Source of the DNA: a virus
DNA: 40,096 nucleotides
Virus record (IMG/VR): IMGVR_UViG_3300037262_000052
Span: 1 to 40,096 of that record
Reading direction: 5' to 3' (one strand)
Positions 1-40,096 of the stretch are shown here, one piece after another. The notes under the pieces are model-generated. The model searched no databases, was not told the DNA's origin, and was given only the letters and a program-made list of their open reading frames with translations. Position 1 is the stretch's first letter; the number at the start of each line of letters is the position of its first letter. The position numbers and the translations under genes were made by a program.

Positions 1-254
1 CTGTCGGCGTCGACGGCGCGGACGAACGCGGCCTGGTCTCCCGGCAGCGACCGCAGCGCGAGGGCGAACCGCGGGAGGAGATCCCTGCAGGCGTCGAGGA
101 AGCCCAGCGCGAGGCCGTGCAGCTCCCTGGCGCTCGCGAGGCCGAGCAGCTCGTCGACGCCCTCGCGGTCGCCGACGTGCTGGGTGTGGAGGAGCGTGGC
201 CATCAAGAGCAGGGCGTCCGCCTGCTCGGCCTCGCTGAATGCCGGCGCGCCCAT
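1..254 (-). CDS. Hypothetical protein, 3'-truncated at window edge
   Basis: An open frame starts at ATG 254 with a good ribosome site (AGAGGAA) seven bases upstream and runs off the window after 84 codons. It begins 21 bases beyond the tape-measure stop, so it would be the next late gene. The visible part is alpha-helical, rich in Ala, Leu and acidic residues, and has no motif I recognise. This is not the gene that follows the second copy of the tape-measure 3' end at 39976, where a different gene (39442-39945) comes next. It may therefore belong to a variant genome in the same sample. No function can be given. Confidence 0.6.
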   Translation of the reverse strand, partial: MGAPAFSEAEQADALLLMATLLHTQHVGDREGVDELLGLASARELHGLALGFLDACRDLLPRFALALRSLPGDQAAFVRAVDAD

Positions 255-274
255 GTCGTCTTCCTCTCGGTTGG

Positions 275-2716
275 TCACGTGAGCCCGAGTGGTGCTCTGC
301 CATTGCGGCGCTTCAGCGCCAGCAGCATCTGCTGGATGTCCCGGGCCACCTTCGTCTGGTCTGACAGCGGCGAGACGTAGAAGTTGTACACATCCCCGCC
401 GCCCCCGGGCCCGCCACGGCCGCCGCCGCCGCCGGACAGCGCGGACGAGACGCCCCCGACCGCCCCGAGGGCCGCGCGCTCCGCCTGCGACGCGCCGGAC
501 GTGATCCCGTCGGCGAGCATCGTCATGAGCTTCTTGCCGGCCAGGTCCGGCGACCCCGACCCCGACAGCGGCCCCTTCTTCGCCGGGCTGAACGGCAGCA
601 GGCTGCGGACGTCGCCGACGATGCCCTCCACCGCGTGGACCGGGTCCATGGCCACCGACTCGATCCCGTGGACCAGGCCCATCACCAGGTTGATCCCGCC
701 CTGCAGCAGCAGCGTCTCCAGCCGCCCGGTCAGCCAGTCGAAAGCGTGCTCGACCCAGTGGACCGCGTCCGTCGCGCCGGTCTTGATCCCCCGCCAGTGC
801 ATGTAGATGATCCCGGCGGCCAGGGCGATCGGGCCGAGCAGGATGCCGAGCAGCAGCGGCCAGTCGCGCTTTATGAACTTGAGCGCGTCGTCGGCCCCCT
901 CCATGACGAAGTGGAACGCGTCGACGCCCCACCGCTTGAAGTCCTTCAGGTGGGTGACGACCAGGATGATCACCGCGATCAGCGCGACGACCCCGAGGAT
1001 GATCAGCCCGATCGGGTTCGCGTCCATCGCCCCGTCGAGCTCGGCCTGCGCGCCGGCCGCCTCCTCGGTCGCCCCGGTCTGCGCCTCCTGCGCCCCGGTC
1101 AGGATCCCGAGCTTCGTCGCGGCCGTCTGCACCATCCCGCTGAGCTCCTGGAAGTCCTTGACGCCGCCCTTGACCGCCCCGCCCAGCTTCGCGACCAGCA
1201 CCGTCCCCGCCAGCGCCCCCACGACCCCGGCGAAGACCTCCATCTTCGTCTTGCTGCCGTCGACCCAGTTCAGGAACCTGACCGCCGGGCCCAGCACCGA
1301 CTCCAGGGCGGGCAGCAGCACCAGGCCCAGCGACGTCGCCGCCGCCTCGCCGCCCGACTCCAGCTGCTTCAGCTTCTCCGCCGGGGTCGCGTACGCAGCC
1401 GCGACGTCCTTCCCGAAATCCTTCGACCCGTCCGCGACCGCCTTCAGCTTGCCCTTGTAGCGGTCGAGCTGGTCGACCATGACGCCGATCCCGACCCCGG
1501 CCTTCTTCCCGAAGATCTCCGTCATGTCCTGGCCCCACTGGTCGGCGGGGACCTTGCTCGCCTTCAGGTGCTGGACGAACTCCGCGACCGCGGCCGTCAT
1601 GCCGTGCCTCTCGAGCGTCTGCGCCAGGCTCGTCGAGTCCAGCCCGATCGACTTCAGCACCGGCCCCGCCGTCGCCAGCGGCGCCTGCACCGCCTGCCAC
1701 GCCATCCGCAGCTCCGTCGCCGCCTTCGCCCCGCGGATGTTGTTGTCGCCGAAAAGCGCCAGGGCCGCCCCGACCTGGGGCAGCGTCTGCCCGTAGGTCT
1801 TCGCGATCGCGAAGATCCCCGTCCCCGCCGCGTCGGCCAGGTCCTGCATCGTCATGTCGCCGGCGCCGACGACCGCGTTCAGCGCGCCCATCGCCTGCCC
1901 GTAGTTCCGCACCCCGGGGATCCCGGACACCACCGCGGCGTCCAGGGCGTTCGTCACGTCCGTCAGGTCCGCGTGACCGACCGTCGCGCCCTTGGCCGCG
2001 ATCGTCAGCAGGCTCAGCGCCTGCGGCCCCTTGATCCCCACGCTCGCGAACGACGACTCCACGTGGTACAGGGCGCCCGCGAGCGAGTCGGGGCTGAAGC
2101 CGACCTTCCCCGACAGCGACAGCACGCCCGACTCCAGCCCCGGGATCGCCGACTGCGCCACCCCCGCCTGGGTGTGGATCATCTCCATGTCGGACTGGAA
2201 GCCGACCGCCATCTTCGACGACTCGTAGGCGACCCCGGCCAGGGCCAGGCCCGCGACCAGCCCGAACTTCCCGAAGCTGAGACCCGACTCCCCGGCCGAC
2301 TCCTCCGTCTTGATCCCCGCCGCGACCTGCTCGTCAGACGAGACCGCCGTCATCCTGGCCAGGTTCTTCCGGGCGTCCGCCGCCGCCAGCGACGCGTCGG
2401 TGAGCCGGTCCGTCGCGGCCGTCAGGTCGTCGGCGCTGGCCGTCCCGTCGCCCTGCAGCTCCGCCACGCGCGCCGCCGCGTCGGCCTGCGCCTTCTGCGT
2501 CTCGGTGAACCGCTCCTGCGCCATCGCGGCCCGGCTCGTCGCGTCGGCGAGGTCGTCGACCGCGCCCTGCGCCTCCGCCGTGTCCGCGGTCGCCACGAGG
2601 CTGATCGGCTTCGACAGCTCCTCCCCGTCGGCCTTCAGGTCGGCGAGGACCTCCCTGGCGTTCCCGGGGTCGGCGACGATCTGCATCGACAGCGTCTTGA
2701 CCAGCGTCGCCGCCAT
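275..2716 (-). CDS. Tail tape measure protein
   Basis: This 813-residue protein is the longest in the tail-tube part of the late operon and should set tail length and occupy the tail lumen. The N-terminal ~150 residues are Ala/Asp/Glu-rich predicted coiled coil. The middle (about 165-430) resembles the TP901-type tape-measure domain. Strongly hydrophobic segments lie near residues 585-610 and 635-660, as in many tape-measure proteins. A Gly-rich stretch precedes a short helical C-terminus. The start at 2716 follows GGAGGAGGTGA and lies four bases after the chaperone stop. Its position directly behind a frameshifted chaperone gene is diagnostic. The last 121 coding bases are repeated at the right end of the window, where the final residue differs (Gly instead of Thr). 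Confidence 0.93.
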   Translation of the reverse strand: MAATLVKTLSMQIVADPGNAREVLADLKADGEELSKPISLVATADTAEAQGAVDDLADATSRAAMAQERFTETQKAQADAAARVAELQGDGTASADDLTAATDRLTDASLAAADARKNLARMTAVSSDEQVAAGIKTEESAGESGLSFGKFGLVAGLALAGVAYESSKMAVGFQSDMEMIHTQAGVAQSAIPGLESGVLSLSGKVGFSPDSLAGALYHVESSFASVGIKGPQALSLLTIAAKGATVGHADLTDVTNALDAAVVSGIPGVRNYGQAMGALNAVVGAGDMTMQDLADAAGTGIFAIAKTYGQTLPQVGAALALFGDNNIRGAKAATELRMAWQAVQAPLATAGPVLKSIGLDSTSLAQTLERHGMTAAVAEFVQHLKASKVPADQWGQDMTEIFGKKAGVGIGVMVDQLDRYKGKLKAVADGSKDFGKDVAAAYATPAEKLKQLESGGEAAATSLGLVLLPALESVLGPAVRFLNWVDGSKTKMEVFAGVVGALAGTVLVAKLGGAVKGGVKDFQELSGMVQTAATKLGILTGAQEAQTGATEEAAGAQAELDGAMDANPIGLIILGVVALIAVIILVVTHLKDFKRWGVDAFHFVMEGADDALKFIKRDWPLLLGILLGPIALAAGIIYMHWRGIKTGATDAVHWVEHAFDWLTGRLETLLLQGGINLVMGLVHGIESVAMDPVHAVEGIVGDVRSLLPFSPAKKGPLSGSGSPDLAGKKLMTMLADGITSGASQAERAALGAVGGVSSALSGGGGGRGGPGGGGDVYNFYVSPLSDQTKVARDIQQMLLALKRRNGRAPLGLT
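281..401. repeat. 121-bp exact direct repeat, copy 1 (tape-measure 3' end)
   Basis: Bases 281-401 are identical to 39976-40096, the last bases of the window. Identity stops abruptly at the left boundary (base 280 is t, base 39975 is c). A repeat with one copy at a contig end and the other 280 bases inside the opposite end is what a k-mer assembler leaves when a circular genome closes on an internal branch point. It implies a circle of 39,695 bp (281-39975). Confidence 0.9.
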
Positions 2717-2720
2717 CCCG

Positions 2721-3325
2721 TCACCTCCTCCGATCCGCCTCTGCCCTGCGCTTGTCGATCACCGCCGCGAACCCCGCGAACTCCGCGACCGTCAGCCGCT
2801 CCGCCTCCCTCGGCGGCATCCCGAACACCTCCGCCAGCGGCACCATGTACTGGCGGAAGATCTCCCTCAGGTCGCCGTCGGCGAAGCGGCGGGACTGAAC
2901 CTGACGCTCTCGGGCTGCGGCCCCGGGGTCGTACCCGGCGGGGAGCCGGACGTCGGTGACGCAGCTCGGGTAGGGACCGCCAGGGCCGCCTGCCGCTCGG
3001 CCTCGGCCTTCTCCTCGGCCTTCTCCCGCTCCTCCTCGGCCTTCTGCTCGGCCGCCGCCGCGGTCACGAGGGCGTTGTTGAACTTCACGACGGAGAACTC
3101 GAGGTCGCCGATCGGGCACGGCAGCTCGGCCTGCTGGAACATCAGCCAGTACGCCGCGCGGACGCAGGACGGCTCCGCGTCGTTCAGCCCCCGGTTCCAC
3201 GCGCCGAGGCTCCGCCCGGCCGGGTAGACGTCGTCCTTCGTGCTGTCCTTGATCACGAACGCCTGCTTCATCGTGACCTCTTCGGCGTCGAAGTCCCAGG
3301 TCCGGCCGTTCCATTCGATTCTCAT
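2721..3325 (-). CDS. Tail assembly chaperone, -1 frameshift (G-T type) fusion product
   Basis: A -1 ribosomal slip joins the first 135 codons of the upstream chaperone frame to a second frame that ends at 2721, giving a protein of about 201 residues. The downstream part (about 66 residues, starting Ala-Ala-Ala-Arg-Glu-Arg) is helical, contains a PLAEVFGMP stretch and ends in a basic tail. No independent start or ribosome site serves this frame, and it ends just before the tape-measure ribosome site. Paired chaperones made from one start by frameshifting are a hallmark of siphovirus tails. They coat the tape measure during tail assembly and are absent from the virion. Confidence 0.8.
2867..3325 (-). 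CDS. Tail assembly chaperone, short form
   Basis: This is the unshifted 152-residue product. The N-terminus (MRIEWNGRTWDF) resembles tail assembly chaperones of actinophages. A globular region to about residue 90 is followed by a charged Glu/Ala/Lys coiled stretch (about 90-115) and a Pro/Ser/Thr-rich tail that is lost in the frameshifted form. It lies between the gp10-like gene and the tape measure, as expected. The start is ATG at 3325, preceded by AGGAGACCCCTC. Confidence 0.85.
   Translation of the reverse strand: MRIEWNGRTWDFDAEEVTMKQAFVIKDSTKDDVYPAGRSLGAWNRGLNDAEPSCVRAAYWLMFQQAELPCPIGDLEFSVVKFNNALVTAAAAEQKAEEEREKAEEKAEAERQAALAVPTRAASPTSGSPPGTTPGPQPESVRFSPAASPTAT
2921..2927 (-). promoter_or_regulatory. 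Programmed -1 frameshift slippery site CCCGGGG
   Basis: On the minus strand the zero-frame codons read ACC CCG GGG, so the heptamer C CCG GGG fits X XXY YYZ exactly in phase. Slipping back one base re-pairs CCC and GGG perfectly and enters the frame that ends at 2721. G+C-rich sequence follows, but I did not identify a specific pseudoknot. Confidence 0.75.
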
Positions 3326-3335
3326 GAGGGGTCTC

Positions 3336-3797
3336 CTAATCGGTGAATCCGTAATCCCTGGCCCAGTCCTCGATGACCCGCGCCACGATCTCCGCCGCGC
3401 CCTCCGCGCCCTCCTCGGCCGCCGGGCCCATGAACGGCCTGTGCTTGTTGGTCACCCACGGCGGGTGGCCGAACACCGGGTGCTGCACGCCCTCGATCTC
3501 GTTCGGGTACGCGTTCGGCGCCGCCCTCGACCCGGCGCGGACCACGACGCCCGACCGGCCGCCGCCGACCTTCACCGACGGCGGGATCTTCTCCGACCAG
3601 GCCGCGTTCGCCCGCACGATCCCGGCTATGTACACCCCGGCCTCCAGCAGCCGCACGCCGAGCTCGCCCGCCGCCCCCGCGTCGCCCTCGTATCCGCCGT
3701 CCAGCGCCGACACGCTCTTCGCGGCCTTCATCGCCTTCCGGAGCCCGTGGACGCGGACCACCGGCCGCCTGCTGCCGCGCAGCTTGACCGTCGGCAT
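3336..3797 (-). CDS. HK97 gp10-like tail completion / head-tail joining protein
   Basis: The 153-residue protein has features of the HK97-gp10-like family: an N-terminal VRVHGLR helix start, a central IPPSVKVGG strand region, a VRAGS strand, a QHPVFGHPPW turn and a C-terminal helix after RPFMGPA. Family members sit at the head-tail interface. It begins two bases after the major tail protein stop and ends just before the chaperone ribosome site. The order is slightly odd, because this family usually precedes the major tail gene, whereas here it follows. Family assignment is by pattern only. Confidence 0.75.
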   Translation of the reverse strand: MPTVKLRGSRRPVVRVHGLRKAMKAAKSVSALDGGYEGDAGAAGELGVRLLEAGVYIAGIVRANAAWSEKIPPSVKVGGGRSGVVVRAGSRAAPNAYPNEIEGVQHPVFGHPPWVTNKHRPFMGPAAEEGAEGAAEIVARVIEDWARDYGFTD

Positions 3798-3798
3798 G

Positions 3799-4920
3799 TC
3801 AGGGGGCCGTGTCCGTGCTCATGTACTGCAGCTGGACCTGGTTGTCGGTCTCGTCATCCAAACCGGTGAAGGGCAGCGTCTGGTTGAGGATGCCGGGGCC
3901 GGGCACGACCGGGGTGTCCCCGTCGAGCCTGATCACCGGGATCAGCACGGCCAGCGTCGGGTAGTAGGTGCTCGCGATCGCCGTCGGCCCGGTGAAGATC
4001 AGCTGCAGCGACAGGTTCGTGTCGCCCGCGAACACGTCGTAGTAGCTGGCCAGGCTGTAGAACTCGGCCTCCATCGACCCGCTGACCTTGCGGAAGTTGT
4101 TCTCCAGCTGCTCGCTCTTCACCCCGGCGACGAGCGAGCCGCCGGTGCCGCCCTGGCCGCCGAAGAAGTAGCGGCCGGTGTCGAGCGGGTTCTCGCACTT
4201 GATCGAGCACTTGGTGACCCTCGCCAGCGCGGTCGGCGTCGACAGGGTCGTGATGCCGCCCGAGGTCGCCAGCGTGCCCCCGCCGTACAGGACGGCCTCC
4301 CGGAAGTGGAAGAACTGCTGGCCGCTGGCGTACGTCGCGCTGGCCAGCGCCGCGCCCGCCGTCGTCCCGGTCGGGTTGTCGGTGGTCAGCTCCTGCCAGG
4401 CGTCGATGTCGAGGGTGAAGTCGGCGAACTTGTTCAGCTCGGTGTTCAGCGTCCAGCCGGTGACCTTGCTGCCCACGTAGTTGAACGGGCGCACGGTGCC
4501 CGTCGAGTCCGGCTTGCCGATCTGGAGGGTGAACGTCTTGCCGGCCAGCGAGCCGGGCGCGTACGTCTGCAGGTAGGCGGTGGACGACGCCTGCTGGACG
4601 ACGAGCGGGTTGTTTGTCCCGCCCGTCGCGCCGGGGTTGTACGCGCCGAACATGTGCTCGGCGAACAGGCCGAACCCGGAGTACGGGGCGTCGAAGTGGA
4701 TCGCGCCCGCCGCCCCCCAGGAGCCGACCACGCGCCGCGACTGGCGGACGAACAGGCCGCCCGCGCGCAGGCCCTGGCCCTGCACGGTGTTCTTCTTCAG
4801 CTTCATCGTCTCCGGGCTGGAGTCCGACAGCTCGATGAAGTGGGTGACGGTCGCGGAAGTGCCGTTGGTGGCCTCCGTCACGATGCCCGCCTGGGCGGCG
4901 AGCCCTGCGCCGATCGCCAT
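3799..4920 (-). CDS. Major tail (tube) protein
   Basis: This protein of about 373 residues lies upstream of the gp10-like and chaperone genes, the normal place for the tail tube subunit. It is rich in beta-strand-forming and small residues. It includes the tube-like segments HFIELSDSSPETMKLK near the N-terminus, GWTLNTELNKFADFTLDID in the middle and AEFYSLASYYD further on, typical of large actinophage major tail proteins. I chose ATG 4920 because GGGGGT lies nine bases upstream. GTG 4926, which overlaps the previous stop, is the alternative and adds two residues. It should form hexameric rings stacked around the tape measure. Confidence 0.88.
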   Translation of the reverse strand: MAIGAGLAAQAGIVTEATNGTSATVTHFIELSDSSPETMKLKKNTVQGQGLRAGGLFVRQSRRVVGSWGAAGAIHFDAPYSGFGLFAEHMFGAYNPGATGGTNNPLVVQQASSTAYLQTYAPGSLAGKTFTLQIGKPDSTGTVRPFNYVGSKVTGWTLNTELNKFADFTLDIDAWQELTTDNPTGTTAGAALASATYASGQQFFHFREAVLYGGGTLATSGGITTLSTPTALARVTKCSIKCENPLDTGRYFFGGQGGTGGSLVAGVKSEQLENNFRKVSGSMEAEFYSLASYYDVFAGDTNLSLQLIFTGPTAIASTYYPTLAVLIPVIRLDGDTPVVPGPGILNQTLPFTGLDDETDNQVQLQYMSTDTAP

Positions 4921-4922
4921 GG

Positions 4923-5366
4923 TCACATACCCCCGGTCGTGTCAGGGACCACCGCTGACGCGGGCGGCAGCCCGGCGGCGGGCGGCGGGTTGCTTATCTC
5001 GGGCGACCAGGTGCCGTCCGCCGGATGCTCGGTCCCGTGCATTTCCTCGCCCGTGCCCGGGGCGCCCGCCAGCTGGCCGTGGTGCGCGCCGCCGCACCAG
5101 CAGCCGTCGGCGCCGGAGCACCGGTCGGCCTCGCCGGTGGCGTCGTCGACGAAGTGGAAGCCGTCGGCGATGAACGCCGGGGCCTCCGGCGCGTCGACCT
5201 CCGCGCCGACCGCCACGTAGCCGAGCACCGCGTTGAACACGTGGCCGCCCTCGTTCGGCGGCAGCGCCAGCCGGCCGCCGTACCCCGGGTGGGCGGGCAG
5301 ACCGTTGTCGGCCCGCATCCCGTTGTGGCAGCCGCCGTGCGGGCTGACGCACCTCACCTTGCGCAT
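4923..5366 (-). CDS. Hypothetical Cys/His-containing late protein
   Basis: This is a 147-residue protein between the tail terminator and major tail genes. It holds several Cys and His residues (C6, C13, then a cluster reading CSGADGCWCGGAHH near residues 83-96) that could bind a metal. It has an FNAVLGYVAVG strand region and a Pro-rich C-terminus. The stop overlaps the alternative GTG of the major tail gene, which suggests translational coupling. I do not recognise a family. Its place in the tail operon suggests a structural or assembly role, but that is inference. Confidence 0.8.
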   Translation of the reverse strand: MRKVRCVSPHGGCHNGMRADNGLPAHPGYGGRLALPPNEGGHVFNAVLGYVAVGAEVDAPEAPAFIADGFHFVDDATGEADRCSGADGCWCGGAHHGQLAGAPGTGEEMHGTEHPADGTWSPEISNPPPAAGLPPASAVVPDTTGGM

Positions 5367-5375
5367 CCGCGTCTC

Positions 5376-5948
5376 CTAACTCGTCAGCCGCACGAAGGCT
5401 GAGACTCTGAACGTGACCAGCGCCCACGCGCCGTTCTGCTGCTGCTCCTGCGCCAGCCCGATCGGGCCGGCGACCTCCGACCACTGCACGAGGCCGCCCA
5501 TCGTCGAGTCGCCCGGCCCCGTGATCGACCCCGACGGGTTCGGGCCGCCGCGCAGCATGAGCTCCACCGCCGCCATCACCGCGAACGCCCCGCCGCCCGA
5601 CAGGCCGCCGGAGCCCCGGGCGGTCGCCATCACCGCGTCGCCCGACCCGCACTCGGCCGCGCACCGGATCTCGATCTGGTCGTCGCGGGTCCGGGCGTTG
5701 TCGAGGAACGCGAACCCCTGCTCGCTCGAGGCCGCCTCCGACGGGGTCCCGGCGTGCGGCATGCCCTCCGCGCCGACCCACAGCCGCTGCGTCAGCCCGG
5801 CCGGGGAGATGACGAGCTGATCACTGGTCGGCGGCGGCCCGTCCAGCACCAGCACCGCCGGGGACGCCGCCCCCAGGTACGCCGACGCCTGCGCCTGCGC
5901 GACGAGATACGAGATCACGTTCGGGATCAGCTCGGCGGTCATCGTCAC
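5376..5948 (-). CDS. Probable tail terminator / minor tail protein
   Basis: The 190-residue protein starts at GTG 5948, overlapping the upstream stop, with ATG 5942 as an alternative two codons in. It opens with a helix (LIPNVISYLVAQA), then has strand-rich sequence with the phrase QLVISPAGLTQRLWVG, a DQIEIRCAAECGSGD segment and a C-terminal strand ending VTFRVSAFVRL. This pattern and the position just before the major tail gene suit tail terminator proteins, which cap the finished tail and join it to the head. The identification rests on context plus overall composition. Confidence 0.65.
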   Translation of the reverse strand: MTMTAELIPNVISYLVAQAQASAYLGAASPAVLVLDGPPPTSDQLVISPAGLTQRLWVGAEGMPHAGTPSEAASSEQGFAFLDNARTRDDQIEIRCAAECGSGDAVMATARGSGGLSGGGAFAVMAAVELMLRGGPNPSGSITGPGDSTMGGLVQWSEVAGPIGLAQEQQQNGAWALVTFRVSAFVRLTS

Positions 5949-6229
5949 GGCGCGCCGCCTGTCCGCGACAGGTGCCGCGCGTGGGCCCGCCGGACGTGGC
6001 CCGGCTTCGGCTTCCCGTCCGGGTGGTGGGACCAGCAGCTGCGGGTGTGCCCGTCGGCCATCAGGTGGCCCGGCCGCCAGCAGGACGGCTCATGGCAGGT
6101 GCGCGACCAGTACAGCTGCGCCAGCGCGCCGATGATCGTGAACTCCGAGATGCACGACAGGAACCCGCCCCACAGGAAGTTGGCGGTCCCGGCCGCGGCG
6201 CCGAGGATGTGGTCGAGAAACCAGATCAC
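5945..6229 (-). CDS. Small membrane protein with His/Cys-rich tail
   Basis: The 94-residue protein starts at GTG 6229, coupled to the upstream stop by GTGA. One or two hydrophobic segments (about residues 2-40) are followed by a polar tail with a CHEPSC motif, WRPGH, then TRSCWSHHP, which could coordinate zinc. Similar membrane-plus-CHxxxCW proteins occur in actinophage head-tail regions. The role is unknown. Together with the next gene upstream it forms a two-gene membrane-protein insert inside the connector region. Confidence 0.7.
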   Translation of the reverse strand: MIWFLDHILGAAAGTANFLWGGFLSCISEFTIIGALAQLYWSRTCHEPSCWRPGHLMADGHTRSCWSHHPDGKPKPGHVRRAHARHLSRTGGAP

Positions 6230-6540
6230 GACGCACCTTCGCAGTGGGGGCAGTGGTGCGGGGCGCGCATCCGCCGGCCGATCCGCACCGCGGTGCTCGT
6301 GCCGGCGAAGTTCGCCGCGCTCACCGAGGCGACCACGGCCGCGGTGAGCGCCAGGTCGTGGCCGGCCAGCGCCCGGATCGTCGTGTAGGTCACCGCGATG
6401 CCCATCGGCCAGTTCAGCGTGTCCAGCACGCCCGCCCGGGCCGGCAGGTACCCCGACTCCGCCTGCACGAGCCACGTCGACAGCAGGTCCTGGCCGAACA
6501 TCGCCGCGCCCGCCAGCAGCGCCCACAGCGCGGTGCTCAC
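6226..6540 (-). CDS. Small membrane protein, about three segments
   Basis: The 104-residue protein starts at GTG 6540, which overlaps the connector gene stop as GTGA. Hydrophobic segments lie near residues 4-24, 43-62 and 67-86, and the C-terminus ends with CPHCEG, a possible metal-binding pair. Both neighbours overlap it by four bases, so it is made with the structural operon. A membrane protein between head-tail connector and tail terminator is unusual. It could act in assembly at the membrane or be a passenger gene. No function is claimed. Confidence 0.7.
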   Translation of the reverse strand: MSTALWALLAGAAMFGQDLLSTWLVQAESGYLPARAGVLDTLNWPMGIAVTYTTIRALAGHDLALTAAVVASVSAANFAGTSTAVRIGRRMRAPHHCPHCEGAS

Positions 6541-7430
6541 GCGATCGCCGCCGGTATCTGGTACGGCGCCAGCGCCTCGAGCAGCCGGGACGGGACCATG
6601 AAGCCCATCGGCCCCGGGGTGACCTCCTCGTCGGCAGCGCCGAGCCCGGCGCCGCCCGCGCCGCCGCGCTCCAGGGCCCACAGGTGCCGCAGCAGCACCC
6701 GCGCCGCGTAGGTGATCGCATACGGGATCACCGTGTACCCGGCGAGGTACTGCCAGTAATAGGGGCCGTAGTAGAACGGCAGGCCCGCGTTGTTCCGCAC
6801 GATCCCCTTGACCGGGTCGGCGGTCAGCTCGTTCATCGGGTACGCGACGCCGTACGTCATCACCGGGAACATCGGGCCGCCGTTGGCCATCGACACGGTC
6901 GCGGTCGTGCCCTGCAGCGGGACCGGGACCGTCGCCCACTGGACCAGGCCGAGAACCGGCGGCTTGCTCAGCTGCACCGACAGTCCGCCGACCCGCAGCT
7001 CCTCGATGACCGTCTGCTGCACGATCGGGCCGCAGTACCACTCCAGCCACGACGTGATCGCGGCGAGGTACTCCGCTATCTCAAGGTCGTAGAGCGTGTT
7101 CGCCAGGGGGATCGAGATGGTCGCCTTGGCGTCGGAGAACTGCAGGACGTCCGTCGAGGCGGTCGACCACGAGTCGAACTGGTCGGCCCCGGCCCCGGGG
7201 TAGGTGGGATCGGCGCAGACCCAGGCGACGGTGTGACGGCCGACCTCGGTAGTCAGGTACGTCGCCGTGTAGACCCCGGTCCCGGTGTTGCTCACCGCCG
7301 GGGTCGCCGTGGTGCCGTCGGGCAGCGTGACGGTGACCACAGGCGGGACGCTGATCGCGTTGACCGGCGTGCCGCTGGTACTGGTCAGCGTGAAGGTCAG
7401 CGGCACCGGCTGGCCCATGTAGTACGGCAC
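6537..7430 (-). CDS. Head-tail connector (adaptor) protein with N-terminal Ig-like domain
   Basis: The 297-residue protein has two parts. Residues about 5-95 look like an immunoglobulin-type beta-sandwich (PLTFTLTSTSGTP, then VVTVTLPDG and TGVYTATYLTTEVG). Residues about 110-270 contain the helical region typical of gp6-like adaptor proteins: ANTLYDLEIAEYLAAITSWLEWYCGP followed by TVIEELRVGG and, near the end, a helix reading AITYAARVLLRHLW. It sits downstream of the capsid gene and should bind the portal. The N-terminal Ig-like module on a connector is an addition to the usual family length. Confidence 0.78.
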   Translation of the reverse strand: MPYYMGQPVPLTFTLTSTSGTPVNAISVPPVVTVTLPDGTTATPAVSNTGTGVYTATYLTTEVGRHTVAWVCADPTYPGAGADQFDSWSTASTDVLQFSDAKATISIPLANTLYDLEIAEYLAAITSWLEWYCGPIVQQTVIEELRVGGLSVQLSKPPVLGLVQWATVPVPLQGTTATVSMANGGPMFPVMTYGVAYPMNELTADPVKGIVRNNAGLPFYYGPYYWQYLAGYTVIPYAITYAARVLLRHLWALERGGAGGAGLGAADEEVTPGPMGFMVPSRLLEALAPYQIPAAIA

Positions 7431-7461
7431 CGCTCACCTCCTCGTCGTCTCGGGTGCTGGA

Positions 7462-7746
7462 TCAGACGTGCGGCGGCCAGAACGCGCCGCGCAGGCTGAC
7501 CGTCTGCCCCTCGGGCAGATCGGCCTGGCGCGCGGCGCGGTGGTCCTCAAGCGCCTCGCGGGACTCGTGCAGGCTGTAGCTGGTCATCCACTCTTCAGGG
7601 CCTGGGTAGCCGTCTCGGAGCACGCGCAGGTTGACGCTGGTGTCGGACCATGCGCGGGTGATGATCGCGGGCGCGACGTCACTGCCGTTGTTCTGCGCCG
7701 GGTCCACGAGGACGTGGACGATGCGGCCTACCGCTGCCTTGGGCAT
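7462..7746 (-). CDS. Hypothetical 94-residue late protein
   Basis: This is a compact mixed alpha/beta protein beginning MPKAAVGRIVHVLVDP, with an AIITRAWSD segment and a tryptophan-containing end (LRGAFWPPHV). It starts at ATG 7746 with GAAAGAGAG upstream. Sequences of this type (short proteins reading G-R-I-V-H-V followed by A-I-I-T-R-x-W) are common in actinophage head modules, but I know no demonstrated function. It lies between the capsid group and the connector and is probably a structural or assembly factor. Confidence 0.78.
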   Translation of the reverse strand: MPKAAVGRIVHVLVDPAQNNGSDVAPAIITRAWSDTSVNLRVLRDGYPGPEEWMTSYSLHESREALEDHRAARQADLPEGQTVSLRGAFWPPHV

Positions 7747-7763
7747 GTGCTCTCTCTTTCGGG

Positions 7764-8036
7764 TCAGGCCGGGACGTCGGGCGCGGACTCGGCCGGGGGC
7801 TGCGCCGTCGCGGCGGCCGCCTCGAGCCGCTGCACGTCGGCCTCGACCGACTTCAGCAGCCCGGCCAGCATCGTCCGGGTCTCCGGCGGGACGGCGAGGT
7901 CAATCGCCGCCGCGACCAGCGGGTCGGCCTCGGCCCTCTCCGCCCACTGCACGAGCGCGGGCAGGTGCGTCGCGACCAGCTCCGCCCCCTGCTCGAGGTG
8001 CGCCTTCACGTCGCTCAGCATTTGACTGATGCCCAT
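7764..8036 (-). CDS. Hypothetical helical late protein
   Basis: The 90-residue protein begins MGISQMLSDVKAHLEQG and is almost entirely predicted helix, ending in an Ala/Pro-rich tail. ATG 8036 has AAGGGAGAG seven bases upstream, which decides the start. It overlaps the 3' part of the frame 7900-8241. Codon choice and the ribosome site both favour this frame as the real gene in the overlap. The role is unknown, and a head-module accessory protein is likely from position. Confidence 0.78.
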   Translation of the reverse strand: MGISQMLSDVKAHLEQGAELVATHLPALVQWAERAEADPLVAAAIDLAVPPETRTMLAGLLKSVEADVQRLEAAAATAQPPAESAPDVPA

Positions 8037-8241
8037 CGGTTCTCTCCCTTGAGGGGTCTTCGGCCGTCCCGATGGACAGCCGTCGTATCTGCGCGCCCAG
8101 CTCGGCGGCGCGCTGGTGCTCGAAGCAGCCCAGCGCCTGCCGCCGCTCCGTCTCCAGCCGGAACAGGACCACGGCGCGGCCCGAGGGAGCCGGGCCCGGA
8201 CGGGCCGACCCCTCGATCTCCGCGCCGGGCCCGGGGCTCAT
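7900..8241 (-). CDS. Hypothetical late protein, doubtful 3' end
   Basis: The frame starts at ATG 8241, overlapping the upstream stop as TGATG, which supports coupled translation. The first ~70 residues look coding (RAVVLFRLETERRQ, then HQRAAELGAQIRRLSIG). From about base 8040 the frame runs out of phase through the next gene and becomes Arg/Gly/Ala-rich, as a shadow frame does. Either the gene really overlaps its neighbour by 137 bases, or a base change has removed a stop near 8030-8060. No family was recognised. Confidence 0.5.
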   Translation of the reverse strand: MSPGPGAEIEGSARPGPAPSGRAVVLFRLETERRQALGCFEHQRAAELGAQIRRLSIGTAEDPSRERTDGHQSNAERREGAPRAGGGAGRDAPARARAVGGEGRGRPAGRGGD

Positions 8242-8900
8242 CAGTTCCGCGACAGGAGGATGTAGGGAACCGCGCCATTGCCGGGGGTCATAGTCGGCAG
8301 CACCGACGGGGCCGTTGCGATGGCACCGAGGCTCCCGGTCTTGGACACCATCGGCGCCTGGCCGGTAACAGCCACCGCGCCGTTCGCGGCCCCCGATCCG
8401 GGCATCGCGTCGAACAGGTTGAGGGTCGTGCCGGACTGGTAGATCGCGACGCCCCAGACGGCGGGGCCGGCCGCGACGATCGACCAGGAGCCGGGGCCGC
8501 CCGCCGGCCCCTGCGGGGTGCCCGGCTGGGCGACATCAGACACGGGCGCGGCCAGCTGGAGCTTGTTCGCGCCAGCCGCCCAGCCCGTCGCCGTGGTGTT
8601 GTCCGTTACCTGCGCGAGCAGCGCCGCGCCTGCGGCGACGCCGTTGTAGATCGCAACCCACGAGTGCGCCAGGGTACCCCCGGCGACCGCCACCAGCAGT
8701 GACGCGTAGTTGAAGATGTCACCCGCCTGGACGGGGACCGGGAAGACCGCCATCACCTGCGACGTACTGGCGGCAAGGCCCGCCGATCCGCTGGCAATGT
8801 CCCGCCTGCTGATAGTGCGGCGGTACGGCGGCAACGGCGTGCCGTCGAGCACCCACTCTTCTTCGCTGACCGGGTACCGGCCCGCAACAAGATCTGACAT
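8241..8900 (-). CDS. Probable capsid decoration / head fibre-like protein
   Basis: The 219-residue protein directly follows the major capsid gene. After a polar N-terminus (about 35 residues) it is beta-strand-rich with many Ala, Gly, Val and Thr. The order VMAVFPVPVQAGD, then AHSWVAIYNG, GAALLAQVTDN and a final VPYILLSRN suggests a beta-sandwich like those of head fibres or decoration proteins. Actinophages often encode such a protein at this position. The start at ATG 8900 has AAAGGAGAAGGAC upstream. Function is by position and composition only. Confidence 0.65.
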   Translation of the reverse strand: MSDLVAGRYPVSEEEWVLDGTPLPPYRRTISRRDIASGSAGLAASTSQVMAVFPVPVQAGDIFNYASLLVAVAGGTLAHSWVAIYNGVAAGAALLAQVTDNTTATGWAAGANKLQLAAPVSDVAQPGTPQGPAGGPGSWSIVAAGPAVWGVAIYQSGTTLNLFDAMPGSGAANGAVAVTGQAPMVSKTGSLGAIATAPSVLPTMTPGNGAVPYILLSRN

Positions 8901-8942
8901 GTGGAGTCCTTCTCCTTTGAACTGGTCGCTTGGCTGGGCTGG

Positions 8943-10667
8943 CTAGAAGCCGACCAGGCCGCCGTTGGTGCCGGTCGACAGGGCGGCCGCGAGCGTGCCA
9001 ACCGAGTTGACGTTGCCGTACGAGATCGCCTGGTTTGAGGCGTTCTGGTAGCGGTTCGGCATGGACGCGTTGTAGGCGTACAGCTGGAACCGGACCTGCA
9101 GCGTGCCCGACAGCACCTCGGACAGGGTGCGGGAGTGGATCTCGCCCTCCCACAGGTACAGGTCGGGCCACACCGCGGCGATCAGCGGCGTGTAGCTGGG
9201 GTTGCCGCCGGACCCCGGTATCGCCGCCGTGGAACCGTTGGAGATCGTCCCGATCGTCGGCGCGACCGTGCCGCCGAACGTGTAGGGGATGTTCGGGTCG
9301 ACTTCCCAGCCGAGGCCGAGGATGTGGCCGACCGGGCCTTCGGCGACCGGCCCGTCGTCGTCGCCGGCGGCCTGGTTGAAGTTGTTGCCCTGCTGTGCGG
9401 GGACGACCAGCGGCCTGTTCTGCAGGTCCGCCGCGCTGGCCAGCGCGTACCAGGCCATCGGGTTGGAGATGACCCCGTTCGGCGGCAGGAACCGGTTCCG
9501 GCTGATCTGGCTGAGCAGCTGCGCCGTCGCCATGTAGAAGCTCGGCGTCGCGGCGCTGCCGCCGGACCACATCGAGGTGGTCAGCGCCGTCGCCTGGGTG
9601 ACGAACCCGTAGGCGTTCTGGCTGGTGCCGAGGACCCCGGTCGGGAACAGGCCGGTCAGTTGGGGGAAGCCGGAGCCGATCATCAGCTGCGCGGACAGCT
9701 GCATGTTGTAGTCCGCCGCGAGGTCACCGAAGATGATCTCGTCAAAACCGATCGGGGACTGGTCGAGCAGCTGGATCGCCGCGTCCTGCTGGCCCGCGAC
9801 CGTCATGACCCGCGCGTTGACGAACGAGTCCTGCATGTCGCGGCCGGGAACCGGCGCGCCGTCGCCGGGCTGCGTGCCCGTCGCGGTGCCGAGGATCACC
9901 CGCGGCAGGTTGATCGAGTCGGTGCCGCTGGGCAGCGGGAAGTTCCGCCACTTGTCAGCGAACGTCCGGCCCGCGCGCAGGTACGGGATGTACTCGTCGA
10001 TGAGCCACAGCGGCGGGACGAAGTAGCCGCCCTGGCCGTCGGTGCGGCTGATGAACCGCTGCTCGCGGCCGGCCTGGGCGCCCTCGAAGATCCGCATGCC
10101 CTCGGCTGCGAACCGGTCGTAGGCGCGGCGCTCAACCCGGCGCATCCGCCGGGTGCGGGCCTCCCGGCCGGTCGCCAGGGCTTCCATCGCCAGGTCGGCC
10201 GCCTTGCGCCGCTGCTCCATGCGCTTGGGCATCTCAACGCGGAGCTCCTCCTCGTGCCGGCGCATCCGGTCGCGGGCCGCAGTGACGCCGCCGTCGCCGT
10301 CGCCGATGCGCAGGGTCGCGCGCGCCTCGTCGAGGAAGTAGGAGTGGCCGGAGCCCCGGCCGTAGATCTGCGGCTCGGACGTGACGGTGACCCGGCTGCC
10401 GCCGGCATTGCCGGCGTCGGCCCCGGTGTCGCCGGTCTGCGCGCGGGACTCGGCGGCGCGCTGCTCGCGGGCGTCCTGAGCGGTGAACTTCTCGATCTGC
10501 GCGTCGAGCTCGCGGACCTCGGACTCGCGGCCGTCCCAGGCCGCCTGCTCGTCCTTGGTCAGGCTGCGCTTCTCCGCGTTGGCCGTCTCGATCGCCAGCT
10601 TCATGGCGTCGGTGGCCTGCTTGCGGGTTTCCTTCAGGCGGGTAACGAGGTCGGCATAGCCGGACAT
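8943..10667 (-). CDS. Major capsid protein, HK97 fold
   Basis: The 574-residue protein begins with an ~90-residue charged coiled-coil scaffold (delta) domain. A long basic helical insert follows (about 110-200, with MRRHEEELRVEMPKRMEQ). The HK97-like body starts near GGYFVPPLWLIDEYI (about 215) and contains the strand NLPRVILGTATG, a VAGQQDAAIQLLDQSP spine-helix region and a C-terminal GTLQVRFQLYAYNASMP strand. HK97-type capsids are cleaved after the delta domain by the prohead protease, here encoded upstream. Its own promoter candidate lies at 10785-10813. The gene is longer than average because of the arginine-rich insert. Confidence 0.92.
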   Translation of the reverse strand: MSGYADLVTRLKETRKQATDAMKLAIETANAEKRSLTKDEQAAWDGRESEVRELDAQIEKFTAQDAREQRAAESRAQTGDTGADAGNAGGSRVTVTSEPQIYGRGSGHSYFLDEARATLRIGDGDGGVTAARDRMRRHEEELRVEMPKRMEQRRKAADLAMEALATGREARTRRMRRVERRAYDRFAAEGMRIFEGAQAGREQRFISRTDGQGGYFVPPLWLIDEYIPYLRAGRTFADKWRNFPLPSGTDSINLPRVILGTATGTQPGDGAPVPGRDMQDSFVNARVMTVAGQQDAAIQLLDQSPIGFDEIIFGDLAADYNMQLSAQLMIGSGFPQLTGLFPTGVLGTSQNAYGFVTQATALTTSMWSGGSAATPSFYMATAQLLSQISRNRFLPPNGVISNPMAWYALASAADLQNRPLVVPAQQGNNFNQAAGDDDGPVAEGPVGHILGLGWEVDPNIPYTFGGTVAPTIGTISNGSTAAIPGSGGNPSYTPLIAAVWPDLYLWEGEIHSRTLSEVLSGTLQVRFQLYAYNASMPNRYQNASNQAISYGNVNSVGTLAAALSTGTNGGLVGF

Positions 10668-10784
10668 GGAAAAGGCCCCTCACGGACGGCGGATAACGCC
10701 GGTCGTTTCCGTGGGGACCCGCCCTTGGGCCGCATGCGCTGCGGGGAAGGGCTGTCCGGGACTTCTACTCCCGATTCCAGGCCA

Positions 10785-10813
10785 GGATAAGCGGGGTAAA
10801 GTCCGCTTGGCAA
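10785..10813 (-). promoter_or_regulatory. Sigma70-like promoter candidate for capsid gene
   Basis: On the minus strand TTGCCA (10808-10813) and TTATCC (10785-10790) are separated by exactly 17 bases. Transcription would start near 10778, leaving a leader of about 110 bases before the capsid ATG. A separate promoter would give extra capsid expression. Seen by eye, not tested. Confidence 0.45.
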
Positions 10814-10830
10814 CTAGGGGCCGAAGATGA

Positions 10831-10858
10831 CTCAGCCCCCGTGGCCACGGGGGCTGAG
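10831..10858. repeat. 28-bp perfect palindrome
   Basis: The two 14-base halves are exact reverse complements with no spacer (each half joins a CTCAG end, a run of five C and GTGG). It would form a very stable hairpin in RNA just upstream of the capsid promoter candidate. No T-run follows on either strand, so it is not a standard intrinsic terminator. It may still end or process the upstream transcript, or be a protein-binding site. Confidence 0.6.
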
Positions 10859-10965
10859 CTGGACCGCACGGTTACGGCACTGTTGACCGATCCCGGCCCT
10901 TCGGTCCTAGGGCCTCGCAGCGGGGTTACCGCAGGGCTGCCGTGCCAGCCCGATAAGTCTACGGG

Positions 10966-11053
10966 TGCGGGGCCGGGCGGGAATCGAACCCGCGAGCCCG
11001 TGAGGGCACGACGTCCAGCCCGCCGCTGCCGTCGCCAACATGGCGGCCGGCCC
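10966..11053 (-). tRNA. Class II tRNA-like element, atypical anticodon loop
   Basis: The minus strand shows a T arm (stem GCGGG/CCCGC at 10977-10993, loop TTCGATT), a 7-bp acceptor (GGGCCGG with CCGGCCC, extendable to 11 bp), a D-like arm with GG in the loop, and a long variable arm (GCCC TCAC GGGC) as in Leu, Ser and Tyr tRNAs. The best anticodon stem (CGGCG/CGTCG) gives the loop GGCTGGA. This lacks the conserved U33 and yields an anticodon that does not match a class II amino acid. U8 is also missing. It is probably a decayed tRNA, or a tRNA mimic, rather than a normal decoding tRNA. Confidence 0.45.
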
Positions 11054-11194
11054 CGCAAGGCGCCCACACGGCCGTGTGCGGAGATAGGGTCCCCAAAGGC
11101 GCCACGCCGCGCGATAGCCGCACTGGATCTGCCCAGCCGCCGGAGCGGCCCCAGCCAGCGCGGCCACCGCGATCGCGCGCAGCCTCGAACTCTA

Positions 11195-12358
11195 CTACGC
11201 CAGCTCTAGCAGGCGCAGCCGCCGCGACAGCAGGTCCGCGTCCCCGCTCGCCCCTACTTCCTCGGTCACCCCGGAGTCGTCCAGCACGATCGACCCGTCC
11301 GAGTCGTACAGCGCCCCGCCGCAGTTCGGGCAGAACTTGCTGCCACCGGAGCACATCTGACCGCAGCCGTTCCGCTTCGTGTACGGGCACTTGGCCGCGT
11401 TCTGGCCGTTGACCGGGGCCAGGTTGAAGTCCGGGCTCGAGCTCAGGTCCGTGATCTCCGCCTGCGCCCGGAACTCCAGCACGCGAGACGACGACACCGC
11501 CTCGGAGATAGGCAGCGCCGTCATGGTCGCGCCGCGCGTCCCGGGATTGGCCGCCAGCGCCACCACCGACACGTCCCCGCGGTGCAGGTCGAGGTTGGTC
11601 ATCCGGCGAGTCGACCAGTCCGGCGACCACTCCTGCCCGCGCGTCACGAAGCCGATGCTCATCTCGTTGATGTCGCCGCGCTCCACGGCGTCGGCCAGGT
11701 CGCGGACGTCGGAGCGCCGCCCGGACATCAGCGCGTCCACGGACAGCCCGCGGGAGTCCTGCGACAGGTGCAGGGTGTCGTTCGTGGTCCGGGCCATCGG
11801 GATGCCGGCGTCGTTGTGGCCCACGAGGAACGGCACGTCGAGGTCGGCCTGGTTCAGCGACTCGGTGAACGCGCCCGGCGCGACGTCCTCGTCGTACTCG
11901 TCGCCCCACGGGTCCCACATCTTGAACGGCTCGTTGAACGTCGAGCCGTAGCCGAGGAACTGGAAGTTGGTCCCGCCGGTCCCGTCCGGCTTGGCCCGCA
12001 CCTCGATGCAGCCCGTGGCGAGCCGCATCGACCGGCGGCCCGAGTGGCCGCGCAGCGAGCCCGCCCACCGGCGGCGGCGCTGCTCCCATGCCGGATCGCG
12101 CTGCGCAGCCTTCGACTCGCTCACGTCGATACCGAACTTCTTGCAGGCTGCGAGCACCTTCGGCCGTGCCTTGTCGCCGAACGGGGACGTCGGCAGCCGG
12201 TCGAGCGCGTTCTTAGCGTGCGCCGCGTCGTGGACCGGGAAGTGGCGCTTGGACCGCGGTGTCGTCTTCCCCTCGGAGTCCATGGTCCCGCCGTCCTCGA
12301 TGTAGGCGAAATCAGAGTCCGGCAGGTCGTTGATGTCGGCGGCGCTCATGTCGGCCAT
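11195..12358 (-). CDS. Prohead maturation protease with added N-terminal domain and zinc ribbon
   Basis: The 387-residue protein contains an HK97-family (S78) prohead protease core at about residues 110-275. A VPFLVGHND segment carries the likely catalytic His181, and an EMSIGF segment the likely nucleophile Ser234. The N-terminal ~80 residues form a separate small domain (KRHFPVHDAAHAKNALDRL to KKFGI) often seen joined to phage proteins. The C-terminal tail holds C324, C332, C336, C343 and C346 in a zinc-ribbon-like pattern. The protease cleaves the capsid delta domain during head maturation. It lies between the portal and capsid genes as expected. Confidence 0.85.
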   Translation of the reverse strand: MADMSAADINDLPDSDFAYIEDGGTMDSEGKTTPRSKRHFPVHDAAHAKNALDRLPTSPFGDKARPKVLAACKKFGIDVSESKAAQRDPAWEQRRRRWAGSLRGHSGRRSMRLATGCIEVRAKPDGTGGTNFQFLGYGSTFNEPFKMWDPWGDEYDEDVAPGAFTESLNQADLDVPFLVGHNDAGIPMARTTNDTLHLSQDSRGLSVDALMSGRRSDVRDLADAVERGDINEMSIGFVTRGQEWSPDWSTRRMTNLDLHRGDVSVVALAANPGTRGATMTALPISEAVSSSRVLEFRAQAEITDLSSSPDFNLAPVNGQNAAKCPYTKRNGCGQMCSGGSKFCPNCGGALYDSDGSIVLDDSGVTEEVGASGDADLLSRRLRLLELA

Positions 12359-12370
12359 GTCCGGCCCTCC

Positions 12371-12763
12371 CTACTTGTACTGCTCGTGGTGCGCGGTGCC
12401 GTTGTGCGGCTTGTGGGCCGCCTTCGCCGTCTTGGCCTGCTTCGGCGCCCCCGAACGCGAGGCGGCCGGCGCGGTCTTCTTCTCGTAGCCGTCCGGCTTC
12501 TCGGCGGTCGTCTTCTTCTCGGCCGTCGCCTTGTCGGCGTGGTCGGCCCGCTTCGCCCCGGCCCGCTCCCTGGCCTTGCCGGCCGCCGTCTCCTTGCGCT
12601 CGCGCGCGTGCTCGCCGGCGTGCTCGTGAGCCTTCTTCTTGTCCTCGGCCTTCAGCCGGGCCCTGGCCGCCCTCGACATCCGGTGCGGCTTGTGGCGGTC
12701 CTTCGCCTTGTGCGCCGTCTTCGCCGTGTGATGCCACCGGACGGCCTCGAAGTCGGGGATCAT
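12371..12763 (-). CDS. Lys/Ala/His-rich basic protein, unknown function
   Basis: The 130-residue protein starts at ATG 12763, overlapping the portal stop as ATGA. After a short N-terminus (MIPDFEAVRWHH) it is a highly charged repetitive sequence of Ala, Lys, His, Glu and Arg, resembling histone-tail or nucleoid-protein composition. No domain is recognisable. A basic protein between portal and protease could be a scaffold-like or DNA-contacting head protein, but that is only inference. The same frame stays open far upstream across the portal gene, and that extension is a shadow. Confidence 0.7.
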   Translation of the reverse strand: MIPDFEAVRWHHTAKTAHKAKDRHKPHRMSRAARARLKAEDKKKAHEHAGEHARERKETAAGKARERAGAKRADHADKATAEKKTTAEKPDGYEKKTAPAASRSGAPKQAKTAKAAHKPHNGTAHHEQYK

Positions 12764-13954
12764 TCGCCCTGCCTGACGGGCAGCACCGGCGGCGGCGTCG
12801 GCGTCACCAGCGCGTCGATCTCCGCCTTCTGCGCGGCCGTCAGCGGCGCGTAGTCCTCCATCTCCCGCATCTCGTCCTGCGTGAACATCCGCGACCCGAT
12901 CCCCATGTGGTAGGCCGTGAACCGGCTCAGCAGGTCCGTCCGCAGCAGCGGCGACGCGTCCAGCTTCACGTACTGGCCCCGCGGAACGAACTCCGTCAGC
13001 CACTCCTCCTGCTGGATCATGTGCGGCGTCATCGGGTACGTCAGGAAGTCGATCTGCGACTGCTCCACGTTCTGGTAGGTGAGGCTCGACCCGGCCACCC
13101 CGTAGCCGAACAGCACCGGGTTGTTGCCGAAGAACCGGCAGATGTCCGCGCCCTTCGCCTCGATCACCGCCAGAAACTGGGAGTCCTGCGGGCTCACCTG
13201 AATCTGGGAGTAGTCCCAGCCGCCGCCCATCACCACCGGCGCCCTGCTGCCGCTCGTCGCGGCCAGGAACGCCTCCTTGATCCGGCTCGCCTGATCCTGG
13301 CTGATCCGGTTCGCGTTCTTGTTCGTCAGCAAACCGGACGGGTGGCCGCCGTCCTGGAAAAACGACAGGCCGAACTGCTCCGCCGACTGCGCCGTCATCG
13401 TCGACTTGCTCGCGTACTGGATCGCCGACATCCCCACCCGCGACCCCGGCATCCGGTTGACCGCCCGGTGCCACAGCACCGACGGGTCGATCACCTCGTT
13501 CCGCAGCCGGTACTCGTAGCTGCCGTCGCCGAGCTTGCGGACCCTCACCTGGTCGGGATGCTGGAGCTCGACCTGAGTCGGGTACCCGAGGCGGTCGCGG
13601 TCCAGGATCAGCCCGTAGGCGTTGCCGCGCAGCAGCAGCGACACCCACTCCATGTACGTCCACGCGAACATCCCCGCGTCCGACGCGGGCCTGATCAGCA
13701 TGTCCGGGACGGTCGTCTTCACCGCCTGGCCCGCGTTGCCCGGGCCCGGCCCGCGGTACGTCTGCGGGCGCATCATCGCCATGCTGCCCGCGATCCGGTT
13801 CACGTTCGCCCACACCGCCGAGTTGCGCATCGCGCCCTCGGGGTCGCCCGCCGACCGGTCCTGCAGCGCCTGAGTGTAAATAGGCCCCAACGGGTGGACT
13901 AATGAACGTGAGCGCGCGTCGCTCGCGCTGACCAGTGTTTACGAAGATTCCCAT
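12760..13954 (-). CDS. Portal protein, apparent +1 frameshift near the N-terminus
   Basis: The main frame (from about 13890 to 12760) has HK97-type portal features: RNSAVWANVNRIAGSMAMM, VSLLLRGNAYGLILD, VLWHRAV, a GLLTNKN segment and FFGNNPVLFGYG. The proper N-terminus lies in another frame: ATG 13954 after GGGGGAGGTGAGG, reading MGIFVNTGQRERRALTFISP, which is how actinophage portals begin. The main frame has a stop just after that ATG and only a TTG (13890) to start from. The span is 1195 bases, one more than a multiple of three. Removing one G from the GGGG around 13885-13888 joins the parts into 397 residues. Sequencing error, mutation or recoding are all possible. Confidence 0.82.
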
Positions 13955-13974
13955 GGAGAAGGCCTCACCTCCCC

Positions 13975-13980
13975 CTACAA
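13975..13980. repeat. Direct repeat ctacaa flanking HNH gene (copy 1)
   Basis: The six bases ctacaa occur here and at 14553-14558 on either side of the plus-strand HNH gene. Recombination between them would join the membrane-protein stop TAG directly to the portal ribosome site GGGGGAGGTGAG. The second copy overlaps that stop codon. Confidence 0.5.
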
Positions 13981-14537
13981 TGGTGCCTATGTGTTCCATC
14001 GAAGGTTGCGGCAAGCCGCTCGAAGCCAAGGGCTACTGCAAGGCGCACTACCGGAAGTTCAAGCTCTACGGTGACCCGCTGGCCGGCCGGACGAAGCGCC
14101 CGAGCGGCCTGTGCGAGGTCGAAGGATGCGCCGAGCAGGCACGGCGCTGGGGTCTGTGCTCGTCGCACTCTCGCGCGCTGCGCACCCACGGAGACCCGAC
14201 AGTGCGGGTGCGGCGCGTGCGCGGCACCGGAACCATCCGAGCCGACGGGTACGTCACCATCGGAGCACGGCACCCGCTGGCGGACAAGCGGGGGCTGGTC
14301 TACCTGCACCGCATGGTGCTGTACGACGCGATCGGCCCCGGCCCGCACCGCTGCCACTGGTGCGGCAAGAAAGTACGCTGGCTGATCGGCATGGGGCCTG
14401 CGGCAGATGGCGCGCTGAACGTGGATCATCTCGACTTCAACCCGTCGAACAATGACCCGTCCAACCTCGTCCCGGCCTGCAACTTCTGCAACTCCCAGCG
14501 ACACCAGCGTGCAGGAAACCTACAAAGCCAAGAATGA
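13980..14537 (+). CDS. HNH homing-type endonuclease with zinc-finger repeats
   Basis: It is one of the few plus-strand genes and faces against the late operon. I chose ATG 13980 (ATG 13989 is possible), because earlier in-frame starts would overlap the portal start and have no ribosome site. Two copies of a CxxxGCxxxxxxxGxCxxHxR motif (about residues 4-60) resemble DNA-binding zinc fingers. The nuclease domain has HRCHWCGKK, then NVDHLDFNPSNN and VPACNFCNSQR, an HNH core with two Cys pairs. Such free-standing nucleases cut DNA lacking the insertion and spread by repair. Length is about 185 residues. Confidence 0.8.
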   Translation: MVPMCSIEGCGKPLEAKGYCKAHYRKFKLYGDPLAGRTKRPSGLCEVEGCAEQARRWGLCSSHSRALRTHGDPTVRVRRVRGTGTIRADGYVTIGARHPLADKRGLVYLHRMVLYDAIGPGPHRCHWCGKKVRWLIGMGPAADGALNVDHLDFNPSNNDPSNLVPACNFCNSQRHQRAGNLQSQE

Positions 14538-14552
14538 CACATTGTAGGTCTT

Positions 14553-14828
14553 CTACAAGCCTTCAGGATCACGCGGCGCAGACTTCGGCGCCCTGTTGAT
14601 CTCGTAGCCGACCCACATCAGAAGCACCCCGGCCGTCAGCAGCGCCACCCACGGCGCCAGGTGATGACCGAACACATGCCCGGCCACCTCGCCCAGGCCG
14701 ACCGACACCGCCGCCGCCCCGGCGATGCCCGGCAGCGCCCGGCCGGGGCCGCGGACGATCCGGACCACCGTGCCGGCGACCTTCGCGGCGCGGATCGCCA
14801 GGCGGAGGCGAAGGTCAGCCCTTGACAT
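14553..14828 (-). CDS. Small membrane protein, two segments
   Basis: The start is ATG 14828, overlapping the previous gene's stop by 14 bases. An earlier in-frame ATG at 14909 would bury the start deep in that gene. The 91-residue protein has a basic N-terminus, a hydrophobic Ala/Val/Gly segment (about 33-52) and a stronger one (about 60-78, WVALLTAGVLLMWVGY), then a polar end. It lies between large terminase and portal. Function unknown. The portal would directly follow it if the HNH gene were absent. Confidence 0.65.
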   Translation of the reverse strand: MSRADLRLRLAIRAAKVAGTVVRIVRGPGRALPGIAGAAAVSVGLGEVAGHVFGHHLAPWVALLTAGVLLMWVGYEINRAPKSAPRDPEGL

Positions 14829-15030
14829 CGGCGCCCGCGCCCAAGATGTCATTGCGGATGAACTCCTCGGCGGCATTCTCGGTCTGGAATCCCATGTCGA
14901 GATGATCAACCATCCCCGGGAGCTGGATAAACACGCGCCACGGGAACTGCGCGTTATAGCCGGGCTCGTCCTCGGCCAGCCGGTCGGCGAACCAGTAGTT
15001 GCCGCGAGGGTGATCGCCGGTCTTGCTCAC
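14815..15030 (-). CDS. Hypothetical 71-residue protein
   Basis: The protein follows the large terminase with a four-base overlap. It has GNYWFADRLAEDEPGYNAQFPWRVFIQLPG followed by a helical FQTENAAEEFIRNDILG end, looking like a small mixed alpha/beta fold with aromatic residues. Coupling suggests it is made with the terminase. No function is recognised. Confidence 0.7.
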   Translation of the reverse strand: MSKTGDHPRGNYWFADRLAEDEPGYNAQFPWRVFIQLPGMVDHLDMGFQTENAAEEFIRNDILGAGADVKG

Positions 15031-16616
15031 CAGAATGTGTCCTCAATGCTCGTCACCTGGGACAGGGTCCAGATCCCCATGCACATCGCCACCGCTCCGT
15101 CGATCTTCCACCGCGACTTGTTCTTCGACAACGTGAACCCCCGCTCCTGCTGCTTCTTCACCGCGCTCCGCACATGCCGCGACAACTCCTTATCACCGGC
15201 GTGCACGATCCGCTTCCGGATAATCCGGTCGAACGCCTCCCCGGTCGCCTTCACCATCGTCACCCACTGGTCGAACTCGATGACCGTCAGGTCGTCCTCG
15301 TCCTCCAGCTCCCGCGCCGCCAGCTCGAAATAGCGCGGGTCGTACGTCACCGCCGCCAGCCGGCCGCCCAGCTCGCGCGCCCGGTCCTTGATGTACTGGA
15401 AAACCTCCTTGTGGTCGACCTTGCCGTCGCCCGGGTTCCAGATCCTCGCCGTCACCGCGATCCGGCCGTCTTCCAGCTCCGTGCACTCCACCACCGCCGT
15501 CGAGTCCCGCTTCAGCGACATGTCGATGGCGATCACGACCTGCTCGTCGCCGTTCAGCCCCCACTTGCCCTCGCACTCGCCCCACGCGGCCGGGTGATCG
15601 GCCAGCCACGACTCCTCCGCGACGTCCACCCACCGGTTCGCGTAGTAGCGGATCCACTCATGCGACTGCACGCCCGGCTTGTCCCACTCCCTCACCCGCG
15701 CCTCCACGTCCCACAGCACCCCTGCCGCCTCGCTCGCCGCCCGCACCGCGATCCGCCGGTGCTCCGGGTTCGCGTAGTCCAGGCCCTCGGGCGCCTCGTG
15801 CCAGTCGAGCAGCAGCCGCGGCGCCAGCGACGGGTCGTGGGCCGCCCGCTTCCCGTGCAGGTACATCGCGCCCAGCAGGCTCATGTCGACGTCGAAGCCA
15901 GCGGTGGAAATCCCCAGCTTGCGGCCCGCCCCCCGGCTTACGGTCTTGAATCCGCCGCCCTGCAGCGGAATGCGGCACTGAAGACGCCGCTTCGTCGTGC
16001 TCTTCCCGATGACCATGTGCACGCGGGCCTTGCCGCTGCCGAGCTCCCCCCACTCGTGCAGCTCGTCGCCGACGAACAGACTGGGCAGGCCGCCCTCGTT
16101 CGTGCCCGCGACCGCCGCCACCCGGCGCATCACCCCCGGCCGGCCGTCGGAGAACCGGATCTCGGTGTCGTAGACCTCCGCGTAGCCGCACAGCGGGGCG
16201 TCCGCCATGATCTGGTCACGGCCCCCCACCATCAGGCCCGCCGTCCCGAACAGCAGGTCCGCCTGCTCGAACGACGCGGCCGCGTTCACGATGTTCGGCG
16301 ACAGCGGCGCGATCTGCGGCGGCCCGAACATCTCCAGGCACTGGATCGCCGCCACGAACGTCGTCTTCCCGTCGCCCGTCGCCGCCCCCCGCAGCGCCTC
16401 GTCATACCGCCAGTACCAGCACCGGCCGCAGTACTCGTACCAGCGCATCAGGAACAGCTTCTGGTCCTTCCGCAGCCGCACCGGCTGCCCGTACCAGTCG
16501 CCCTCGCCGAGGACGAGGTACTTCTCGATCCACCTCACCGCCAGCGCGCCCTCAGACGGCCACAGCGCCCCCGGCGAAGGCGCCCAGCCGCAGTCAGGGC
16601 AGCCCGGGTCAGCCAT
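15027..16616 (-). CDS. terL: Large terminase subunit
   Basis: The packaging ATPase-nuclease has, numbered from the upstream TTG at 16634, a Walker A ATGDGKTT (85-92), a Walker B SLFVGDELHEW (185-195) and a C-terminal RuvC-like nuclease with likely acidic residues D371 (AIDMSLKRD), D432 (YDPRYF) and D512 (IDGAVA). ATG 16616, inside the overlapping stop of the small HTH gene, is the most probable start. TTG 16634 would add six residues. At about 529 residues it is of usual length. The enzyme pumps DNA into the prohead through the portal and makes the cuts that end each packaged genome. Confidence 0.93.
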   Translation of the reverse strand: MADPGCPDCGWAPSPGALWPSEGALAVRWIEKYLVLGEGDWYGQPVRLRKDQKLFLMRWYEYCGRCWYWRYDEALRGAATGDGKTTFVAAIQCLEMFGPPQIAPLSPNIVNAAASFEQADLLFGTAGLMVGGRDQIMADAPLCGYAEVYDTEIRFSDGRPGVMRRVAAVAGTNEGGLPSLFVGDELHEWGELGSGKARVHMVIGKSTTKRRLQCRIPLQGGGFKTVSRGAGRKLGISTAGFDVDMSLLGAMYLHGKRAAHDPSLAPRLLLDWHEAPEGLDYANPEHRRIAVRAASEAAGVLWDVEARVREWDKPGVQSHEWIRYYANRWVDVAEESWLADHPAAWGECEGKWGLNGDEQVVIAIDMSLKRDSTAVVECTELEDGRIAVTARIWNPGDGKVDHKEVFQYIKDRARELGGRLAAVTYDPRYFELAARELEDEDDLTVIEFDQWVTMVKATGEAFDRIIRKRIVHAGDKELSRHVRSAVKKQQERGFTLSKNKSRWKIDGAVAMCMGIWTLSQVTSIEDTFW

Positions 16617-16827
16617 TGGCGGCGATCCGGTCAATCGTCGTGCGCGCGATGCCGGTGATCACGTGGATGCGGTGCTTGCTGACGCCAAGCCGGATCGCCT
16701 GCCGGACAAGATCATCACGACGCCCGTTCTGCTCGGCCCAGTCCGCCAAGTCGATCTCAGCCGCGTGCTGCTTGCGCCACTCATCGCGGGTCTGGCCTGA
16801 CTCAGCCAAGCCGGGGGTCTGGCTCAT
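16609..16827 (-). CDS. Small helix-turn-helix protein between terminase genes
   Basis: The 72-residue protein overlaps both terminase genes by 8-26 bases. The C-terminal half reads DLVRQAIRLGVSKHRIHVITGIARTTIDRI, a clear helix-turn-helix of the kind found in resolvases and small terminase DNA-binding domains. The annotated small terminase lacks an obvious HTH. This protein could therefore supply the sequence-specific DNA recognition in packaging, or act as a regulator. That idea is inference from position and motif. Confidence 0.75.
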   Translation of the reverse strand: MSQTPGLAESGQTRDEWRKQHAAEIDLADWAEQNGRRDDLVRQAIRLGVSKHRIHVITGIARTTIDRIAANG

Positions 16828-17278
16828 CGCCCGCCTCCAGGAAATCGCGGTTCAGGTCATCGAGCGACCGGCGGGCCGTCGTGATCGTCAAGCCAAGCCT
16901 GGCCCGGTTCAAAGCCCCGACGCCGAGCTGCTGCTCGCACTTCTCGATCTCGTCTAGGTGCTGCTTCGCGATCGCGTAGAACGGCGACGGCACCTCCTGC
17001 CCCATGCTGCCCCTCGACACCGGCTCCAGCTCGGCCTTGCCCAGCGCCGTGATCCACGCGTCCGTGCTCGTGATCCACCGGATCACCATCTCCCGGTCCA
17101 CCAGCGCCAGCACCGACGACACCGGGTCGTCCCACAGCGCCGCCCACACCCGCCGCGTCCGGATCGCCGGCCGCTTCACCGGCAGCGGGAACTTCTCCAG
17201 CGCCTGGCCCTCCAGCTCGGCGCGGCGGCCGTTGCGCCGGTCGACGGCCTGGCCCGGCGGCTTCTTCGTGCGGGGCAT
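16802..17278 (-). CDS. terS: Probable small terminase subunit
   Basis: The 158-residue protein lies directly upstream of the large terminase. It has a basic N-terminus, a central helical region (VWAALWDDPVSSVLALVDREMVIRW), and a C-terminal oligomerisation-like helix pair (FYAIAKQHLDEIEKCEQQLG, then ARLGLTITTARRSLDDL). The LGLTITTARRSL phrase is typical of P27-type small terminases of actinophages. The ribosome site is weak, and the start lies inside the 3' end of the kinase-like frame. Confidence 0.82.
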   Translation of the reverse strand: MPRTKKPPGQAVDRRNGRRAELEGQALEKFPLPVKRPAIRTRRVWAALWDDPVSSVLALVDREMVIRWITSTDAWITALGKAELEPVSRGSMGQEVPSPFYAIAKQHLDEIEKCEQQLGVGALNRARLGLTITTARRSLDDLNRDFLEAGDEPDPRLG

Positions 17279-17646
17279 AACCCGCGCCTCGCCTCAGCGC
17301 GCCGCGCCTCAGCGCGCCGCGCCAGCTCGGCGGCCGGCGCGGAGAGCCGCACGAACCGCGCCCCGGCGCGGTAATAGCACTCGCCGCGGTGCGCCGTCGG
17401 GGCCGTGTCGACGATCCACGCCCGCGCGCCGCGGCAGTGCCAGGTGATGGCCTCCTGCACGGCCGGCCACCACGCGGCCCGGGTCACCGCCCGGACGGCC
17501 CGCGGGTGATCATGGGAATCGGGCGAGCCCAGCGCCTGCGCGATGACGTCGAAGTCGATCACGACGTCGCCCGGCCGGGCGCGCTCGCGCACGTACGTGC
17601 TCTTGCCCGAGCACGGAGGTCCGGTCACGACGGTCAGCATGGTCAC
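17176..17646 (-). CDS. P-loop kinase-like protein
   Basis: The 156-residue protein has a classic Walker A, TGPPCSGKST, at residues 8-17, followed by VIDFDVIAQALG and a later WIVDTAP strand. This resembles small polynucleotide or nucleotide kinases that phages place near terminase genes. The last ~35 residues are Arg/Ala-rich and overlap the small terminase by 103 bases. A 15-bp tandem duplication (17291-17320) lies just before that end, so the C-terminus may have been altered or extended. Substrate unknown; nucleic-acid end repair or nucleotide phosphorylation would fit. Confidence 0.75.
   Translation of the reverse strand: MTMLTVVTGPPCSGKSTYVRERARPGDVVIDFDVIAQALGSPDSHDHPRAVRAVTRAAWWPAVQEAITWHCRGARAWIVDTAPTAHRGECYYRAGARFVRLSAPAAELARRAEARRAEARRGLCPARRSRRARPSTGATAAAPSWRARRWRSSRCR
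17291..17320. repeat. 15-bp perfect tandem duplication
   Basis: Two identical 15-base units (17291-17305 and 17306-17320) encode a repeated Arg-Arg-Ala-Glu-Ala in the kinase-like protein just before its overlap with the small terminase. Confidence 0.85.
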
Positions 17647-17840
17647 ACCCCGCTATTTCCTACTAAACTATAGGGAATTGATTCGGCTACGCAGGGTGGT
17701 CAGCCCTGGCAAAAAAACGACGTTTCGAGGTACCACGGCAAAAGTTTCGGGGCGAGCGGGTCATGCAGCATCTGAAATCCTAAAAGATACATATGTACCG
17801 CAATGTCCGATATTACTGTGCGTACTCACATACATGGTCA
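17647..17840. other. A+T-rich 194-bp spacer upstream of packaging genes
   Basis: This stretch is clearly more A+T-rich than its surroundings and holds no gene. On the minus strand a TTTTTTT run (about 17712-17718) could belong to a weak terminator after the HNH gene. A TATAGT box near 17672 lies at a suitable distance from the kinase start for a promoter of the late operon. Neither is strong. It is also a possible location for the packaging recognition site. Confidence 0.4.
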
Positions 17841-18428
17841 TCACCCGATCAACATGAGTTGCTCACCACTACCGCGATTGTTCTTGGCTAGATTGCATCG
17901 GTAGTGAGCAAGCTGGACGTTTGTAAGCTCATGTAGGCCGCCTCGACTGAGCGGAATGATGTGGTCGATGCTCGCTCGCATTGGACCACGTAGCGCCTTG
18001 ACCTGCTTGCGGCAGATGCCGCAGCGACGGTGATCGCGTCGTATGAGATAGCCGAGCAGCATCGGATTGCTGCTTAGGCCGAGGCTGTCTGCTCGCCTTG
18101 CGTGCGCCGCGCTGAGTACACGGTCTCTGAACGATTGGCTGGTTGCGTAGCGATTGATGATGGATTGCTTGAGTGACTGGTAAGCGCAGTCGTCGCCACA
18201 GTTCTTACGGTTCGCGTGTCGCGCGACGAACAGCTTGCCGCAGTTGGCGCAGTTGCGATAGTTGATCTTGCTCGTAGGCCAGATCCGTCGCGGCGGGCCG
18301 CCGTATCCATCGTGCTCGGCACGCCTGAGCGTCACGCCGCACGAGCGACCGCAGGTGCGCTGAGCGCCATACGTCGGCCGGTATTCTGCGCCGCAGATCT
18401 CGCAGTTTCGCGGACGACGGCGACTCAT
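17841..18428 (-). CDS. HNH endonuclease with three zinc-binding motifs
   Basis: The 195-residue protein has a CEICG...CGRSC pair (residues 9-30), a CANCGKLF...CGDDC pair (about 60-82) and a C-terminal HNH core: CGICRKQ, DHIIPLSRGG and NVQLAHYRCNLAKNN. It is more A+T-rich than the genes around it, a sign of recent gain. The start overlaps the upstream HNH gene stop as ATGA. It is likely a homing-type nuclease. HNH proteins beside terminases can also take part in packaging, so that role remains open. Confidence 0.82.
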   Translation of the reverse strand: MSRRRPRNCEICGAEYRPTYGAQRTCGRSCGVTLRRAEHDGYGGPPRRIWPTSKINYRNCANCGKLFVARHANRKNCGDDCAYQSLKQSIINRYATSQSFRDRVLSAAHARRADSLGLSSNPMLLGYLIRRDHRRCGICRKQVKALRGPMRASIDHIIPLSRGGLHELTNVQLAHYRCNLAKNNRGSGEQLMLIG

Positions 18429-18763
18429 CTTTTCCTCCGTTTCCTGCGCGGTGATTCAGCGCCGCGGTTGCAGGCTGCGTGCTCTAGTCCTCGGTAGCCT
18501 GCGCGGTTGTCTGTGTGGCCGAGGTCGGCCTGGTCTGGTGTGGTGATGGGCTTGCCGCAGCGTGCGCAGGGCTGGCCTGGCGTGAAGGCCTGGAGCTGGC
18601 GTGCTCGCTCCGCCTGGTGCTGGCTGCCGTAGCCGCGTGCTGTGGTGTTGGCCCTGGTGTTGCGCGCTGCGGTTGCTGCTGGCTGGCAGGCTGGGCAGCG
18701 GAGCGTTCCGGTGAGGTCGCGGTCGAATAGCCTGCCGCATCCGATGCACCACCTTTTCGGCAT
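18425..18763 (-). CDS. HNH endonuclease, packaging-associated type
   Basis: The 112-residue protein opens with a zinc ribbon (CIGCGRLF...CPAC, residues 7-29). An Arg/Thr-rich middle and an HNH domain follow: CARCGKPI, QADLGHTDNRAGY and LEHAACNRGAE. Short HNH proteins of this form lie immediately upstream of terminases in many actinophages, and in HK97-like phages they are needed together with terminase for specific end cutting. The start at ATG 18763 lies in a repeated 28-bp junction element. Confidence 0.85.
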   Translation of the reverse strand: MPKRWCIGCGRLFDRDLTGTLRCPACQPAATAARNTRANTTARGYGSQHQAERARQLQAFTPGQPCARCGKPITTPDQADLGHTDNRAGYRGLEHAACNRGAESPRRKRRKR

Positions 18764-18788
18764 CTGTATACGTTGCTTATATATTTTG
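18761..18788. repeat. 28-bp imperfect direct repeat at gene junction, copy 2
   Basis: On the minus strand this element runs from CAAAAT through a TAA stop to the next ATG and matches 19114-19141 at 24 of 28 bases. The pair brackets the gene 18777-19118 precisely. It is A+T-rich in an otherwise G+C-rich genome. Confidence 0.75.
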
Positions 18789-19118
18789 TGTCTGCTGCGG
18801 CTGGACTTGCGTCGCCTGCGTTGGCGTCTGCGGCGTGAGCGGCGCGGGATTCGTGCCGGGCCCGAATTTGTCGATCGCGCCGAGCATGGCCAGGGCGAGC
18901 TGCACGTCTTTCGCGGTGAATGACGCGCCTATGCCCGCGTCTGCGATGGCGTCGGCGAGCGGGTTGGCCGCCATGGCGGCGAGCTGCTGCGAGGCGTGGT
19001 CGATAGCGTTCCTGGCCTCGGTGATGCGTGACATGCGCTGCTCCTGCGGGTTGTTGGGGTGGTGGCCGGGGTGGCGGATTGCCTGCCAGTCGCGGCTGAG
19101 GGTTTCTCCGACGTCCAT
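18777..19118 (-). CDS. Hypothetical early protein bracketed by direct repeats
   Basis: The 113-residue protein starts at ATG 19118 with AAGGAGCG upstream. The middle part (ITEARNAIDHASQQLAAMAANPLADAIADAG) is helical. A TAKDVQLALAMLGAIDKFG segment resembles small actinophage proteins of unknown role. The C-terminus is Pro/Gln/Thr-rich. Its end and the end of the upstream gene share the sequence Gln-Asn-(Ile/Thr)-stop because the junction element is duplicated. Confidence 0.75.
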   Translation of the reverse strand: MDVGETLSRDWQAIRHPGHHPNNPQEQRMSRITEARNAIDHASQQLAAMAANPLADAIADAGIGASFTAKDVQLALAMLGAIDKFGPGTNPAPLTPQTPTQATQVQPQQTQNI

Positions 19119-19131
19119 CTATATACGCTCC

Positions 19132-19141
<10 letters not shown>
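19114..19141. repeat. 28-bp imperfect direct repeat at gene junction, copy 1
   Basis: This is the partner of 18761-18788. It contains a strong ribosome site (AAGGAGCG) on the minus strand, whereas copy 2 reads AAGCAACG and lacks it. The HNH gene after copy 2 therefore appears to have lost its ribosome site. Confidence 0.75.
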
Positions 19142-19889
<748 letters not shown>

Positions 19890-19893
<4 letters not shown>

Positions 19894-20240
19894 AGCGCGC
19901 CTGCGGCGTTGGCCTCGGCCCACGGGTCGTCATCGTCGCCGACGACGTGCCTGGTGGGCCGTTCCGAGGTCGGGCACTGGCCGGGCTCGTGGAAGCCGTC
20001 GCATGCGGTCGTGTACGTGTGCTGCGCCGCGCCCTGGTAGCCGATCGGGGTCATGGTGACACCGTCGGCGATCACCTGGTCTGAGACGGCGGCTCCGGCG
20101 ATGACCCAGGCCGCCTGGATGCGCTCGTCGAGGTCGTCCCAGACCGGGATCGAGTCGCCGGCCGCGAGCGACTTGCCGTTGGTGTGCGAGCGGTAGGCCT
20201 CGTAGGCGATCTGGCCGTAGGTGATGATTTCCTCGCTCAT
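19890..20240 (-). CDS. Hypothetical early protein, YGQIAYE domain
   Basis: The 116-residue protein starts at ATG 20240, overlapping the zinc-knuckle stop as ATGA. Its N-terminal half (ITYGQIAYEAYRSHT ... DERIQAAWVIAGAA) is a small helical domain seen repeatedly in actinophage early proteins. The C-terminal half has CDGFHEPGQC, a possible metal site, and an acidic end (DDDDPWAE). Function unknown. It forms a likely duplicated pair with the next gene. Confidence 0.75.
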
Positions 20241-20476
20241 TTCCTCGCTCCTGTCTTTTTCTTTCCGTTCCACATTTCGTTTTCCTCCCTGATTAGCCGC
20301 TGTTTGTCGCGGGTGGTCATTCCGGTTGTCTCCCAGTCGTGCCAGCGTTGGAGGATGCGGGCTATCCGCGCTTCGTGTTCCTCTCTGGTCGTGGCGGGTA
20401 TTGCTAGCGGGCAGCGGTCGGCCCAGTGGCCGGGTTCGCCGCAGCGGAAGCAGTTTCCGGAATTCGGCTGGACCAT
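20237..20476 (-). CDS. CCHC zinc-knuckle protein
   Basis: The 79-residue protein has a clear zinc knuckle, CFRCGEPGHWADRC (residues 9-22), the CX2CX4HX4C pattern that binds single-stranded nucleic acid. A charged helix with WHDWE and a basic C-terminus follow. It starts inside the 3' end of the replication gene (73-base overlap). A role with single-stranded DNA or RNA during replication is plausible from the motif and neighbour. Confidence 0.78.
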   Translation of the reverse strand: MVQPNSGNCFRCGEPGHWADRCPLAIPATTREEHEARIARILQRWHDWETTGMTTRDKQRLIREENEMWNGKKKTGARK

Positions 20477-21099
20477 AACGGCGGCTTCCGTTTGGCGGCG
20501 AGGGCTTCGCGGGCAGCGGCGGCGGCAGCGGCCTGAGCCCTGGGCGATGCGGGCCTGTGGCCGTTTTCGACTCCGGTCCGGAGAACCTCGGCCACGGGCC
20601 TGCTGTCGGGGCGCGCGCCGGCCGCTGGAAGCGGCGCGCCCCCCTTCCTTCCCGTTAGGGAAGGGGGAAGGGGCGGGTCTACTAGAGGCGTTACTGATAC
20701 GTCTTGAGACGCGTCTCTAGACGGTCTAGTGGTGCGTCTCTGTCCTGAGCTGGCCTTAGCCTGCTTTTCGAGCCACTTTCTCTGCCGTTCGGCCTTAGCT
20801 GCCCGATCGGCCAGCACCTTCTCTCTCGACGGGTTGTCGTCCAGGTAGCGCGGCATCCGCCAACCACCCGGAACTGTCTCCCAGAGGCCGACAGCGGTCA
20901 GCTTCGAGACCCACTCGGGCGTGCCCCACTGGGTAGCAACCTCCGACGGCACGAAGCCGTCCAAGAGCTGCTGCGCCACGTAGTCACCGCACCGGGCGTA
21001 GAGCCCGAACGCCGCCGTGCCGGCCCGGATGACAGCCGGGTCATTGCATAGGGAGTCGTCCATCTGGAACCGGGGCATCTTAGGCGCAGTTCTCGCCAT
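20404..21099 (-). CDS. Replication initiation-like (winged-helix) protein
   Basis: The 231-residue protein starts at ATG 21099. Residues about 5-75 (MPRFQMDDSLCNDPAVIRAG, then FGLYARCGDYVAQQLLDGFVP and PEWVSKLTAVGLWE) match the winged-helix N-terminal domain of phage replication proteins of actinophages. A basic helical stretch (AAKAERQRKWLEKQ) precedes a low-complexity Pro/Ser/Thr-rich linker and an Ala-rich end. The linker-coding DNA carries clustered repeats that could be the origin, as in the lambda O gene. The protein probably binds the origin and recruits the host helicase. Confidence 0.72.
   Translation of the reverse strand: MARTAPKMPRFQMDDSLCNDPAVIRAGTAAFGLYARCGDYVAQQLLDGFVPSEVATQWGTPEWVSKLTAVGLWETVPGGWRMPRYLDDNPSREKVLADRAAKAERQRKWLEKQAKASSGQRRTTRPSRDASQDVSVTPLVDPPLPPSLTGRKGGAPLPAAGARPDSRPVAEVLRTGVENGHRPASPRAQAAAAAAAREALAAKRKPPLWSSRIPETASAAANPATGPTAAR
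20647..20740. other. Candidate replication origin with clustered CGTCT/AGACG repeats
   Basis: Five CGTCT or AGACG pentamers fall within 41 bases (20700-20740). They include the 12-bp perfect palindrome at 20706-20717 and an 11-bp palindrome at 20718-20728. A 7+4+7 hairpin lies at 20647-20664. All are inside the low-complexity linker of the replication gene, the arrangement known from lambdoid origins. Origin function is inferred. Confidence 0.4.
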
Positions 21100-21496
21100 C
21101 GTGACGCGGTCGGAGACAGCGCTGGCAGAGCGATCCAAAAGGCGGAGCGACGTAGTCGCTGCCGTAGTCGTGAATGGTGGTCCGCCCGCAGCACCAGCAC
21201 GCCGCCTCGCCGCGCCAGGACACCCCGCACGGGTGGCACCGGCGGAACATCCCGGCGCCGTCCTGCTCGAGCCCCTGGCGGGCCCCCGGCTGCCCGAACA
21301 CGAGCGGGTCGGGATAGCGGGGCACCACGGCATGGCCGCGGGGCAGCCAGGCGCTGACGACGTAGCCGTCAAGCGGCCTGTAGTCGTAGACCGGCGCGAA
21401 CGGCTCGTCAGGGTGCGGCTCCGGGTGGTGCGGCGGCTCGGCCGCGACCATGCGGACGTGCTCGCGGACCCGCTCGGGCAGGTAGACGCTGATCAC
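21080..21496 (-). CDS. Zinc-ribbon hypothetical protein
   Basis: The 138-residue protein starts at GTG 21496. The first half is Pro/His-rich with YDYRPLDGYVVSAWLPRG. The second half has three Cys pairs: CHPCGVSW, CWCCGRTT and CQRC, as in zinc ribbons or small rubredoxin-like domains. It lies directly upstream of the replication gene with a short overlap. It may bind DNA or another replication protein, but no family was recognised. Confidence 0.72.
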   Translation of the reverse strand: MISVYLPERVREHVRMVAAEPPHHPEPHPDEPFAPVYDYRPLDGYVVSAWLPRGHAVVPRYPDPLVFGQPGARQGLEQDGAGMFRRCHPCGVSWRGEAACWCCGRTTIHDYGSDYVAPPFGSLCQRCLRPRHDGENCA

Positions 21497-21861
21497 TCCT
21501 CGACGTCCTGACCGCGGTCGTCGGGGAGCATGGACAGGTCGACGTCGAGCGGGAGGGGAACGCGGCCGTGGCGGCGCTCCCAGGCGCGGACCAGGAGCCG
21601 CAGCGCGAGGCGCTCGTCACGGCCCTCGAGGGCCTCGGCGCGGCGGATCCGCAGGCCCACGGTGACGCCGGGCGGGAATTCGCCGTCCGCGTCGGCGGCG
21701 TACTCCTTCTTGACCTCGCCGACGTCGACGATGAGGACGACGGCGCGCTTGGGCCGCTCGCCGCGCTCCATCGCCGCGGCGAGCTCGGCGGCGATCTCGT
21801 CAAGGCCGTTCAGCCCCGACTCGGCTTTCGGGAGGGGCGACTTGATTTTCGAGACGCTCAC
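21493..21861 (-). CDS. Hypothetical early protein
   Basis: The 122-residue protein starts at GTG 21861, coupled by GTGA. It contains a helical stretch (LDEIAAELAAAMERGERP) and a strand-rich part (KRAVVLIVDVGEVKKEY, then VTVGLRIRRAEAL), and ends acidic. It resembles small conserved actinophage proteins found beside replication genes. Function unknown. Confidence 0.72.
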   Translation of the reverse strand: MSVSKIKSPLPKAESGLNGLDEIAAELAAAMERGERPKRAVVLIVDVGEVKKEYAADADGEFPPGVTVGLRIRRAEALEGRDERLALRLLVRAWERRHGRVPLPLDVDLSMLPDDRGQDVEE

Positions 21862-22064
21862 GGGGTTACCTCCGGTTCTCGTCGCGCGCGCAGCAGCTCC
21901 AGGACCTGGGCGCGGTCGTAGACCTGCATGGCGTGCGGCTGGGTGGGCGATACGGGGGCCGAGTCGATCCGCCCCTCGTAGGACGCGGCCCACACGGCGT
22001 GGTGCGCGTCGGCGGGCAGGGCGGCGAACTCGGCCGGCGTCATGTACTCGCCTCGGTCAGCCAC
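21858..22064 (-). CDS. Hypothetical 68-residue early protein
   Basis: It begins GTG 22064 with an eight-base overlap of the previous stop. The N-terminus reads MADRGEYMTPAEFAALP and the C-terminus YDRAQVLELLRARR; both are likely helices. No motif was recognised. Tight coupling on both sides supports it as a real gene. Confidence 0.68.
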   Translation of the reverse strand: MADRGEYMTPAEFAALPADAHHAVWAASYEGRIDSAPVSPTQPHAMQVYDRAQVLELLRARREPEVTP

Positions 22065-22269
22065 GACGGGGCCTGCGCTGGCGGGGCGTGGGGCGGCCCT
22101 TGCCGTCGGCCGGCCAGCGCTCGCCGGCCCGGTGCAGCTTGTGCGCCCAGCGGCGGCGCTGGGCGGGCGTCATGCCGTCCCGGCGGGCGTGGTGGTCGTC
22201 GTTCTCGTCGTAGATCAGGATGTAGTTCAGCGCCCGGGCGTCGGGGTCCATCGGCTTCGCGGTGCTCAA
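22057..22269 (-). CDS. Hypothetical basic early protein, TTG start
   Basis: The only suitable start is TTG 22269, with AGGAGA six bases upstream. No in-frame ATG is near enough. The 70-residue protein has ALNYILIYDENDD near the N-terminus and a strongly basic C-terminus (RQRRPRRG), suggesting nucleic-acid contact. It follows a strong hairpin, so it may be the first gene of a sub-operon. Confidence 0.7.
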   Translation of the reverse strand: MSTAKPMDPDARALNYILIYDENDDHHARRDGMTPAQRRRWAHKLHRAGERWPADGKGRPTPRQRRPRRG

Positions 22270-22293
22270 CGTCTCTCCTTCGGGTAGGCGTGC

Positions 22294-22326
22294 GCCTCCT
22301 GCCGTGGGGAAGAACCGGCAGGAGGC
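22294..22326. terminator. Strong intergenic hairpin (11-bp perfect stem)
   Basis: Bases 22294-22304 and 22316-22326 are exact reverse complements around an 11-base loop. The stem can be extended with one bulge. It lies in the 79-bp gap of the early operon after the RecT-side genes. No U-run follows on the minus strand, so it may be an attenuator or RNA-processing site rather than a full terminator. Confidence 0.5.
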
Positions 22327-22348
22327 ACACGAGCAGGGGATTTAGGGC

Positions 22349-22736
22349 CTAGTCGGCGACGAGGCGCTCTTCGTCGGCCTGCTCCCGCTGCCTGCGCAGC
22401 ACATAGCTGCCGGGGGCGACGCCGGTCGCGCCGTGCTCCGGGTGGAGCAGGTAGGCGGTCTCCGTGCACTCGAGGACGCCGATGTCCTGGCCGCCCCGGA
22501 GCGGGGTGAAGAACGCGGTGCCCGGCACGGAGGCGAACAGGCGGTGCTCGTGGCCGGAGCCGACCGCCTCGATCACCGGAATGCCCGCAGGGGGAACCTC
22601 GGTCCGCGTGCCGTTGGCGAACGCGGCGGCCTGCCTGAGTCCGTCGCCTGCGGCCGGGACGATGAACAGGTCGCCCTGGGCAGTCCTTGAGCGTGTCGAC
22701 GATGACCAGTTCGGGGGCGCGGGGCTTACTCGGCAT
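22349..22736 (-). CDS. Conserved early protein, apparent single-base frameshift
   Basis: ATG 22736 overlaps the RecT stop and opens MPSKPRAPELVIVDTLKDC, after which this frame becomes Arg/Pro-rich nonsense. The neighbouring frame then reads QGDLFIVPAAGDGLRQ, EVPPAGIPVIEAVGSGHEH, and on to LLHPEHGATGV and YVLRRQREQ, ending at 22349. The two halves are continuous in sense if one C is removed from the CCC at about 22680-22682. The span of 388 bases is one more than 129 codons. The gene may be a pseudogene, recoded, or affected by a sequence error. Function unknown. Confidence 0.7.
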
Positions 22737-23799
22737 CGGTGGTCTCCTCGCGGGGGTCGTTGGCGAGGGCGATCTCGGCGAGCAGGCCGTCGAGCGCGAG
22801 CGCGTCGTCCATGCCCTCGAGGGTGTCGGCGACCTTGCGGACATCGGGGTCGGTGAGGTCCTTGGTGCTGCTGATCGCCTGGCCGACGATGCGCGCCACC
22901 ATGCCGCGCCGCTCATCCGGGACGACGCCGAGCTTTTCGAGGCGGCCGTTGATGGCGGCCAGGAGCTCGTCGCGGGTGGGCCCCTCGCCCGCGTCCCCGG
23001 CCGGCGCAGGGGGGTTGGGTGCGCTTCCATGAGACGCGGGCGGGGGGTCTGGGATGGCCGTGGCGGTCGAGGCCACGGTCTGCGGGCGCTGTCGCGCCCT
23101 GGCCTGCTCGGCGGTGACGCGGACCCACTCGGACTGGACGTGGACCGGCGGCGCGTCGGGGTCGGGCGGCGGCATCGCGTCGGACAGCTCGATGCCCGCG
23201 TAGTCCTGCGGGAACGTCTTGCGGTAGACGTCGGCCTCGGTGCACTTCTCGGTCATGTGCACGGGCTTGGCGGCCCACTGGGCGATCGGGACGCGCTGCC
23301 CGTTGATCTCCTTGGTCTGGACGTACTCGCTGTAGCGCAGCTGGGACGTGTAGGGCACCTCGCGGCCGCCGCGCTCGACGACGGTGTAGGTAACCTCGAC
23401 GACGGCGGGCGGCTCGCGGCGCGTCCAGACCTTCCGCTCGTTGTCCTCATCGTCGTAGTAGGTGAAGCGGGACAGGATGCCGCGCAGGCCCTCGCGCTTC
23501 TCGGCGCGGTCGCGGATGGTGCGCCAGCCCTCGATGCCGGTCTGGATCGTCCACTTGGACACCCAGTTGCCGTCGACCTTCTCCTTGCGCTCGATCATCA
23601 TGATCTGCTTGGCGAACGGGTCCAGGCCGGTGCGCTGGCACTGGTGCAGGAACACGGCCCGGTCGGCATTCGAAGCGTTCTTCAGGCCGAGCTGGTTGAG
23701 CGCGGCGTTCTGGAAGTCGTCCCAGGTGGTCTGCCCCGGCTTGATGGCCAGCGCGGCGGGGTCGCGGACGGCGACGGCGCCGTTAGTCATGCCACTCAC
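22726..23799 (-). CDS. recT: RecT-family single-strand annealing protein
   Basis: The 357-residue protein matches RecT in its core: FQNAALNQLGLKNASNADRAVFLHQCQRTGLDPFAKQI, then IQTGIEGWRTIRDR and AQWAAKPVHMTEKCTEADVYRKTFP. The core fills about residues 25-215. A Pro/Ala-rich linker and a C-terminal helical region (about 270-350) follow. RecT anneals single strands and partners a RecE-type exonuclease, which is encoded immediately upstream here. Together they carry out phage recombination and may help circularise or repair the genome. Confidence 0.9.
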   Translation of the reverse strand: MSGMTNGAVAVRDPAALAIKPGQTTWDDFQNAALNQLGLKNASNADRAVFLHQCQRTGLDPFAKQIMMIERKEKVDGNWVSKWTIQTGIEGWRTIRDRAEKREGLRGILSRFTYYDDEDNERKVWTRREPPAVVEVTYTVVERGGREVPYTSQLRYSEYVQTKEINGQRVPIAQWAAKPVHMTEKCTEADVYRKTFPQDYAGIELSDAMPPPDPDAPPVHVQSEWVRVTAEQARARQRPQTVASTATAIPDPPPASHGSAPNPPAPAGDAGEGPTRDELLAAINGRLEKLGVVPDERRGMVARIVGQAISSTKDLTDPDVRKVADTLEGMDDALALDGLLAEIALANDPREETTDAE

Positions 23800-24658
23800 T
23801 GATGTGCCTCTCCATCTCCCGCCGCTTGAAGTACGGCAGGCTCAGGTCTTCGATTTCCTCGCTGTAGCCCGGCCAGATACCGGACTCGGCGCACGCGGCG
23901 TAGACCTCGCGCGCGATGCGGTTCTGCTCGCGGCCGACGTCGGCCGCGGCCGCGTCGACGCGGTAGGTGGCGACGAGGTAGGGCGGCTCTGTTTCGACGA
24001 CGGCGAACACGAAGTCGATCTCGCCGGGGTCGCAGCCGAGGCAGGCGGCCAGGCCCTCGCGGTAGTGGACGTCCTGCCTGTGGTAGCCGAAGTCGGCGAC
24101 GCTCTTGGCGAACGCGTCGGGCGACGCGTCCTTGCTGGTCTTGACGTCGACGATGGTGGGCATCTGCCAGGCGAGCGTCATGGCGTCCATGCGCCCGCGC
24201 AGCCAGATCCCGAATTCCCCGTCTTCCCAGAACATGGAGACCTCGGGGTCGACGCCCTGGAGCAGGCCGCCCGCGGTCGGGTGGGTGAGCAGCGCGTCGG
24301 CGATCGCCCTGGCCTCGAGGTAGTCCTTGCGGAGCATGACGAGGTATCCCTCGTCGGTGTGGACGTCGCGCTGCTCCTTGGCCGCCTTGGTGCGCCAGTC
24401 GTCGTAGTCCAGTTCGATGATCTCCGGGCCGGTGCCGAGGACCAGGGCGTGGACGGTCGATCCGAGGTCCATGGCCCTGGTCGAGACGTGCGGGTGGTCG
24501 CGGGCCCACTTGAACTTGGCCGGGACCGACGGGGGCAGCAGCAGCTTGGAGCTGGTGACGGACAGGCTGCCGCCGACGACAGGGTCGTTATGATATTCGC
24601 TTTCCGGGATGTCCGGGTACAGGCCCGGCTCTGTGATCACTCCGGTGAATTCAGGCAT
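23783..24658 (-). CDS. RecE-like PD-(D/E)XK exonuclease
   Basis: The 291-residue protein shows the RecE/Cas4-like nuclease order: GSTVHALVLG with His70, RGRMDAM with Asp158, VDVKTSKDA with Asp171 and Lys173, then a helix with HRQDVHYREGL. It degrades one strand of duplex DNA and leaves a 3' overhang for the annealing protein. ATG 24658 overlaps the preceding small gene, and the 3' end overlaps RecT by 17 bases, so the pair is co-translated. Confidence 0.88.
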   Translation of the reverse strand: MPEFTGVITEPGLYPDIPESEYHNDPVVGGSLSVTSSKLLLPPSVPAKFKWARDHPHVSTRAMDLGSTVHALVLGTGPEIIELDYDDWRTKAAKEQRDVHTDEGYLVMLRKDYLEARAIADALLTHPTAGGLLQGVDPEVSMFWEDGEFGIWLRGRMDAMTLAWQMPTIVDVKTSKDASPDAFAKSVADFGYHRQDVHYREGLAACLGCDPGEIDFVFAVVETEPPYLVATYRVDAAAADVGREQNRIAREVYAACAESGIWPGYSEEIEDLSLPYFKRREMERHISEWHD

Positions 24659-24821
24659 CGGCTGACCACCAGATCCGGTCGGTGGCGTCGTAGTGGAGCG
24701 GCCCGGCGTGGCCCGGCTTGAGGTCGCATCTCAGGAAGGCACGCTCGTCGCCGCCGTTTACTGCGCATTCGGCGGCGCAGTGCTCGCCTCGGCGGACGAT
24801 CGACAGCAGCGGCTCGGGCAT
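24651..24821 (-). CDS. Small Cys/His protein, 56 residues
   Basis: A short gene fills the gap between its neighbours: ATG 24821 follows the upstream stop by one base, and the stop (24651) lies inside the RecE-like start. It reads MPEPLLSIVRRGEHC at the start, then RAFLRCDLKPGHAGPLHYD, with Cys15, Cys19, Cys32, His38 and His43 as possible metal ligands. The RCDLKPGHxGPLHYD phrase is typical of small zinc-binding actinophage proteins. Function unknown. Confidence 0.75.
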   Translation of the reverse strand: MPEPLLSIVRRGEHCAAECAVNGGDERAFLRCDLKPGHAGPLHYDATDRIWWSADA

Positions 24822-24822
24822 G

Positions 24823-25053
24823 TCAGCCGCCTCCGTGGACGAGCCACAGCTTGGGCTTGGACGCGACCCACCCGACGTCGGTGACCTCGGGGGCCGTCTT
24901 GCCCATGTCGGCCGAGGCCGCGTCGCCGTACTCGCTGGCGCGGGCCAGCGCGAGGGCGGTCTCCATGTCGGGGGCCAGGGCGACGATCATGCCGGCCGTG
25001 TAGTCCCAGAGGACGCCCTGCCAGACGTAGAGCCTCATGAGCTTCTTAGCCAC
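24823..25053 (-). CDS. Hypothetical 76-residue early protein
   Basis: It begins at GTG 25053 (or ATG 25038) and overlaps the gene before it. It has RLYVWQGVLWDYTAGMIVALAPDMETALALAR, a strand-then-helix pattern found in small actinophage proteins, and ends with PKLWLVHGGG. No function is known to me. Confidence 0.7.
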   Translation of the reverse strand: MAKKLMRLYVWQGVLWDYTAGMIVALAPDMETALALARASEYGDAASADMGKTAPEVTDVGWVASKPKLWLVHGGG

Positions 25054-25333
25054 GGCCGTGTTCCTTTCGCCAGCTGGCGATGTACCGGTCGAGGTCGGCG
25101 TCGGTGAGGGCGACCGGGGTGCCGTCGCGGTGGATGTCGTCGCCGAGCTCGCCCGCGGGCGGCTGGTTCCGGGCGCGCCGGCGCCGGAGCGCGAGGATGA
25201 GCCAGGTGCCGAGCGTGACCCGGTAGCTGACGCACCGGCATCGGGTGTAGGAGCATTGCGTGCTGCCGTTGGAGCGGTAGTGCTGATGGGCTTCGCGGAT
25301 GTGCCCGCAGCGGCAGTCCTCGTTGGCGGTCAC
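25046..25333 (-). CDS. Small zinc-binding-type early protein
   Basis: The 95-residue protein starts at GTG 25333, coupled by GTGA. The N-terminal CRCGH (residues 7-11) with CSYTRCRC (27-34) forms a likely zinc site, the CxCGHxxxxH pattern widespread in actinophages. A helical part with TLGTWLILALRRRR and a C-terminal helix (DADLDRYIASWRKEHG) follow. Function unknown. Confidence 0.72.
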   Translation of the reverse strand: MTANEDCRCGHIREAHQHYRSNGSTQCSYTRCRCVSYRVTLGTWLILALRRRRARNQPPAGELGDDIHRDGTPVALTDADLDRYIASWRKEHGRG

Positions 25334-25557
25334 GCTGCCTCCCGGAGGGCGCGGAGGGCGGCGCGGTAGCGGACGACGGTGCGGGCGCTCACGCCGAGGC
25401 GGGCGGCTGCCTCGGCGGCGCTGAGGTAGTCGCCGTTGATGAGGAGGTAGTCCTCGATGCGGCCGAGCCTGGCGCGCTGCTGCCCTTGGTGGCCAGGGTG
25501 GTCGGCCCAGACGGTGCGGGCTTCGAACTCGCTGATGACCGCGGCGGGGCAGATCAC
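25330..25557 (-). CDS. Helix-turn-helix protein, 75 residues
   Basis: It starts at GTG 25557, coupled to the glycoside-hydrolase-like gene. The C-terminal half reads YLSAAEAAARLGVSARTVVRYRAALRALR, a clear helix-turn-helix of the type found in sigma-factor-like and MerR-like readers. It has no visible effector domain. It could regulate the early operon or act in replication. Confidence 0.75.
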   Translation of the reverse strand: MICPAAVISEFEARTVWADHPGHQGQQRARLGRIEDYLLINGDYLSAAEAAARLGVSARTVVRYRAALRALREAA

Positions 25558-26411
25558 CGCGCGCCGCCCGTCAGCGAGTAGCTGTCGATCGCGTTGCCGG
25601 CGCCGCCGGCGTGGATCTCGAAGCCGAGGTCGATCGCGGTCAGGTACTGGTCGCCGCCCATCCACCCCTGGCGGATCGCGTAGCCGCTGAACGCGTTGAG
25701 TTTGAGGTGGTGGACGTTGACGAGGCCGGCGGTGGTCTTGGGGGCTTCGAAGATCACGAGGCGCCAGCCCTGGCCTGGGGGGCAGTCGGTGGTGGTCTCC
25801 CACGTCATGACCCGCCACCTGCGGCCGTCGAGGCGGGTCGAGTAGTCGCCGGGGCTGCCGGGGTAGTCGCCCGGGTGGGCGAGCCACACCATGACCTCTA
25901 CGTAGGCGGTGCCGAGGCTGGCTGAGCATCTGCCCGAGTAGGCGGTGCGGGAGGCGGCCGGGCTGTACCAGTCGTCGAACGCGACGTTCCCCTGGTAGCC
26001 GGGGGCGAGCCGGGCTTTGACGGTGGCGTACGGCTCCCCCTCCCTCCCCAGCTGGACGGGGTACTTGTCGCAGAGGCCGTGGCGGAGGTCGGCGGCCGAG
26101 GGGCAGGAGTCGAGGCCGAGCTCGTAGCCGCTGGCGATGTTCGGGAAGGTGCCCGGCTCCGGGCTGGTGACGGTGAACGCCGCCTTCGCCTTGTCGGGGA
26201 CGTTCACGCACGACCCGCCGGCGTGGACGGTCATGCGGGGCACGGTGACGGTCCAGTCCCAGGCGTTGGCGGCGCAGAACGGCGACCCGTACCGGTGGAC
26301 GTCGCTCGCCGGGGCGACCGCGCCTTTCGCCCCGCCGACCGCGAGGAGCGCCCACACGATGACCAGGATGATGACGGCGGCCAGGACGAGGGCCCGGGCG
26401 ACGCGCCTCAT
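25554..26411 (-). CDS. Secreted GH12-like glycoside hydrolase
   Basis: The 285-residue protein has a basic N-terminus and a hydrophobic segment (about 7-27), so it is exported or membrane-anchored. The rest resembles family 12 endoglucanases: FTVTSPEPGTFPNIASGY (about 79-96), GNVAFDDWYSP (141-151), VEVMVWLAHPG (171-181) and, near the end, QYLTAIDLGFEIHAGG (255-270). In GH12 the nucleophile lies in the E-x-M-x-W-L strand and the acid/base in the G-x-E-x-x-x-G segment. Here Glu172 and Glu265 fit both. It would cleave beta-1,4-glucan or xyloglucan outside the host cell. It overlaps both neighbours in the early operon. Similarity is judged by eye. Confidence 0.68.
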   Translation of the reverse strand: MRRVARALVLAAVIILVIVWALLAVGGAKGAVAPASDVHRYGSPFCAANAWDWTVTVPRMTVHAGGSCVNVPDKAKAAFTVTSPEPGTFPNIASGYELGLDSCPSAADLRHGLCDKYPVQLGREGEPYATVKARLAPGYQGNVAFDDWYSPAASRTAYSGRCSASLGTAYVEVMVWLAHPGDYPGSPGDYSTRLDGRRWRVMTWETTTDCPPGQGWRLVIFEAPKTTAGLVNVHHLKLNAFSGYAIRQGWMGGDQYLTAIDLGFEIHAGGAGNAIDSYSLTGGAR

Positions 26412-26911
26412 TCGGTGCCTCCCGGGCGGGCGTCGAGGTAGCGGGGCACGAGGACGGCGGGCATGTCGCAGGCGGTCTCCGGGGGGTGCCGGCTGAACCG
26501 CGGCCGCGGCACCAGCTCGCACCCGTCGGGTGTGGCCACGAACACGCCGTCGTCCTGGCGGCGAGGGACGAGGACGGGAACGCCCGACGACGGGTACGGC
26601 CACGACTCGGGCGGCGGCGGCGGCCAGGCCTGCGCGGCGTCGCCGGGCAGCGGCTCGGCGCGGACCGCCCCCGTCTCGGAGATGACGGGGGCGGCCCCCG
26701 CAGCAGGAGCCGTTTCCAGTGGCTCCTGCCAGCACCCGGACTCCGCAGCTTCGGGTGCCGGGGCATAGGGGGCCCGGCCGACGGGCCCGGCCGTCCGCAG
26801 CCAGCGCGCGACGCCGGCCCACCAGGAGGCGAGGGCGGTCAGCCACGCCGGGCGGGGGCGCTTCGCCTGGTGGTGACCGGGGTGGGCGTCGAGGAGGTGG
26901 ATGGCGCTCAC
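26408..26911 (-). CDS. Hypothetical Pro-rich early protein
   Basis: The 167-residue protein starts at GTG 26911, coupled by GTGA. An amphipathic, Trp-rich helix (about 23-41, WLTALASWWAGVARWLRTAG) could associate with membrane. A long Ala/Pro-rich stretch follows, with PPPPPESWPYPSSGVPVLVPRR and VFVATPDGCELV. It immediately precedes the GH12-like gene. No family was recognised. Confidence 0.68.
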   Translation of the reverse strand: MSAIHLLDAHPGHHQAKRPRPAWLTALASWWAGVARWLRTAGPVGRAPYAPAPEAAESGCWQEPLETAPAAGAAPVISETGAVRAEPLPGDAAQAWPPPPPESWPYPSSGVPVLVPRRQDDGVFVATPDGCELVPRPRFSRHPPETACDMPAVLVPRYLDARPGGTE

Positions 26912-27768
26912 TGGCCGGCCGCCGGGGGGACGAGCGCGAGCACCGGAGCCGCGGGGGCGGCCTCTTCGGCCTGCCAGGCGGCGGCCCATTCGTCGGCGCT
27001 GATGACCTCGGTGTTCCCGTGGACCGCGCACCAGGCGACCGCGCCGACCGCGAGGTACGCGGCGCCCTGGTCGTGGAGCTGGTCGCCGCACGCGAGGTGC
27101 GTCACCGGGATCACCGGCTCGTCGAAGGCCTGCTGGATGGCCCGGCTCGAGTACTTGTCGGCGTAGGCCTGCGTGCCCGGCTCGGGCTCGGCGGCGGCGG
27201 TGAAGACCGCGCAGTAGTCGCCGATCGCGCACTCGTTGCAGTAGGTGAGGGTGCCCTTGACCATGTTGACGTGGTGCTCACGGGCGGGGTGGCCGCACGC
27301 GCAGGGGTCTCCGTTGCGGATCGCGTCGGCGCGGCGGAGCTCGGCGTCGTCGTCCATCGGCCCGGGCTCGTCGCCGTCGCCCGGCTGCGCGTCGAGGACG
27401 GCGAGGCCGGCCGGGATCACGGGAACGGTGCTTTCGTGCACGATGCTGTGGTTGTCGTCGTACTGCCAGTGCTCGTCGTGAACCCGGCCGCCCGGGCGGC
27501 GCTGGCAGGACCGGGCGGTGCCGCCGGCGTCGAGGTAGCGGAAGCCGCAGGTCTCCGGGGCGTCGTCGTCGGCGGTCTCGCAGTCGACGGGCTCGGGGTT
27601 CTGCCATGCGGCGAGCGCCGCTGCGGCCGCGATGATCATCGCCTTGGCCGCGCACACCTCCGCGATGAGCGCGTCGCACTCCTCCGGGGTGCTGAGCGGC
27701 ACCATGATGGTGCGCTTCCCGGCCGTGAGGGGGATGCTCACCGTGGGGACGGGGTCTTTCACTTCCAT
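26908..27768 (-). CDS. Hypothetical early protein with zinc-binding motif
   Basis: The 286-residue protein starts at ATG 27768 with AGGAGA upstream. Residues about 5-55 are a strand pair and helices (VSIPLTAGKRTIMVPLSTPEECDALIAEV). A CGFRYLD...C motif (about 73-90) and a PCACGHPAREHHVN ... YCNECAIGDYC cluster (about 152-187) suggest two metal sites. The rest is acidic and Ala-rich. The CACGHPAxEH pattern is common in actinophage early proteins. Function unknown. Confidence 0.72.
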   Translation of the reverse strand: MEVKDPVPTVSIPLTAGKRTIMVPLSTPEECDALIAEVCAAKAMIIAAAAALAAWQNPEPVDCETADDDAPETCGFRYLDAGGTARSCQRRPGGRVHDEHWQYDDNHSIVHESTVPVIPAGLAVLDAQPGDGDEPGPMDDDAELRRADAIRNGDPCACGHPAREHHVNMVKGTLTYCNECAIGDYCAVFTAAAEPEPGTQAYADKYSSRAIQQAFDEPVIPVTHLACGDQLHDQGAAYLAVGAVAWCAVHGNTEVISADEWAAAWQAEEAAPAAPVLALVPPAAGQ

Positions 27769-27825
27769 TCGGGTCTCCTGGGTTAGGGTTGGGGTGGAAC
27801 CCGGTGCGAGGTCTCCCGCCCGGGT

Positions 27826-27854
27826 GGCGGCCCCTGCTCGCGGCGGGGGCCGCC
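27826..27854. repeat. Stable hairpin, 9-bp perfect stem
   Basis: GGCGGCCCC (27826-27834) pairs with GGGGCCGCC (27846-27854) around an 11-base loop in the 92-bp gap after the second early gene. On the minus strand no U-run follows. It may attenuate early transcription. Confidence 0.5.
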
Positions 27855-27860
27855 GTGTCT

Positions 27861-28010
27861 CTAGGCGGCCTGCGGCTGCGGCGCGGGCTGGCGGCGGTAG
27901 GGGGCGAGGATCAGCGCGAAGCGGTCGACCTGCTCCTGGGTCAGCGGCGGCATGCCGGCCGCGGCCTCGGCCCCTGCGGCGTAGATCTCGTCGAGGGTCC
28001 GGCAGATCAC
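27861..28010 (-). CDS. Small conserved actinophage early protein, 49 residues
   Basis: It starts at GTG 28010, coupled to the Cro-like stop. The reading is VICRTLDEIYAAG, then PPLTQEQVDRFALILAPYR and a Pro/Gln end. The phrase P-L-T/S-Q-x-Q-x-D-R-x-A-x-I-L-A-P is widespread in actinophages and actinobacterial integrative elements directly beside their regulator genes. Function unknown. Confidence 0.75.
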   Translation of the reverse strand: MICRTLDEIYAAGAEAAAGMPPLTQEQVDRFALILAPYRRQPAPQPQAA

Positions 28011-28246
28011 GACGCTGCCTCCGCGACCTCGAAGAGCTCCTCGAAGGTGCCGTCGTACTTGGCCAGGCACGCGGCGATGAACTGCTCGCCGGGGGCGACG
28101 GCCCCCGCGATGATCTTGTAAAGGTGCTGCCGGTTGACGCCGATGTGCTCGGCCTGCGCTTCGACGCGGGCGAGCTGCAGGCGGTCCATCCACGCCCGCC
28201 ATGCGTCCAGCCTGAGCCGGACCACTGGCGTCGATGTAGTTTCCAT
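28007..28246 (-). CDS. Cro-like helix-turn-helix regulator
   Basis: The 79-residue protein starts at ATG 28246, just inside a palindromic operator. Its core, RVEAQAEHIGVNRQHLYKIIAGAVAPGEQFIAACLAKY (about 27-64), is an XRE-type helix-turn-helix, and the end (FEELFEV) may dimerise. It is the first gene of the leftward early operon and is divergent from the putative repressor, the Cro position. It probably binds the same operators and favours lytic growth. Confidence 0.8.
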   Translation of the reverse strand: METTSTPVVRLRLDAWRAWMDRLQLARVEAQAEHIGVNRQHLYKIIAGAVAPGEQFIAACLAKYDGTFEELFEVAEAAS

Positions 28247-28247
28247 G

Positions 28248-28270
28248 GAAGCGACACTACATGTCGCTTC
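28248..28270. promoter_or_regulatory. Operator: 9-5-9 perfect inverted repeat
   Basis: GAAGCGACA (28248-28256) and its exact complement TGTCGCTTC (28262-28270) flank five bases. The site covers the -10 box of the early promoter and the Cro-like start, so binding would block early transcription. Confidence 0.75.
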
Positions 28271-28282
28271 GGCGCGACGCAA
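28254..28282 (-). promoter_or_regulatory. Early leftward promoter
   Basis: On the minus strand TTGCGT (28277-28282) and TAGTGT (28254-28259) are 17 bases apart. The -10 box lies inside the operator palindrome. The transcript would start a few bases before or at the Cro-like ATG 28246, so that mRNA may be leaderless or nearly so. Confidence 0.6.
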
Positions 28283-28342
28283 GCGTTTGCCAGCGGTTGT
28301 CTGCCCTTCAGGCGCGCGGTGGGGCCGGTTGTTTCTATGGAA

Positions 28343-28365
28343 GCGACAATTACAGCCCTGTAATT
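28343..28365. promoter_or_regulatory. Second operator: GCGACA half-site plus 18-bp palindrome
   Basis: A GCGACA half-site (28343-28348) abuts a perfect 8-2-8 palindrome (28348-28365, AATTACAG and its complement). The latter is A+T-rich and different in sequence from the GCGACA family, so a second regulator may bind there. Confidence 0.55.
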
Positions 28366-28391
28366 TTGCCCCGAATCCGTTTCGCATCGCT

Positions 28392-28421
28392 GCGACAAAG
28401 GTACTGTTCATGCATGCGACA
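28392..28421 (+). promoter_or_regulatory. Repressor promoter region with GCGACA half-sites and TACTGT -10 box
   Basis: Two GCGACAAA half-sites (from 28392 and 28416) flank a TACTGT box (28402-28407). The box is six bases before ATG 28414, as expected for a leaderless repressor mRNA. The second half-site lies within the first codons, which would allow autoregulation. The -35 match is weak. Confidence 0.45.
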
Positions 28422-28821
28422 AACATGGGACAAAACCCGTGTGATGACTGTCCTTGCGGCACTCAAGGACAACGGGGCAAGCGTCCAGAAGATGACCCAA
28501 TGGTCCGGGCTGCACCGCTCAACCATCTACAGGTGGATGCGCGGAGACAAGGCGCAGCCGGATTACGGGTCTGTCTACGCGCTCGCTGCTGCCCTGTGGC
28601 GGCGCGGCTACGCGGCCCAGGCGCGCGAGCTGGTAGAGGCGTTCGGCTTCCCATGGGCGGAGCCAGATCCCGCGCCCGCGCCGCCGCTCATCGACCCGCA
28701 GGTCGAGGCGGACATCCGGCGCCTGGCCGAATCGCCAGAGGAGGCCGAGGAGCTGCTGGCCGCGATGAGGGAGCGCCGCCTGCGGAAACTCAGGACGACC
28801 GACGGGAAGCCAGCCGCGTAG
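28414..28821 (+). CDS. Probable immunity repressor, HTH
   Basis: Transcribed opposite to the early operon from the shared operator region. ATG 28414 fits a leaderless start; ATG 28444 is an alternative. The 135-residue protein has an N-terminal helix-turn-helix (VLAALKDNGASVQKMTQWSGLHRSTIYRWMRG, about 13-44) and a helical middle (YGSVYALAAALWRRGYAAQARELVEAFGF). A Pro-rich hinge leads to a C-terminal coiled helix that could dimerise (PQVEADIRRLAE to LLAAMRERRLRKL). It probably maintains lysogeny by blocking the early promoter. Confidence 0.75.
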   Translation: MRQTWDKTRVMTVLAALKDNGASVQKMTQWSGLHRSTIYRWMRGDKAQPDYGSVYALAAALWRRGYAAQARELVEAFGFPWAEPDPAPAPPLIDPQVEADIRRLAESPEEAEELLAAMRERRLRKLRTTDGKPAA

Positions 28822-29059
28822 GCCGCTGCTCGTCGAGGTAGGCGTCGACCAGCTCGCGCACCAGCGGCCGCTTGACGTCGTCTTCCCGCCTGCCCTCCAG
28901 CCAGCACAGCAGCGCGCAGACAGCCGACGTGGACCCGAGCGCCAGGACGACGACCAGCGCCCGCACCGGCAGCGCCCCGATGCCCGCGACCGCGGCCGCC
29001 AGCAGAACGCCGGCGACACCGGAAAGCACATTACGGACTATGCGGACATTCCCAGGCAC
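28790..29059 (-). CDS. Small membrane protein next to repressor
   Basis: The start is GTG 29059 with GGGGGGA upstream. The 89-residue protein has two hydrophobic segments (about 14-33 and 36-56), followed by a charged cytoplasmic tail (LEGRREDDVKRPLVRELVDAYLDEQ). Its 3' end overlaps the convergent repressor gene by 32 bases. Membrane proteins beside repressors often act in superinfection exclusion, but that is inference. Confidence 0.6.
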   Translation of the reverse strand: MPGNVRIVRNVLSGVAGVLLAAAVAGIGALPVRALVVVLALGSTSAVCALLCWLEGRREDDVKRPLVRELVDAYLDEQRPTRLASRRSS

Positions 29060-29164
29060 AATATCCCCCCACAGGATTAATTGGTGTGGCGCGCGATGCA
29101 AACGGGAATGCAGCGCGAGAAGCGACGCTACCCCCGAGTAGTAGCACGCGCAATGCTCACGTTT

Positions 29165-29184
29165 GGGAAAATTTGAACTTTCCC
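29165..29184. promoter_or_regulatory. Inverted repeat GGGAAA-8-TTTCCC with possible promoter
   Basis: The repeat lies in the 232-bp A+T-richer gap between the divergent genes at 29059 (minus) and 29292 (plus). A TTGAAC box (29173-29178) inside it could be the -35 of the plus-strand gene; the matching -10 (GATCAT, 29196-29201) is weak. A GAAGCGACG sequence near 29117 resembles the switch half-site. Confidence 0.3.
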
Positions 29185-29291
29185 GGCAATCCAATGATCA
29201 TCTTTACGGTTGGATGGTACGTTTCCTCCACGCTGGCAGGCCAGGGCATGCCAGCCGCTCCCGCGCCAGCCCTCACCCTGAGGAGCACGAC

Positions 29292-29840
29292 ATGTCCGGA
29301 TGGCAGCCCCAGCAGTACGACCCTCAAGCCCACAGGCAGCGCGCCGGAAGCGCCCCGCCGCCGCAGCAGGCGCCCTGGCAGCAGTACCAGCAGGCGCCCC
29401 AAGGACAGCCGCAGTACACGCCGCCGCGGCAGCCGCCCGCAGTGCGCGCCGCGCCCGTGCAGCGCGCCAAGCCGAAGAAGGACCGGCGCGGGCTTATCGG
29501 CTGCGCGACCTTCCTCGTCTTCGCCTTGACTATCGGAGTGATCTACGCTGTGACGTCGGGCGGCGGAAGCAGCGGCTCGTTCAAGGCGACCGTCGAGAAT
29601 TACGCCGTGATCGACCCCGGCGACCTGGCCGTGACAGTGCAGGTGACCAACACCGGCAAGACGGCGGCCACTCCGACGTGCACCGTCAACGCGGGCGACG
29701 CCAGCGGCGCCTACTCCGGCTTCGACGAGGAAACCCTGACCAGGCCTGTGCAGCCCGGCCAGACCGTCACCTACGTCGACAACGTGACGATCACCGGCAA
29801 CGGCGCGCAGTACGTCACCCAGGCCGGCGTGTCCTGCTAG
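29292..29840 (+). CDS. Membrane-anchored protein with extracellular beta domain (lysogeny-expressed candidate)
   Basis: The start is ATG 29292 with TGAGGAGCACGAC upstream. The 182-residue protein has a Gln/Pro-rich cytoplasmic N-terminus (about 1-60), a basic stretch (KPKKDRRG), one membrane segment (about 67-87, IGCATFLVFALTIGVIYAV), and an outer beta-sandwich-like domain (VENYAVIDPGDLAVTVQVTNTGKTA to VTYVDNVTITG). The domain contains two Cys residues. This layout matches actinobacterial cell-surface proteins of the DUF4352/FxLYD type. The gene is convergent with the integrase, sharing its stop region. Surface alteration or phage exclusion in lysogens is a reasonable inference. Confidence 0.72.
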   Translation: MSGWQPQQYDPQAHRQRAGSAPPPQQAPWQQYQQAPQGQPQYTPPRQPPAVRAAPVQRAKPKKDRRGLIGCATFLVFALTIGVIYAVTSGGGSSGSFKATVENYAVIDPGDLAVTVQVTNTGKTAATPTCTVNAGDASGAYSGFDEETLTRPVQPGQTVTYVDNVTITGNGAQYVTQAGVSC

Positions 29841-31243
29841 ATCCCCTTGACGCGGACGTCCTGCGTGCGGAATCCCGGGCCGCGGCCGGACGCGGGCAGC
29901 ACCGTCACCGTCACCGCCCCGGCGACGAGGGACCGGCGCACGTCCAGCGGCAGCGCCAGGAACTCCTCCAGCGTGATGCCCCGGTAGCGGCCGAGGAGCC
30001 GGTCCTGCGCCGACGTGCCGGCCAGGGACCGCAGCTCCTCGATCCGCGCGTCGATCCGGTCGAGGCGGGCCAGCAGCAGCCGCGTGCGGCCCGCGCTCGC
30101 CTTGTAGTCCTCCAGCAGCTGCTCGGTCTCGGCGCGCTCGCCGCCCAGCGCGACCCACTCGGCCGCGTGGCCGTCGTCCGTCTCCGTCGGCGCGGGGTTG
30201 CGCGGTTCGTTCAGCAGCCCGTGGACGGCGCCCGACACGTAGGCGTCGAGCTGCGCCGCGCTGCGCACCACCTTCCCGCAGTCCGCCCTCCGGCACTGGT
30301 AGGTGGCCTTCAGCCGGCCGTGGGCCGGCTGGATCTGCACCGGCCGGCCGCACGGCCCGCAGACCGCGATCCCCGACAGCAGCCACCGCCGCGTGTTCGT
30401 CGCCCCGGCGAAGCTCCCCGACCTCGCGTCGAGGACCAGGCGGACCTGCTCCCACACGTCCCGGCCGAGGACCGGCTCCCACGCCGCCCTCGTCTCGCCG
30501 TCGGGCATCAGCCCGGCGACCCTGGGACGGGTGATCATCGCGAGCATCGACGTGTGGCTCATGACGTTCCCCGCGGTCGTCTCCCAGCCGCGGGCGGCCA
30601 GGTCGCGGCAGATCGAGCCGCGGCTCTCCCCCGCGAGGATCCGGGCGGCCACCTCGCGGATGACGTCGGCCTCGCTGACCTCCCGCCGGGTCGCGAGCTC
30701 GCACCAGTAGGCCGGCAGGTGGGTCACGCCGTCGGTCGCGAACCCGAACGCCCGGCCGCCCCGCCCGCCGCTGCGGGTGAGGCCCTGCGCCCGGCGGGTC
30801 GCGTTGTGGTCGGTGACGCGGCGGCTGATGGTGTCGGACTCGTGGCAGGCCCGGGCGACCTCCCACCGCATCATCATGCGGTGGTCGGGGTTGTCGAAGT
30901 CGTACTGGCCGGCGACGGACGCGAGGCGCAGGCGGCGGCCGTCGCGGAGGTCGAGGAGGTCTTCGAGGTCGCGCGGCTGGCGGACGATGCGGTCGCCCCA
31001 GTAGGAGACGACGGCGTCGAGCCGGCCGGCCCCGATGTCAGCGAGCATGGCGTCCCAGGCGGGGCGCTTGCGGTTCCGCTGCCATGCGGACCTGCTGTTG
31101 TCAGTGAAGACCTGGGCGACGTCCCAGCCGCGTGCGCGGGCGACGGCGCGGCACTTCTCCTCCTGCTCGTCGACTTTGGTGGTGTCGTCGAGCTCGGCGA
31201 GGCTGATGCGGCAGTAGACGGCGGCGCGGATCGGGTCGGTCAT
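29837..31243 (-). CDS. int: Large serine integrase
   Basis: The 468-residue recombinase has the resolvase catalytic domain at its N-terminus: AVYCRIS with nucleophile Ser14 and Arg12, AWDAMLADIGAGRLDAVVSYWGDRIVR and an RRLRLASV strand. A recombinase domain (about 145-270) and a zinc ribbon with C295, C298, C317 and C322 follow. The C-terminal coiled coil has a REIEELRSLAG-like stretch (seen as DRIDARIEELRSLAG). Serine integrases join attP and attB without a long homologous core. The enzyme marks this as a temperate phage. Its start lies next to a 56-bp dyad that is the best attP candidate. Confidence 0.93.
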   Translation of the reverse strand: MTDPIRAAVYCRISLAELDDTTKVDEQEEKCRAVARARGWDVAQVFTDNSRSAWQRNRKRPAWDAMLADIGAGRLDAVVSYWGDRIVRQPRDLEDLLDLRDGRRLRLASVAGQYDFDNPDHRMMMRWEVARACHESDTISRRVTDHNATRRAQGLTRSGGRGGRAFGFATDGVTHLPAYWCELATRREVSEADVIREVAARILAGESRGSICRDLAARGWETTAGNVMSHTSMLAMITRPRVAGLMPDGETRAAWEPVLGRDVWEQVRLVLDARSGSFAGATNTRRWLLSGIAVCGPCGRPVQIQPAHGRLKATYQCRRADCGKVVRSAAQLDAYVSGAVHGLLNEPRNPAPTETDDGHAAEWVALGGERAETEQLLEDYKASAGRTRLLLARLDRIDARIEELRSLAGTSAQDRLLGRYRGITLEEFLALPLDVRRSLVAGAVTVTVLPASGRGPGFRTQDVRVKGI

Positions 31244-31252
31244 GCGCCGACT

Positions 31253-31308
31253 ATATATCTCTCATCCGTGAAAGATGAGCCTTCCCATGCTCATCGGATG
31301 AGATATAT
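31253..31308. other. Candidate attP (or operator): 56-bp nested imperfect dyad
   Basis: Outer arms ATATATCTCTCATCCG (31253-31268) and CGGATGAGATATAT (31295-31308) pair over 14 bases with a two-base bulge. Inner arms GATGAGC (31274-31280) and GCTCATC (31289-31295) pair perfectly. It lies ten bases upstream of the integrase ATG and is A+T-rich. Large serine integrases commonly use an attP of about 50 bp with dyad symmetry beside their own gene. An operator for the GntR-type protein is the alternative. Confidence 0.5.
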
Positions 31309-31320
31309 GCATGACCACCG

Positions 31321-31584
31321 TCACCTGCGCTTGACGTACGTGCCCTTGCCGGGCTCAGTGTAGGCCAGCCCCTCGTCGACGAGGGCGTCGAGGACCATGC
31401 GGGCGGTGTTGCGGGCGACGCCGTACTCCTGGCGGATGCGCTCGATGGACGGCAGGATCGAGCCGGGCGCGTAGGTGCCGTCGGCGATTCCCTCGCGGAT
31501 GATGCCGAGGATCTGCCGCCATTTCGGGTCTGACGAGTCGGGATCGAATTCCATCCGCTCATGCTGCCTGACCAGGGTAATCAT
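31321..31584 (-). CDS. GntR-type winged-helix regulator, short
   Basis: The 87-residue protein is essentially one GntR-type DNA-binding domain: KWRQILGIIREGIADGTYAPGSILPSIERIRQEYGVARNTARMVLDALVDEGLAYTEPGKGTYV (about 21-83). It has no effector domain. It sits directly upstream of the integrase on the same strand and may control its expression. Small GntR proteins of this kind occur in the regulatory regions of actinobacterial integrative elements, for example the KorSA type. Confidence 0.85.
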   Translation of the reverse strand: MITLVRQHERMEFDPDSSDPKWRQILGIIREGIADGTYAPGSILPSIERIRQEYGVARNTARMVLDALVDEGLAYTEPGKGTYVKRR

Positions 31585-31603
31585 GGTCCCACCGTAGCAG
31601 TTC

Positions 31604-31615
31604 AGGGCATGCCCT
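31604..31615. promoter_or_regulatory. 12-bp perfect palindrome AGGGCATGCCCT in divergent promoter region
   Basis: It lies 20 bases upstream of the GntR-type start and 55 before the plus-strand gene at 31670. It could be the operator of the GntR-type protein. The binding protein is inferred. Confidence 0.45.
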
Positions 31616-31669
31616 AGCCTGCCTGGTCACGGTTGATGTACGCTGGCAGCCCCGAGGAGAGGAGCGGTG

Positions 31670-31888
31670 ATGTCAGGACCACGCGGCGGGACGGTGGACG
31701 GCGGCCGTGCCGAGGTCGCGGCGCAGCGGAGGCGGCTGGAGCTGGCGGTGCGGGACGGCTGGCACATCCGCTACGACGGGGCCGCCGACCAGTTCGTCGC
31801 GGCTCGCGACGAGGTCGCCGCGCACACGCTCGACGAGCTGCTGATCGAGATGCTGCGGGCGCAGCGCGCGGACCCGGACGAGCGCTAG
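31670..31888 (+). CDS. Hypothetical 72-residue protein
   Basis: The start is ATG 31670 after GAGGAGAGGAGCGG. The protein has a charged helical N-terminus (AEVAAQRRRLELAV), a strand-like WHIRYDGAADQFVAARD, and a helical end (TLDELLIEMLRAQ). A strong terminator follows, so it is expressed as a single-gene unit. Function unknown. Confidence 0.7.
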   Translation: MSGPRGGTVDGGRAEVAAQRRRLELAVRDGWHIRYDGAADQFVAARDEVAAHTLDELLIEMLRAQRADPDER

Positions 31889-31903
31889 TAGCCTGGCAGT
31901 CGG

Positions 31904-31975
31904 CCCGCGCCGGCGCCTGCCCTTTGGTCCCTGCTGACACTTGGATCATCCGGGCCCGGCGCGGGTTCTTTTTTT
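31904..31975 (+). terminator. Intrinsic terminator, 10-bp stem with long loop
   Basis: CCCGCGCCGG (31904-31913) pairs perfectly with CCGGCGCGGG (31956-31965), followed at once by TTCTTTTTTT (31966-31975). The 42-base loop is unusually long but the T-run is convincing. Confidence 0.65.
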
Positions 31976-32004
31976 GACGGATTGTGATGGAACGCTTGCG
32001 CTCT

Positions 32005-32023
32005 GATACCCCCAGAGGGTATC
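32005..32023. promoter_or_regulatory. Operator-like palindrome GATACCC-5-GGGTATC
   Basis: A perfect 7-5-7 inverted repeat lies 39 bases upstream of the small plus-strand gene. A TTGCGC box (31996-32001) with TATCGT (32020-32025) 18 bases away could form a promoter that this operator overlaps. Confidence 0.5.
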
Positions 32024-32061
32024 GTTGTTCTTGTCAGCAGGGAACAGCGAAAGGGAGCACG

Positions 32062-32202
32062 ATGACCAAGCAGCAGATCGCCGGGGCGCTGAAGATCCTC
32101 TGGGACGCGCTCACCGAGGAAGAGCGGGCGGCGGCGCTCGGGCGGATGTACACCACCCACCAGCCGCTGATCAGGGAAGCCCTCCAGATAGCCGAGGGAT
32201 AG
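32062..32202 (+). CDS. Hypothetical 46-residue helical protein
   Basis: ATG 32062 has AAAGGGAG seven bases upstream. The product begins MTKQQIAGALKILWDAL, is helical throughout and ends LIREALQIAEG. It has its own promoter/operator candidate and a strong terminator, the layout of an independently expressed lysogeny or accessory gene. No motif was recognised. Confidence 0.7.
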   Translation: MTKQQIAGALKILWDALTEEERAAALGRMYTTHQPLIREALQIAEG

Positions 32203-32208
32203 GGCGCA

Positions 32209-32238
32209 GGCCCCCGGGAAACCGGGGGCCTTCCTTTT
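32209..32238 (+). terminator. Intrinsic terminator
   Basis: GGCCCCCGG (32209-32217), loop GAAA, CCGGGGGCC (32222-32230), then TTCCTTTT. It is a perfect 9-bp stem with a GNRA-type tetraloop. Confidence 0.85.
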
Positions 32239-32240
32239 GG

Positions 32241-32537
32241 GCTCCGTTGTTATCAACAGCAAGAAGTTATCCGGACCCAGGTCAGGGTGAGTACACCAGT
32301 CGGTCGCGCATGGTCGACTACCCCGGACATGTGCCGTCGCCAGCCGATAGGCTTGGTGCAGTGGGAAGTTCTGCAGGCCTCCTGCAAGGCGCGACGGAAG
32401 AACGCCGGGTGCAGTGCCCGGCCTCGGGTCTACCGAGTAGCAGCAGCATGTATGCAGCCCCGCGCCGCCCGCACTCGCGCCGCCCGCCCCGGAGGTTCCC
32501 GCTGTCCCCTGCCTGCCCGCCTGACCTGAGGTCGCAG
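32241..32537. other. 297-bp intergenic stretch without a convincing gene
   Basis: It contains a GTTG-TTAT-CAAC palindrome near 32247, a GATAGGCT box (about 32345) that resembles an actinobacterial -10, and short reading frames with no ribosome site. It lies between the convergent lysis cassette and the plus-strand accessory genes. It could hold a packaging or regulatory site, but nothing is decisive. Confidence 0.35.
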
Positions 32538-32768
32538 ATGCTCACGATCACGGCCGCCGTTCTTGAACTCGGCCAGCGTGTGGCGGCCGGGGACCTGAAG
32601 GCGGCGGCGGAGGTCGAGGCGATGGCGGCGCTGGTGCTAGGACCACCTGCCATCGCGAACGAACCCATGGGCTCCGCATCCGCCGATCGCCCGGTCGCAG
32701 TGCAGCGACGGGCTCAGGGTCAGCGGCTCCCGCTGGACGATAGTCCACGTCGCGCCGTCCTTCGGTGA
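32538..32768 (+). CDS. Doubtful small gene, partly antisense to 32637-32882
   Basis: ATG 32538 has TGAGGT seven bases upstream. The first ~40 residues (MLTITAAVLELGQRVAAGDLKAAAEVEAM) look like a real helical protein. The remaining part runs antisense over the 3' half of a better-supported minus-strand gene and has shadow-like composition. It may be a fragment of a longer gene cut by rearrangement. Confidence 0.3.
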   Translation: MLTITAAVLELGQRVAAGDLKAAAEVEAMAALVLGPPAIANEPMGSASADRPVAVQRRAQGQRLPLDDSPRRAVLR

Positions 32769-32882
32769 GACCTGATGCCGGGGCCGCCAGTAGCCCGGCA
32801 GCGCGTCGTGCTCCCACAGGACGCCGCCGCCCTCGAGGAGCTGCACCTGATGCCCGCTCCCGACGTCGATCCAGAGACTCAC
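32637..32882 (-). CDS. Conserved small protein after lysin
   Basis: The start is GTG 32882, five bases past the lysin stop. The 81-residue protein reads QLLEGGGVLWEHDALPGYW, then SPKDGATWTIVQREPLTLSPSLHC and CGAHGFVRDGRW. The L-S-P-S-L-x-C...CGxHGFxRDGxW phrase recurs in small actinophage proteins, usually one or more residues longer at the end. Cys/His could bind a metal. Function unknown. Confidence 0.75.
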   Translation of the reverse strand: MSLWIDVGSGHQVQLLEGGGVLWEHDALPGYWRPRHQVSPKDGATWTIVQREPLTLSPSLHCDRAIGGCGAHGFVRDGRWS

Positions 32883-32886
32883 CGGA

Positions 32887-33582
32887 CTAGCCCTGCGCCA
32901 CGTAGACGGCGAGCCTGGCCGCGTTCGCGATGATCGCGCTCAGCGCCGCCGTCGCCTCCTCCCTGCTCACCAGCGCCGGCCTGGGCGCGGCCGGCGCCGG
33001 GATGGCGAGCCTGGCCAGCTCGGCCGAGGTGCCGTAGAAGGTGTCCAGGTCCGTCCCCCGCTGGCCTGTCTGCTCGAAGCTCACCAGGCGCCACGGGCCG
33101 ATCGGCGACGGCAGCGTGACGCGGCTCGGGTTGGCGATGAACGCCGGGCACGAGCCCAGCGACGCCACGCAGCCCGTCTCCGCGAAGTCCTGGTCGCAGT
33201 ACGCCACCGGCCACGCCCCCAGCGACATGCGCAGGACCGTGGCGAAGTCGCTCGCGCAGCCGCTGATCTCGCTGACGGTGCAGCCGTCGGCGTCCTCCAC
33301 GTCGACCATCACCAGGTCGCCCGCGGCCAGCCCGGCCGCCCTCGCCAGCCTGAGGAAGTAGTCGGCCTGCTCCGCGCCGGACAGCGACGGCAGCAGGAAG
33401 TGGTACGCCATCCGGACGACGCCGATGCCCTTGGCCCCGGCCATGTTCCGGGCCGCGTCAGGGTCGGCGAAGTCCAGGCCCTGGCTGACCTTGACCCCCG
33501 CGAACTGGATCCTGCCGCGCCAGGTCTCCCAGTCGACCGTCCCGTTGTTGTTGCTGACGTCGATGCCGGCCAGTGTGCTCAT
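32887..33582 (-). CDS. GH25 lysozyme (endolysin)
   Basis: The 231-residue protein is a family 25 muramidase: AGIDVSNNNGTVDW at the N-terminus, KVSQGLDFADPDAARN, a YHFLLPSLSG strand, the catalytic MVDVEDADGC and a late WRLVSFEQTG. The Asp-x-Glu pair in DVED is the expected catalytic site. The catalytic domain ends near residue 195, and only a short helical tail follows, so there is no known wall-binding module. It cuts the glycan strands of peptidoglycan at host lysis and follows two membrane proteins that could let it through. Confidence 0.92.
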   Translation of the reverse strand: MSTLAGIDVSNNNGTVDWETWRGRIQFAGVKVSQGLDFADPDAARNMAGAKGIGVVRMAYHFLLPSLSGAEQADYFLRLARAAGLAAGDLVMVDVEDADGCTVSEISGCASDFATVLRMSLGAWPVAYCDQDFAETGCVASLGSCPAFIANPSRVTLPSPIGPWRLVSFEQTGQRGTDLDTFYGTSAELARLAIPAPAAPRPALVSREEATAALSAIIANAARLAVYVAQG

Positions 33583-33613
33583 TGCCTAGTCTCCCTAGAT
33601 ATTTCGATTGGCG

Positions 33614-33982
33614 TCACGGCGCGCACCCGAGCGAGCGGCCGAGGCGGACGAACCGCGCGTACTGCTCGTAGTCCGTCTCCCGGCTCGGGTTGGCCGCCGG
33701 GTCGGCCGGGCGCGGCACCGGCACGATCCCGCTGATCACCTCGCAGAACTTCCGGTTGCTGGAATTCACGTAGCTCACCGTGAACAGGATCGACGCCGCC
33801 GACAGCGCCACCGTGATCGCGAGCAGGAACACGACCGCGCGGCGCGTGCCCCGGGTCATCCCCTCGCCCCGCTGCCCGCGGTCCCCCTTGTCGCCCCGGG
33901 TGCCCTGCTCGCCCTTCGGGCCGCGCGCCAGGTACTCCATCGCCTCCATGGCCTTCTGCGGGTCACCCTTCTCCATCGCCAT
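33614..33982 (-). CDS. Membrane protein with collagen-like repeat, lysis cassette
   Basis: The start is ATG 33982, inside the end of the holin-like gene. The 122-residue protein has an amphipathic N-terminus, seven Gly-X-Y triplets (from about residue 21, GPKGEQGTRGDKGDRG...), one membrane segment (about 48-70, VVFLLAITVALSAASILFTVSYV) and an outer domain with two Cys. A collagen-like stretch in a phage lysis-cassette membrane protein suggests trimer formation. It may be a second holin, an antiholin or a spanin-like factor. Confidence 0.7.
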   Translation of the reverse strand: MAMEKGDPQKAMEAMEYLARGPKGEQGTRGDKGDRGQRGEGMTRGTRRAVVFLLAITVALSAASILFTVSYVNSSNRKFCEVISGIVPVPRPADPAANPSRETDYEQYARFVRLGRSLGCAP

Positions 33983-34265
33983 CAGTGCCCTCCCCCGCTG
34001 ACGGCGGCGGCGAGGGCGCAGACGGCGATGACGACGCCGAAGGCGCAGGCCCCGAGGACGAGCCGGGGCCACCACGGGGCGCAGAGGGGCCAGAGAGCAC
34101 GTTGTGCGCGTGCTCCCCGATCGCCGGGACGAGCAGCGCCAGGCCCGCCACGATCAGCGTCTGCGACGGGTCGCGGGCCACGGACTGGCTCACGATCAGC
34201 CACAGCCCCGTGCCCGTGAGCAGGATGTCCCTTGCGAGCTGCCAGGCTGTCTGCAGCCACTTCAC
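33963..34265 (-). CDS. Probable holin
   Basis: It starts at GTG 34265. The 100-residue protein has two hydrophobic segments (about 12-26 and 36-52, with ILLTGTGLWLIVSQS and TLIVAGLALLVPAIG) and a long Ser/Pro/Gly-rich, end-acidic tail. Size, segments and position before a lysin gene fit class II holins. The C-terminal low-complexity tail is longer than usual. A possible 10-codon leader frame (GTG 34292 region) overlaps its ribosome site. Confidence 0.72.
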   Translation of the reverse strand: MKWLQTAWQLARDILLTGTGLWLIVSQSVARDPSQTLIVAGLALLVPAIGEHAHNVLSGPSAPRGGPGSSSGPAPSASSSPSAPSPPPSAGEGTDGDGEG

Positions 34266-34290
34266 TTCGCCTCATCTCTGATGTAGGTCG

Positions 34291-34830
34291 TCACGGGCCG
34301 AGGCTCTCGAGCACCAGCTGCCAGTAGCACGTCGCCGTGCTCAGGCTGCTGCCGCTGTTCTGGTAGGCGTAGACCTCCAGGTAGTCGCCGAGGTACAGGT
34401 ACCGGCTGAGCCCCCCGAGCGACAGGTGCGCGACGAGGGCCGCCGCAGGGTCGGCGGCGACGTACCCGAACTGGGTGATGTTCCCGGCGCCGCCGGGGTT
34501 GCCGCTGCCGGTGGTGATCTGGAAGTAGGCGTAGCGGCGGCCGGTGCCGTTGCTCGCGAACGCGACCTCGCAGTTCAGGTCGTAGTAGCCGGGGGTCTGC
34601 GCCGTGTACCGGGTCGGGTTCACCGAGTTGGAGTGGCCGCCGTCGCGGTCGGTGCCCGTCGTCCAGGTCAGCGCCGTCGTCGTCGCCGTGGTCAGCGTCT
34701 GGCTGCCGGTCAGGGTGGCGAACGCGGGGATCGCGTAGACGAACGACACGCACGCGGCGAGCTGGTTCAGGGTCGCGATGCTCGGCGTCTGGCCGGTCGT
34801 GATCGTCGGCACCGTCGGGATCGTCGCCAT
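34291..34830 (-). CDS. C1q/TNF-like receptor-binding domain protein, paralogue C
   Basis: The start is ATG 34830, overlapping the previous stop as TGATG. The 179-residue protein has a short helical base (about 1-40), then a jelly-roll-like domain: TLTTATTTALTWTTG, TRYTAQTPGYYDLNCEVAF, then RYAYFQITTGSGN and YLYLGDYLEVYAYQNSG. It is clearly paralogous to the gene before it and to the C-terminus of the 1337-residue protein. Domains of this fold form trimeric tips that bind host surface sugars or proteins. Confidence 0.8.
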   Translation of the reverse strand: MATIPTVPTITTGQTPSIATLNQLAACVSFVYAIPAFATLTGSQTLTTATTTALTWTTGTDRDGGHSNSVNPTRYTAQTPGYYDLNCEVAFASNGTGRRYAYFQITTGSGNPGGAGNITQFGYVAADPAAALVAHLSLGGLSRYLYLGDYLEVYAYQNSGSSLSTATCYWQLVLESLGP

Positions 34831-35372
34831 CAGCCGCTCGCCATCGTCACGCTGAGGTTGCTCGGGGTCGTCGTCGCCAGGTTCCCGCCCGACGACTGGT
34901 AGGCCAGCACCTGGGCGTAGTCGCCGTCGTACATGTACGGGGTCAGCGACTTCGACGACGCGCACGTCGCCGCCCCGGACACGGCGGCGATCCCGGCCCG
35001 GCCGAACTGGGTCGTCACCCCGGGCCCCGCCGGGTTGCCGGACCCGGTGGTGACCTGGAACACGATGACGCGGGCGCCGGTGGCGTTGCTCGCGAACTGG
35101 ACGTTGGCGGCCAGCAGGTAGTAGCCGGGGGTCTGCGCCGTGTACCGGGTGTCGGATCCGGAGGCCCACCCGGAGTCCCGGTCGGTGATCCTGGTGTCCC
35201 AGGTGACCGCGGTGAGGGTCGCCGTGGTGAGCGTCTGGGCGGTCTGCTGCTCCAGCAGGGTCAGGGGCTTCCCCGACATCAGCCAGGTGATCGCGGTGCA
35301 CAGCTCGGCGAGCTGCGCGCCCTGCGCCGCGTAGCCGGCGGGGAACGTCGGGATCGTCGGTATGGTCCCCAT
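34830..35372 (-). CDS. C1q/TNF-like receptor-binding domain protein, paralogue B
   Basis: The 180-residue protein starts at ATG 35372 just after the large minor tail gene. Its N-terminus (MGTIPTIPTFPAG) matches the neighbour's MATIPTVPTITTG. The domain has TLTTATLTAVTWDTR, TRYTAQTPGYYLLAANVQF, VIVFQVTTGSGNP and YMYDGDYAQVLAYQSSGG. The last phrase recurs almost unchanged in the C-terminus of the large protein, so the three arose by duplication. Confidence 0.8.
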   Translation of the reverse strand: MGTIPTIPTFPAGYAAQGAQLAELCTAITWLMSGKPLTLLEQQTAQTLTTATLTAVTWDTRITDRDSGWASGSDTRYTAQTPGYYLLAANVQFASNATGARVIVFQVTTGSGNPAGPGVTTQFGRAGIAAVSGAATCASSKSLTPYMYDGDYAQVLAYQSSGGNLATTTPSNLSVTMASG

Positions 35373-35381
35373 GATCCCTCC

Positions 35382-38300
35382 CTAGGTGCCCATGAACAGG
35401 ATCGAGAAGCAGGAGCCGCCGCCGGAGATCGACGTCGTCAGCGCCCCGCCGGACGACTGGTAGGCGGTGACCTTCAGCTGGTCGCCGACAGAGCAGGTCA
35501 CCTCGACGGAGCCGGTCAGCCCCGTGGTGACCGTGGACCCGGCGGTGGCGACGGCCTCGCCGCCGGCGATCGCGCCGCCGTTCTGCTGGAAGACCAGCGA
35601 CCGGTCGCCGGTCGCGTTCGGGGTGAACTGCACGCAGGCGGCCAGCAGGTACACCCCGGCGACCTGCACGGTGTACCAGGCGTTCCCGGTCTGCAGCGTC
35701 CACCCGACGGCCGTGTCGAGGTACAGGGTGTCCCAGATGATGTCGGCGGCCGTCGCGTTCGCCAGCGACTGCCCGTTGGCGATCTGGACGGCGAGGGCGC
35801 ACGGCGGGGTGACCTGCTGCTGCACGTTGAACCAGAGGCCGCGCAGGTCCTCGGCGCCGACGTTCCCCGTCAGGTTCATCGTGCCGCTGAACGCCGGCAC
35901 GGCGTACGGAGGCCCGACGTAGCCGGCGGGGCCGCCGTCGGAGCCGCGGCCGACCACCGCGGTGGAGTCCAGGACCCCCATCGCGCTGTCGCCGGCGATC
36001 CACGCCGCCGACCGCATCGACGGGGAGGTGTTGAACGTGACCGTGTCCTCGGCGCCCTCGGAGGTGATCGTGAACGTCTCGGCGACGCCCTCGATCATGA
36101 GCCAGTTCGGCCGCACGCCGCCGGGGGCCTGCGACGGCAGCCCGGCCAGGTTGATCATCGTGCCGATCTCGGCGCCGTAGACCGCGGCCTTGGACAGGCC
36201 GTCGCCGGGGGCGGTCAGCAGGTCGACCGTGACCTTCGGGGAGCGGGGGCCCGGCTGGCAGTTGACGCCGACGTTCCAGCTGGCGGCGTCGGCGATCACG
36301 TCGGAGCCGCGGGCGGGCGCGACGACGCCGGTGTTCGGCAGCGAGTAGTACGGGCCCGACACCGGCGACTGGGGGGTGCCGTTGGGGTAGGTGCCGTAGT
36401 CGGCGACCGACGCCGCGTTGAGGGCGCGGACCCCGGCGGCGATCAGCGGGGTCGACACGGTCGAGTCGTTCTGGAGGAACTGGTCGGTCGCGGACGGCAG
36501 GAAGTCCGGCTCGTACTGCCCCGCCGCCAGCGCCAGGTACGTCGCCGTCGAGGCCTGCGCGGCGTAGCGGGCGGTGCGGTCCTGGTAGGCGAGCTGCCCG
36601 GCCGCGTTCTCATAGAGGACGCCGCCGTCGGCCTGCTCGTACGCCTGGAGGGCCGCCAGCGGGGTCTGCCCGCTCAGGGTGTAGGTGTCGACGCGGCTGA
36701 CGCCCGCGGTGGGGAAGGCCGTGAACTGCGAGGGGATCCCGGCGTAGCGGGCGGCGTTCCCGATCATCTGGTAGGTCCAGTCGTCGGCGTAGGCGTTCCA
36801 CCCGGCGAGCCAGTGGTCGGCCAGCCGGGCCGAGGTGAGGACGGCGGGGTAGACGGCGGCGCAGTTGAGTGATCCCTGCCAGCCCTGGTTGCCGCCGAGC
36901 GGGCCGCCGACCGTCAGGTAGGTGAACTCCATGCCGTTCGGGATGGAGACGCTCCCGACCGCCTGCATGGTGTCGCCCTCGTTGTACCAGAGGGTCGCGG
37001 TGCCGCCGGACACGGTGACGGCGAACATGCCCGGCTGGTAGACGGGGAACCCGCTGTAGGCGTTGCTCAGGGTGGCGGTCGCGTACACCGGGGCGGCCGA
37101 GTACTGGTTCGAGGTCCAGGCCAGCTGGAGCGCGGGGACGACGGACGGGCTGCCGCCTGTGATGCCGATCGAGATCATCTGGCCGGTGCGCGGGTTGCCG
37201 AGGGTGATCGCGAACCACGTCGCGCTCTCGGCGTTGAACGCGTAGTCGACGCCCGAGCTCCAGATCTCGAACGTGAACCCGGCCGTCGTGGTGACAGGCT
37301 GGGGGAGCCATCCCTCGAGCTGGACGTCGTTCTGGTCGGCGGCGGCGGCGCCGGTGTTGCGCGGGGTGAGCAGCAGGCTGGTGACGGGGCTGCTGCCGTT
37401 GAGGCTGCCGGCCTCGACGATCGCGGTGCCGGTCCCGAACGCGAGCGCCCCGCCGCTGCCGTAGGCGCGCTGGATGAGGGGGGCGGCGCCGTTGCCGGAG
37501 GAGTCGGACGCGGTCGCGGACCCGGACGGGTCGGCGAGGGTGTAGAGGCACATCGGGGCGTCGAGGAGGATCTCCTGCTCCAGCATGGTGCGGAGCTCGG
37601 GGAGGCGGCCGACGTTCGCGAGGAGGCCGGAGGCGCCGGCCTGGACGAGGGACTCCAGCGCGGGGCCGCCTTCCCACTGGACGGGGAGGTCGGTGAGGCG
37701 CATGTCGGCGCGGGTGTGCCATGCCCCGGTCTCGTCGGGCCGGTTGACCTGCAGCCGCCGGCCCAGCAGCACGTTCGGGTACCACGGCGACGCCGTGCTG
37801 CCGACTGAGAACCAGCCGAGGGTGTTGTCGACGGTGAGGGTCGTCTTGCCGGCCTGCGACTCGGACACCTCGTCGTCGCGGCCCCGGGTGAGGGTGACGC
37901 CCTTGTCGGCGCGGACCCACGGGGTGATGTCGGCCCAGACGGGGGTGGCGGCGCCGGGCTGGGTGTACCAGGCGGCGAGGAACTGGGCGAGGGCGGCGGC
38001 GCAGTAGGCGAGGTCGAAGAACGCGGTCTCCCCGGCGCCGAGCCCGGAGGCGGTGACGGTGACCCGGACGTAGGCGGTTCCCGCGGGGCTGGGCGCGCTC
38101 GCGACGACGGGCGCGAACGCGCCCTGGGCGAGGGCGACGGAGGCCCCCGTCACGGTGCCGAGGCTGGTCAGGGACGAGTTGTAGAAGGTCAGGGCGATCG
38201 TCCCGGTGCGGCCGGAGGCGGTGGCGTACAGGTAGCCGCTGGCGATGTAGCCGGCCGACGGCATGGCGCGCAGGTAGGGGGAGACGGCGGTGACCGACCC

Positions 38301-39395
38301 GGCCGCGGTCGAGGCCAGCGACATCGACGCCGGCCCGTAGAACGCCGCCGACGCCGACTGGGCGACGGCGGTGTTGCCCCCGGCGGTCCAGTCGCCGGTC
38401 CAGGTCCCGAAGTCGCAGTCGGGGGGGGTCAGCAGGTTGCCGGGCAGCTGCAGGGAGGGCCCGGAGATCACCGAGAGGACGGCCGGCGATCCCGCCGAGG
38501 CCGCCAGCCGGCTCTTGCGGGCGGCCGGGCCTCCCCGGACGGCGCGGCGCGGGGGCGCGAACGGCGACGGCGCCCCCGCGGTGAAGACAGCAGGCGAGCC
38601 GGGCGAGCTCGCCAGCCGCGCCTTCCGGATCGCGGCATGGGCGCGCAGGATGAACGGCGGCGGGGTGAACGGCGACGGCGACGGCGCCCCGGGCAGCACG
38701 ACAGGCGCCCCGGGCGACGACCGCAGCCGGGACTTCGCCGCGGCGGCCTTCCCCTTGGCGGCCTTCGGGGGCGGCGCGAACGGCGACGGGGTCGGCGGGA
38801 CGACGACCGCCGGAGAGCCGCGCGACGAGGACGCGCGCGACTTGCGCAGCGCCATGCCCCCGCGGGCAGGGCGGGGCTGCGACGGGCCGGGCGTCGTGAC
38901 CGCGACGTCCATCCACCACTGGTAGCCGGCGTCCTGGGAGGCCGGGAACGCCAGGGCGGTGCCGGTGTTGAACCAGCCCTGGCCCGCGCCGGCATCATCC
39001 GGCGCGGTGATCGGGCCGTTGCTCGCCGGCCAGGTCTGGGAGTTGTAGTAGACGAACCAGCCGTCAGCCGAGTCGTTGCGGAACTGCACGGCCATGTAGT
39101 CCGTGCCGGGGGCGAGCGACGGCGGCGAGCTGAACCCCGCGTAAACCCATCCGCTGCCCGCCGCGCCCGACCAGCTGGCCGCCTCGGAGTGGATCAGCGT
39201 CTGCGTCGAGTAGTTGTACAGGCCGATGGTGACCGGCAGCTGGGTCTGGCCGAACCCGGACGGGCTGTAGTGCCAGATGCCGGCCAGCGCGCCCGCGGCG
39301 CTGACCGTGAAGTGCAGGCCGTTGGTCCCGTTGTTGCCCACGCCGGAGGCGGTGACCGTCTCGGCGGCCTGGTTCCACAGGGAGTACGTGGCCAC
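35382..39395 (-). CDS. Large minor tail protein / adhesin, multidomain
   Basis: This 1337-residue protein is the largest in the window. Residues 1-168 are a beta domain resembling DUF4082. Residues 178-308 are four Pro/Ser/Arg-rich linker repeats (each with a K/R-S/A-R ... SPGSPAV ... PSPFAPP core). Residues ~315-465 are a carbohydrate-binding-like beta-sandwich. Residues ~470-600 and ~870-1145 have tail-hub-like sequence split by a LamG/concanavalin-like domain at ~610-865. Residues ~1190-1337 are a C1q-like tip. It lies after the tape measure on the closed circle, where distal tail and host-recognition proteins belong. It should form the tail tip and bind the host wall. Confidence 0.85.
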   Translation of the reverse strand: MATYSLWNQAAETVTASGVGNNGTNGLHFTVSAAGALAGIWHYSPSGFGQTQLPVTIGLYNYSTQTLIHSEAASWSGAAGSGWVYAGFSSPPSLAPGTDYMAVQFRNDSADGWFVYYNSQTWPASNGPITAPDDAGAGQGWFNTGTALAFPASQDAGYQWWMDVAVTTPGPSQPRPARGGMALRKSRASSSRGSPAVVVPPTPSPFAPPPKAAKGKAAAAKSRLRSSPGAPVVLPGAPSPSPFTPPPFILRAHAAIRKARLASSPGSPAVFTAGAPSPFAPPRRAVRGGPAARKSRLAASAGSPAVLSVISGPSLQLPGNLLTPPDCDFGTWTGDWTAGGNTAVAQSASAAFYGPASMSLASTAAGSVTAVSPYLRAMPSAGYIASGYLYATASGRTGTIALTFYNSSLTSLGTVTGASVALAQGAFAPVVASAPSPAGTAYVRVTVTASGLGAGETAFFDLAYCAAALAQFLAAWYTQPGAATPVWADITPWVRADKGVTLTRGRDDEVSESQAGKTTLTVDNTLGWFSVGSTASPWYPNVLLGRRLQVNRPDETGAWHTRADMRLTDLPVQWEGGPALESLVQAGASGLLANVGRLPELRTMLEQEILLDAPMCLYTLADPSGSATASDSSGNGAAPLIQRAYGSGGALAFGTGTAIVEAGSLNGSSPVTSLLLTPRNTGAAAADQNDVQLEGWLPQPVTTTAGFTFEIWSSGVDYAFNAESATWFAITLGNPRTGQMISIGITGGSPSVVPALQLAWTSNQYSAAPVYATATLSNAYSGFPVYQPGMFAVTVSGGTATLWYNEGDTMQAVGSVSIPNGMEFTYLTVGGPLGGNQGWQGSLNCAAVYPAVLTSARLADHWLAGWNAYADDWTYQMIGNAARYAGIPSQFTAFPTAGVSRVDTYTLSGQTPLAALQAYEQADGGVLYENAAGQLAYQDRTARYAAQASTATYLALAAGQYEPDFLPSATDQFLQNDSTVSTPLIAAGVRALNAASVADYGTYPNGTPQSPVSGPYYSLPNTGVVAPARGSDVIADAASWNVGVNCQPGPRSPKVTVDLLTAPGDGLSKAAVYGAEIGTMINLAGLPSQAPGGVRPNWLMIEGVAETFTITSEGAEDTVTFNTSPSMRSAAWIAGDSAMGVLDSTAVVGRGSDGGPAGYVGPPYAVPAFSGTMNLTGNVGAEDLRGLWFNVQQQVTPPCALAVQIANGQSLANATAADIIWDTLYLDTAVGWTLQTGNAWYTVQVAGVYLLAACVQFTPNATGDRSLVFQQNGGAIAGGEAVATAGSTVTTGLTGSVEVTCSVGDQLKVTAYQSSGGALTTSISGGGSCFSILFMGT

Positions 39396-39441
39396 GCCGC
39401 CTCCTAACGCGGTCAGCCGGGACGGGGACGGGGGCGGGCGG

Positions 39442-39945
39442 CTACTCGGCGAACCAGGCCATCACCCGGGCGTACCAGCCGGCGCCGAACCCGGGCGCGG
39501 ACGGCACGGTGAGGTAGAACGCCGAGATGGACGACGCGGCCAGGTTGATCTCCCGGCCGGTGTTCTCCCACGCGTCGGTGTCGAACGCGCCGCCGGTGAA
39601 CGGGACGGGGGCGCCCCACTTCTCCGTGGTCTGGGTCAGGCCGGTGATCGCGGTCGTGCCGGTGCTGAACACCGTGTTGGCCGCCAGCGACGACGGGCCG
39701 AGGATCGCCGGGGTGGCGCCCGCGCCGCCCGCCTTGGTGCCGGTGACGGTGTTGAGGCTGAAGTAGACGTCGGAGTTCGACACGGCGGTCACGGCGCTGC
39801 TGCTGGCCTCGACGCTGACCCGGATCCCGATGATGTTCAGGTCGTTGGTGCTGGTCGGCGCCACGTACAGCAGCGGGGCGGACAGGCCGGTCGCGGCGAC
39901 CGAGATCAGGCCCGAGTCGACCATGTAGGGGCGGTACATTGCCAT
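39442..39945 (-). CDS. Minor structural (tail) protein
   Basis: The start is ATG 39945 with AGGAGGAAACAG upstream, 24 bases past the second-copy tape-measure stop. The 167-residue protein is strand-rich with many Ala, Thr, Ser and Val (GLSAPLLYVAPTSTNDLNIIGIRVSVEA, then EINLAASSISAFYLTVP) and ends MAWFAE. It is probably a tail or tip component. It is the gene that follows the tape measure when the circle is closed, which makes it the alternative to the partial gene at 1-254. Confidence 0.72.
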   Translation of the reverse strand: MAMYRPYMVDSGLISVAATGLSAPLLYVAPTSTNDLNIIGIRVSVEASSSAVTAVSNSDVYFSLNTVTGTKAGGAGATPAILGPSSLAANTVFSTGTTAITGLTQTTEKWGAPVPFTGGAFDTDAWENTGREINLAASSISAFYLTVPSAPGFGAGWYARVMAWFAE

Positions 39946-39975
39946 TCTGTTTCCTCCTGTTGTCTTGGCTCAACC

Positions 39976-40096
39976 GAGCCCGAGTGGTGCTCTGCCATTG
40001 CGGCGCTTCAGCGCCAGCAGCATCTGCTGGATGTCCCGGGCCACCTTCGTCTGGTCTGACAGCGGCGAGACGTAGAAGTTGTACACATCCCCGCCG
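39976..40096. repeat. 121-bp exact direct repeat, copy 2 (tape-measure 3' end)
   Basis: Identical to 281-401. On the minus strand it encodes the last residues of the tape-measure protein, then Gly and a TGA, instead of the Thr and TGA of copy 1. The sequence leads at once into the ribosome site of the 39442-39945 gene. Confidence 0.9.

Follow-up and report, generated by a model that had tools for sequence, protein, structure and literature searches.

A contig of 40,096 nucleotides from a virus (IMG/VR record IMGVR_UViG_3300037262_000052), referred to here as the window, carries a free-standing HNH endonuclease gene beside a portal gene whose reading frame is broken by a 4-nt insertion. Our analysis makes it fairly probable that the HNH gene and the insertion belong together as a single mobile cassette, resembling MobA and gene 60 of phage T4. 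The linkage between them is the interesting finding, as it suggests a selfish gene that travels with a recoding insertion hiding its own cutting site.

The portal gene lies on the minus strand. Its ribosome-binding site (GGGGGAGGTGAG, positions 13,964–13,975, minus strand) adjoins the oppositely directed start region of the HNH gene, and the equivalent in two related contigs, L097 and L098, reads GGAGGTGATG. An N-terminal part of 25 codons in frame 0 (MGIFVNTGQRERRALTFISPPVGAY, 13,880–13,954, minus strand), which matches the relatives' ERRMLTFISPPVGAY N-terminus, precedes a body of 372 aa whose frame is +1 with respect to that part (12,760–13,878, minus strand). The body begins with YTQALQD, matches Pfam Phage_portal (E=7e-59) and PHROG 12 (E=2e-63) and is 60–74% identical to relatives. 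At portal codons 25–26, four additional nucleotides place the conserved N-terminus and the body in different frames. The insertion site (13,876–13,882, minus strand) consists of TAT (13,880–13,882), the proposed take-off codon, a single T (13,879) and TAC (13,876–13,878), the proposed landing codon, so that the window reads GCC TAT T TAC ACT CAG, compared with GCG TAC ACG CAG in HNH-less relatives. A contig with an HNH remnant, L078, has CCT TAT T TAC ACG at this position, L097 has GCT TAC T TAC ACG and L098 has GCG TAC T TAC ACG; take-off and landing codons are thus TAT/TAC in the window and L078, and TAC/TAC in L097 and L098. A hop between the two Tyr codons would yield GAYTQ or GPYTQ, the same as in the relatives' protein. 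In the window, the frame-0 codon after TAT is UUA (13,877–13,879), and every one of the four carriers has UUA directly after its take-off codon. This codon is otherwise very rare: nine window genes, comprising about 4,500 codons, contain no TTA, and the relatives' terL, portal and MCP genes use UUA for 10 of their 6154 Leu codons. The preliminary description of this DNA had overlooked the linked frame-breaking insertion, about 100 bases away from the HNH gene. We also observed a +7 insertion (CAA-TTAG-CAC) that contains UUA and lies 6 nt downstream of the +4 site in contig L067 (1935–1960); no HNH gene was found in the gap of that contig.

Relatives were collected through their portal and terminase proteins. 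When distinct portals with the upstream region covered were counted, relatedness being ignored, all four genomes with HNH sequence in the gap (the window, L097, L098 and the remnant in L078) had the +4 insertion, compared with 0 of 40 HNH-less relatives (Fisher p=7.4e-6), and no mixed class was seen. The known carriers number four, one being a remnant, and the other three contigs are metagenomic. The +4 portal site has the pattern form GGNNCNTANNTACACNCAGG; when 2.9 million viral contigs (IMG/VR) were scanned with any two bases permitted between TA and TACAC, the inserted site was recovered in L078, L097 and L098 only, all three HNH-bearing (L078 as a remnant). A further pattern match, in L092 (TATTTACA), was rejected as a chance occurrence in an unrelated AT-rich contig. 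Among 396 bacterial genomes, the inserted-site pattern was absent and a distant portal was present in three. The HNH orthologues of L097 (72% identical) and L098 (70%) occupy the same place and strand as in the window, and L078 retains a 21-aa HNH remnant, 86% identical and antisense at the same place, together with an intact insertion. Occupied and unoccupied alleles of one site therefore exist among related genomes.

Because the linkage count ignores relatedness, the portal tree matters. The carriers occupy three distinct positions in it, and the branches with good support require three changes, which can be independent gains or one gain with losses. Comparing the window with L097, identity is 72% for HNH, 63% for portal, 41% for the membrane-protein gene and 26% for terL. 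The N-terminal parts of the carriers' portals follow their own lineage and not the HNH gene, with no visible shared co-conversion tract.

The HNH gene itself (13,989–14,537, plus strand; a second possible in-frame ATG stands at 13,980) encodes 182 aa, with two Cys/His modules followed by a C-terminal HNH domain. It is antisense to the packaging operon and is flanked by two minus-strand genes, the portal and a small membrane-protein gene (14,553–14,828). The latter is conserved between terL and portal in L009–L014, L019, L064 and others, and a related gene with weak similarity (E about 0.01 and 0.001) stands at the same place in L097 and L098. The terminase large subunit is the upstream neighbour (15,027–16,634, minus strand; PHROG 9, E=3e-53). 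Codon use and G+C, the check proposed in the preliminary description, set the insert apart: the gene has a GC of 0.665 and a GC3 of 0.82, compared with GC3 values of 0.94–0.98 in large structural genes such as portal and terL. The protein matches the HNH endonuclease families PHROG 1271 and 9443 (E=1e-20 and 9e-19), and a match to Pfam HNH_3 (E=5e-4) was below cutoff. In the family alignment, the catalytic motif and zinc-binding cysteines are present, with D146, H147, N159, C122/C125, C164/C167 and N168 conserved. A fold search with the AlphaFold model (pLDDT 86) gave I-HmuI (PDB 1u3e) as top match (E=0.056, probability 0.99, TM about 0.3), so that, as modelled, the best structural match of the protein is an HNH homing nuclease fold; I-HmuI, however, is intron-encoded, while the window HNH is a free-standing gene with different N-terminal Cys/His modules. 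Compared with the DNA of annotated phages, the region gave no match, and bacterial genomes yielded one HNH relative (40%).

In many relatives the upstream gene and the portal meet at the same junction, but the HNH gene is missing from it. Together with the different composition and a nearest solved fold of I-HmuI, these junctions support the view, already taken in the preliminary description, that HNH is an extra gene of homing type between operon genes. The packaging-associated HNH, which lies on the operon strand beside the small terminase gene, was considered as an identity for this gene and rejected, since it is antisense before the portal instead. A second HNH gene in the window (17,841–18,428, minus strand), on the same strand as the operon, upstream of a terS-like gene and with homologues at that position in L014, L179 (52%) and others, looks like the usual packaging-associated one; beside it, at 17,600–17,899, local G+C falls to 0.51. 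In contig L034 (571–1123), an HNH relative (41%) is antisense between terS and terL, with a stop codon built from DNA of the terS 3' end, and no frame break was found in the genes neighbouring it.

The preliminary description had gone further and pictured a recent, precise insertion bracketed by repeats. Both repeats are present, at slightly different coordinates from those first given: a CTACAA direct repeat at 13,975–13,980 and 14,553–14,558, of which a third copy inside the gene (14,520) had been missed, and a 9-bp inverted repeat, CCTACAATG at 13,974–13,982 and CATTGTAGG at 14,540–14,548. When the two 50-bp flanks were shuffled, 31% of the shuffles (P~0.3) contained a direct repeat of at least 6 bp and 0.4% an inverted repeat of at least 9 bp; the 6-bp direct repeat is at chance level and the inverted repeat alone is unusual. 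CTACAA and the inverted pair are both absent in L097 and L098, which have homologous HNH genes at this very place, an outcome that the preliminary description had itself named as refuting. An insertion element with terminal repeats or a target duplication, that is, with transposon-like ends, was thus rejected, as the repeats are missing from other copies and the direct repeat is no more than chance-level.

The two arms of the inverted repeat have separate explanations. The 40 kb contain just two copies of TACAAT, one on each strand (13,976 and 14,541), exactly at both ends of the HNH gene. The left arm coincides with a conserved -10-like box (TACAAT, 13,976–13,981, plus strand) 7 nt before the HNH ATG, a leaderless-type start that both orthologues have (TACAATGGTGCCTATG in the window, TACAATGGGGCGTATG in L097 and L098) and that would serve as a leaderless-type promoter for the gene. 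The right arm (14,540–14,548, CCTACAATG on the minus strand) is specific to the window and is absent from L097, L098 and L078. In these three contigs the stop codons of the HNH gene and of its upstream neighbour share bases, and the orthologues end in RHRS or RHGH; the window HNH has 8 extra residues plus 15 nt, containing the right arm, which look like retained spacer. The TACAAT within it may be a promoter for genes of the portal strand. We conclude that the repeats are not the ends of the element.

The predicted empty site fared similarly. With the flanks joined, the TAG of the membrane gene and the ATG of the portal would stand 21 nt apart, close to the 25 first noted, but this joint is unmatched in relatives: the spacers of HNH-less junctions are 15, 58, 65, 73 and 75 nt long, mutually unlike, and none matches it, which leaves a precise insertion unsupported. 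Recency is likewise unsupported, given orthologues no more than 70–72% identical at the same site and the remnant in L078. Overall, the invading homing-type gene stands, while its recency, its precision and the role of the repeats do not. The membrane-gene/portal junction seems prone to small indels. In L019 (about 5540–5580), a deletion of ~20 nt relative to L010 takes out the portal start region, and in L072 and L073 a different, sense-strand extra ORF (beginning MTDPLAEYFAARADLRLP) seems to fill the same gap.

The interrupted portal gene shows signs of continued function. All carriers have a start codon, a conserved TFISPPVGAY-like end of the N-terminal part and, in the contigs that extend over it, a long open body. 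The frame-0 N-terminal parts of L097 and L098, compared over 40 codons, differ at 12 nt, 9 of them third positions (dN 0.029, dS 0.36), and the N-terminal part remains under purifying selection. Selection on the portal body of the same pair is weaker (dN 0.21, dS 0.41), with a ratio still below one. Of the stimulators known for bypassing, a slow codon (UUA) is present, no downstream RNA stem-loop stands out, and the peptide before the insertion is an ordinary portal N-terminus, as in relatives.

From these observations we infer cutting, homing, protection and hopping. The HNH enzyme would most likely nick or cut HNH-less phages at the highly conserved portal sequence GG.GC.TACAC.CAGGC. A co-infecting phage with the HNH gene would then serve as the repair template, and the gene would be copied into the space preceding the portal, as in intronless homing. 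The carrier would be protected, its own cutting site being interrupted by 4 nt (TAY-T-TAC). Since the insertion breaks the frame of the essential portal gene, the carrier would have to recode. UAU and UAC are read by the same tRNA-Tyr. With the very rare UUA in the A site, the ribosome would pause, and peptidyl-tRNA-Tyr could hop from UAU or UAC to the UAC four nucleotides downstream, restoring the wild-type GAY-TQALQD exactly. Ribosomes that hop between matched codons when a slow codon stands in the A site have been described (PMC5009743).

Several other explanations of the locus were weighed against such a cassette. The +4 insertion could be a repair scar of HNH cutting, with a TTAC-like overhang duplicated, a dead portal and no recoding, the genomes being damaged or satellites. 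L097 does read TTACTTAC, a 4-nt tandem duplication, and another indel lies at nearly the same place in L067. The N-terminal part was nevertheless selected after the insertion, the carriers' portal bodies are long and open and the same change is found in several lineages, and we consider a scar unlikely. The broken N-terminus would be of no consequence if carrier portals began internally, for example at the AUG within EGAM, which has a Shine-Dalgarno-like start in the window (GAGGGCGCGATG) and is kept in L097 and L098. This appears very doubtful, as L078 has EGAL and no AUG, and selection still acts on the frame-0 N-terminal part. A sequencing or assembly error, the usual cause of a single frameshift in one metagenomic contig, is largely refuted by the recurrence of the same site in four independent contigs. 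Moreover, a scan of the relatives' terL, portal and MCP matches found no other frame breaks, so the insertion is not assembly noise, and we give this explanation almost no weight.

Other readings accept the insertion and separate it from the HNH gene. A simple homing HNH may have entered between two operon genes next to an unrelated portal insertion, and the HNH-less junctions in many relatives, the atypical GC3 and the homing-like fold would all fit. Perfect co-occurrence in three tree positions and in the collection-wide scan would then be coincidence, which makes this quite unlikely. Alternatively, UUA and the +4 insertion could act as a regulatory switch that adjusts the output of portal protein to the host's tRNA-Leu(UAA), a role proposed for the phiHau3 terminase, with HNH as a hitchhiker. 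UUA is otherwise almost absent, and the phiHau3 terminase has UUA sites with no special HNH, its relatives with uninterrupted terminases having the same packaging HNH. Such a switch does not account for the restriction of the insertion to genomes with HNH sequence, and we judge it to be rather improbable as well. The linked cassette of HNH gene and insertion remains our preferred reading. Points against it are the small number of carriers, the lack of a visible co-conversion tract, the unremarkable downstream RNA and preceding peptide, the weaker selection on the L097/L098 portal body, the potential internal start at EGAM and the +7 insertion of L067. Whether it stands for a wider class is a more tentative matter: G+C-rich phages may possibly harbor selfish cassettes that combine a homing HNH with a minimal +4 recoding insertion hiding its own target in an essential packaging gene, tolerated through a synonymous-codon hop at UUA, with the phiHau3 terminase UUA sites and the +7 insertion of L067 as relatives or remnants. 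The hosts of phages with such cassettes would probably be Actinomycetota.

The nearest known parallel is T4, in which the MobA homing endonuclease accompanies the 50-nt bypass of gene 60 (PMC5009743, PMC3014915; see also the title of Bonocora et al. 2011 on T4 MobA/gene 60, as cited in PMC8300805). As in the window, a free-standing HNH gene there adjoins an essential gene with an untranslated insertion that is thought to shield it from the nuclease and that the ribosome must skip between matched codons. In both cases the nuclease can decay while the insertion stays: T4 mobA is reported to be apparently defective, and L078 keeps only a remnant. The T4 insertion, however, is 50 nt long, whereas ours is 4 nt without stop codon or stem-loop, the proposed take-off here involves the rare UUA, the presumed target is a portal gene and the HNH gene runs antisense from a start box of its own.

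The terminase of Streptomyces phage phiHau3 has been named as a likely case of UUA bypass (PMC5009743). There and in prophage StrepC.1, a +1 mod 3 insertion likewise interrupts a packaging gene in a strongly conserved stretch, with a codon X, UUA and a synonymous codon X' in order: GGC-TTACTCC-GGT (+10) and, at a second site, TCT-TTAACGG-TCC (+10). These insertions differ from ours in measuring 10 nt and in lying in the terminase. We found the phiHau3 and GreenWeasel terminases to have two such UUA-type 10-nt insertions (L243, 2602–2640 and 2915–2955; also L244 and L245), while the BroPlease terminase aligns in two pieces, not three, and seems to be without the second; the insertions may come and go separately. 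No HNH gene tracks with the phiHau3 UUA sites, and a link to the gp1 HNH was rejected because gp1 also occurs in insertion-free relatives. A candidate common rule, read from the few cases at hand, would be a codon X, UUA and a codon X' sharing two bases, with a net shift of +1.

A free-standing gene between operon genes that cuts a neighbouring conserved gene is also a feature of the intronless homing endonucleases of T-even phages. To our knowledge, none of these leaves its carrier's target gene frame-broken. SegF, SegG and MobE are examples (PMC2988022). In Cluster O mycobacteriophages, an HNH insertion lies before the tape-measure gene, and the authors considered bypassing (PMC4351075). This is again an HNH insertion beside a structural gene that then needs a non-canonical translation step, but there the start codon is lost, and a linked in-gene insertion was not described.

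T4 gene 60 is the one case known to us in which a homing endonuclease has been firmly tied to bypassing by the ribosome. If the cassette described here is real, it would be a second, independent pairing, found in three lineages, in which 4 nt are enough, and protective recoded insertions could be a general route for selfish nucleases into essential genes. It would also offer a small, concrete test system for the question of UUA-dependent bypassing in Streptomyces phages (PMC5009743).
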